38,690 bases of DNA from Herpetosiphon giganteus (GTDB lineage: Bacteria; Chloroflexota; Chloroflexia; Chloroflexales; Herpetosiphonaceae): NCBI RefSeq assembly GCF_016907925.1, contig NZ_JAFBCZ010000044.1:1-38690 (forward strand). The letters run 5' to 3'. Under the pieces are notes generated by a model that searched no databases, had not been told where the DNA came from, and saw only the letters and a program-made list of their open reading frames with translations. Positions 1-38,690 of the stretch are shown here, piece by piece. The stretch's first letter is position 1, and every line of letters begins with the position of its first letter. A program made the translations under genes and the position numbers.

Positions 1-95
1 TATCCGGATCGGTTCGCCAGTCTGGCGGAGGCGCGGGCGTGGGTGACGGCGTTCGTGGACTGGTACAACCACGTCCATCGGCACAGTGGGCTGAG
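1..95 (+). pseudogene. IS3-family transposase (OrfB) fragment, 5' part, interrupted
   Basis: The frame open from base 1 encodes the late part of an IS3-type DDE integrase, including the tail motif FVDWYNHVHRHSGL that follows the catalytic glutamate in this family. Coding is broken at base 96 by an IS481-like element. Joining base 95 to base 1548 restores a continuous frame (HSGLSLLTPAMVHGG), so this and the piece at 1543-1761 are the two halves of one gene. The start of the gene lies outside the window. Confidence 0.85.
91..95. repeat. Target-site duplication CTGAG, left copy
   Basis: CTGAG at 91-95 is repeated at 1543-1547, directly outside the two perfect ends of the IS481-like element. 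Removing the element and one copy restores the interrupted transposase frame, which supports a true 5-bp target duplication. Confidence 0.85.
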
Positions 96-142
96 TGTGC
101 TGATCAGGTACATCGTCACCCAGATCATCCACATCATCGGCG
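96..142 (+). repeat. Left terminal inverted repeat of the IS481-like element (47 bp)
   Basis: The 47 bases match the reverse complement of 1496-1542 exactly. Identity stops abruptly after base 142. Confidence 0.9.
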
Positions 143-196
143 ACCGATCCGCTATCATAGTGACCGTCCCCATTTTTTGGCTTGCGGAGGTCATCA

Positions 197-1504
197 ATGG
201 TCACGGATCGCTGGTTTGCTACCCGCCGAACGTTGTACGAATTGCTCCACACGAACCCCGACTGGTCGAATCGCCAGTTTGCCACCGCGCTCACCGTCTC
301 CCCCGATTGGGTGCGCATCTGGAAACAGCGCATTGGCTCGCCACCCCATCCCGATCCCGATGTCGTCTGCCAGAGCCAATCACGCGCCCGCAAAACCCCA
401 CCGCCCGCCTGGAGTGATCGCGTGATTGAGCGGATTCTGACCTTGCGCCAGGAGTTGGCCACGCAGTTCCATCGCACCGTCGGAGCCAAAACCATCATTG
501 CCTATCTCCAACGCGATCCTGATCTGGCCAATGACCGGATTCCCCGTTCACCCACCACGATCAACCGCATCTTGCGCGATCATCAACTGCTGTTTGACCC
601 ACCCACTCGCCAGCGCCAGCCCCGCACCCCCTGTCCGCCCATGCAGGAGATTGAGATCGATTTTACCGATGTTACCTCGATTCCGCCCGACCCCGATGGC
701 AAACGCCAACACGCTGCGGAAGCGTTTATGTGGGTCGATGCGGGCACATCGATTCCGGTTGCCGCACGGATTAGCACTGATTTTCATATGGTCTCGGTCA
801 TTCGCACCACCGCCAGTATTCTCCAGCAGATCGGGCTGCCTGCGCGGATTCGGATGGATTGCGATGTGCGATTGGTCAGCAATAATCGCTTGGCGGATTT
901 CCCCTCGCCCTTCCAACGCTTGTTGCTCAATCTCGGGATTCAGGTCGAGGTCTGTCCACCGCATCGCCCCGACTTAAAGCCGTTCGTGGAGCGGTTTCAC
1001 AAGAATTACAAGGGGGAATCGGTCTACCCAAACTGGCCGACCACCGAGGCCGAAGCGCAAGCCCAAGTCGATGCCTACTGCGATTGGTATCGCACGGAAC
1101 GCCCGCACCAAGGCCGGGCCTGTGGAAATCGCCCGCCTGCCGAAGCGTTTCCAGAATTGCCCGTGTTACCAGCCGTTCCGGCGCAGGTTGATGCGGATGG
1201 CTGGCTGCAGCAGATTGACGGCTGGACGTTTGTGCGGCGGGTCAATGCCCAAGGCAAGCTGGTATTGGATGGCGCAACCTATACGGCAGGCATCGCCTAT
1301 GCAGGGCAGGAGTTGGCGGTGCAGGTGGATGCCGCCGCACGGGAACTCGTCTTCATCCAGCGTGAACGGGTCGTGAAGCGGGTCACGCTGAAGCGGCTCT
1401 TGGGTGGGATGATGCCGTTTGAGCAGCTGGTGGAGGCGCTGTGTGGGTTGGCCGAGCGCGAGACCAAACGGCTCAAGCAGCGGCGCACCAAGCGCCGCCG
1501 ATGA
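197..1504 (+). CDS. IS481-like transposase (rve/DDE integrase core)
   Basis: This 435-aa protein catalyses transposition of the surrounding element. An N-terminal helix-turn-helix-like region (about residues 10-45) precedes an RNase H-fold integrase core. Candidate catalytic acids are D155 (in IDFTD), D221 or D223 (in RMDCD) and E265 (in KPFVERFHKNYKG). A basic tail ends in a run of Lys and Arg. ATG at 197 is chosen because GGAGG lies six bases upstream; a TTG 15 bases earlier has no such site. The stop codon overlaps the right inverted repeat. No frameshift or missing catalytic residue is seen, so the enzyme is probably functional. Confidence 0.9.
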   Translation: MVTDRWFATRRTLYELLHTNPDWSNRQFATALTVSPDWVRIWKQRIGSPPHPDPDVVCQSQSRARKTPPPAWSDRVIERILTLRQELATQFHRTVGAKTIIAYLQRDPDLANDRIPRSPTTINRILRDHQLLFDPPTRQRQPRTPCPPMQEIEIDFTDVTSIPPDPDGKRQHAAEAFMWVDAGTSIPVAARISTDFHMVSVIRTTASILQQIGLPARIRMDCDVRLVSNNRLADFPSPFQRLLLNLGIQVEVCPPHRPDLKPFVERFHKNYKGESVYPNWPTTEAEAQAQVDAYCDWYRTERPHQGRACGNRPPAEAFPELPVLPAVPAQVDADGWLQQIDGWTFVRRVNAQGKLVLDGATYTAGIAYAGQELAVQVDAAARELVFIQRERVVKRVTLKRLLGGMMPFEQLVEALCGLAERETKRLKQRRTKRRR

Positions 1505-1542
1505 TGTGGATGATCTGGGTGACGATGTACCTGATCAGCACA
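1496..1542 (-). repeat. Right terminal inverted repeat of the IS481-like element (47 bp)
   Basis: This is the perfect inverted partner of 96-142. It contains the last nine bases of the transposase gene, including its TGA stop. Confidence 0.9.
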
Positions 1543-1761
1543 CTGAGCCTGCTCACCCCCGCGATGGTCCACGGTGGGACAGCGGACGCGGTGGTGGCCG
1601 CACGGCAGGTCGTGCTGACCGCCGCCGCTGATCGTCACCCGGAGCGCTTTGTGCAGGGGCCGCCGACCCCACCACCCGTGCCAACGGCGGCGTGGATCAA
1701 CCCGCCACTCAGTGTGGCTGCGCAGGCCGACGACCCGGCGCGGCTGAAACGGAATTCCTGA
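1543..1761 (+). pseudogene. IS3-family transposase (OrfB) fragment, 3' part
   Basis: This is the C-terminal continuation of the gene at 1-95. It encodes TPAMVHGGTADAV, HPERFV and PTAAWINPP, typical of the C-terminal end of IS3-group integrases, and ends at TGA 1759-1761. The first five bases are the second copy of the CTGAG duplication. The halves are separated by 1447 bp of another element, so the gene is disrupted. Confidence 0.82.
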
Positions 1762-1785
1762 TCGTCACCCGTCTCAAAAATATTG

Positions 1786-2226
1786 ACACGTTCCGATGCA
1801 GACCCATGGCTGGTGATCACGGATCTGGCTCCTGATGCGGCAACCTGGGCATGGTATGGCATGCGCGGCTGGATTGAACACGGGTTCAAAGACCTTAAAC
1901 GGGGCGGCTGGCATTGGGAACAGACCAAAATGACCGACCCCGAGCGGATTGCGCGCTGGTGGGTGTTGCTGGCGGTTGCGACCGTGTGGGTCGTGAGTGT
2001 GGGCGGGGAGGCGGATGCGACCGACCCTGCGCCCACGAATGCGCAACCCGCGCCATGCATGGAGCCGGCATGGCCGCGAGCAGTGGTCACAGCCCGATCC
2101 CGCACCCTCAGCTGTTTTCGTCGTGGCCTCTTGCTGATCATCACCCACCTCCTGACCCACCAGCCACTTCTCGTGGGACGGTTTTATCCGGAACCATGGT
2201 CACCCGTGTTAACTACCTACCCTTGA
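1786..2226 (+). pseudogene. IS4-family transposase remnant (C-terminal part)
   Basis: The readable frame carries Y-x2-R-x3-E-x6-K (YGMRGWIEHGFKDLK), the YREK signature of IS4-family DDE transposases, with the third catalytic acid as its Glu. A hydrophobic, less conserved tail follows. The domains with the first two catalytic Asp residues are absent: the frame begins about 25 bases after the IS3 fragment stops. It is therefore a 5'-truncated remnant, apparently cut where the IS3 element meets it. The 3' end runs into a palindromic repeat. Confidence 0.75.
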
Positions 2227-2387
2227 AAGCCAGCCCCCTCTCCCACGAAAACGCGGGCGAGGGGGAGCAGCCGTTTTTACCAACGCAGTGCGACAGAATC
2301 ACGGCGTTAAAGCCCCTCGCCCGCCACGTGGGCGAGGGGTTGGGGTGAGGGGATCAGGCCGTGGTTAACCTGATGTACCAGTACAGC
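2205..2387. repeat. Palindromic MITE-like element, copy 1 (left end degenerate)
   Basis: Two G+C-rich hairpin arms (around 2237-2266 and 2311-2340, CCCCTC...GAGGGG type) are joined by a linker containing GGCGTTAAAG. Read on the minus strand it aligns with the copies at 20394 and 30150. The right end CTGATGTACCAGTACAGC matches the end of the 30150 copy. The left end abuts the IS4 remnant and lacks a matching terminus. No ORF is present, so any movement would need a transposase acting in trans. Confidence 0.75.
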
Positions 2388-2785
2388 TATAGGCTATCGG
2401 AACAATAATCTGTGCCAATCTGTGGCAAAAAAACTCAGCCTTCGTGATCTTCGCGCCCTTCGCGGTTCCCTTTCTTCGTGCTCTTCGTGCTCTTCGTGGA
2501 TTAAAAAAGCAATTCTTGTGCGCTTCTTCGCTCACTATAATCGCATTCTCAGCCAATTATCATTGCTTCGGCTTGGGGCTACGATTTAGGCTAGTAGCAC
2601 GCTCAATCCCCTAGAGAGCAGATTTCAGGAAAGAGAAGCAAGAGCACTTTAACGCAGAGGTGCAGAGAAACGATGGCTTTTGGCTATCGGCTATCGGGGA
2701 TGAGTTGGAACATCCAATAGCCTATAACCTAATGCCCCTTCCTGGTTGCAATCATTCTTTAAGCTATGTATGGGAGAGGATCAAG
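2388..2785. repeat. Mosaic short-repeat region before the lipoprotein gene
   Basis: This gap has no convincing gene. 2388-2510 contains, in order, a GGCTATCGG unit, an AATCTGTGG-type pair and several TTCGTGCTC-type 9-mers ending in TTCGTGGATT. 2652-2700 contains TTTAACGCAGAGGTGCAGAGAAA and GGCTATCGGCTATCGGGG. 2511-2650 is unique-looking and A+T-rich, and may contain the promoter for the lipoprotein gene, although I cannot place one with confidence. Confidence 0.7.
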
Positions 2786-3610
2786 ATGACCTATCGCAGA
2801 TTAATCGGATTGCTGATTGTCGCGCTGGCGGCGGTCAGTTGTGGCCGAACGCAGTTGACGATGGATGAGCGTACGGCCCAATCCTCGGGTGGTACAGCCG
2901 ATCTTATAAGCATTACACGAGCCGCAGTAGTAGCATTTTCTAGCAGTGCAACCACAGCAATTCAATTAAGCCCCGGGAAAACCGCAACCAGCGCTGCGCT
3001 AGCAACCCAATATCACATCGATCAAATTGACGCGCTTAATAACAAAGAGAAGCAATTCTTTGCCGATCAAACTCAGTGGGCTTGGGATCTAGCAACCGTG
3101 TATTCTGGAGGCGAATTGCCAACATCGAGCATTATTTCAACGCTTTCACCTCGCCAAATTGCATTTGAAACAGAGATGGCATTAGGCTATAGCCCAACCC
3201 CAGAACCGCTTCCGGTCGAAGGGCAAGTTTTTGAATGCAACCATGGATCAGAGACAATTCGCGGCAACTGTTGGATTGTAAATGACACTGCGAAGCATAT
3301 TTATTATTATCTTTTTACGGGGGCGCTCAGTGCAGAACCAAATCAGGGAATTCTGCTTGTCTTTGCCTCTGGCCCTTCATTAACAATCGCAGAAAAGCGG
3401 ATGCAGGAATACCATACTGAGCAACCACTAGGCCTTATTATGGTTGAATCAGCAGCATGGCCATTGGTATATTTGAAAAATCGGGCAATCCCACCACAAC
3501 GCTTTATCTTCAACCTTGAAACCCGCCAATGGCTTGATGCCACTGATTCAAGTATTCCAACAATGCCCACCAAAATCACGCCAGTTGCAGTTACACCAAC
3601 CAGTAAGTAG
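2786..3610 (+). CDS. Putative lipoprotein of unknown function
   Basis: This 274-aa protein starts with a short basic stretch (MTYRR) and a hydrophobic segment ending in AAVSC, a lipobox that would place a lipidated Cys at residue 19. The mature part should be anchored on the outer face of the membrane. I recognise no domain in the rest. It contains a Pro/Thr-rich tail and a few Cys (ECNHGSETIRGNCW) that could form a disulphide. The ATG at 2786 follows GAGAGGA by five bases; an upstream in-frame extension runs through repeat DNA and is unlikely to be translated. Confidence 0.75.
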   Translation: MTYRRLIGLLIVALAAVSCGRTQLTMDERTAQSSGGTADLISITRAAVVAFSSSATTAIQLSPGKTATSAALATQYHIDQIDALNNKEKQFFADQTQWAWDLATVYSGGELPTSSIISTLSPRQIAFETEMALGYSPTPEPLPVEGQVFECNHGSETIRGNCWIVNDTAKHIYYYLFTGALSAEPNQGILLVFASGPSLTIAEKRMQEYHTEQPLGLIMVESAAWPLVYLKNRAIPPQRFIFNLETRQWLDATDSSIPTMPTKITPVAVTPTSK

Positions 3611-3930
3611 CACACTTCAAAAGGCGCAGGGAATGTATGGCTATAGGCTTTTGGCTGATGGCTAGCGGGTCATTGAGGTTCTTGCTTGAATCGGCATTTA
3701 ACGCAGCGGCGCAGAGAAATATAGCTATCGGCTAGCGGAACGATTGTGAGTATTCCCAGAATTTAGACCCAATAGCCAAAAGCCTGTAGCCTATAGCCAA
3801 CTTAACCTTCGTGATCTTCGTGCCCTTCGCGGTTCCCGTTCTTCGTGCTCTTCGTGCTCTTCGTGGATCAATATAAGGGACGCTGAGAACCGAAATTCTC
3901 TAGCGCCCCTATGTTCTATGTTCTATGCTC
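3611..3930. repeat. Mosaic short-repeat region between convergent genes
   Basis: No gene is seen. 3639-3667 reads as four successive heptamers of the form GGCTNNN. 3690-3720 carries the TTTAACGCAGCGGCGCAGAGAAA module. 3769-3799 is a run of NNAGCCN heptamers. 3805-3870 is a TTCGTG-type 9-mer tract ending in GGATC. 3910-3930 has CTATGTT/CTATGCT heptamers that abut the stop codon of the ABC transporter gene. Confidence 0.75.
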
Positions 3931-5784
3931 TTACTCGCCAATCGTGCCGTTGCCTTTGCTCCATTGCATGGTGTAAAGGTTGTAGTAGCGGCCTTTGCGG
4001 GCTAGCAACTCTGCATGGGTGCCCATTTCGCTAATCTGGCCGCGATCAAGCACCACAATTTTATCGGCGCTGGTGATGGTGCTCAAACGGTGGGCAATCA
4101 CAAAGCTGGTTCGGCCCCGCATCAGCGTATCCAAGGCGGCCTGAATTTGGCGCTCGGTCGTGGTATCAACGCTACTCGTCGCTTCATCCAAAATCAGCAA
4201 GCGTGGGTCGGCCAGCAAGGCACGGGCAAATGAGAGAATTTGGCGTTGGCCAACGCTCAAGTTGACCCCGTTTTCGCCAACATCGGTGTTGTAGCCTTCG
4301 GGCATGCGCTCGATAAATTCGTGTGCGCCAACCGCTTTGGCGGCGGCAATCACAGCCTCATCGCTGGCATCCAAGCGGCCATAACGAATATTGTCGCTAA
4401 TGCTGCCACCAAAGAGGAAGGTATCTTGCAATACAATCCCCAATTGTTGGCGCAAACTAGCTTGGGTTACGTCGCGAATATCATGGCCGTCGACCAGCAC
4501 CGCGCCATCGGTTACATCAAAGAAGCGCCCGAGCAAACGAATAATCGTGCTTTTGCCAGCGCCAGTTTCGCCAACCAAGGCAATCGTCTCGCCAGGCTGG
4601 GCTTCGAGGGTCACATCACGCAACACTGGCTCGCCATCAGCATAGCCAAACGACACATGATCAAACATCACATGGCCGCGTACTGCTGGCAAGATTTTGG
4701 CATTCGGCGCGTCAAGCATATCTGGCTCGGTATCAAGCAAGGCAAACATGCGCTCCGATGAGGCCATGGTCGATTGAAAGGTGTTGTAGCGTTGCGCCAA
4801 TTCCAAAATTGGGTCGAAAAAGCGGCTGACATACAACACAAACGCCACTAAAACCCCAGGCGTTAGCTCATCGCCAACCACTAACCAACCACCAACACCC
4901 ACCACCAAGGCCGTTGCCAACGAACCCATAAAATCGACAGCAGGGAAGAAGGTCGCGGCCAAGCGCGCGGCGCTGGTGTTAGCATTGAAATACGAGCGAT
5001 TGAGATCGTCGAAGTGCTCGCCGTTGGCCTCTTCGCGCACAAAACTCTTGGTCACCCGAATCCCTGAGATCGATTCGTTCAAATAGCCGTTGATCAAGGC
5101 GATCCGTTCGCGGGTTGAGCGATAGGCTTGGCGCACCCGCACTCGCCAGTAGTTGGTCACGATGACCATAATTGGCAGCACGGCAAAGGTTACTAGCGCC
5201 AATTTCCAGTTGAGCCAGAGCATGGCCAGCGTAATACCCACCAATGAGAAGGTTGCGCGAGTTAGCCCAGTAATCGACCAGGTAACGAAATCTTGCAACA
5301 CATCAACATCGGAGATGAGGCGGCTCATCAAGCGGCCAACGCTGTAGCGATTGTAGAAATTGAGCGATAAACGTTGCAAATGGCGAAACAGCGCTGAGCG
5401 TACATCAGCCACCACGCCCGTGCCAACAATCGCCAGCAAGTGAATCCGCGAGCGGTTCGAGAGCCATTCGCCCAACGAAACCACTGCAAAAATAATTGTC
5501 CACGTGTAGAGCGAATTGAGCGATTTGGCCTTGATGCCCACGTCAATTGCTTGGCCAATCACCCATGGCGAAACGACCGACAGCACCGTGCCAATAATCA
5601 TCAGCCCAATTGCGGCGGTCATGGTGCGTTTGTAGGGCACGATAAAGGCTAATAAACGACGCATCAAACGCGGATCGTAGGCCTTGCCCAAGCTGTTTTC
5701 ATCGTCCTTGGGCAATAAATCGGCGACCTTTTTTTCTATTTCATCATCGCGCTTGCGCGACGGCGCTAAAGCTTTGGTTGTCAT
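3931..5784 (-). CDS. ABC exporter half-transporter, catalytic-Glu subunit
   Basis: This 617-aa protein has an N-terminal six-helix exporter domain (about residues 50-340) fused to an ATP-binding domain. Walker A is GETGAGKST (405-413), Walker B is LLILDEATSSVD with the catalytic E534, and the switch His is H565. The signature loop is LSVGQ (509-513), not LSGGQ. This complements the next minus-strand gene upstream, which has normal LSGGQ but altered Walker B and switch residues, so the two should pair as a heterodimer with one weak ATP site. The exported substrate cannot be told from sequence; lipids, drugs and peptides are all possible. The partner gene lies 320 bp upstream across a repeat-filled gap. 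Confidence 0.92.
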   Translation of the reverse strand: MTTKALAPSRKRDDEIEKKVADLLPKDDENSLGKAYDPRLMRRLLAFIVPYKRTMTAAIGLMIIGTVLSVVSPWVIGQAIDVGIKAKSLNSLYTWTIIFAVVSLGEWLSNRSRIHLLAIVGTGVVADVRSALFRHLQRLSLNFYNRYSVGRLMSRLISDVDVLQDFVTWSITGLTRATFSLVGITLAMLWLNWKLALVTFAVLPIMVIVTNYWRVRVRQAYRSTRERIALINGYLNESISGIRVTKSFVREEANGEHFDDLNRSYFNANTSAARLAATFFPAVDFMGSLATALVVGVGGWLVVGDELTPGVLVAFVLYVSRFFDPILELAQRYNTFQSTMASSERMFALLDTEPDMLDAPNAKILPAVRGHVMFDHVSFGYADGEPVLRDVTLEAQPGETIALVGETGAGKSTIIRLLGRFFDVTDGAVLVDGHDIRDVTQASLRQQLGIVLQDTFLFGGSISDNIRYGRLDASDEAVIAAAKAVGAHEFIERMPEGYNTDVGENGVNLSVGQRQILSFARALLADPRLLILDEATSSVDTTTERQIQAALDTLMRGRTSFVIAHRLSTITSADKIVVLDRGQISEMGTHAELLARKGRYYNLYTMQWSKGNGTIGE

Positions 5785-5836
5785 GGAAAACCCTCTTGTT
5801 AAGGATGAAGGATGAGGGATGAAGGATGAACGTATG

Positions 5837-5914
5837 CATCCAACGACACATCCAAATTTTTATTCGACAAGGAAACGTCAAATTACTCGGCTTATTTCAT
5901 AATTCATAATTCAT
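5837..5914. repeat. Direct repeat, copy 1 (78 bp)
   Basis: These bases are identical to 6024-6101. Just beyond copy 1 is CTTCCAAAAG, which is also the last sense-coding stretch of the ABC gene next to copy 2. A piece of the gene's 3' end was therefore duplicated together with the repeat. Confidence 0.9.
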
Positions 5915-6023
5915 TCTTCCAAAAGCCGTACATTACTACATATGAGGGATGAAGGATGAAAATCCTAGCTCATTACCCATCTTTGCTAAGTATGAAGAAT
6001 GAGGGATGAAGGATGAAAATATT

Positions 6024-6101
6024 CATCCAACGACACATCCAAATTTTTATTCGACAAGGAAACGTCAAATTACTCGGCTTATTTCATAATTCATAATTCA
6101 T
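6024..6101. repeat. Direct repeat, copy 2 (78 bp), abutting an ABC gene stop codon
   Basis: This copy is identical to 5837-5914. On the minus strand the ABC gene ends GAAGTATGAGGGATGAA, so its TGA stop is the first TGA of a heptamer-like run leading into this repeat. Confidence 0.9.
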
Positions 6102-6104
6102 CCC

Positions 6105-7862
6105 TCATACTTCCAAAAGGCTTTCCTCTTGATCTTTGAGTTGCAGGTCGTAGATGGTGCGATACAGGCCAGGTTGGGCCAATAATTGTTCGTGCGTGCC
6201 ATGTTGCACCACTTTGCCAGCATCAAGCACCAAAATTTGGTCGGCATTTTTGAGCGTCAACAAGCGTTGGGCAATCACAAAGGTCGTGCGCCCTTGCATC
6301 AATTGGTCGAGTGCTTGCTGAATCAAGTGCTCGGTTTCGGTATCCACGCTTGATGTCGAGTCATCCAAAATCAAAATCCGTGGGTTGAGCAACAAGGCGC
6401 GGGCAATTGCGATGCGCTGGCGCTGACCACCAGAAAGCGTCACGCCACGCTCGCCAACTTTGGTTTGGTAGCCTTCGCTGAAATTGAGAATAAAATCGTG
6501 GGCGCGGGCTGCTTTGGCCGCTACAATCACCTCTTCGTCGCTAGCATCGGGCCGCCCGTAGCGAATGTTATCGGCGATGCTTGAGCTGAATAAGAATGAA
6601 TCTTGCAGCACAATCCCAATTTGTTCGCGCAAACTTTTAATCGCCAAATCGCGCACATCGTGGCCATCGACCAACACTCGACCTTCAATTGGGTCGTAGA
6701 AGCGTGGAATCAGGTTGGTGATCGTGCTCTTGCCAGAGCCAGTTGGCCCCATCAAGGCGATCACTTGGCCAGGTTTGGCCTCGAACGAAACATCGTGCAA
6801 GGTTGGACGGCCACCTTCGCGATAGGCAAACGACACCTGCTCAAACTTGACGTGGCCCTGCACATGCTCCAAGCTCTGAGCAGCGGGTTTATCGGCCAAT
6901 TCATCGTAGGTATCGATAATTTCAAACACGCGGGCCGAGCTAGCAACCGCCGTCGCCGCCAAGTTGACCGTAAAGCCCAAGCGTTGCACGGGGTTGTTCA
7001 ACAACAGCACATAGCTGATCATGGCGAATAACGAGCCAACCGTAATCTTGCCATCAATCGCTTGCGGGCCGCCAATCCAGAGCAAAATAATCACGCTGAT
7101 GGCGACCAAAAAGTTGAAAAAGGGCCAGCTATTACCCCAAATCCGAATCACGGCAAAACGGCGGTTATACCACTCGCCATTATCACGATCAAATTTTTCT
7201 AGTTCATATGGCTCACGGGCAAAGGCTTTGACCACACGAATGCCAGTCAGGCTTTCTTGCATCATCGTCGAGAGCTTGCCCATTTGCTCTTGAATTTTGG
7301 TAAACAGCGGCTCGACCGTGTTGCCAAAGCGAATTGTGGCATACAACAGCACTGGCAAGGGCAAAAGTGCCAAGCCAGTCAAAGTTAAATCTTCCACCAC
7401 CATGGCCACGATAATGCCGAAAAGCAAAAGCATAGTCGAGCTAAGTTCAAGTAACCCAACCCCGACAAAGCGCTCAGTTTCGGTAATATCGCTGGTCGCG
7501 CGACTCATCAAATCGCCAGTTTGTGAGCGATCGTGGAACGAAAACGGCAGCCGTTGAATCGCATCGTAAAAACGATTGCGCAAATCGTAGGCCACGCGAA
7601 AGCTCAGCCACTCGCTATAATAGCGTTGAGCAAAGCCGAAAATAACCCGTACAACTGCCACGCCCAAAATAATCAGCGCAGTAATTAGCAAGGCCCGACT
7701 TGAGCCGCTGGCAATCCCTTCGTCAATTGCTTGTTTGAGCAATTGGGGAATTGCAATGTTTAAGCCGACCGCCAACAGAGTTGAGCCATAGGCATAGAAC
7801 ACTTGCCTAGGGTAGGGCTTTAAGTGGGCCAGTAACCGTCGATACTGATCTAGATGCTTCAC
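6105..7862 (-). CDS. ABC exporter half-transporter, degenerate-site subunit
   Basis: This 585-aa protein has the same architecture as the gene downstream of it. Walker A is GPTGSGKST (372-380) and the signature is canonical LSGGQ (476-480). Walker B reads LILDDSTSSVD, with Asp (D501) in place of the catalytic Glu, and the switch His is replaced by Gln (FVIAQRL, Q532). Asp for Glu is the hallmark of the non-catalytic subunit in heterodimeric exporters such as TM287/288 and BmrCD. The GTG start at 7862 is chosen because AAAGGAGG lies five bases upstream; extending to 7964 adds 34 residues unlike the family. Confidence 0.92.
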   Translation of the reverse strand: MKHLDQYRRLLAHLKPYPRQVFYAYGSTLLAVGLNIAIPQLLKQAIDEGIASGSSRALLITALIILGVAVVRVIFGFAQRYYSEWLSFRVAYDLRNRFYDAIQRLPFSFHDRSQTGDLMSRATSDITETERFVGVGLLELSSTMLLLFGIIVAMVVEDLTLTGLALLPLPVLLYATIRFGNTVEPLFTKIQEQMGKLSTMMQESLTGIRVVKAFAREPYELEKFDRDNGEWYNRRFAVIRIWGNSWPFFNFLVAISVIILLWIGGPQAIDGKITVGSLFAMISYVLLLNNPVQRLGFTVNLAATAVASSARVFEIIDTYDELADKPAAQSLEHVQGHVKFEQVSFAYREGGRPTLHDVSFEAKPGQVIALMGPTGSGKSTITNLIPRFYDPIEGRVLVDGHDVRDLAIKSLREQIGIVLQDSFLFSSSIADNIRYGRPDASDEEVIVAAKAARAHDFILNFSEGYQTKVGERGVTLSGGQRQRIAIARALLLNPRILILDDSTSSVDTETEHLIQQALDQLMQGRTTFVIAQRLLTLKNADQILVLDAGKVVQHGTHEQLLAQPGLYRTIYDLQLKDQEESLLEV

Positions 7863-7985
7863 GCATGCCTCCTTTGTGTTGGTTATCCCGAACCAGCAGA
7901 CTATATAGTATATGCTAAAATGTGCATAACAATATCCGACTTTGGTCGCATGATTATGTTCCAAAGGGACAGGTCAGGGGTTAAA

Positions 7986-8026
7986 CAGCAAGGACACATC
8001 GCAATTAAGCTGATGTGTCCTTGCTG
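7986..8026 (-). terminator. Perfect 15-bp hairpin, possible terminator of the DinB-like gene
   Basis: CAGCAAGGACACATC (7986-8000) pairs perfectly with 8012-8026 across an 11-nt loop. On the minus strand it is followed by GTTTAACC, only a short T run, so it would be a modest intrinsic terminator. It could equally be an operator or an RNA processing site. Confidence 0.45.
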
Positions 8027-8100
8027 CATTGTTAGGGTTATTGAGCTAAATTCGCCGCCGATTTAGCCTCAGCCCGCGTACAAAAGCAGGATTGTTCGTT

Positions 8101-8157
8101 TTTCGGCTCCCCCTCGCCCGCGTTCAGTGGGCGAGGGGGTTGGGGGGTGAGGGAACA
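8101..8157. repeat. Palindromic MITE-like element, half copy (copy 2)
   Basis: One G+C-rich arm of the dispersed palindrome is present: CCCCCTCGCCC (8109-8119) pairs with GGGCGAGGGGG (8129-8139) across a 9-nt loop, followed by the TTGGGG...TGAGGGA tail seen in the full copies. The other arm and linker are missing. It lies a few bases from the 3' end of the DinB-like gene and may act as part of its terminator. Confidence 0.75.
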
Positions 8158-8164
8158 GATAATC

Positions 8165-8734
8165 CTAGCTGCGGGCGGCTTTGGCTTGGCGCATCGTTTC
8201 GTGAAACTGCTCAACGTGATCGTTGGTATGTTTCAAGCCAAGGAAGTAGCGGCCATGGGCGTTGAGCGGCCCCCACCCCTCGTAGATCACTTGGCTAATT
8301 TCAAGATGCGGCTGGTCGGGCCAAGCATCGAGCATACTGAGGCACATGCGGCGGCTTTCTTCCAGTCGTTGGCGGGCTTGCTCAACGGTTTGCAAATCCT
8401 GCCATGGCATTTCATAGCGCAAGCGTTCGCTGGGCAAAATACCCGAAGCCATCGCCAAAGATGTCAAGGCTGCCTCTTCGTTGCCAGCGGTGATATGGCA
8501 AATCAAATGCCCAAACGTCCAAGCCATATCCCGTTCTTCCTCAGAAGCCCCAGGATCGTTCGCCTTGGGATCGGATGGAACGAAAACAATATCAGCGTCA
8601 ACTGCATCAGTTAATAAACTCAGCAGGTCGCCAATCATCTCATCGGTTGCATCCCACAGATCTTGCTTGCTTAGGCTGGCCCCAAGCTCGCCCAAGGTTT
8701 GGTTACCGTCCTTCAATAGCGTAAAATCGATCAT
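8165..8734 (-). CDS. DinB-like / YfiT-type metal-binding four-helix protein
   Basis: This 189-aa protein looks like a member of the DinB superfamily. Candidate metal ligands are the His in HLICHITAGNEEAA and an HxxxH near the C-terminus (LKHTNDHVEQF). DinB-like proteins are often thiol-dependent transferases or proteins of unknown role. The ATG at 8734 gives MIDFTLL with AGGAG-like bases just upstream. It is followed on the same strand by the ABC exporter pair, about 300 bp away, so co-transcription is doubtful. The family call is moderately sure and the reaction is unknown. Confidence 0.7.
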   Translation of the reverse strand: MIDFTLLKDGNQTLGELGASLSKQDLWDATDEMIGDLLSLLTDAVDADIVFVPSDPKANDPGASEEERDMAWTFGHLICHITAGNEEAALTSLAMASGILPSERLRYEMPWQDLQTVEQARQRLEESRRMCLSMLDAWPDQPHLEISQVIYEGWGPLNAHGRYFLGLKHTNDHVEQFHETMRQAKAARS

Positions 8735-8956
8735 AACACACCACTCCTATACAGAGTTGAAACAGTATTAAGTGTACCCCAGCTTTCTCGCGAATTGGCA
8801 CGCCGTTACTCACGATTTTTGCCTAAGCATGTCGATAATCAAGCCAAATCAATGCTCCTGAGCCAGCATTTGCTCAAAATACTGGCTCATTGTATGGTTG
8901 TGCTGCATAATTCGCCCAAGGAAGCCACTGCTTCCTCTAGTTAATGGTACTGCTCA

Positions 8957-10123
8957 ATGCTGAGTTCTCCGCTCGAAGGCTTGTTGGTGCTCGACCTCTC
9001 ACGAGTGCTGGCAGGCCCGTATTGCACCATGATTCTTGGCGATCTAGGGGCCGATGTGATCAAAGTTGAAGCGCCGCAAGGTGATGATACTCGGCGCTGG
9101 GGGCCGCCCTTTGTTGCTGGCGAAAGCGCCTATTATTTGGCGGTCAATCGCAATAAACGCTCGTTGGTTGCCGACCTCAAAACCGCCGCCGATGCAGTAT
9201 TGATTCGCACCATTGCCAGCCAAGCAGATATCTTGGTCGAAAATTTCCGCCCGGGCACGCCCGAACGCTTTGGCTTGAGCTTAGCCAGTTTGCGGGCGCA
9301 AAATCCCCGTTTGATCACGCTGACAATTAGTGGAATGGGCGCAACTGGCCCTGAAGCAGAACTACCAGGCTACGATTTTATTGTGCAAGCAACCGCAGGC
9401 TTGATGAGCATCACGGGGCCTGCCGCTGGTGAGGCCAGCAAAGTTGGGGTGGCGGTCGTCGATTTAACCACCGGAATGTTGGCAAGCAACGCCATTTTGG
9501 CGGCCTTGTATGCTCGCGAACGCAGCGGGCTGGGCCAACATATTGATATTTCGTTGTTGGAATCACAGGTGGCTTGGCTGGCAAATGTTGGCAGCGCCTA
9601 CTTAATTACTGGCGAGGAGCCAACCCGCTATGGCAATGCGCACCCAACGATTGTGCCGTACCAAAGCTTTGAGGCCAGCGATGGTGCGTTTGCGCTGGCA
9701 GTTGGCAACGATCGCCAATGGCAAAGTTTATGCGCTGTTTTAGAACAACCAGCTTGGGCAGACGACCCACGTTTTAGCACCAACCCGCAGCGCGTGCAAC
9801 ACCGCAGCGAATTGGTAGCCTTGCTCAATCAACATTTTGGCCAAAAACCAAGTGCTGAATGGGTTAAATTGATTCAAGCAGCAGGGATTCCGGTTGGCGC
9901 TGTGCGCAGTGTTGGCCAAGTTTTGAACGATCCGCAGGTGTTGGCGCGTGAGATGGTGGTACAGGTAGAGCACCCAACGATTGGCGATTTAAAACTGTTG
10001 GGTATACCCTTTAAATTCTCAGCAACCCCCGCAAGTATCCGTTTGGCCCCACCATTACTAGGCCAACATACCCAAGAAATTCACCAGCAATTCCAACCAA
10101 AAGTACTATCAGAACCAGAGTAA
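8957..10123 (+). CDS. CoA transferase family III (CaiB/BaiF type)
   Basis: This 388-aa protein matches class III CoA transferases, which move CoA between organic acids through an aspartyl-CoA intermediate. The N-terminus has the family start LEGLLVLDLSRVLAGPYCTMILGDLGADVIKVE. VDLTTGM places D169 at the expected catalytic Asp. GYDFIVQATAGLMSITG, GEPTRYGN-like and GIPVGAV-type motifs are also present. The substrate cannot be inferred. The ATG at 8957 lacks a clear Shine-Dalgarno sequence, and a 7-bp hairpin (8919-8936) lies just upstream. The gene stands alone on its strand. Confidence 0.9.
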   Translation: MLSSPLEGLLVLDLSRVLAGPYCTMILGDLGADVIKVEAPQGDDTRRWGPPFVAGESAYYLAVNRNKRSLVADLKTAADAVLIRTIASQADILVENFRPGTPERFGLSLASLRAQNPRLITLTISGMGATGPEAELPGYDFIVQATAGLMSITGPAAGEASKVGVAVVDLTTGMLASNAILAALYARERSGLGQHIDISLLESQVAWLANVGSAYLITGEEPTRYGNAHPTIVPYQSFEASDGAFALAVGNDRQWQSLCAVLEQPAWADDPRFSTNPQRVQHRSELVALLNQHFGQKPSAEWVKLIQAAGIPVGAVRSVGQVLNDPQVLAREMVVQVEHPTIGDLKLLGIPFKFSATPASIRLAPPLLGQHTQEIHQQFQPKVLSEPE

Positions 10124-10467
10124 TTTAATTGCAACGCTGCTAGGAGTCTGCTAAAGTGGCAAGAAACAGGTGCTTGTGCTGCTGGAGCTTGCTGCAACTG
10201 CCTTTTCGTAGCCACTTGGAATTGAGTTCGTCAAATCCAGACATAATTATTAAATATTATTAATTATCATATCTTTAAGGCAAACAAGCATTGTTGATCA
10301 AGCCGATCAATCAATAATGAAAGCCAAATTTAGCATTGTTGCAACGGTTTAATGCTTGGATTTGAACGAACATTGATTAACATGCTAAATATAATTTTAG
10401 CCGTAATAGTGTAAGCAAGCAGCTTTATTTTTGATAATAAAGTTGCTTTTTTATTGATACTAGCTTG
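10124..10467 (+). other. A+T-rich gap ending in a terminator; possible long 3' UTR or small RNA
   Basis: This is the only long gap without the heptamer or palindromic repeats. It has several short inverted repeats (for example GCTAAA-TATAAT-TTTAGC near 10384-10401, and AAGTGGC near 10154 with GCCACTT near 10211) and ends in a clear intrinsic terminator, with a new promoter straight after. The terminator is about 300 bp from the CoA transferase stop, so it ends either a long 3' UTR or a separate RNA. No ORF is convincing. Confidence 0.4.
10418..10452 (+). terminator. Intrinsic terminator
   Basis: AGCAGCTTTATT (10418-10429) pairs with AATAAAGTTGCT (10436-10447) with one G-U pair across a 6-nt loop. 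It is followed by a run of six T (10447-10452). Confidence 0.8.
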
Positions 10468-10496
10468 TTGATAATTTGATTAAACTCTACTATACT
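10468..10496 (+). promoter_or_regulatory. Sigma-70-type promoter for the acyltransferase gene
   Basis: TTGATA (10468-10473) and TATACT (10491-10496) are spaced by 17 bp. Transcription would start near 10503, leaving an untranslated leader of about 137 nt. The 11-mer ATTGTTGCAAC occurs in that leader (10550-10560) and also upstream (10335-10345). Confidence 0.7.
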
Positions 10497-10639
10497 GGTT
10501 CGTATCAATCGCAACTTATGATCCTCACCTACCTATTAAAATCTGGAGTATTGTTGCAACTCTCTGGCAGTAATTCTAAGTAAACTGTTTTTAAGCGTGG
10601 GGATATAACAAGGCTGGCGAATTTTGCTGAGGAGGACTT

Positions 10640-11794
10640 ATGGAATATCTTAGGCAGCGCTTTGAGCTAGCCCGTGGCCTAGCAGGCACCAATCTGCGCT
10701 CCATGGAAGGCTTGCGGGGAATTGCAGTTTTTCTTGTGTTCTTAGTTCATTTTCGGAGTTCAATTCAAGCATGGTTGTTCAATGATAGCCCAACCGCAAT
10801 CGTTAATAATGCCTTTGGCATGGTTGGCAATACGGGTGTAGATTTATTTTTCGTGCTCAGTGGGTATTTAATCTATGCCTCGTTGATGAAACGCCAGCAA
10901 GCGTATGGTAGTTTTATTGGCCGACGCATTCGGCGTATTTATCCAACATTTTTCGTGATCTTCATGGCTTATCTTGGCTTATCGATTATTTTTCCTGCTG
11001 AAAGTAAGATTCCAAGCGGAATTGCTGCTGCAACGCTCTATTTCATTCAAAACTTACTCTTTTTGCCTGGAATGCTGCCGATTGAACCAATGATTACGGT
11101 GGCATGGTCGCTTAGCTACGAGGTTTTTTACTACCTCATTATGCCATTGATCGTGCTGGCAATTGGCTTGCGCGCTAAAACGCCCCAATGGCGGATCGGC
11201 TTCTTCAGCATTGTTGGGGTCATCCTGACCGCCATCTGTATTATTTGGCAAGGCCCGTTGAAGCTCGCTATGTTTATTGCTGGAATTTTGCTACATGAGT
11301 TGTTGGAGTCGAAGCGCAATTATACTCCTACAGCGTGGCTTGGCTTGCTTGGGTTGCTGGTTGGTACGTGCGCACCATTACTACCGCTCAGCGGCATGAT
11401 TGGCAACGCAATTCGCTTTAGCCTGATTTTTAGCGGCTTTTTGCTCGCATGCTGGCATTGTTTCAGCCAAGCTGAATCGTGGCTCAAACAAGCGCTTTCG
11501 TGGACTCCCTTGCGCTGGCTGGGCAATATGAGCTATTCCTACTATTTGGTTCATGGTTTGAGCTTGCATGCAGGCTTTATGCTGTTGCAAAAATTTATGC
11601 CCGCTACGCCGACAGGGGGCTGGTTCTTTTGGTTGATCTTGCCGCTGATGTTTGGGGTAACGCTGGTCAGCGGAGCGCTGTTGTTTGTTTTGGTTGAACA
11701 TCCAATGTCGTTGAAAAGCGCCAGCAAACCGGTTGTCGTAGAGGAAACTCGCGAGCCTGAAGTGCGGCCAACGCTCAACACAGACGCTGCCTAG
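10640..11794 (+). CDS. Membrane acyltransferase, family 3 (OafA/YrhL type)
   Basis: This 384-aa integral membrane protein has about ten hydrophobic segments. The family signature is at its N-terminus (RSMEGLRGIAVFLVFLVHF, holding the conserved R and catalytic H) and LFFVLSGYLI follows. Such enzymes O-acylate sugars of exopolysaccharide, O-antigen or other cell-surface molecules using acyl groups from the cytoplasm. GAGGAGG lies just before the ATG. The C-terminal 30 residues are polar and probably cytoplasmic. The acceptor is unknown. Confidence 0.9.
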   Translation: MEYLRQRFELARGLAGTNLRSMEGLRGIAVFLVFLVHFRSSIQAWLFNDSPTAIVNNAFGMVGNTGVDLFFVLSGYLIYASLMKRQQAYGSFIGRRIRRIYPTFFVIFMAYLGLSIIFPAESKIPSGIAAATLYFIQNLLFLPGMLPIEPMITVAWSLSYEVFYYLIMPLIVLAIGLRAKTPQWRIGFFSIVGVILTAICIIWQGPLKLAMFIAGILLHELLESKRNYTPTAWLGLLGLLVGTCAPLLPLSGMIGNAIRFSLIFSGFLLACWHCFSQAESWLKQALSWTPLRWLGNMSYSYYLVHGLSLHAGFMLLQKFMPATPTGGWFFWLILPLMFGVTLVSGALLFVLVEHPMSLKSASKPVVVEETREPEVRPTLNTDAA

Positions 11795-12128
11795 AGCAAA
11801 CCACGCCCATTTAAGTTTTGATCCACGAAGGGCACGAAGAGCACGAAGAACGATTAGGCTATTGGCTATTGGAATGTGGCTATCGGGAATTCGTTGAAAT
11901 TACCCCAAGTCAATAGCCAATAGCCTAATCTATCGCTCCCAATCCCCAATTTCTCTGCTCTATTTTGACTTTTGACTTTTGACTTCTGACTTCTGATTTT
12001 TGACTTCTGATTTTTGACCTTCATCCCTCATCCTTTCCTCTGTTCTCTGCTCTTCATCCTTCATACTTCATCCTTCATCCCTTCTTTAATGTGGTAGCAT
12101 ACAGATAGTTTAGTGGGGGATTGCAACT
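11795..12128. repeat. Mosaic short-repeat region with an eight-unit heptamer array
   Basis: 11820-11855 carries the CACGAAG-type 9-mers in the opposite orientation to other copies. 11855-11930 has GGCTATT/ATAGCCA heptamers. 11963-12018 is eight contiguous heptamers, TTTTGAC with variants TTCTGAC and TTCTGAT. 12020-12085 has TTCATCC/CTCATCC units. No gene is seen. The promoter of the next gene should lie after 12088 but is not clear. Confidence 0.85.
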
Positions 12129-12881
12129 GTGCGATTTGTACGTGCTCGACTCACAACTTTCGATGACCCGCATTATCGGGCGTTTGTTGAACAAATGACG
12201 ATTGCTCGTGAGAATCAGCGGGCAACTCGGCCACCGCGCCAGCGCGATTTGTTTGGCGGTGAGGCCGAACAGTTGCTGCGCGAATGGCTCACAGCGCAGG
12301 GTCAAGCGCTTTCCGAGCGCCGAATTCTCGAATACGACGAGCGCAGTGGTCGCCAAACTATTCGTAAATATCGTGAAATTGATGCCTTGGTGGAGGTTGG
12401 GCGCAGCGTGCATGTGTTTGAGGTCAAGGCCAGTCGTTCAGCGCATACCATTCGCAAAGCAGCAACCCAGCTCCACGACATTCGCGCAGCCCTGCAATTG
12501 ATTATTCCTCGGGTCTATACGACGTTGTTATTGGTCGATACTGGCATTCCTGATGCTGAGGCCGTTCAAGCATTGATGCGTAGCCCCGATGCACCGCATA
12601 CCCCACCACCAACCATCGCTGATATTATCGGCGATCAAAGTCGCTTCCACCTGATCGAACATCCTGAACAAGCCCAACAATGGCCAGATCAGATTAGCAT
12701 TCGGCGTTTTAGCCTTGAGCAATTAATTGCGATGGCTGGCGATCGCCCGTTGCATCTCGATTGGGCGCTTGATGACGATGAAGAAGTTCCTAGTCCGCCG
12801 CTGATCAATCGCCAGACTGTGGCTGATGATCCCGATGATGATACCGATAATCCATTTGCTGCGCTGCTTGGCGCATTATGA
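12129..12881 (+). CDS. Unknown protein with PD-(D/E)XK nuclease-like core
   Basis: This 250-aa protein has the arrangement of a PD-(D/E)XK fold: a helix with E45 (GGEAEQLLREWL), then D85 (REIDALVEV), then E98 and K100 (VHVFEVKAS), then a helix with Gln (KAATQLHDIRAAL). That fold occurs in nucleases and in catalytically dead relatives. The acidic C-terminus (DDDEEVP...DDPDDDTDNPFAALL) may be a protein-interaction tail. The GTG start follows GGGGGA by about eight bases. The next gene begins nine bases after the stop, so the two are probably co-transcribed. DNA cleavage is inferred from motif spacing only. Confidence 0.65.
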   Translation: MRFVRARLTTFDDPHYRAFVEQMTIARENQRATRPPRQRDLFGGEAEQLLREWLTAQGQALSERRILEYDERSGRQTIRKYREIDALVEVGRSVHVFEVKASRSAHTIRKAATQLHDIRAALQLIIPRVYTTLLLVDTGIPDAEAVQALMRSPDAPHTPPPTIADIIGDQSRFHLIEHPEQAQQWPDQISIRRFSLEQLIAMAGDRPLHLDWALDDDEEVPSPPLINRQTVADDPDDDTDNPFAALLGAL

Positions 12882-12890
12882 GGTATAACT

Positions 12891-13568
12891 GTGTCCGCCC
12901 TCTACGATTCGACGGTCGAAGCCGACCGTATCGCTGCCACAACCAGCTATCCGCCAGCACCATGGGTCATGCAAGGAACATGGGTTTGGTGTGTGCATCC
13001 AGTCAAACGCAACGCCGTCGCCGACTTGCTGCCAGCGCCGCTTAAGCCACTCTGGCTGCCAGCAGGCCGCAGTTTGGGATTTTCGTTGGTTGGTCAATAT
13101 GGCAGCGGCTCGACCTTGCACTATGGCGAGGCTGCCTGTGGCTTGGTGCTGAAACTTGGCCCGCGTCCTGCGATTTGGATTCATGGCCTCGTCGTCGATT
13201 TGGATGAATCGGTGGCTGGCGGACGCAACATTTGGCACTTGCCCAAAGAATTAGCCCGCATTTCATGGACGAATCCCAGCCGCGATCGGATTAGCGCCGA
13301 TCAACAAGGCCGCTTGCTGCTCAGCTTCGAAGGCATTCCCAAGAAAATCAATGGCTTTAATGTGGGCCTGAATTTCGATGTGCTGGTTGTGCACGAGCAA
13401 GAACTGTATCGAATTCCGGCGCGCTTTGCTGGCACAGTCGGCATCACCCGTAAAATTCGGCCCTTCTTTCCGGCCAGTGGCGCGTGGGCCAAATTTGGCG
13501 TTTCAGGCTATTCGATCTCTGGGTTAGGCAATGGCCGTGGCGATTTTGGCAAATTGCTAAAGGTATAA
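12891..13568 (+). CDS. Acetoacetate decarboxylase-like protein
   Basis: This 225-aa protein resembles the acetoacetate decarboxylase superfamily. PPAPW near residue 21, YGE near 80, VVDLDESVAGGRNIWHLPKELA (about 101-122) and the late GF/VGLNF segment fit that beta-cone fold. K119 in PKELA is the likely Schiff-base lysine; the neighbouring position, a second Lys in true acetoacetate decarboxylases, is Glu here, so another keto-acid substrate or a non-decarboxylase role is likely. The GTG start is nine bases after the preceding stop, and a strong terminator follows, so the pair forms a two-gene unit. Confidence 0.7.
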   Translation: MSALYDSTVEADRIAATTSYPPAPWVMQGTWVWCVHPVKRNAVADLLPAPLKPLWLPAGRSLGFSLVGQYGSGSTLHYGEAACGLVLKLGPRPAIWIHGLVVDLDESVAGGRNIWHLPKELARISWTNPSRDRISADQQGRLLLSFEGIPKKINGFNVGLNFDVLVVHEQELYRIPARFAGTVGITRKIRPFFPASGAWAKFGVSGYSISGLGNGRGDFGKLLKV

Positions 13569-13582
13569 ATTTTCTAGGCTTG

Positions 13583-13614
13583 AGCCGACTAGCAGAGCAG
13601 GCTAGTCGGCTTTT
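13583..13614 (+). terminator. Intrinsic terminator of the nuclease-like / decarboxylase-like pair
   Basis: AGCCGACTAGC pairs perfectly with GCTAGTCGGCT across a 7-nt loop and is followed by TTTT. Confidence 0.85.
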
Positions 13615-13642
13615 ACCATGGTCAGCAAAGATGCGGTATAAT
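13613..13642 (+). promoter_or_regulatory. Probable uvrC promoter
   Basis: A perfect TATAAT (13637-13642) sits 19 bases before the uvrC start. The best -35 is TTACCA (13613-13618) at 18-bp spacing, which is weak and overlaps the terminator tail. Confidence 0.5.
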
Positions 13643-13660
13643 TAGCACAGAGGTGCGAAA

Positions 13661-15586
13661 ATGCCAGATTTATCCCATACCAATATTGCCAATCATGCGC
13701 TGTTTGAAGAGCGCTTGCGCAACTTGCCGCTCGCCCCAGGCGTGTATATCTATCGCGATCAAGCCAATACGATCATTTACGTGGGCAAATCCAAAAGCCT
13801 GCGCGATCGGGTGCGCTCGTATTTTGGTGCGCCACGCGGCCTGACCAGCAAAACCCGCCGTTTGGTGCAAAATATTGCCGATTTTGAATTTATTACCACC
13901 GACACCGAGCTAGAAGCCTTGCTTTTAGAAATGAATCTGATCAAAAAGCATCGCCCACGCTACAATGTGTTGCTCAAAGATGATAAAAGTTATCCCTATA
14001 TTAAAATTACCAAGGAAGAATGGCCACGAGTGCTGCGCGTGCGCAAAGTGATCGAAGATGGTGGCATTTATTTTGGGCCATTTGCCAAAGCCAGCAGCGT
14101 TTATGCAACAATTGAATTATTAAATAAATTATTTGCGTTTCGCTTATGTAACGATGATATGTTTAAAAAGCATGCCCGAATGAACCGAGCTTGTATGTAT
14201 TATGATATTAAACGCTGTCTTGGGCCATGTGCCAATAATTGTACAAGTGAAGAATATAGTACAGCGATTAATCAAGTGCGCTTATTTTTAAGTGGCAAGC
14301 CCGAAGCAATTTTGCGCGATCTGAAAGTAAAAATGAACCAAGCTGCCGAAGATTTGCAATTCGAGCGCGCGGCCTATGTGCGCGACCAAATTAAGGCAGT
14401 TGAGCGGGTAATGGAACGCCAAAAAGTGCTCAATACCGCCGCCAGCGACCAAGATGTGATTGCCTTTGCCCGCGATGAAGGCAAAGCAGTCGTCCAAGTT
14501 TTCTATATTCGCGGTGGCAAACTGATTGGATCGGAGCCGTTTACCCTGCAAGGCACCGAGGAAGAACATCCAGAAGCCTTGATGAGTTCATTTTTAACCC
14601 AATTTTATGATGCAGCCGCCGATATTCCGCCCAATATTCTGTTGCCCGATTATCCCGAAGAAACCCAAATTATCGAGCAATGGCTGGAAAGCAAGGGCGG
14701 GCACAAGGTCAGTTTGCAAGTGCCACGGCGCGGCGATAAAAAAGATTTGGTTGATTTGGCGGCCCGCAACGCCAGCCAAACCCTCGATCAACTGCGCTTG
14801 CAATGGCTCAACGCCGAACAACGGGCAACGGCTGGGTTAAGCCAATTGCGCGATGTCTTGAATTTGGCCGAATTGCCGCAACGCATCGAATGCTACGACA
14901 TTTCCAATACCCAAGGCACCAATTCGGTGGGGAGTATGGTGGTGTTCGAACAGGGCGAGCCAGCCAAAAAGCACTATCGCCGCTTCAAAATCAAAACCGT
15001 CGAAGGCGCAAACGATGTGGCCTCGCTCAGCGAAGTGCTGCAACGCCGCTTTGCCCGCGCCGATGATACGGGTCAAAGCGCCGATCCAGAGCCAGCAGAG
15101 CAAGCAAGCGCCGAGCAAAGTAGCAACGACGAAACTTGGACAGTCCTACCTGATCTGATTTTGATCGATGGTGGGATTGGCCAAGTGAATGCAGCCGCCA
15201 AAACCTTGGCCGCAGCAGGCTTCGAGCATATTCCAGTGGTTGGCTTGGTCAAGGGCGATACCAAAGGCCACTTGCCGTTTGGCTTGGTCAAGCCAGGTCA
15301 GCGTGTGCCAATCGCCTTTGCCCAAAACGATCCTGGCTTGCATCTTGTACAGCGGATCGATGAAGAAGCTCACCGGTTTGCGATTAGCTATCACCGCAAG
15401 TTGCGCACGAAAGGCATGCTGCGCTCGACGATGGAAGATATTCCAGGCATCGGCCCCAAACGCAAAAAGGCCTTGATCAACGCCTTTGGCTCGCTCGATG
15501 GCATTCGCAATGCCAGCATCGAGGAGCTAGCCGCCGTGCCCGGCATGACCCGCAAAGCCGCCGAGGAGATCAAAGGGCTGTTGTAG
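13661..15586 (+). CDS. uvrC: Excinuclease ABC subunit C
   Basis: UvrC makes both incisions in nucleotide excision repair. The 641-aa protein has the GIY-YIG domain (GVYIYRDQANTIIYVGKSKSLRDRV, about 26-50), a UVR/UvrB-binding segment (about 205-245, AAEDLQFERAAYVRDQI), the RNase H-like second nuclease domain (ECYDISNTQGT, LPDLILIDGG) and C-terminal helix-hairpin-helix repeats (DIPGIGPKRKKAL, VPGMTRKAAEEI). An Ala/Glu/Gln/Ser-rich stretch of about 30 residues near 466-495 interrupts the second nuclease domain just before LPDLILIDGG; this point is shorter in most UvrC proteins. AGAGGTG precedes the ATG. A heptamer repeat tract starts right after the TAG stop. Confidence 0.97.
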   Translation: MPDLSHTNIANHALFEERLRNLPLAPGVYIYRDQANTIIYVGKSKSLRDRVRSYFGAPRGLTSKTRRLVQNIADFEFITTDTELEALLLEMNLIKKHRPRYNVLLKDDKSYPYIKITKEEWPRVLRVRKVIEDGGIYFGPFAKASSVYATIELLNKLFAFRLCNDDMFKKHARMNRACMYYDIKRCLGPCANNCTSEEYSTAINQVRLFLSGKPEAILRDLKVKMNQAAEDLQFERAAYVRDQIKAVERVMERQKVLNTAASDQDVIAFARDEGKAVVQVFYIRGGKLIGSEPFTLQGTEEEHPEALMSSFLTQFYDAAADIPPNILLPDYPEETQIIEQWLESKGGHKVSLQVPRRGDKKDLVDLAARNASQTLDQLRLQWLNAEQRATAGLSQLRDVLNLAELPQRIECYDISNTQGTNSVGSMVVFEQGEPAKKHYRRFKIKTVEGANDVASLSEVLQRRFARADDTGQSADPEPAEQASAEQSSNDETWTVLPDLILIDGGIGQVNAAAKTLAAAGFEHIPVVGLVKGDTKGHLPFGLVKPGQRVPIAFAQNDPGLHLVQRIDEEAHRFAISYHRKLRTKGMLRSTMEDIPGIGPKRKKALINAFGSLDGIRNASIEELAAVPGMTRKAAEEIKGLL

Positions 15587-16107
15587 AAGGATGAAGGATG
15601 AAGGATGAGGGATGAAGGCAAAAATCAAAAGTCAGAAGTCAAAATTTAACGCAGAGGCGCAGAGAAACCAAAGGATGAAGGCAGAACATAGAGCATAGAA
15701 CATAGAGCATTCAACCGAGAGGCGCAGAGAAACCAAAGGATGAGGAATGAAAGCAAAAGTCAGAAGTAAAAAAAAGAGGGGAGCGAAAATTTAACGCAGC
15801 GGCGCAGAGGGACATGAGGGGGCAGGATTCAGGGATGAGGGGTCAGAAAATGTAATGGCAAAACAGAAAGCGGATTGGATCTAGGATTGGATCTAGTAGA
15901 ATAATCAAAATAATCTGTGCAATCTGTGGCGAAAAAAAAATACTCATTCGTGCAATTCGTGGCGAAAAAAGCTTCGTAGTTGCTCGTCCTTCGTGCTCTT
16001 CGTGTCCTTCGTGGATCAAAACCAGCCCCAATGCAGATCGTATGCTCTATGTTCTATGCTCTCGCTTGCAAGCGTAACAATTTTGCAACAAACGCAGCAT
16101 CGTAGCT
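15587..16107. repeat. Long mosaic short-repeat region after uvrC
   Basis: No gene is seen. From the uvrC stop onward: GGATGAA/GGATGAG heptamers (15590-15617), AAAAGTC/AGAAGTC heptamers (15625-15645), TTTAACGCAGAGGCGCAGAGAAA (15646-15668), AACATAG/AGCATAG heptamers (15684-15711), a second and third CGCAGAG module (15715-15815), AATCTGTGC/AATCTGTGG and ATTCGTGCAATTCGTGG pairs (15910-15965), a TTCGTG 9-mer tract ending GGATC (15984-16017) and CTATGTT heptamers (16040-16062). It contains almost every repeat type in the window. Confidence 0.85.
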
Positions 16108-16136
16108 TTGACAACAGCCAAGCCATGGTGTATCAT
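16108..16136 (+). promoter_or_regulatory. Promoter of tRNA-Pro
   Basis: Consensus TTGACA (16108-16113) and TATCAT (16131-16136) are spaced by 17 bp, giving a start just before the tRNA at 16148. Confidence 0.82.
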
Positions 16137-16147
16137 CTTAGCGTTGT

Positions 16148-16225
<78 letters not shown>

Positions 16226-16226
16226 C

Positions 16227-16252
16227 AATCACCGTTTTGGCGGTGATTTTTT
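16227..16252 (+). terminator. Terminator of tRNA-Pro
   Basis: AATCACCG pairs with CGGTGATT across a 6-nt loop and runs into six T. Confidence 0.85.
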
Positions 16253-16291
16253 GTTTTTAGGCTTTTGACAAGCCTGCACCGCTGGTTGATA

Positions 16292-17929
16292 ATGGCCTGC
16301 GCTATGCAAAGAAGCAGATTTTTTCGATTCCAATCACTCTTTTGGCTTCTCATCGTTGGGGTTTGCGCAGGCAGCCTCGCCGCTTGGTCGTGGCTTGAAA
16401 ATGAGCAATGGCGCGGCGTAAGTACGCACGTCGATCAGCCAATTGCTTGGGCCAATGTGCCGCAAGGTGGCGTAAATTTGCCCAGTTTGCACTTCGAAGC
16501 GCCCGAGGTGATTTCGCGAACCCTCGATACAGCCAAAGCCGCTGGCTTTTATTGGCTACGTGTGCAGTTTCCTTGGGAAGATATTGAGATTCACGCCAAA
16601 AACGATTTTCGCGATTATCGCCACGATTACAATGGCGATGGCACGGTCGACCAAACCGATGCAATCTCAGCTTGGACGAAATATGATGCAATTGTGGCCG
16701 CAGCCCAAGCCCGCAATTTGCAACTGATCGTGCGGCTTGATCGCCCGCCAAGTTGGGCACGCGAAAACTTGCCCATGGAGAGTTTTCGCGTCGCCAAACG
16801 CGAGCAAGACCCCGGCTCGACCGGCCCGCCCGATAATTATGCAGATTATGGCGATTATGTGACTGCCGTGGTTGAGCGCTATCGCGGTAAAGTGCGCTTT
16901 TTTCAAATTTGGAACGAGCCAAATTATGGCCACGAGTGGAATTGGGCCGATCCCAATCCTGCTGAATTTATCGAATTATTGAAACTTGGCTATACCCGCG
17001 CCAAAGCTGCCAACCCCGATGCAATCATTATCTTCCCGAGCCTGACACCTGCTGATGGCTTCGATTGGCAAGCCAAGAACGATCTCGAATTTTTGGCCCA
17101 AATCTACGAGCGCGGCGGGGCGGCCTATTTTGATATTTTTAGTGCGCAGGGCTATGGCCTTGGCCAGCCAGCGACCGAGAATCGCTATGTGCGCCCAGTG
17201 CTCAACCCCGATGGTTCGTTGAAGCGCGATAAACTTTGGCAACGTCCGCTCGATTCGCGCACCGATGTGACGCGGGTTGTGTTGCTGCGCGAAGTGATGG
17301 AGCGTTATGGCGACGAGCATAAAGCGGTTTGGATTAGCGAATTTGGCTGGAACAGCTCACCAGTAGCAACCCAATATGGCGCGCCAGTCAGCGAAGACCA
17401 AAAAGCCCAATATCTGGTTGAATATTTGCAACGTGCGCGCCAAGAATGGCCATGGCTTGGCGCGATGAATATTTGGTTTTTGCGGCCTGGAGTTGGCTTC
17501 TCGCCCGAAGATCCAACAATTCATTTTGCCTTGCTCAAGAGCGATTGGACTGAACTGCCAGCCTATAGCGCCGTTAAATCATATCTGAATCAAGCGCCAC
17601 AATTGGGCATTGGCCGCTATCAGCCAACTGATTTGCTCTGGCAAACCAGCGACGAATACGTGGCAAATTGGTGGGGCGAACGGCTGAGCGTCGAAAGTGT
17701 AGGCCCAATTGAGCTAGAAGTTGATGGCAAAGTGCTTCCAACCCAATCCTTTGAGGGCGAACTAGGCCAGCATCAGCTGCGCATTCGCGGCGAGTGGCAA
17801 ACACTCACGATTAGCCGCCAACGAGCGTGGTGGTGGCTTTGGGCCAGCATTCCATTTGGGCTTTGGCTCGGCTTGTTACTAGCATTGAAGCGTTTTTGGA
17901 GCGTCCTAGTACGAAAGAGAACTGTATGA
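16292..17929 (+). CDS. Membrane-anchored glycoside hydrolase (clan GH-A fold)
   Basis: This protein of about 545 aa has an N-terminal membrane segment (about 13-32), an extracytoplasmic TIM-barrel-like domain and a second hydrophobic segment near the C-terminus (about 512-533) with a basic end. The acid/base candidate is E209 in IWNEPNYG and the nucleophile candidate is E350 in WISEFGWNS, the pattern of clan GH-A (GH5/GH39-like). DYNGDGTVDQTD near 112-123 matches a calcium-binding EF-hand or dockerin-type loop. The stop overlaps the start of the O-antigen-ligase-like gene (ATGA), so the two are coupled and probably act on one cell-surface polysaccharide. The start is uncertain: ATG at 16292 or 16304, neither with a good ribosome-binding site. 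Confidence 0.8.
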   Translation: MACAMQRSRFFRFQSLFWLLIVGVCAGSLAAWSWLENEQWRGVSTHVDQPIAWANVPQGGVNLPSLHFEAPEVISRTLDTAKAAGFYWLRVQFPWEDIEIHAKNDFRDYRHDYNGDGTVDQTDAISAWTKYDAIVAAAQARNLQLIVRLDRPPSWARENLPMESFRVAKREQDPGSTGPPDNYADYGDYVTAVVERYRGKVRFFQIWNEPNYGHEWNWADPNPAEFIELLKLGYTRAKAANPDAIIIFPSLTPADGFDWQAKNDLEFLAQIYERGGAAYFDIFSAQGYGLGQPATENRYVRPVLNPDGSLKRDKLWQRPLDSRTDVTRVVLLREVMERYGDEHKAVWISEFGWNSSPVATQYGAPVSEDQKAQYLVEYLQRARQEWPWLGAMNIWFLRPGVGFSPEDPTIHFALLKSDWTELPAYSAVKSYLNQAPQLGIGRYQPTDLLWQTSDEYVANWWGERLSVESVGPIELEVDGKVLPTQSFEGELGQHQLRIRGEWQTLTISRQRAWWWLWASIPFGLWLGLLLALKRFWSVLVRKRTV

Positions 17930-19452
17930 TGCTTGCACGTTGGCGTTGGCATCCATTGGCAACTGTCGGGGTTAGCGGCATCACAGCGTTGGCAATTTTG
18001 GCTTTATATCGACCAAAGCGCTTTGCGCCCTTGGTTGGCATCGATGAAGCTGCTGCGCACAATTTGCTCTTTGCGCTGGCGTTGCTAGCGCTTTTTGCGG
18101 CACTTGCTTGGGTGCGCCCCGAAATTGGCTTGGCTGGCGTGGCCGCAACAATTCCTTTCAACTATCGCTCGCGTGGCTTTTGGGATGGCGACTTTCCGTT
18201 TATCGATGGCAAATATTTTCCATTGCACGAACTGCTGTTGCTGGTTGTTTTAGGTGTAACGGCGCTTGATCTTGGTTGGCGCTTGCTGCGTGGGCGCAGT
18301 GCATGGCGCGTTTGGTGGCGCGAACATTGGCGCATGCTGCTGCTGCCGTTGGCTTGGCTGCTGATTGCGACATTTGCTGCAACGTTGGCCGTACCTGAAG
18401 GCCAAGCAGAGGCATGGCGCGAATGGCGCTGGATGATCGTCGAGCCATTGCTGTTGTATGGCTTGATTCTGTATTGGCAACCGCGCTACCCCGTGCGGCG
18501 CTGGCTGCTGTGGGGCTTGCTGGCTGGCAGCGCAATCGTAGCAGTGATTGGCATTTTGCAATGGCGCGACCTCGATTGGACTCCGATTGACGGCACGGGC
18601 ATGTGTTTTAGCGATTTGATCGTTGATTCTGGTGGCACCAAACGCACCTCATCGGTCTATTGTCACCCCAACAATTTGGCACTCTGGATGGATCGCGCGA
18701 GTATGTTGGCGGTTGTGGCTGCTGCTTGGGCACTCTGGCAATTTTGGCGCAAGCACAACTGGCAAACGGCGGCGTGGTCGCTGATCTATCTTGGGGCCAG
18801 CAGTTTATTGGTGCTCAGCCTGATGCTGACCTATTCCAAGGGCGCGCGTTTTGCCGTAGCCTTGGTATTAATTGGCCTAAGTTGCTTGCCGCGCCGTTGG
18901 TGGCTGCCGCTGATCACCAGCGTGGTACTTGGTGGGTTGTTGCTCTATTCATCGTTGAGCGGGCCTGAGCGTTTGAGCGTAACAGGCGATTCCAGCTCGG
19001 CACGCTTGAGCATTTGGCGCTCAGCAACCGCCATGATTGCAGATCATCCAGTTTTAGGCATTGGGCTTGATCAATTTTATTTCTATTTCAACCCCCAATA
19101 CAATCGCGGCTATATCGAGCCAGCACTGGCCAACGATCTTGCGGAGCGCAACACAGCCCATCCACATAATTTGTTGCTCGATCTATGGCTGCGGGTTGGA
19201 ATTGGAGGCTTAATTATTTTTGCGAGTTTGGCGTGGCGCAGCGTGCGGCGCAGTTGGCAGATTTGGCATAGCGATCAGCCAGAACGCTGGTTGGCACTCG
19301 CCGCGATTGCAGCTTTATTGGCTGGCTGGCTTCATGGCGGCGTTGATCAAGGCTATTTCTCCAGCGACATTGCCATGGTCACATGGCTCGCCTTTGGCAT
19401 GATCGATAGCTTTCGGATTAAGCAAGCGGATGTAGCCAAAATAGGACAATAA
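17926..19452 (+). CDS. O-antigen ligase / Wzy-like polysaccharide polymerase
   Basis: This 508-aa protein has about ten to twelve hydrophobic segments and a large outside loop. The late motif AHPHNLLLDLWLRVGIGGLIIF matches the H-x-H-N...G-x-x-G region of the Wzy_C/WaaL family, and the loop before it has the Arg- and Gly-rich pattern (SSARLSIWRSATAMIADHPVLGIGLDQF) typical of these enzymes. They polymerise or transfer glycan chains from a lipid carrier outside the membrane. The start at 17926 gives a 4-bp ATGA overlap with the upstream hydrolase; an ATG three bases on is equally possible. Confidence 0.85.
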   Translation: MMLARWRWHPLATVGVSGITALAILALYRPKRFAPLVGIDEAAAHNLLFALALLALFAALAWVRPEIGLAGVAATIPFNYRSRGFWDGDFPFIDGKYFPLHELLLLVVLGVTALDLGWRLLRGRSAWRVWWREHWRMLLLPLAWLLIATFAATLAVPEGQAEAWREWRWMIVEPLLLYGLILYWQPRYPVRRWLLWGLLAGSAIVAVIGILQWRDLDWTPIDGTGMCFSDLIVDSGGTKRTSSVYCHPNNLALWMDRASMLAVVAAAWALWQFWRKHNWQTAAWSLIYLGASSLLVLSLMLTYSKGARFAVALVLIGLSCLPRRWWLPLITSVVLGGLLLYSSLSGPERLSVTGDSSSARLSIWRSATAMIADHPVLGIGLDQFYFYFNPQYNRGYIEPALANDLAERNTAHPHNLLLDLWLRVGIGGLIIFASLAWRSVRRSWQIWHSDQPERWLALAAIAALLAGWLHGGVDQGYFSSDIAMVTWLAFGMIDSFRIKQADVAKIGQ

Positions 19453-19564
19453 TTCTATTGAAAAGCGCAGCATTTCGCCCTAAAATCTATTTAATATTTT
19501 TAATATTTATCAGTGTAGCAAACCGTAAGAATAAAAACGCGCTATAGGTTGAGGAGTGCTGGCC

Positions 19565-20344
19565 GTGGAATTTGATCCATCGCAACCGAATGCAGGCCGA
19601 ATTTACGATTATTTGTTGGGTGGGAGCCACAATTTTGCAGTTGATCGCGCGGCAGCAGAACGCTTGGTGCAGATGATTCCAACGATTGAAAATGGCGCGC
19701 GCTTAAATCGTTGGTTTTTGGATATTGCGATCAATCGTTTGGCCGATGTGGGCTTTACCCGCTATCTTGATTTGGCCAGCGGCTTGCCGACCCAAGGTTA
19801 TATTCACGAAATTCGCCCCGATGCCTTGGTGCTGTACAACGATTATGATCAGGCAACCGTCGCCTATGCGCGTGAAATTATCGGCAACAATCCTCGGGTT
19901 ATTTATCACCACGCCGATATTGCTGAGCTTGAATCGATTTTGGCCCAAGCTGACCAACATTTTGCTGGCGAACGCAAGCTGGCAATCTGCATCATTGGGG
20001 TTTCGTATTTTTTGGATGATCAGGTGTTGCGCCAAACGCTGCAACGCCTATATGATTGGTGCAGCCCAGGCTCGCAACTCGCTATATCGTGGCTGACTCT
20101 GCCCGAAAACCCCAACCCCAAATTACAAGAATTACTGGCCCGCTATCAGGCCATGGGCAGCCCAATTTATCCGCGTACAGTTGCTCAAATCAACCAGTTT
20201 ATCGCGCCATGGACGTTGCTTGAGCCAGGCTTTCAACGGCTCTCCGAATGGAACGAAATTGATGGTACGTGGATTATCGAGGGCGATCGCCAAGCAGACG
20301 ACGATCAAAGCGATATGTATGGCACGTTTATGATTAAAGGCTGA
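19565..20344 (+). CDS. SAM-dependent methyltransferase, PF04672 (DUF574) family
   Basis: This 259-aa protein opens with NAGRIYDYLLGGSHNFAVDRAAAERLV, the distinctive start of the PF04672 methyltransferase family, best known from actinomycetes. A Rossmann-like core follows (RYLDLASGLPTQGYIHEI and VLYNDYDQATVAYAREII). The substrate is unknown. GTG at 19565 follows GAGGAG by eight bases; GTG at 19556 overlaps that site and is less likely. The gene stands alone between the polysaccharide pair and a palindromic repeat. Confidence 0.85.
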   Translation: MEFDPSQPNAGRIYDYLLGGSHNFAVDRAAAERLVQMIPTIENGARLNRWFLDIAINRLADVGFTRYLDLASGLPTQGYIHEIRPDALVLYNDYDQATVAYAREIIGNNPRVIYHHADIAELESILAQADQHFAGERKLAICIIGVSYFLDDQVLRQTLQRLYDWCSPGSQLAISWLTLPENPNPKLQELLARYQAMGSPIYPRTVAQINQFIAPWTLLEPGFQRLSEWNEIDGTWIIEGDRQADDDQSDMYGTFMIKG

Positions 20345-20393
20345 GTGAGAGCATAGAGCATAGAACATAGAACATAGGGGTTAGGGATTAGGC
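20345..20393. repeat. AGCATAG/AACATAG heptamer tract
   Basis: Contiguous heptamers AGCATAG, AGCATAG, AACATAG, AACATAG begin a few bases after the methyltransferase stop codon. Confidence 0.85.
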
Positions 20394-20615
20394 TATCGGC
20401 TCTAGGTGTAATAGTTCATTGCGTTAACGACGGTTTGCCCCCTCACCCCAACCCCTCTCCCATGGAGCGGGCGAGGGGCTTTAACGCCGTGGTTCTTGCG
20501 CAATACGTCGGTAAAAACCGCTGCTCCCCTCGCCCGCGTGCAGTGGGAGCGGGGCTGGGGGTGAGGGAATGCCACTCGTTGTCAATCCAATGAATCATTA
20601 CACCTAGAGCCGATA
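20394..20615. repeat. Palindromic MITE-like element, copy 3 (full, 222 bp)
   Basis: Perfect 19-bp terminal inverted repeats (20394-20412 and 20597-20615, starting TATCGGCTCTAGG) enclose two G+C-rich hairpin arms (around 20436-20478 and 20524-20566) and a linker with TTTAACGCCGTGGTTCTTGC. The linker and arms are shared with the copies at 2205 and 30150, while the outermost bases differ between copies. No coding capacity is seen. Confidence 0.85.
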
Positions 20616-20645
20616 CCGTATAGCCTAACTTCGTGCTCTTCGTGG

Positions 20646-21053
20646 TTAACGCAACGCATCCAAATCTGGGCGCAGTACGACGCTTTCTTGCTCGTTGGGG
20701 TCGGTGCGCGCAATAATCGCCACGGCTTCTTCAGCATACGGGTTGAAGGGAAAATGTGGCATACCCGCGGGAATATACACATATTCACCAGCATGAACGA
20801 CCGCATGGCGCTCCAATTGATGGCCATAATACATTTCTACCGTACCACTCAGCATATAAATTGCGGTTTCGTGGCTTTCGTGATGATGTGCTTTGGCCCG
20901 TGCGCCAGCAGGCATGCGCAGCATATGCATACACAGCGCCTGCGAGCCTGCGGTTTCGGCAGCAATGCCAGCAAAATAGTTAAGCCCTTGTTTGCCAGCA
21001 AAGCCACTTTGTTCATTAGGCCGGATAATCACGCAATCGGCTTGTTCAGACAT
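20646..21053 (-). CDS. Small cupin-domain protein
   Basis: This 135-aa single-cupin protein has the two cupin motifs: an HHHESHETAIYMLSG segment (metal-ligand His and Glu) and GEYVYIPAGMPHFPFN (second motif with the last His). Such proteins can be isomerases, dioxygenases or sugar-binding sensors, and nothing here fixes the role. The ATG at 21053 is preferred over one six bases earlier because GGGGGA is then eight bases upstream. It lies 18 bp after the murT stop on the same strand, so the two are probably co-transcribed. Confidence 0.8.
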   Translation of the reverse strand: MSEQADCVIIRPNEQSGFAGKQGLNYFAGIAAETAGSQALCMHMLRMPAGARAKAHHHESHETAIYMLSGTVEMYYGHQLERHAVVHAGEYVYIPAGMPHFPFNPYAEEAVAIIARTDPNEQESVVLRPDLDALR

Positions 21054-21071
21054 CCGCATTTCCCCCAGTTA

Positions 21072-22463
21072 TTAGCTTTCCCAAAATGGCTTGAGCACGC
21101 CGCGATCGACCAAGACCTCGCGCATTTCGAGCATGGCGGTGTAGGTTGGCAGCATCGTCAAGGCCGTGTCGTTGGCAATTGCCAGATCAAAGGCTTGGGC
21201 CAAATCTGGCTCGACATGGATTTGTTGCTGGTCAATCCCAGCATATTTCAGCCGATTCGCCATATCAGCCGCCCGCGTGCCGCTCACCACAATCTGTTGG
21301 GTATGGCCAGCCAACGCCTCAAAATCTGCATCCCAAAGCCATGAAACATCGGTACCATCGGCAATTTTATCGTTAATCGCAATCATCAAGTTAAGCGGCG
21401 CTTGGCTCCCGCTGGTAATCATGCGCACGGTTTCGCTTGCACCTATCGGATTTTTAATCAAAGCCATCAGAACCTGTTTTTGCTGATAGTCAAAGCGTTC
21501 GATGCGCCCGAAGGCGGCGCTAAATTGCTCCAAAGCCGCGCGAATAATTGGCAACGGCACATCCAAGGCGCTGGTGGCGGCAATCGCAGCCAAGGCATTT
21601 AGGGCATTGTAGAGGCCAGGCAAAGGCAAGCTTAATTCGAGCGCTTGCTGGCCTTGGGGTTGATTCAACACGACGCGCAAGGTACTGCCGCGCGTGCCAT
21701 CAAGCTCCAATTGGCGCAGCACAATGTGCGGCTCTGGCCGGCAATGACCGCAGGCGGGGCAATGATAGCGCCCGATATGGCCATAATAGGCAGGATCATA
21801 GTCATAGGGCTGGCCACAACGGCGACAGAAAATCGAATCGGCGGCATGGCGCAGCGCATCGTTGCCATGGCGTGTATCTTCGAGGCCATAAAAAAGCACG
21901 TTGGCTTGCAAGCCAGTTGCCAAATCGGCGATTGCGGGATCATCGGCGTTCAACACAACGGTGCTTGTGCTAGGCAGCGTGGCAAGCACTTTTTGCCATT
22001 TTGCGGCCAGCGTATCAACCTCACCATAGCGATCAAGCTGATCGCGGAAGAGATTGAGCAGCAACACCACTCGGGGCTGGGTTTCGGCGATGGCGGCGGG
22101 CAAATGGGCCTCATCAACCTCGAACAAGGCCCGTTGATAGTGCGGCTCGCCCCAAATGCCTAGATCGAGGGTGGCAGCGGTTAGCCCAGTGATCAAATTT
22201 GCGCCAGCCCGATTATGTAATGCAGGCTGGCCTTGTTGGCTGCAAATTGCCGCGATCATGCGGCTGGTCGTGGTTTTGCCGTTGGTGCCAGAAATAAGCA
22301 TCACCCCGCCATTGAGCCGCTGCGCCTGATGCCGCAGTACATCGGGCGCAACCCGACGTGCAATCCGACCAGGTAAATTTGTGCCACCGCCAAAGCCAAA
22401 TTGGCGGCTTGCCCATTGCGCTAGCTGCGCAACACTTAATGCAACATGCTCACGTAGTGTCAT
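21072..22463 (-). CDS. murT: MurT-like lipid II isoglutaminyl synthase subunit
   Basis: MurT is a Mur-ligase-type ATPase that, with the glutaminase GatD, amidates the D-Glu of lipid II. The 463-aa protein has the ATP loop GTNGKTTT (59-66), the MurT hallmark NLFRDQLDRYGEVD (about 137-150), a zinc-ribbon insert with C213, C216, C235 and C238, and a C-terminal DUF1727 region. Length and layout match MurT. In most genomes gatD is the neighbour; here the gene downstream is a cupin and the gene upstream is divergent, so no GatD is seen in this window. The family call is firm, and the in vivo reaction depends on a GatD elsewhere. Confidence 0.88.
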   Translation of the reverse strand: MTLREHVALSVAQLAQWASRQFGFGGGTNLPGRIARRVAPDVLRHQAQRLNGGVMLISGTNGKTTTSRMIAAICSQQGQPALHNRAGANLITGLTAATLDLGIWGEPHYQRALFEVDEAHLPAAIAETQPRVVLLLNLFRDQLDRYGEVDTLAAKWQKVLATLPSTSTVVLNADDPAIADLATGLQANVLFYGLEDTRHGNDALRHAADSIFCRRCGQPYDYDPAYYGHIGRYHCPACGHCRPEPHIVLRQLELDGTRGSTLRVVLNQPQGQQALELSLPLPGLYNALNALAAIAATSALDVPLPIIRAALEQFSAAFGRIERFDYQQKQVLMALIKNPIGASETVRMITSGSQAPLNLMIAINDKIADGTDVSWLWDADFEALAGHTQQIVVSGTRAADMANRLKYAGIDQQQIHVEPDLAQAFDLAIANDTALTMLPTYTAMLEMREVLVDRGVLKPFWES

Positions 22464-22784
22464 GATTATCCTCAGTCACAACCAGCCCATACTTTCTGGA
22501 GAGTAGGATAGCATAAAAGTCACATTAGAGAGAACATAGAACATAGAGCATAGAACATAGGTATCAGGCTATTGGCTATTGGCTATTGGAACCACGAAGC
22601 ACGCGAAGATCGCGAAGTTAAGTTTTTGATCCACGAAGGACACGAAGATGGCTTCATCCCTCATCCTTCATCCCTCATCCTTCATCCCTCATCCTTCATC
22701 CTTTCTTTTGCCTTTCGCTACGCATTCTCGTATACTAAACGGCGTTAACAACAATTGACCTACGCAAACTATAGGCGGGAGTAT
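22464..22784. repeat. Mosaic short-repeat region between murT and the SAM hydrolase gene
   Basis: 22533-22561 has AACATAG/AGCATAG heptamers. 22566-22588 has GGCTATT heptamers. 22594-22650 has CACGAAG-type 9-mers. 22653-22701 is seven heptamers in strict TTCATCC/CTCATCC alternation. No gene is seen. The promoter of the plus-strand gene begins right after the last array. Confidence 0.85.
22708..22736 (+). promoter_or_regulatory. Promoter of the SAM hydrolase gene
   Basis: TTGCCT (22708-22713) and TATACT (22731-22736) are 17 bp apart, starting just after the heptamer array. Confidence 0.65.
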
Positions 22785-23606
22785 ATGCAACCGAATGGAA
22801 TCTTAACCCTAACTACCGATTTTGGCAGTGTTGATGCGTATAGCGCTGTGCTTAAAGGAGTGATTCTCTCGGTTAATCCGCAGGCTACGTTGATCGATGT
22901 GACGCATGAAATTGATGCGCAGCGGATTGCCCAAGCAGCCTATTTATTGCATACAGGCTATCGTTACTTTCCCGATGGCACTGTCCATTTGGTAATTGTT
23001 GATCCAGGGGTGGGCGGCGATCGCAAGGCCGTGGCGTTGTGTTCGCCACGTTGGGCCTTTGTGGCTCCCGATAACGGGGTGCTTTCGTATGTGTGGAAAG
23101 ACCTTGTGGCAGAATTTGGCCGCGAGCAATTGCAGTTGATCGAACTGAGCGATAAGCGCTGGTGGTTGCCCAAAGTGAGCGCAACCTTCCATGGTCGCGA
23201 TATTTTCGCTCCAGTTGCGGCCCATCTTTCCAAAGGTTTGAAAGCTGAAGAACTTGGCAATCCATTAGCTGAATTAGTCGAGTTGCCGCTAGCCGAGCCA
23301 CGCCATCGCCTTGATGATGCATGGGAAGGGCGAATCATCCACGTTGATAATTTTGGCAATTGTATTACCAACATTACCCGCGATTTTATTGCCCAACACG
23401 GCAGCATCGAGCAAGTTGAAATCGGCATTCTCGATCAGCAAATTGGCCGGATTTGCCGCACCTACGCCGATAGCGAGTGGGGCATGGTAATGGCGCTTTT
23501 CGGCTCCAGCGAACGGCTTGAGTTGGCGGTGCGCAACGGCAATGCCGCCCGCATGCTCGGCGTTGGCATCGGCGATAGCCTGCGCATTCGCTTTATAGAA
23601 GGATGA
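22785..23606 (+). CDS. SAM hydroxide adenosyltransferase / SAM hydrolase (DUF62)
   Basis: This 273-aa protein matches the DUF62 family (PF01887), related to fluorinase and chlorinase, whose known members split S-adenosylmethionine with hydroxide to adenosine and methionine. Motifs: LTLTTDFGSVDAYSAVLKGVI, VHLVIVDPGVGGDR (family D-P-G-V-G-G), ATFHGRDIFAPVAAHLS and HVDNFGNCITNI. The start ATG 22785 follows GGCGGGAG by three bases. The stop TGA is the TGA of a GGATGAA heptamer, which continues into the repeat tract. The physiological role of this family is unclear. Confidence 0.9.
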   Translation: MQPNGILTLTTDFGSVDAYSAVLKGVILSVNPQATLIDVTHEIDAQRIAQAAYLLHTGYRYFPDGTVHLVIVDPGVGGDRKAVALCSPRWAFVAPDNGVLSYVWKDLVAEFGREQLQLIELSDKRWWLPKVSATFHGRDIFAPVAAHLSKGLKAEELGNPLAELVELPLAEPRHRLDDAWEGRIIHVDNFGNCITNITRDFIAQHGSIEQVEIGILDQQIGRICRTYADSEWGMVMALFGSSERLELAVRNGNAARMLGVGIGDSLRIRFIEG

Positions 23607-23793
23607 ATTATGAGGGATGAAGTATGAAAAAGGGTAATCAAGTATTCATCCTTCATAATTCATAATTCATCCTTTGCCAAAACTATGTTTGATACTCTCA
23701 ATAGCGAAAGATGAGGGATGAGGGATGAGGGATGAAACAAGGTAATCAAGTATTCATCCTTCATAATTCATCCTTCATCCTTCCGTAAAAACT
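23607..23793. repeat. Tandem duplication and heptamers before the helicase gene
   Basis: Two units about 109 bp apart share GGTAATCAAG plus TATTCATCC and TTCATAATTCAT (23633-23663 and 23741-23771), and then a 30-bp stretch (23679-23708 and 23788-23817). The second copy of that stretch is the start of the helicase gene. Between them is a GGATGAG/GGATGAA array (23709-23736). Confidence 0.88.
23685..23714 (+). other. Duplicated head of the helicase gene: 9-codon decoy frame
   Basis: The first eight codons of the helicase (MFDTLNSE) are repeated exactly here, then Arg and a TGA supplied by the GGATGAG heptamers. No Shine-Dalgarno site is seen in front of either copy. It is probably a by-product of the tandem duplication, but it could act as a translated leader. 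Confidence 0.7.
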
Positions 23794-25719
23794 ATGTTTG
23801 ATACTCTCAATAGCGAACAACGGGCGGCGGTTATGGCGCAGCTGGGGCCTGTTTTGGTCAAGGCTGGCGCAGGCAGCGGTAAAACCCGCGTCCTCACCTA
23901 CCGCATCGCCTATCTGATCGAACAGGGCGCAAGCTCCGATTCGATTGTTTCGGTAACGTTTACCAACAAAGCTGCCAGCGAACTGCGCACCCGTTTGCGC
24001 GATTTGCTGGGCAAACGCAGCCGTGGCCTCACCGCCGGAACTTTTCACGCCATTTGTGGCAAATTGCTGCGCCAGCATATTACTGGGCGCATTCGCAATT
24101 ACACCGCCAATTTTACAATCTACGCTGGCGACGAGCAGTTGCAACTCGTTCAACAAGCTATGGATAGCTACACTGGGCGCATGCCGCATGATCTTGAAGC
24201 ACCGCAGGTGCTGAATTTGATTTCGCGCTTCAAAAGCCGCATGCAACCGCCAACCCTTGCCCGCCAGATGGCCAACGATCCGCTAAGCCAGTATGCAGCG
24301 GCGATTTACCGCACCTATCAACGTCAGCTTGAGCGCTCGAATGCCGTCGATTTCGACGATATGATCGTGATGACCTACAAGCTGCTATTTGAGCATCACG
24401 ATGTGCTCGATGAAGTGCAATCGCGCTGGGCACATGTGCTTGTCGACGAATATCAAGATACCGATTCGGCGCAATATGCCTTGCTTGAGTTGCTTTCGCG
24501 GCCAGTTGGCAAGCGTCCGCGCTCATTATTTGCAGTCGGCGATGCCCAACAATCGATCTATGGCTTTCGCAACGCCGATTACACGATTATCAATCGTTTT
24601 ACTCGCGATTTTCCCGAAGCGCAGGTTGTTGAGTTGCTGACCAATTATCGTTCGCGCCAAGAAATTCTTGATGCAGCCTACGCTGTGATGCGCCATTCGG
24701 TGGCCGTGCCAGCGCTGACCTTGAAAGCGGCCCGCCGTTCGCCACCAGTGCCAGCCTTGGTAATCAACGAAGCAGCCGACGATCGCGCCGAAGCCGATGC
24801 CATCGCCAAATCAATTGGCAGTTTGCTCAGCACAGGCCGCCGCAGCAAAGATATTGCAATTCTCTATCGCTCGCGGCATATGAGCCGGGGGCTGGAAACC
24901 GCCTTGCGCCAAGCGCGGATTCCTTATTCGCTCAAAGGCCAAGCAGGCTTTTACGATCGGCGGGTGATTCGCGATGCCTTGGCTTTCTTGCGAATTATTG
25001 CTAATCCCAGCGATAGCCTGAGCATGAATCGAATTATCAATGTGCCAGCCCGAGGAATTAGCGCCAACACAATTGCCCATCTCACCAGCAAAGCCGCGGC
25101 CTTGGGTTTACCGATTGGCGAAGCAATTTTGAAGCGCGAAGCCTGGGAAGGACTCAGCGATCGGGCGAGTCAAGCAGTCAGCGATTGGGCACGCAAAATC
25201 TATCGTTGGCGCAAATTGGCCAGCGGAACCTACCCGCCAGAAGGCTTGCTGCAAACGGTATTGCAAGAAAGTGGCTACCAAGCCATGATCGAAAAGGATT
25301 GGAAAGATCCTGATCGCAGCGATGCCCTCGCCCACTTGGAGGAGTTGCGGGTGGCAGCGGGCGAACATACCAACCTTGCGGCGTTTTTGCAAGAAATTGC
25401 CTTGCTGACCAATGTTGAAGATAAAGATGAGCGCGATGCGGTGCAACTGCTGACGATTCATGGAGCCAAAGGTTTGGAATGGCCAATCGTCTATGTGGCG
25501 GGCTTAGAAGAAGGCACGTTGCCCCACGAACGCTCATTAGTTGAAGCAGGCGGCGTTGAAGAAGAACGGCGCTTGTGTTATGTCGCTTTGACGCGGGCTG
25601 GCGAACAACTCTACCTTTCGCATGCCAAAAAACGCCAGCGCAACACCCGCAATCCATCGCGCTTTCTCGACGATATTTTGGTCTATGGCCGTGAACGAGC
25701 CAAAGCCAAGGCTTTCTAA
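23794..25719 (+). CDS. UvrD/PcrA-like superfamily 1 DNA helicase
   Basis: This 641-aa 3'-5' helicase has motif I AGAGSGKT (24-31), Ia VTFTNKAASELRTR, motif II VDEYQDTD, motif III VGDAQQSIYGFRNAD, motif IV NYRS, motif V LLTIHGAKGLEW and motif VI EEERRLCYVALTRA. It is shorter than classical PcrA/UvrD (about 720-740 aa), lacking the long C-terminal extension that contacts RNA polymerase. The role is probably repair or recombination. The ATG has no clear ribosome-binding site, since the bases upstream are repeat DNA. The first 24 coding bases are duplicated 109 bp upstream. Confidence 0.93.
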   Translation: MFDTLNSEQRAAVMAQLGPVLVKAGAGSGKTRVLTYRIAYLIEQGASSDSIVSVTFTNKAASELRTRLRDLLGKRSRGLTAGTFHAICGKLLRQHITGRIRNYTANFTIYAGDEQLQLVQQAMDSYTGRMPHDLEAPQVLNLISRFKSRMQPPTLARQMANDPLSQYAAAIYRTYQRQLERSNAVDFDDMIVMTYKLLFEHHDVLDEVQSRWAHVLVDEYQDTDSAQYALLELLSRPVGKRPRSLFAVGDAQQSIYGFRNADYTIINRFTRDFPEAQVVELLTNYRSRQEILDAAYAVMRHSVAVPALTLKAARRSPPVPALVINEAADDRAEADAIAKSIGSLLSTGRRSKDIAILYRSRHMSRGLETALRQARIPYSLKGQAGFYDRRVIRDALAFLRIIANPSDSLSMNRIINVPARGISANTIAHLTSKAAALGLPIGEAILKREAWEGLSDRASQAVSDWARKIYRWRKLASGTYPPEGLLQTVLQESGYQAMIEKDWKDPDRSDALAHLEELRVAAGEHTNLAAFLQEIALLTNVEDKDERDAVQLLTIHGAKGLEWPIVYVAGLEEGTLPHERSLVEAGGVEEERRLCYVALTRAGEQLYLSHAKKRQRNTRNPSRFLDDILVYGRERAKAKAF

Positions 25720-25750
25720 CCATTCGTTAACGTTTAGGTAAACTTTTGAG

Positions 25751-25770
25751 CCTACACTCTGAGTGTTAGG
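25751..25770 (+). promoter_or_regulatory. Inverted repeat in the leader of the 70-aa gene
   Basis: CCTACACTCTGAGTGTTAGG has the perfect core ACACTCTGAGTGT with near-symmetric flanks. It lies 25 bases before the start codon, where an operator or leader hairpin could act. Confidence 0.45.
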
Positions 25771-25794
25771 ATTTTTGAAGCGTAGGAGTGACCA

Positions 25795-26007
25795 ATGAAA
25801 GAACTTATTGCCCAACTTGTCCAAAAGGCCAACTTAAGCGAAGAACAAGCCAACAAGGCGGTTGAAGTGGTCAAGGGCTTTTTGGGCGACAAATTGCCAG
25901 AAGGTTTGCGCGGTCAAGTCGAAAGCTTCCTGACTGGCGAAAATGTGATGGATGTGGCCGACAAAGCCAAGGGCTTGCTCGGCGGGCTGTTTGGCAACAA
26001 AGAATAA
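25795..26007 (+). CDS. Small helical protein of unknown function
   Basis: This 70-aa protein reads like a compact helical bundle. LSEEQANKAVEVVKGFLGDKLPEGLRGQVESFL resembles the repeat in small DUF2267/DUF2780-like proteins, followed by a Gly/Leu-rich end (AKGLLGGLFGNKE). TAGGAG lies about six bases before the ATG. It has its own leader inverted repeat and a perfect terminator, so it is a single-gene unit and probably well expressed. The function is not known. Confidence 0.85.
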   Translation: MKELIAQLVQKANLSEEQANKAVEVVKGFLGDKLPEGLRGQVESFLTGENVMDVADKAKGLLGGLFGNKE

Positions 26008-26030
26008 TTTCAGTCACGAACCAATCGATG

Positions 26031-26059
26031 AAAAGGCAGCCAAGCTTGGCTGCCTTTTT
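26031..26059 (+). terminator. Intrinsic terminator of the 70-aa gene
   Basis: A perfect palindrome (AAAAGGCAGCCAAG with its complement) runs into TTTTT. Confidence 0.88.
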
Positions 26060-26125
26060 GTTATGTCTGCAAGTGAGCAAAATTTGATACAATAGCACTA
26101 CTGTGTTGCTAAAGGAAGCGAATCT

Positions 26126-27211
26126 ATGCAAAGCACTCGCACCGTTGATCCCGATCAACAGCCTGATCACCTGCGTTTAGGCCGTTATTTGGGATTAACT
26201 GCCATCGCGATTTATGTCGGGTTATTGATTGGCGCGACGCTGACGGTAATCATCCCTGATGCGTCAGATTTCATCATGCAGTCAAAAATCCCGTTGAGTG
26301 GCTTTGCAGTGCTTTTTCAAGGCTTATTTTTTATTGCTGGACGCTTTTTTGCCCGGCGTAATCAAATTAAGCCAAGTATCTATCTGATGATTATTGGTTG
26401 TACTGTATTACCAATGATCATTACTTTTTTCAACCCAATCGAATGGCCACTCAGCGTTTTATATGTTTTTTTGATGTTGATTATTGCAGTACAGTTTGTC
26501 AATAGCCATCATCTCAAACAAATTAGCATTGTGGCATGGATTTCGGTTATCGTTGTCACATTCTTAGGTTTCATTTTCAATGACCAATATAATTATCCCA
26601 AAATTAATGTTTTGCTGATTATGATTACCTCGGGAACGCCAATTGTGACCATGATTATCTCATTGTTATTTAGTTTTCATCGGCGATTAAACTTGACCGT
26701 ACGCGAAGTCAAACGAATTAATTATTCGCTGGAAGAATCGCGAGCTTCGTTAGAGCAACAAGTTGGCCAGCGCACAGAGCAATTGCAACATACGCTGGTC
26801 GAATTACAACAACGTAATCAAGAACAAGCAGCCTATGTTAGCCAAATTGAGCAGCAACGCCAAACAATTCGCGAACTGAGCGTACCAGTATTGCCAGTCA
26901 GCAGCGATACGCTGGTGTTACCAATTGTCGGAACGCTTGATAACGAGCGTTTGCGCGATTTGCAGGTGATTGCGCTGGGCGAAATTCAACAGCGCCGTGC
27001 CCAACGCTTATTGCTCGATGTGACTGGGCTTTCGTGGTTTGATAACGATGTGGCAACTGGTTTATTGCGCTTGGTGGATTCGGCGCAGTTGCTGGGAGCC
27101 AAGGTTGCCTTGATTGGCGTGCGGCCTGAAGTGGCCCAAGCCTTGGTCAACTTGGGCATTGTGTTCGAACATGTGGCTATCTATCGCGATTTGCAATCGG
27201 CCATGCACTAG
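26126..27211 (+). CDS. Membrane protein with coiled coil and RsbR-like STAS domain
   Basis: This 361-aa protein has six predicted membrane helices (about 22-43, 58-75, 84-102, 108-125, 133-151, 160-184), a Gln-rich coiled coil (about 190-250) and a C-terminal STAS domain (about 252-360). The STAS part matches RsbR-type stressosome proteins (IRELSVPVLPV, LLLDVTGLSWFDNDVAT, LLGAKVALIGVRPEVAQAL). By alignment from memory, both positions that are phospho-threonines in RsbR look changed: N307 in FDND and A339 in AQAL. AAAGGAAG lies before the ATG. The stop codon shares CTAG with the stop of the convergent NlpC/P60 gene. It is likely an envelope stress sensor that does not use the usual phospho-switch. 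Confidence 0.82.
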   Translation: MQSTRTVDPDQQPDHLRLGRYLGLTAIAIYVGLLIGATLTVIIPDASDFIMQSKIPLSGFAVLFQGLFFIAGRFFARRNQIKPSIYLMIIGCTVLPMIITFFNPIEWPLSVLYVFLMLIIAVQFVNSHHLKQISIVAWISVIVVTFLGFIFNDQYNYPKINVLLIMITSGTPIVTMIISLLFSFHRRLNLTVREVKRINYSLEESRASLEQQVGQRTEQLQHTLVELQQRNQEQAAYVSQIEQQRQTIRELSVPVLPVSSDTLVLPIVGTLDNERLRDLQVIALGEIQQRRAQRLLLDVTGLSWFDNDVATGLLRLVDSAQLLGAKVALIGVRPEVAQALVNLGIVFEHVAIYRDLQSAMH

Positions 27212-28380
27212 GGAAATGGCCGAATTGCCCCAACAAAACGGCTATTCCAATAGCTATTGGATAAATCGGAAACCCGAATGCCCAAGTTTTCGGAGAGCGC
27301 CTGAATGACGTTGCCATTGCCAGCGTAAATGCCAACGTGGCTCACGCCTTTTTTATAGGTATTTTTGAAAAAGACAATATCGCCGGGCACTAAATCGTGT
27401 TGGCTGGTAATTTTTTGGCCATAGCCGCCAGTCCATTGTTCGGCGGCGCTGTGCGGCATATCGATGCCCAATTTGCCATAGACATACAACACCAAACCTG
27501 AGCAATCGAAGCCGCCACGCGGAGTCTCGCCACCCCAAACATAGGGATAGCCAATATATTTGCTCGCCAAGCGGACTGCTTCAAGCGCGTTGGGCGAGGC
27601 ACTCAAGGTTGGCACGCGGCGCAAAATATAATCATCTGCTTGTAAAAGTTCAGCCGAAACCCAGCCCTCAGTGCCATTATTGGTGCGCACATTGAACCAG
27701 CCAGCACGTTGTTGCAGCAAATTAACTTGGCCTTGCTCAGCGCCCAAGGTTGTGATGATCTTCGAACCAGTTTGGGGCGCAATCCGCACATTGGCCCGCT
27801 CGACATTCAGTTCGGCCAATAAAGCCGGATTTGGGTCGGCGTGCTCAGCGATTTGGGGCAATGCTTGGGCCGAACTTGCCAAGGCCACATAACTATCATC
27901 AACCCAGCCCAAAGCCCGTTGTGGCGTGACCACTTGCAGCCAGCCCTCAAAGCGGCCAACCACGGTTAGCGGCGTTGTGTTGGGCAAAATGGCCATGGGC
28001 AAATAATCGACACTTGGGCCATCGCGCAAATTCAATTCATCGCTTGCGACCAAGCCAGCAATCGTGGTGGTAAACACCGTATCGGCAGAAATTGGCTCAG
28101 CCAACAAACTGCTGGTTAATGGCAAGGTTTCGGGAATAGCCAAGGCTTGGGCTTCAAGTTCAGGATTCAACACCGGCGCTTGCCAATCGGCAGGAATCGG
28201 CTCATCGAGGGTTGCACCAACCCTGACAATTTGCGGCGTTGCGGTTGGCGGAATTGGGGCGAGCGAGGTTGCAGGAAACGTCCACCAAAGCAGCAAAGGC
28301 ACAGTTAACCCAGCGCCAAGCAACCAGCCAGCGATCTGCAATCGCCGCCGATCCCGCGCTAGGATTGGCAATTGGGGCAT
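27208..28380 (-). CDS. NlpC/P60 cell-wall peptidase with two SH3-like domains
   Basis: This 390-aa protein has an N-terminal membrane segment (about 17-34), a Pro/Thr-rich linker, two bacterial SH3 domains (about 108-167 and 190-247) and a C-terminal NlpC/P60 cysteine peptidase. Catalytic C293 is in FDCSGL and H348 in VSHVGIY, with a polar third residue near Q360. These enzymes cut peptide stems of peptidoglycan outside the cell. The start ATG 28380 lies 12 bp after the stop of the upstream cupin gene, so both are probably on one transcript. The 3' end overlaps the STAS gene by CTAG. Confidence 0.92.
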   Translation of the reverse strand: MPQLPILARDRRRLQIAGWLLGAGLTVPLLLWWTFPATSLAPIPPTATPQIVRVGATLDEPIPADWQAPVLNPELEAQALAIPETLPLTSSLLAEPISADTVFTTTIAGLVASDELNLRDGPSVDYLPMAILPNTTPLTVVGRFEGWLQVVTPQRALGWVDDSYVALASSAQALPQIAEHADPNPALLAELNVERANVRIAPQTGSKIITTLGAEQGQVNLLQQRAGWFNVRTNNGTEGWVSAELLQADDYILRRVPTLSASPNALEAVRLASKYIGYPYVWGGETPRGGFDCSGLVLYVYGKLGIDMPHSAAEQWTGGYGQKITSQHDLVPGDIVFFKNTYKKGVSHVGIYAGNGNVIQALSENLGIRVSDLSNSYWNSRFVGAIRPFP

Positions 28381-28392
28381 ATTGATGAATCC

Positions 28393-28845
28393 TTATTCTT
28401 CAAAAATAATCCCATAGGCCTGATTCAACTGCGTTAAGGCAGCAGCAGGCAGTGGCAAACCAAATTGTTGAATGGCATCGCTGAAATCATGGAAATAGTA
28501 TTCGAAACCTGCCGGAGCCGCAACTATTAATGCAACACAGGGACTGGTTCCAAGGGTGCGAAACGAATGGCGCACACCCATGGGCAGATCAACCGTGGCC
28601 CCCTGCTTGGCAATAATCGTCTCGCCATTGATCCAAAACTCAAAAATTCCAGCTTGGATAATAAAGGTTTTATCTTCGCGAGTATGCATATGTTGCATAA
28701 CACCGGTTCCAGGCAAGCTGGTATATTCAACTAAGGAAAATGCGCCATCAGTATCCGAGCCAGTGAGCTTGACCGCAACTTGGCTATGCGAGTCGTTGGC
28801 GATCGGACTTTCCAAGAGCATGGTATGATCGGCAAGCTGTGACAT
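28393..28845 (-). CDS. Cupin-domain protein
   Basis: This 150-aa single-domain cupin carries QHMHTREDKTFIIQAGIFEFWING (first motif, His/His/Glu ligands) and GVRHSF (second motif). It resembles small cupins that bind sugars or act as oxygenases; the role is unknown. ATG 28845 is chosen because GGAGG lies six bases upstream, while a TTG six bases earlier is worse placed. The NlpC/P60 gene follows after 12 bp. Confidence 0.8.
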   Translation of the reverse strand: MSQLADHTMLLESPIANDSHSQVAVKLTGSDTDGAFSLVEYTSLPGTGVMQHMHTREDKTFIIQAGIFEFWINGETIIAKQGATVDLPMGVRHSFRTLGTSPCVALIVAAPAGFEYYFHDFSDAIQQFGLPLPAAALTQLNQAYGIIFEE

Positions 28846-28908
28846 AGGCAACCTCCGCTGATTATGATCATTATAGGCGATGGTTTTCGCCCTGGCTATG
28901 GAGCTTTT

Positions 28909-29805
28909 ATGGGATTTGAAACTAATACTATTCGCTTCCTTTTGGAAGCCCGAAGTACTGGTGTCCAGTTTAAACAGAGTTTAACCCTAGGCCGTCAGGG
29001 GATGCACCTTGGGGTGTACGATTTACAACAGGTTTTTGCCCAAGTAGGTGAGACGCTACCGCTGATTGTGGCCCAAACCCTCACCCGCGATGCAGTTGAT
29101 GGCGAGCCAATGTTTGCCGAACCACTGCTGCATTATCTTGGGGCCAGCAGCGCCGATTCAATCGATTTTTCCGATTATGAATCAGCGACGATTTTGCAGG
29201 ATCTGAATCAGCCAATTCCTGCTGAATTGCATGGCCGATTTAGCAGCGTGATTGATGGTGGCACGCTTGAACATATCTTCAATCTGCCAATCGCGCTGCA
29301 AAATAGCTTAAACATGGTTGCTGAGGGTGGCCATTTTCTGGCGATTACGCCATGCAACAATATGGCTGGGCATGGCTTTTATCAATTTTCGCCAGAGCTA
29401 TTTTGGCGCATTCTGACCCCTGAAAATGGTTATCAGCTGGAAAAAATGTATGTTTTCGAGATGTATCCGCATGCACCGTGGTATCGGGTGCACGACCCCA
29501 AGGCAGTTGGTGGGCGGGTTACGTTGCAAAATCGCCGTCCAGCCTTTTTATTGGTTCAAGCCAAACGAATCAGCGCCACGCCAATCGAACGCCTCAAAGT
29601 GCAACAAAGCGATTATGTGAGCGTTTGGCAGGCTGGTACAGGCTCACGCCGACCATCGTTGGTCAGCCGCCTCACGACACCGCTGCGCCGTCGCTTGCCA
29701 ACCAGCCTCAAAATGGGCTTGCGAAAAATCAGTTTTCGGCTCAAAGATGGCTTGACACTGCTGCGCTCGCCGTATCGGGCCAAGTATTACGATCGGTATA
29801 AGTAG
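28909..29805 (+). CDS. Unknown protein, methyltransferase-like core
   Basis: This protein of about 298 aa has segments that resemble a SAM-methyltransferase fold seen in polysaccharide clusters (FSSVIDGGTLEHIFNLPIALQNSLNMVAEGGHFLAITPCNNMAGHGFYQFSPELFW), but no standard glycine-rich SAM motif is clear. The C-terminus is strongly basic (SRLTTPLRRRLPTSLKMGLRKISFRLK), perhaps for membrane or nucleic-acid contact. The start is uncertain: ATG 28909 has GGAG seven bases upstream, and ATG 28864 would add 15 residues but has no ribosome-binding site. It is divergent from the cupin-NlpC operon. Family confidence is low; coding status is firm. Confidence 0.65.
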   Translation: MGFETNTIRFLLEARSTGVQFKQSLTLGRQGMHLGVYDLQQVFAQVGETLPLIVAQTLTRDAVDGEPMFAEPLLHYLGASSADSIDFSDYESATILQDLNQPIPAELHGRFSSVIDGGTLEHIFNLPIALQNSLNMVAEGGHFLAITPCNNMAGHGFYQFSPELFWRILTPENGYQLEKMYVFEMYPHAPWYRVHDPKAVGGRVTLQNRRPAFLLVQAKRISATPIERLKVQQSDYVSVWQAGTGSRRPSLVSRLTTPLRRRLPTSLKMGLRKISFRLKDGLTLLRSPYRAKYYDRYK

Positions 29806-30149
29806 GGGTTGGGGAGTAAGAACATAGAGCATAGAACATAGAACATAATCCTAAAAAATTTGTGCAATCTGTGGCGAAACATAGCCTTCGTGTCCTTCGT
29901 GCCCTTCGTGGATCAAACCTTTAACGCAGAGGCGCAGAGAAAGCATGGCTGCGGGCTATCGGAACAATAATCTGAATAATCTGTGCAATCTGTGGCGAAA
30001 CATAGCCTTCGTGCCCTTCGTGCCCTTCGCGGTTTCAATCCTGCGTGAATCGGCATTTAACGCAGAGGCGCAGAGGAGCATGGCTCTTGGCTTGAGGCTA
30101 GCGGAATATTTGTATGAATTCCATGATGCTACCTCCAATAGCCAATAGC
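29806..30149. repeat. Mosaic short-repeat region
   Basis: No gene is seen. 29820-29846 has AACATAG/AGCATAG heptamers. The pair AATCTGTGC/AATCTGTGG, a TTCGTG 9-mer tract, and the TTTAACGCAGAGGCGCAGAG module occur in that order at about 29858-29942 and again at 29972-30080. Heptamers with TAGCCA follow up to the palindromic element. Confidence 0.8.
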
Positions 30150-30342
30150 TGTACTGGTTCATGAGGTTGGCAACCAGAGTATGCCCTCACCCCCAGCCCC
30201 TCTCCCACTGAACGCGGGCGAGGGGAGCACTAGTTTTACCGACGAATTACGCAAGAACCACGGCGTTAAAGCCCCTCGCCCGTCGGACGGGCGAGGGGTT
30301 GGGGTGAGGGGTAAACCGTCGTTAATCCAATGAACCAGTACA
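30150..30342. repeat. Palindromic MITE-like element, copy 4 (full, 193 bp)
   Basis: 13-bp perfect terminal inverted repeats (TGTACTGGTTCAT at 30150-30162 and its complement at 30330-30342) enclose two G+C-rich hairpin arms and the shared linker with GGCGTTAAAG. The orientation is opposite to the copy at 20394. Confidence 0.85.
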
Positions 30343-30568
30343 AATAGCCAATAGCCAACAGCCTATCACCCTATCTTCGTGTGCTTCGTAGATCAATCCG
30401 ATAGCCCATAGCCAAAAGCCCATAGCCCGCGTAGAACAATCGCCGATTTGTCCTACATTCGTTCATCAAGTTGTCGCTGATTGTACCCGTAGCACATCTG
30501 CTATACTTAGGGACGCGAAATCGTCCCGCAAGCCAAACTGTTCCTCCCAAACATCGAGGAGTGTAGCA
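30343..30568. other. Repeat tail and leader region of the aminotransferase gene
   Basis: 30343-30432 continues in heptamers of the type ATAGCCA/AAAGCCC. From about 30435 the sequence is unique and holds TATACT (30502-30507), a likely -10 box. It is followed by a small hairpin GGGACG-CGAAAT-CGTCCC (30510-30527) that would sit at the very 5' end of the mRNA. No good -35 is seen. Confidence 0.5.
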
Positions 30569-31891
30569 ATGACACTGATTGAAACGGTTGATGCAGCTGA
30601 ATATTTCGAGCCAACATCAACTGAACTGAGCAGCCAATCGATCTCCGCAATGGCGCGTGGCATGGTTGGTTCTGAAATTTTGCGAATTGCCGGTAATGTC
30701 CGCACGTTGCAAGCCCAAGGCCGCACAGTCTGTAATTTCACCGTCGGTGATTTTGCGCCTTCACAGTTTCCAATTCCTGAAGCGTTGCGCGATGCAGCAA
30801 TTGAATCGTATAGCGCTGGCCGCACCAACTATCCGCCTGCCGAAGGGGTGTTGGCATTGCGCAAAGCAGTGCTTGCCCACTACGAAAAGCGGTTGGGTCT
30901 GCGCTATCCATTGGAAAGCATTCAGATCATCTCTGGCGCTCGCCCTGGCCTCTACGCCGCCTATGGCGTATTGATCGATCCAGGCGAAACGGTGATTTAC
31001 CCAGTGCCGTCGTGGAACAACAATCACTATGCCTATTTGTGTGGCTCAAAGGCGATTGAGGTTCCAACCCGCCCAGAAGATGGCTTTTTGCCAACCGCTG
31101 CCTTGCTTGAGCCATTCATCCAAGAAGCTCGTTTGATTTCGATCAACTCGCCGCTCAACCCCGCTGGCACAATGATCTCGCCAGAGGAATTGCGCAAAAT
31201 CAGCGAATTGATCGTGAATGAAAATACGCGGCGCAAAGAGCTTGGCTTGCGTTTGCTCTATCTGGTCTACGACCAAATTTATTGGGAATTGCAGCTTGGC
31301 GATATTCGCCACGTTACGCCAATCGAAGTAATGCCCGAAATGGCTGCCTACACGATTTTCATTGATGGGATTTCTAAATCGTGGGCAGCGACCGGCTTGC
31401 GGGTTGGCTGGGTTGTAGCACCACCCCACATCACCGATCGGATCAAAGCTTTCTTGAATCACGTTGGCGCGTGGGCTCCTCACCCAGAGCAAGAAGCCAC
31501 GGCGCATATTTTGAGCGCAGACAATGTGCTCGACGATTTCTATGCCAATATGCATAATGAAGTTCGCGCCCGTTTGAATTTGATCTACAACGCAGTGCAA
31601 GAAATGAAGGCTGCGGGCTTGCCAGTTGATGCGATTGCACCCCAAGGCGCAATTTATCTTTCAACCCAATTCGATTTGGTTGGCAAGAGCCTCGATGGCG
31701 TGCCAATTACCAGCAACGCCCAAATTGGCGATATTTTGCTGGAGCAAGCAGGCGTGGCCTTGGTGCCATTCCAAGCCTTTGGCCTGCGTCAAGAAACTGG
31801 CTGGATGCGGCTCTCGGTTGGCGCAGTTTCAGTCGCCGATGTCGAGCAATGTATCCCTCGGATGCGTGCAATCTTGGAGCGAGTCAAGTAG
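30569..31891 (+). CDS. PLP-dependent aminotransferase, class I/II
   Basis: This 440-aa fold-type I aminotransferase has FTVGDFAPSQFPIP, NYPPAEGVLALRKA (substrate/cofactor region), NSPLNPAGT (family N-P-x-N-P-T-G-like loop), YDQIYWEL and the PLP lysine in DGISKSWAATGLRVGW. It resembles aspartate/aromatic-type transaminases, but the amino donor cannot be set from sequence. GAGGAG lies ahead of the ATG. The histidine-phosphatase gene starts one base after its stop, so the two are co-transcribed. Confidence 0.9.
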   Translation: MTLIETVDAAEYFEPTSTELSSQSISAMARGMVGSEILRIAGNVRTLQAQGRTVCNFTVGDFAPSQFPIPEALRDAAIESYSAGRTNYPPAEGVLALRKAVLAHYEKRLGLRYPLESIQIISGARPGLYAAYGVLIDPGETVIYPVPSWNNNHYAYLCGSKAIEVPTRPEDGFLPTAALLEPFIQEARLISINSPLNPAGTMISPEELRKISELIVNENTRRKELGLRLLYLVYDQIYWELQLGDIRHVTPIEVMPEMAAYTIFIDGISKSWAATGLRVGWVVAPPHITDRIKAFLNHVGAWAPHPEQEATAHILSADNVLDDFYANMHNEVRARLNLIYNAVQEMKAAGLPVDAIAPQGAIYLSTQFDLVGKSLDGVPITSNAQIGDILLEQAGVALVPFQAFGLRQETGWMRLSVGAVSVADVEQCIPRMRAILERVK

Positions 31892-31892
31892 C

Positions 31893-32516
31893 ATGATCGA
31901 TCCACGTGGCCTGCGTTTGCTGCTTGCCCGTCATGGTGCGACCGCTTGGAATGAAGCGGGACGCTACCAAGGTCGCGCTGATGAAGGGCTTAGCGAGCGC
32001 GGCCACACTCAAGCATTGCAGCTTGGGCAGTGGCTCAGCGAGGAAACTCCAGAAATTGTGCTTCATAGTGGCGCACGTCGTACAGCCGAAACGCTGGCGC
32101 GTGCGCTGCCCACAGTTCAAGCCAACAGCGACCCCCGTTGGCGCGAAATTGATCATGGCGAATGGGAAGGCTTGACCTATCGCCAAGTTTTAGATCAACA
32201 TCCTGAGCAAGCCTGCGCGCATTGGGCCGATCCCTTGCATATTCCCGCTCCCCAAGGCGAAACCCTCTTAGCTGTCGCCGAGCGGGTTCAAGCAGCCACC
32301 AACGATCTCATTGCGCAATACGCTGGACGTTGTGTCCTGTTGGTTGCCCACGCCACCAGCCTACAAATCTTATGTTGCCACGTATTTCAAACGCCGCTTG
32401 CGCTTTATTGGCAGTGGAAATTCGACCTCGGCAGCCTTTCGTGCCTTGAACTCTACCAAAGTGGCACGATCATCAATTGGCTCAATCGCGGCTACACCCG
32501 CCCCGCAAGCTGCTAA
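31893..32516 (+). CDS. Histidine phosphatase (phosphoglycerate-mutase-like)
   Basis: This 207-aa branch-1 histidine phosphatase has LARHGATAWNEAGRYQG with the phospho-accepting His in RHG, a central EIDHGEWEG with the acid Glu, and VAHATSLQ with the second His. It is closest in pattern to GpmB/CobC/broad-specificity phosphatases; the substrate is unknown. ATG 31893 begins one base after the aminotransferase stop, with GGAG inside that gene's end. Longer in-frame extensions run back through the aminotransferase gene and are not real. Confidence 0.9.
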   Translation: MIDPRGLRLLLARHGATAWNEAGRYQGRADEGLSERGHTQALQLGQWLSEETPEIVLHSGARRTAETLARALPTVQANSDPRWREIDHGEWEGLTYRQVLDQHPEQACAHWADPLHIPAPQGETLLAVAERVQAATNDLIAQYAGRCVLLVAHATSLQILCCHVFQTPLALYWQWKFDLGSLSCLELYQSGTIINWLNRGYTRPASC

Positions 32517-32535
32517 CCAAACATCCTATCTCGGC

Positions 32536-32541
32536 TATAAT
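32536..32541 (+). promoter_or_regulatory. Possible internal promoter (-10 TATAAT)
   Basis: Perfect TATAAT lies about 45 bases before the phosphoesterase start, in the 69-bp gap. No matching -35 is evident, so it is only a candidate. Confidence 0.4.
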
Positions 32542-32585
32542 CAGAGCCTATCAGCAAACGATCCAATCAAATTGGAGTATTGAGT

Positions 32586-33335
32586 ATGCCACGTTGGGCA
32601 CTTTTGGCCGATGTTCATGGCAATCGTTTGGCCTTAGCGGCAGTTTTGGCTGATCTTGCGCAACGCCACGTTGATCAGGTTATTAATCTTGGTGATAGCG
32701 TGTATAGCGTGCTCCAACCACGCTGGTGCGCTGAACAACTGGCGCAAATCGCTACGATCTCAATTAGTGGCAACCAAGATCGCATCTTGTTCGAAGAAAT
32801 TCCAATAGCGCAACAAAACCTCAGTTATCGCTTTGTGCAGGCCGATTTAGGCCCCAACGAGCGAGCGTGGCTTGCCAACCAGCCAGCAACGGCGATTGTT
32901 GATGATATATTTTGCTGCCATGGCACGCCAAGCAGCGATACCACCTATTTATTGGAGCATGTCACGCCGCAGGGGGTGCAGTTGCATTCAGAGGCAACGA
33001 TTCGCGCCGCAATTCAAGGCGTGAGCCAATCGCTGATCGTCTGTGGACATAGCCATATTGGACGCATCGTGCAGCTGACCAACGGCCAATTAATTGTCAA
33101 TCCAGGCAGTGTTGGTATTCCCGCGTATAATGATGACCTACCGTACCCTCACGTTATGCAAGCAGGCAGCCCGCATGCACGCTATGCGATTGTTGAACGC
33201 AACGCCCATGGCTGGCAAGTTGAGCAGTATGCGATTGGCTATGCGTGGCACGAGGCCGCTACTACTGCTCGCCACAACGGGCGCGAAAATCTAGCCCGCT
33301 GGTTAGCAACAGGTCGGGCACAGCTTGCTGATTAA
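32586..33335 (+). CDS. Metallophosphoesterase (YfcE/MJ0936-like)
   Basis: This 249-aa calcineurin-type phosphoesterase has ordered metal motifs DVHGN, NLGDSV, GNQD, CCHGTP and GHSHIG. Such small cytoplasmic enzymes hydrolyse phosphodiesters or phosphomonoesters; the substrate is unknown. ATG 32586 follows GGAG by nine bases. It may share a transcript with the phosphatase upstream (69-bp gap with a possible internal -10), and it is followed within 21 bp by the NfeD-like gene. Confidence 0.9.
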   Translation: MPRWALLADVHGNRLALAAVLADLAQRHVDQVINLGDSVYSVLQPRWCAEQLAQIATISISGNQDRILFEEIPIAQQNLSYRFVQADLGPNERAWLANQPATAIVDDIFCCHGTPSSDTTYLLEHVTPQGVQLHSEATIRAAIQGVSQSLIVCGHSHIGRIVQLTNGQLIVNPGSVGIPAYNDDLPYPHVMQAGSPHARYAIVERNAHGWQVEQYAIGYAWHEAATTARHNGRENLARWLATGRAQLAD

Positions 33336-33356
33336 TTGCGGAAAGGATCGCTCGCT

Positions 33357-33890
33357 TTGACGCTTGATCAATGGTTTTATCTGGCAGCATTTGGCTTGGG
33401 TTTACTGATTATCATCATCACCAAGGCTCGCCGCCAAGCGCTCTGGCCCTCGCTCGAACACATGCAACGCTCATCGCGCTGGTTGTTTATTCAGCCGTTA
33501 GTGTTGGCCAGTTGGCTAATTACCGCAGCGGGCGTGGGTTTTCTTGCCCGTGGCGCTGGAGTTAATTGGTGGCTTAGCGGCCTGATTGCGCTGGCTGGTG
33601 GCTTGGCAGTGGGTTTATTGCTCTATCGCATGATTATCGAGCGCAGCATTGTGCAGCAGGCTGGTTCGGCTGCCAGCAAAGTTGGGCCAATCGGCCAGCT
33701 GGGTGTGGTGGTCGAAGCGCTGCCAGCAGAAGGCTTTGGGGTGGTCGCCTATGAACATCAAAAAGGCGCAGCCCGCATCAATGCCAGGGCAATCGGTGGC
33801 CGAGCAATTGAGGCAGGCTGCGCAGTGATGATTGTCGAAGTTAACGATCAAGGCGCGACGGTGCTACGCCTAGAATCGCTCGAAAGCTAG
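33357..33890 (+). CDS. Membrane protein with NfeD-like C-terminal domain
   Basis: This protein of about 177 aa has three hydrophobic segments in its first half and a C-terminal beta-rich domain (GQLGVVVEALPAEGFGVVAYEHQKGAARINARAIGG...AVMIVEVNDQGATVLRLE) of the OB/NfeD type. NfeD proteins are linked to membrane-domain organisation and partner with slipin or flotillin, but no such partner is adjacent. TTG 33357 is the best start, with AAAGGA nine bases upstream. The stop shares CTAG with the stop of the convergent gene. Confidence 0.7.
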   Translation: MTLDQWFYLAAFGLGLLIIIITKARRQALWPSLEHMQRSSRWLFIQPLVLASWLITAAGVGFLARGAGVNWWLSGLIALAGGLAVGLLLYRMIIERSIVQQAGSAASKVGPIGQLGVVVEALPAEGFGVVAYEHQKGAARINARAIGGRAIEAGCAVMIVEVNDQGATVLRLESLES

Positions 33891-34807
33891 CCATAGATAC
33901 AAAATGGCGTGCTTTGCTCGATGATTGGGCTGCCAGCAGGAGCGGTGTAGGTTTGCCATTCGGCAGGCAAGGCATTTAATTCAACCGTTTCATCGACCAC
34001 AAATTGTACCAAGCTTTCGGTGGTTACGCCTTGATACACATGGGTGCTGGTGAATTTCCAAATCTGGCCTGTGTTAGCATCGATCCAAGCAATCCCCATA
34101 TCGCCACCAAGATCAACTACCGTCAGTTGGCGACCATCAATTTCTTCGTTGCGCAAAATCGTGGCATTGGGAAAATCGTCGTTCGAGCCAAAAGCCCCAT
34201 TGCCTACCCATTGGGTTAAGTTCAATGAACATTCATCGAACGGCGCTTTGATTGAGGTATTGTCGTGGGCGTTGTAGTTCCAGAAGTAGTTTTCATCGAC
34301 AATCGTTGGCCCCATTTGGTAGCCGACTGGCTGGCCATTTAATGATTGGCGGGCTGGCTGATAGAATAAAAGATGGGATTGGCCTTGGGCGAGCCAAATC
34401 TCATCGCGATAATGTTCACCAATTTGGCCATCGCTGCGGGTGGTCGAAATTTCAATCGCAATATGCCGAGCCTTGCCATTGACCACGATTGGCTGAGTAG
34501 CAAAGGTTTCTGCCCGTTGAATCAACTCGGCGGCTGAAACGCTACGAGTTGGTTGATTCAGGCCAAAAATCAAGCCCAAACCGACCGCGACACTACAGGC
34601 GGCCAGCGCCAAAGCCCGCGCTGGGCGACGTTGAAAAAATGCTTGCATACTATTTCCTCGCTTAACTGGTGGCTGAAGTCCAGCCTGAATTCGTTGCATC
34701 GTTGCCGGTGCTGGGCTAAAGCGCTGAGCTTGCCCACTGAGCTGTTGACCAAGCACGCCATTTTCTAGCTCAGCCAAAGCTTGGTCAAGATCGAGATTAT
34801 TGGTCAT
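33887..34807 (-). CDS. Probable anti-sigma-like membrane protein, partner of the ECF sigma factor
   Basis: This 306-aa protein has a cytoplasmic part of about 60 residues, one membrane helix (about 64-83) and an outside domain of about 220 residues. The outside part (IVVNGKARHIAIEISTT, RNEEIDGRQLTVVDL, GIAWIDANTGQIWKF) resembles the LolA/RseB-like half-barrel used by envelope-sensing regulators; this is a weak match. Its ATG lies 11 bases inside the end of the sigma gene with GGAGG ahead, so translation is coupled. Position and topology suggest it holds the sigma factor at the membrane. No zinc anti-sigma motif is seen. Confidence 0.7.
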   Translation of the reverse strand: MTNNLDLDQALAELENGVLGQQLSGQAQRFSPAPATMQRIQAGLQPPVKRGNSMQAFFQRRPARALALAACSVAVGLGLIFGLNQPTRSVSAAELIQRAETFATQPIVVNGKARHIAIEISTTRSDGQIGEHYRDEIWLAQGQSHLLFYQPARQSLNGQPVGYQMGPTIVDENYFWNYNAHDNTSIKAPFDECSLNLTQWVGNGAFGSNDDFPNATILRNEEIDGRQLTVVDLGGDMGIAWIDANTGQIWKFTSTHVYQGVTTESLVQFVVDETVELNALPAEWQTYTAPAGSPIIEQSTPFCIYG

Positions 34808-35384
34808 CGGCGAGCCTCCGTTTGAGTTGTTCAAGTGCTCGATAGGCGGCCATTTTGACCGCAGCCTCACGTTTGCCGACAATCTGGGCAATCGTTGCAT
34901 AGGGCAATTGGGCAAAAAACCGCAGTTGAAGCAACTCCTGCTGTTCTGGTGAGAGTTGGGCCACAGCTTGCTGCAACAAGGCTTGTTGTTCAAGCGCCAG
35001 CATAGCCAATTCGGGCGATAATTGCTGGCTGGTAAGGTCATCGGATAAGTGGGTTTGCTGTTGGCGACGTTGGCCGCGCCGATAAAAATCGGCTAAACAG
35101 CGGCGCACAATCGTAAACAACCAGCCGACAAATGAGCCATTGGGCTTAAATTGACCAAGGCTTTGCCAAGCACGCTCGAAGGCCAGCGCCGCCACTTCCT
35201 CGGCATCGTGGTGCTGTTGCAAACGCGCCACAAGAAAGCGATAGACCGGCGTGATATAGCGTTGGTACAAGCGTACAAAGGCCTCATGATCGCCCGCCAC
35301 TGCCAACGCCACATCACGGTGATCCTCCAACGTTTGCTGATCGAATGGCGTACGTTCAGCAACCAAGCGATGAATCAATGCCAT
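34797..35384 (-). CDS. ECF-type RNA polymerase sigma factor
   Basis: This 195-aa sigma-70 family protein of the extracytoplasmic-function class has region 2 (FVRLYQRYITPVYRFLVARLQQHHDAEEVAALAFERAW, GWLFTIVRRCLADFYRR) and region 4 (LSPEQQELLQLRFFAQLPYATIAQIVGKREAAVKMAAYRALEQLKRRL) with a short linker. ATG 35384 is chosen because AAGGAGG lies eight bases upstream; longer frames run into non-conserved sequence. It overlaps the downstream membrane protein gene by 11 bases and is divergent from groES across 320 bp. Confidence 0.9.
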   Translation of the reverse strand: MALIHRLVAERTPFDQQTLEDHRDVALAVAGDHEAFVRLYQRYITPVYRFLVARLQQHHDAEEVAALAFERAWQSLGQFKPNGSFVGWLFTIVRRCLADFYRRGQRRQQQTHLSDDLTSQQLSPELAMLALEQQALLQQAVAQLSPEQQELLQLRFFAQLPYATIAQIVGKREAAVKMAAYRALEQLKRRLADDQ

Positions 35385-35575
35385 ATCGTCAGCCTCCTTG
35401 GGTGTTTGAATCGCCATGGCCTTGCAGCTAGAATATCGTTGGCTAGCGCCGAAAAGTAACAAACAGCCAAAAAACAGCACGTTTAGCAAGATTTTGCTTA
35501 ATTCTAACAAACACTTAACTCAGCATTTTGGCGCAAGTAATCAGCTTTTTTGGCTTCAGAATGGGCTAAATCGAT
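35385..35575. other. Divergent control region, sigma-gene side
   Basis: No gene is seen. The region is A+T-rich and should hold the minus-strand promoter of the ECF sigma gene. I cannot point to a convincing -35/-10 pair, which would be expected if the sigma factor drives its own unusual promoter. Confidence 0.4.
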
Positions 35576-35602
35576 TTAGCACTCTCATGGCAAGAGTGAC
35601 AA
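35576..35602 (+). promoter_or_regulatory. CIRCE operator 1 (HrcA site), degenerate right arm
   Basis: TTAGCACTC, a 9-nt spacer and GAGTGACAA match CIRCE (TTAGCACTC-N9-GAGTGCTAA) with two mismatches in the right arm. It lies just upstream of the -35 box. Confidence 0.72.
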
Positions 35603-35610
35603 ACCATACC

Positions 35611-35639
35611 TTGACAAGCTTAACGGAACGACATACACT
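35611..35639 (+). promoter_or_regulatory. groESL promoter
   Basis: Consensus TTGACA (35611-35616) and TACACT (35634-35639) are spaced by 17 bp. The start is expected near 35646, just before the second CIRCE site. Confidence 0.85.
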
Positions 35640-35650
35640 AACACTCGGAT

Positions 35651-35677
35651 TTAGCACTCATCACAGTAGATTGCTAA
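35651..35677 (+). promoter_or_regulatory. CIRCE operator 2 (HrcA site)
   Basis: TTAGCACTC, a 9-nt spacer and GATTGCTAA match CIRCE with one mismatch. It lies in the early transcribed leader of groES, where HrcA would block transcription and the RNA could also fold. Confidence 0.88.
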
Positions 35678-35704
35678 ATGGTCAACTAAGGAGGACACAA
35701 TATC

Positions 35705-36007
35705 ATGTCTGATTTCCGGATTCGCCCCTTGGCCGATCGTGTGGTGATCAAGCCTCAAGCCAAAGAAGAAAAAACCAAGAGTGGCTTGTTCCTGCCCGAC
35801 ACAGCGAGCAAAGAAAAACCCCAAGAAGGCATCGTTGTGGCTGTTGGTGAAGGCAAGTTGGACGATAACGGCAAGCGTGTGCCAGTTGCAGTGCAAGTTG
35901 GCGATAGCGTGTTGTTTGCCAAGTATGCTGGCACCGAGATCAAGTTGGACGACGAAGATTATTTGATTTTGGCTGAAAAAGATATTTTGGCCGTCGTTCA
36001 AGGCTAA
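35705..36007 (+). CDS. groES: Co-chaperonin GroES
   Basis: This 100-aa ring cap of the GroEL chaperonin has [12 protein letters not shown] at the start, [22 protein letters not shown] (the mobile loop that binds GroEL) and [29 protein letters not shown] at the end. AAGGAGG precedes the ATG. It is followed after 38 bp by groEL on the same transcript, under two CIRCE sites. Confidence 0.98.
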
Positions 36008-36045
36008 GGCTAATTCGCGACGCTTCTTAGGAGGATTATTTAACA

Positions 36046-37692
36046 ATGGCAAAGCAAGTTGCTTTTAATGAAGAAGCCCGCCGCGCACTCAAACGTGGCG
36101 TGGACGTGGTTGCAGATGCAGTTAAGACGACCTTGGGCCCACGTGGTCGCAACGTCGCTATCGATAAAAAATTCGGCTCACCAACCGTAACCCACGACGG
36201 CGTTACCGTTGCGAAAGAAATCGAATTGAAAGACCCATTTGAAAACATGGGCGCACGCTTGTTGGTTGAAGCAGCAACCAAAACCAACGACGTTGCTGGT
36301 GACGGTACCACCACCGCTACCGTTTTGGCTCAAGCAATTGTCCACGAAGGCTTGCGCCAAGTGGCTGCTGGCGCTAACTCGATGATGATCAAGCGTGGCT
36401 TGGACAAAGGCACCGCCGTCTTGTTGCAAGCAATCCGCGATTTGGCCAAGCCAGTCAACGATCGCACCGACATCTCAAGCGTTGCTACCATCTCAGCTGC
36501 CGATTCGTCAATTGGCGATTTGATTGCAGAAGTGATGGACAAAGTTGGCAAAGACGGTGTTATCACCGTTGAAGAAGGCAAAGGCTTGGGCTACGAAACC
36601 GAATATACCGAAGGTATGCAATTCGATCGTGGCTACATCTCAGCCTACTTCGTCACCAACAGCGACCGCATGGAATCAGATTTGGAAGACCCATACATTT
36701 TGATCACCGACAAGAAGATCAGCTCGATCCAAGAAATCTTGCCAGTGCTCGAAAAGGTCTTGCAATTCACCAAGAACTTCGTGATTATCGCTGAAGACAT
36801 CGACGGCGAAGCCTTGCCAACCCTCGTGTTGAACAAATTGCGCGGCACGATCAACGTGTTGGCAATCAAAGCTCCTGGCTTCGGCGATCGCCGCAAAGCC
36901 ATGTTGCAAGACATCGCCATCCTCACCGGTGGTACGGTTATCAGCGAAGAAATTGGCCGCAAGCTTGACAGCGCCACGGTCGAAGATTTGGGCCGCGCTC
37001 GCCGCGTGATTGCCAACAAAGACGAAACCACGGTTATTGAAGGCCGCGGCGACGAAGAAGCAATCAAAGCTCGGATCGAACAAATTCGTGCTCAAATTGA
37101 AACCACCACCAGCGATTTCGATCGCGAGAAACTGCAAGAACGCTTGGCCAAATTGGCTGGTGGCGTAGCAGTGCTCAAGGTTGGGGCTGCAACCGAGCCA
37201 GAATTGAAAGAACGCAAGCACCGCGTCGAAGATGCGCTCTCAACCGCTCGGGCAGCAGTTGAAGAAGGTATCGTGCCTGGTGGCGGGATTGCCTTGTTGA
37301 GCGTATTGCCAGCGTTGGATAGCGTTGAGCCAGCGAACCAAGACGAAAAAGCTGCAATCTTGATCTTGCGCCGCGCCTTGGAAGAACCAATTCGCCAATT
37401 GGCTCGCAACGCAGGTGAAGATGGTGCCGTGATTATCGACACCGTGCGCCGCTTGCAAAAAGAACAAAACAACTCAACCCTTGGCTACAACGTCATCACT
37501 GGCGAATATGGCTCAATGGTTGAAATGGGCATCATCGACCCAGCTAAGGTAACCCGCTCGGCATTGCTCAATGCCGTGTCGATTGCCTCGATGATTTTGA
37601 CCACCGATGCCTTGGTCACCGATATTCCTGAAAAGGAAGCTGCCCCAGCTCCTGGTGGCGGTATGGGTGGCATGGGCGGCATGGATTTCTAA
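36046..37692 (+). CDS. groEL: Chaperonin GroEL
   Basis: This 548-aa chaperonin has the ATP-binding motif [14 protein letters not shown] and [11 protein letters not shown] (catalytic Asp region), [13 protein letters not shown] and the flexible [12 protein letters not shown] tail typical of bacterial GroEL. Codons look chosen for high expression: AAC, ATC, TTG and GAA are favoured more than in neighbouring genes. AGGAGG lies before the ATG. The transcript ends at a strong hairpin 22 bases past the stop. Confidence 0.98.
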
Positions 37693-37713
37693 TCCAGCCC
37701 GTTCGGCAACACG

Positions 37714-37748
37714 AAACCCCTGTTGTTCAACTGAACAGCAGGGGTTTT
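37714..37748 (+). terminator. Intrinsic terminator of groESL
   Basis: A 16-bp stem (AAACCCCTGTTGTTCA with its partner, one G-U pair) has a 2-nt loop (extra loop bases are likely) and is followed by TTTT. Confidence 0.85.
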
Positions 37749-37796
37749 CATTTAACTTGTATCATAAAACTATACAAACTTAGTAGGAGATTGATT

Positions 37797-38594
37797 ATGT
37801 CAATTCGTGTCTGTTTAGCTGGGGCAACAGGCTGGGCCGGCTCGGCGCTGGCCCAAGGCCTTGCCAAAACCAATGATTTAAACTTGGTAGCGGCGGTTTC
37901 ACGGAGCCATGCAGGCCAGCAATTGGGAGTTGTGTTGAATCAGCCTACGCTGGAATGTCTAGTGTTTGCTACGGCCAGCGAGGCGCTGAGCCAGCCCTGC
38001 GATGTGTTTGTTGAATACACCAAACCTGCTGTTGCCTTGGATAACGTGTTGCAAGCCTTGGCCCATGGCGCGCATGTGGTGATTGGCACATCGGGGCTTG
38101 ATGATGCAGCCTATGCCACGATTAACGAAGCAGCGTTGCAAGCCCAGCGTGGCGTGTTGGCGGTTGGCAATTTTGCGCTCACCGTGGTGCTTTTGCAAAA
38201 ATTTGCCTCGATTGCAGCCCGCTACATTGCGCATAGCGAGATTATTGATTACGCCAGCGACAAGAAAATCGATGCTCCAAGCGGCACAGCCCGAGAACTA
38301 GCCTTTCGCTTAGGCCAAGTGCGTGCTTCAACCCAAACCGTGCCAACCGAAGAGATTGTAGGCGAGCAAGCAACCCGAGGAGCGCGGATGGCTGAGCAAC
38401 AAGTACATTCAGTGCGCCTGCCAGGCTACGTGATTAGCATTGAAGCGATATTTGGTATGCCCGACCAAAAGCTCATTTTGCGTCATGAGGCAGGCAATGG
38501 AGCAGAGCCATATGTTGATGGCGCGTTATTGGCGATTCGCAAGGTTAATACATTTGTGGGCTTGAAACGTGGTTTAGAGCATGTTTTAGATTAA
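37797..38594 (+). CDS. dapB: 4-hydroxy-tetrahydrodipicolinate reductase, divergent form
   Basis: DapB reduces the dihydrodipicolinate precursor with NAD(P)H in the diaminopimelate/lysine pathway. This 265-aa protein has a Rossmann start (VCLAGATGWAGSAL), GTSG, an N-F motif (VGNFALTV) and IDAPSGTARELA, and its length matches DapB. In the E-x-H-H-x-x-K-x-D-A-P-S-G-T-A motif of E. coli DapB, the two His (H159/H160) are replaced here by A153 and S154, while the Lys is kept (K157). The Rossmann loop is GATGWAG rather than GxGGRMG. ATG 37797 follows AGGAGA. It is either a Chloroflexota-type DapB with a changed proton donor or a relative with another substrate. Confidence 0.75.
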   Translation: MSIRVCLAGATGWAGSALAQGLAKTNDLNLVAAVSRSHAGQQLGVVLNQPTLECLVFATASEALSQPCDVFVEYTKPAVALDNVLQALAHGAHVVIGTSGLDDAAYATINEAALQAQRGVLAVGNFALTVVLLQKFASIAARYIAHSEIIDYASDKKIDAPSGTARELAFRLGQVRASTQTVPTEEIVGEQATRGARMAEQQVHSVRLPGYVISIEAIFGMPDQKLILRHEAGNGAEPYVDGALLAIRKVNTFVGLKRGLEHVLD

Positions 38595-38603
38595 ACAAAA
38601 AGA

Positions 38604-38631
38604 AGACTCCGTTGGATGTCCAACGGAGTCT
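38604..38631. terminator. Bidirectional terminator between dapB and a convergent gene
   Basis: AGACTCCGTTGGA pairs perfectly with TCCAACGGAGTCT across TG (extra loop bases are likely). On the minus strand it is followed by TCTTTTTG, so it is best for a gene coming from the right; on the plus strand the T run is poor. Confidence 0.75.
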
Positions 38632-38654
38632 ATCTTGGAATGGTACGCATCCCC

Positions 38655-38690
38655 CTACGTTCCCACAGCGGGTGCTGCAGTAGCCTCGGT
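38655..38690 (-). CDS. C-terminal end of a convergent gene (partial)
   Basis: The minus strand reads TEATAAPAVGT then TAG, an Ala-rich tail of a kind common at protein C-termini, followed by a strong minus-strand terminator. Only eleven codons are in the window, so the product cannot be named and coding status is inferred. Confidence 0.4.
   Translation of the reverse strand, partial: TEATAAPAVGT

Follow-up and report, generated by a model that had tools for sequence, protein, structure and literature searches.

A tandem duplication of the uvrD head within a heptamer-repeat spacer of Herpetosiphon giganteus

The tandem unit ahead of uvrD

The window (the whole 38,690-nt stretch of Herpetosiphon giganteus DNA that was analysed) belongs to a draft genome of 6.16 Mb in 85 contigs. 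Two forward-strand genes flank the spacer studied here. The upstream gene (22755–23606; PF01887 and PF20257; start codon not established) encodes a SAM hydroxide adenosyltransferase; its last codons and TGA stop (GAA GGA TGA) come from the first heptamer of the spacer. The downstream gene (23794–25719) encodes a UvrD/Rep-type helicase of 641 aa and matches PF00580 with 268 bits and PF13361 with 208.3 bits (cut-offs 23 and 25.6). No Rfam family at gathering thresholds and no tRNA was found at the locus; across the whole window these searches gave a single match, the tRNA at 16148–16221.

Sequence comparison located an exact 30-nt direct repeat, AAAACTATGTTTGATACTCTCAATAGCGAA, at 23679–23708 and 23788–23817, the two copies being 109 bp apart. 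The tandem duplication of the helicase head proposed in a sequence-only reading of this DNA is thus real, with 30/30 nt identical. The 77 nt on the 5′ side are also duplicated (23598–23674 and 23706–23782), with 67/77 positions alike at an offset of 108 bp. The real duplicated unit is about 108–109 bp long and comprises a spacer element as well as the uvrD head. The sequence-only reading had given its extent as eight codons plus leader; the codons are correct, but the unit is larger and the identical leader before the duplicated ATG is merely 6 nt (AAAACT).

Each unit consists of a GGATGAA-type arm, a unique core, a TTCATCC-type arm and then the first eight uvrD codons; GGTAATCAAG is the spacer-element core that stands between the arms. 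All features lie on the forward strand. In unit 1 the left arm (23598–23628) runs outward from the upstream stop, the core GGTAATCAAGTATTCAT (23633–23649) reaches 5 nt into the right arm (23645–23674, detected as inverted repeat I2), and the copied head follows at 23679–23708. The left arm of unit 2 occupies 23706–23735; the junction there, GCGAA followed by AGATGAGGGATGAGG, is common to this genome and H. llansteffanensis. Its core occupies 23741–23757 and its right arm (23753–23783) lies directly 5′ of the helicase start, with the genuine gene head at 23788–23817. An exact-copy search placed the core at two sites in the 6.16-Mb genome, both in these units; a further 11 sites each carry 3 mismatches, about the yield of a reversed control pattern. 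The locus as a whole has 111 matches in the genome, self and overlapping places on both strands being counted. The region has a predicted RNA fold of −74.3 kcal/mol (z −7.3), indicating strong hairpin potential, and could form either two local hairpins with the copied head between them or one long hairpin around it.

The copied head opens a short frame ahead of the gene (23685–23714), as the sequence-only reading had described: it starts at ATG 23685, encodes MFDTLNSER and is closed after nine codons by the TGA at 23712–23714, which lies within the next heptamer array. This decoy frame is out of frame with uvrD (109 = 36 × 3 + 1) and has the same start context from −6 onward. None of the six species has a Shine-Dalgarno-like tetramer within the 24 nt that precede uvrD, which bears out the earlier remark that the helicase has no clear ribosome-binding site. 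This is unremarkable, since only 219 of 395 well-scored genes in our sample (with our own start predictions) have such a tetramer.

Copies across Herpetosiphon

Its relatives H. llansteffanensis CA052B, H. geysericola DSM 7119 and H. aurantiacus DSM 785 encode a near-identical helicase. The uvrD head is present in all six Herpetosiphon genomes: twice in this genome and in H. llansteffanensis, once in the other four. H. llansteffanensis, a separate assembly, has the same duplication with the same junction. The same slot holds another repeat family, GTCAAAA/TTTTGAC, in H. geysericola and H. aurantiacus, and GGATGAA arms flanking a 9-mer repeat in the two further Herpetosiphon genomes (G002 and G003).

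To trace how the copies evolved, both units of this genome were aligned with the two of H. llansteffanensis. Across the 36 left-arm columns, unit 2 of this genome and unit 2 of H. llansteffanensis differ at only 2 positions, as against 8 between the units of this genome and 7 between those of H. llansteffanensis. As the second-unit left arms are closest across species, they point to a common junction and origin of the duplication. The first-unit left arms show no clear grouping (7/36 differences between species), and that of H. llansteffanensis is nearest to the second unit of this genome, with 5. The shared origin is thus carried by the second units and the junction, the first units not grouping by position. 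The remaining 51 columns (core, right arm and leader) behave differently, with 7 differences within this genome, 4 within H. llansteffanensis and 13–18 between genomes. A CA before the start (AAAACACTATG) is found in both H. llansteffanensis copies and is absent from the other five species. We read this pattern as one old duplication with concerted evolution within each genome.

The head of the decoy is identical at 24/24 nt in all four copies. Four-fold sites of uvrD differ by 25% (80/323) between this genome and H. llansteffanensis, thus identical heads need either homogenisation or selection. Homogenisation, which is visible in the flanks, explains the identity; selection on the decoy is possible, with two genomes to judge from. 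Because the copies appear homogenised within each genome, conservation of the decoy is no evidence of function: conservation among orthologues beyond such copying was not found, the decoy being present in two of six species and homogenised in those.

The gene trees at this locus are not uniform. By shared sites the uvrD gene is nearest to that of H. geysericola (88, against 56 for H. llansteffanensis), and the upstream gene favours H. llansteffanensis (32 vs 19). For 20 genes of the window, 12 favour H. geysericola and 8 H. llansteffanensis. The placing of uvrD with the duplication-free H. geysericola needs mosaic ancestry or loss of the duplication by spacer replacement.

Repeat polarity and spacer turnover

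It had been suggested that repeats capture gene edges. We screened for exact 18-nt words 40–700 bp apart, of which one copy had to be coding over 40% or more of its length and its partner over less than 20%. The screen covered samples of this genome (1.24 Mb), H. aurantiacus (460 kb), H. geysericola (440 kb), H. llansteffanensis (56 kb) and G002 and G003 (60 kb each). This genome gave three places: the uvrD locus, C7:9458 (a 19-nt piece which is itself a GGATGAA-type repeat) and C7:59901. The last, at G000:C7:59901–59921, is a 21-nt exact direct repeat with its copies 588 bp apart and one of them partly coding. The ten rows from H. aurantiacus all fall in one cluster resembling tandem short peptide genes; near-identical blocks recur there as direct repeats about 226 bp apart (G001:C1, approximately 1047005–1047850; L201:7005–7850). 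H. llansteffanensis returned the uvrD locus again, and no place was found in the 440 kb of H. geysericola or in the 60 kb each of G002 and G003. With one clear heptamer-linked coding-head locus in 2.3 Mb of six Herpetosiphon genomes, gene-edge capture is no general habit of the repeats in this sample.

The spacer cited as a mirror case lies between two ABC transporter genes (Pfam ABC_membrane and ABC_tran). It holds 124-nt tandem copies (5796–5919 and 5983–6106) that are alike at 116/124 positions and have the same arm-core-arm layout. What is duplicated is the spacer core, and the coding sequence touched amounts to 2 nt of the stop codon. H. llansteffanensis has one copy here, and H. geysericola a different, shorter spacer.

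At least six repeat families occupy the spacers: A (GGATGAA), B (GTCAAAA), C (AGAACAT), D (GGCTATT), E (CACGAAGNN) and F (AACGCAGAGGCGCAGAG). Families E and F have longer units, and several families can share one spacer. In 1,238,690 bp of this genome, 346 arrays of the six families pooled lie in spacers and 13 elsewhere. Being tandem units of about 7 nt, mostly intergenic and dispersed, they are STRR-like. The sense of each family is fixed: at 5′ and 3′ ends of genes alike it reads away from the nearest gene edge. Within the window this is seen in the spacers at 5785–6104, 11795–12128, 15587–16147, 20345–20640, 22464–22754, 23604–23793 and 29806–30568. Dividing each spacer at its midpoint, 281/346 arrays obey the rule; within 60 bp of an edge 104/106 do (A 32/32, B 10/10, C 27/27, D 5/6, E 27/28, F 3/3), and the array nearest an edge is outward in 111/115 spacers. 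The corresponding counts are 54/68, 32/32 and 38/41 in H. aurantiacus and 112/141, 42/42 and 47/49 in H. geysericola. The rule holds by midpoint for tandem (187/231), convergent (50/58) and divergent (44/57) gene pairs of this genome, and for arrays with no opposite-sense partner of their own family in the spacer (227/286).

Our assignment of the outward sense was made for each family after inspection of the window spacers and so contains six fitted signs; with the window left out the counts are 259/312 by midpoint and 95/97 within 60 bp. Gene calls came from our own unpublished codon-score script and the family sets from strict patterns. A test of order, which is independent of the midpoint, gave the same picture: spacers with at least three arrays have them in forward-then-reverse order in 51/58 cases here (shuffle mean 16, maximum 27), 4/4 in H. 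aurantiacus (shuffle mean 1.1, maximum 4) and 25/26 in H. geysericola. Where two neighbouring arrays have opposite senses, they point toward each other in 81 cases and apart in 8 in this genome (15 and 0 in H. aurantiacus). An unsupervised search for 7-mers on the outward strand, the window again left out, recovered GGATGAA (71 vs 13 edges), ATAGAAC (47 vs 3) and CACGAAG (74 vs 20), the top 7-mers being biased at both 5′ and 3′ edges.

Some subsets taken alone are not significant by midpoint: convergent (8/14) and divergent (9/13) pairs and families A (6/8), C (6/10), D (4/7) and F (3/3) in H. aurantiacus, and family D (28/43) in this genome. The midpoint split breaks down where the distance to a stop reaches 120 bp or more (14/38 and 4/12 here, 0/7 in H. 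aurantiacus), which we read as the start-side block extending past the midpoint. Beyond the genus, GGATGAA arrays occur in 27/150 genomes of the class and AGAACAT arrays in 7/150, namely the six Herpetosiphon and one other with two matches. Polarity was counted in a single genome outside the genus (G068), where 3/10 arrays are outward and 1/7 within 60 bp; this is a poor test, as 8/10 of its arrays belong to family D, the weakest here, and family A has 1/2 outward. The polarity rule is demonstrated within the Herpetosiphon samples only (three genomes).

Several simple causes of the polarity were considered. A purine-strand rule is not general, as the outward-biased TCACCCC and CCTCACC are pyrimidine-rich. 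Supply of stop codons can be set aside by reasoning, since neither the GTCAAAA nor the CACGAAG unit contains a stop codon when read outward. A general function as hairpin terminators is weakened by left and right families that mostly differ. We also note a palindromic element of the CCCCTCACCCC...GGGGTGAGGGG type at 8000–8165 and 20345–20640, which some species have and others do not; its 7-mers are also outward-biased at gene edges.

The spacers themselves change from species to species. Between this genome and H. geysericola, 186 orthologous spacer pairs were obtained from 201 tried, and 39 have arrays in either species. The family set differs in 36/39, a figure that may overstate change given our own gene calls and strict family patterns. 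Length differs by more than 20 bp in 31/39 array-bearing pairs as against 17/147 array-free ones. Despite this turnover the polarity rule holds in both genomes. In the spacers at 23604–23793, 5785–6104, 3616–3930 and 22464–22754 the families vary by species and the flanking genes stay put; at 22464–22754 patches inside the spacer also change. In three short spacers (the uvrD locus, C1:72926–73032 and C1:90453–90636) both arms appear by eye to swap together, from GGATGAA-type here to GTCAAAA-type in H. geysericola; a stricter count on C1 only gave just C1:90453–90636.

Origin of the duplication and known repeat systems

We think it probable that a tandem duplication of about 108–109 bp, homogenised since, produced this locus, with slippage or template switching as the likely cause, the decoy as a passive passenger and the spacer as one among many restless ones. 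One event would have taken in both the heptamer spacer element and the 30 nt that surround the uvrD start. Its likely route is slippage of replication, or a switch of template, in a spacer rich in repeats and prone to form hairpins; a 3-bp GAA match at the junction is not significant. The pattern of shared differences suggests that core, right arm and leader were later homogenised between the copies in each genome. Local duplications confined to spacers are frequent, filling 42 bins of 300 bp in the 1.24 Mb of this genome.

A 30-nt exact match within 109 bp can hardly be put down to chance, judging from its length and distance, and chance is further disfavoured because the separately assembled H. 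llansteffanensis carries the same duplication. An 85-contig draft might invite suspicion of an assembly artefact, but the recurrence of the structure with species-specific differences in that separate assembly makes this negligible. Unit 2 could instead be a mobile hairpin element that entered the gene head with a 30-bp target duplication. It does sit exactly between two 30-bp direct copies, an arrangement equally expected from tandem duplication, and GGATGAA arrays are dispersed (204 forward and 177 reverse matches to a 20-nt pattern, overlaps counted). However, the exact core is common only to the neighbouring unit 1, as tandem copying predicts, and no MITE/REPIN-like element with fixed ends was found to be common to several loci, the exact core being confined to the uvrD locus. 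Two independent insertions of one element are ruled out, the exact core occurring nowhere else in the genome. Further, in spacers that hold arrays of both senses, same-family pairs number 27 here against 37.6 when shuffled (sd 4.5; 76 spacers; 1990/2000 shuffles at or above the observed value); H. aurantiacus shows no difference (4 against 4.5; 15 spacers). As such pairs are fewer than shuffled in this genome, its spacers are mostly not palindromic elements; nested palindromic insertions are likewise disfavoured here as their general origin. We regard insertion of unit 2 as improbable.

The decoy, too, admits another reading. As a putative leader frame on a read-through transcript it would take initiating ribosomes and lower or tune UvrD synthesis. 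It has the AAAACT-ATG initiation context of uvrD and is intact in both species that carry the duplication. Across six species the spacer keeps little, by eye, other than a run of A and the ACT that precedes the ATG, making read-through from the upstream gene plausible. The conservation is nevertheless confounded by homogenisation, four of six species manage without the decoy, and MFDTLNSER shows no obvious regulatory codons. Leader peptides and upstream ORFs in attenuation are short frames that precede a gene. The decoy resembles them in this respect; it differs in being a copy of the gene's own head, with no obvious regulatory codons and in two of six species. We found no support for the ribosome titration or leader peptide suggested in the sequence-only reading, copy identity being accounted for by homogenisation. 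A leader role is therefore unlikely, and we infer that the decoy frame is a passive passenger.

A broader proposal, which we hold to be very doubtful, is that the spacers record chromosome breaks healed time and again, short repeats being added to the 3′ ends in a telomere-like manner. Two facing 3′ ends would be extended and then joined, giving the same outward sense at every gene edge, the families on either side being unrelated; the duplicated helicase head would be a misjoined end. A candidate writer would be a reverse transcriptase gene, L262:328–2703 (G000:C5:164292–166664), which matches PADLOC RT_UG37 with 1205 bits. A UG37-like gene occurs once in each of the six Herpetosiphon and in two other genomes, G007 (RT_UG37 match of 781 bits) and G016 (a carrier by protein similarity alone), making 8/150 genomes of the class. 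The proteins of the other five Herpetosiphon are 83–95% identical to that of this genome, and the gene looks to be kept vertically rather than mobile. Among the matches listed, a literature search on UG37 held unrelated papers only. Against end extension, G007 and G016 have the UG37-like gene but neither GGATGAA nor AGAACAT arrays, GGATGAA arrays occur in several genomes that lack the gene, and within one spacer (22464–22754) patches change too.

Returning to tandem duplication, the event probably arose passively, as a side effect of spacers that are unusually restless. Nor is the decoy likely to be anything out of the ordinary, in contrast to its setting. Within one genus the spacers change between species, yet repeat polarity is strict at both ends of genes and, in the main genome, holds for all three gene-pair arrangements. 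Either directional copying builds the spacers or selection removes the wrong sense, and either cause would inform how bacterial intergenic DNA is made. The duplicated head marks, in a small way, a single step of this turnover.

REPIN/BIME and MITE elements are small, dispersed, inverted-repeat intergenic DNA. The uvrD spacer element is likewise small, intergenic and built as an inverted repeat; unlike them it has a locus-specific core and no defined ends, and the arms of other spacers are usually of different families. Cyanobacterial STRR/LTRR repeats and the G-rich heptamers of Xanthomonas and Nostoc are described, in the sections of the papers available, as intergenic, with mostly 7-nt units at many dispersed loci, STRR-type repeats varying in length and sequence between close relatives (PMC4692102, PMC2408588). 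The Herpetosiphon repeats are similarly intergenic, dispersed and changing between relatives, a likeness in layout. They differ in having six coexisting families with a fixed sense at 5′ and 3′ edges, a rule that the available sections do not describe for STRR. Two-ended polarity for several families was not found in the portions of the literature consulted, which were mostly open access and little aimed at orientation, and Herpetosiphon repeats of this kind are not named there; the passages on repeats, intergenic DNA and tandem sequence in the H. aurantiacus and H. llansteffanense genome papers make no mention of them. The nearest precedent for a sense rule in these sources is the TAACTGA heptamer of marine Beggiatoaceae, of which 132/170 sets are oriented toward a start codon without a ribosome-binding site (PMC4679880, Table 1). 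In both systems, heptamers between genes favour one orientation at start codons. As far as that account goes, TAACTGA is one family with a start-codon rule, whereas Herpetosiphon has several families, at stops as well as starts and between convergent as well as divergent pairs. Set against these partial accounts, the uvrD event is a small tandem duplication in a repeat spacer, within the broad kind of intergenic heptamer repeats.
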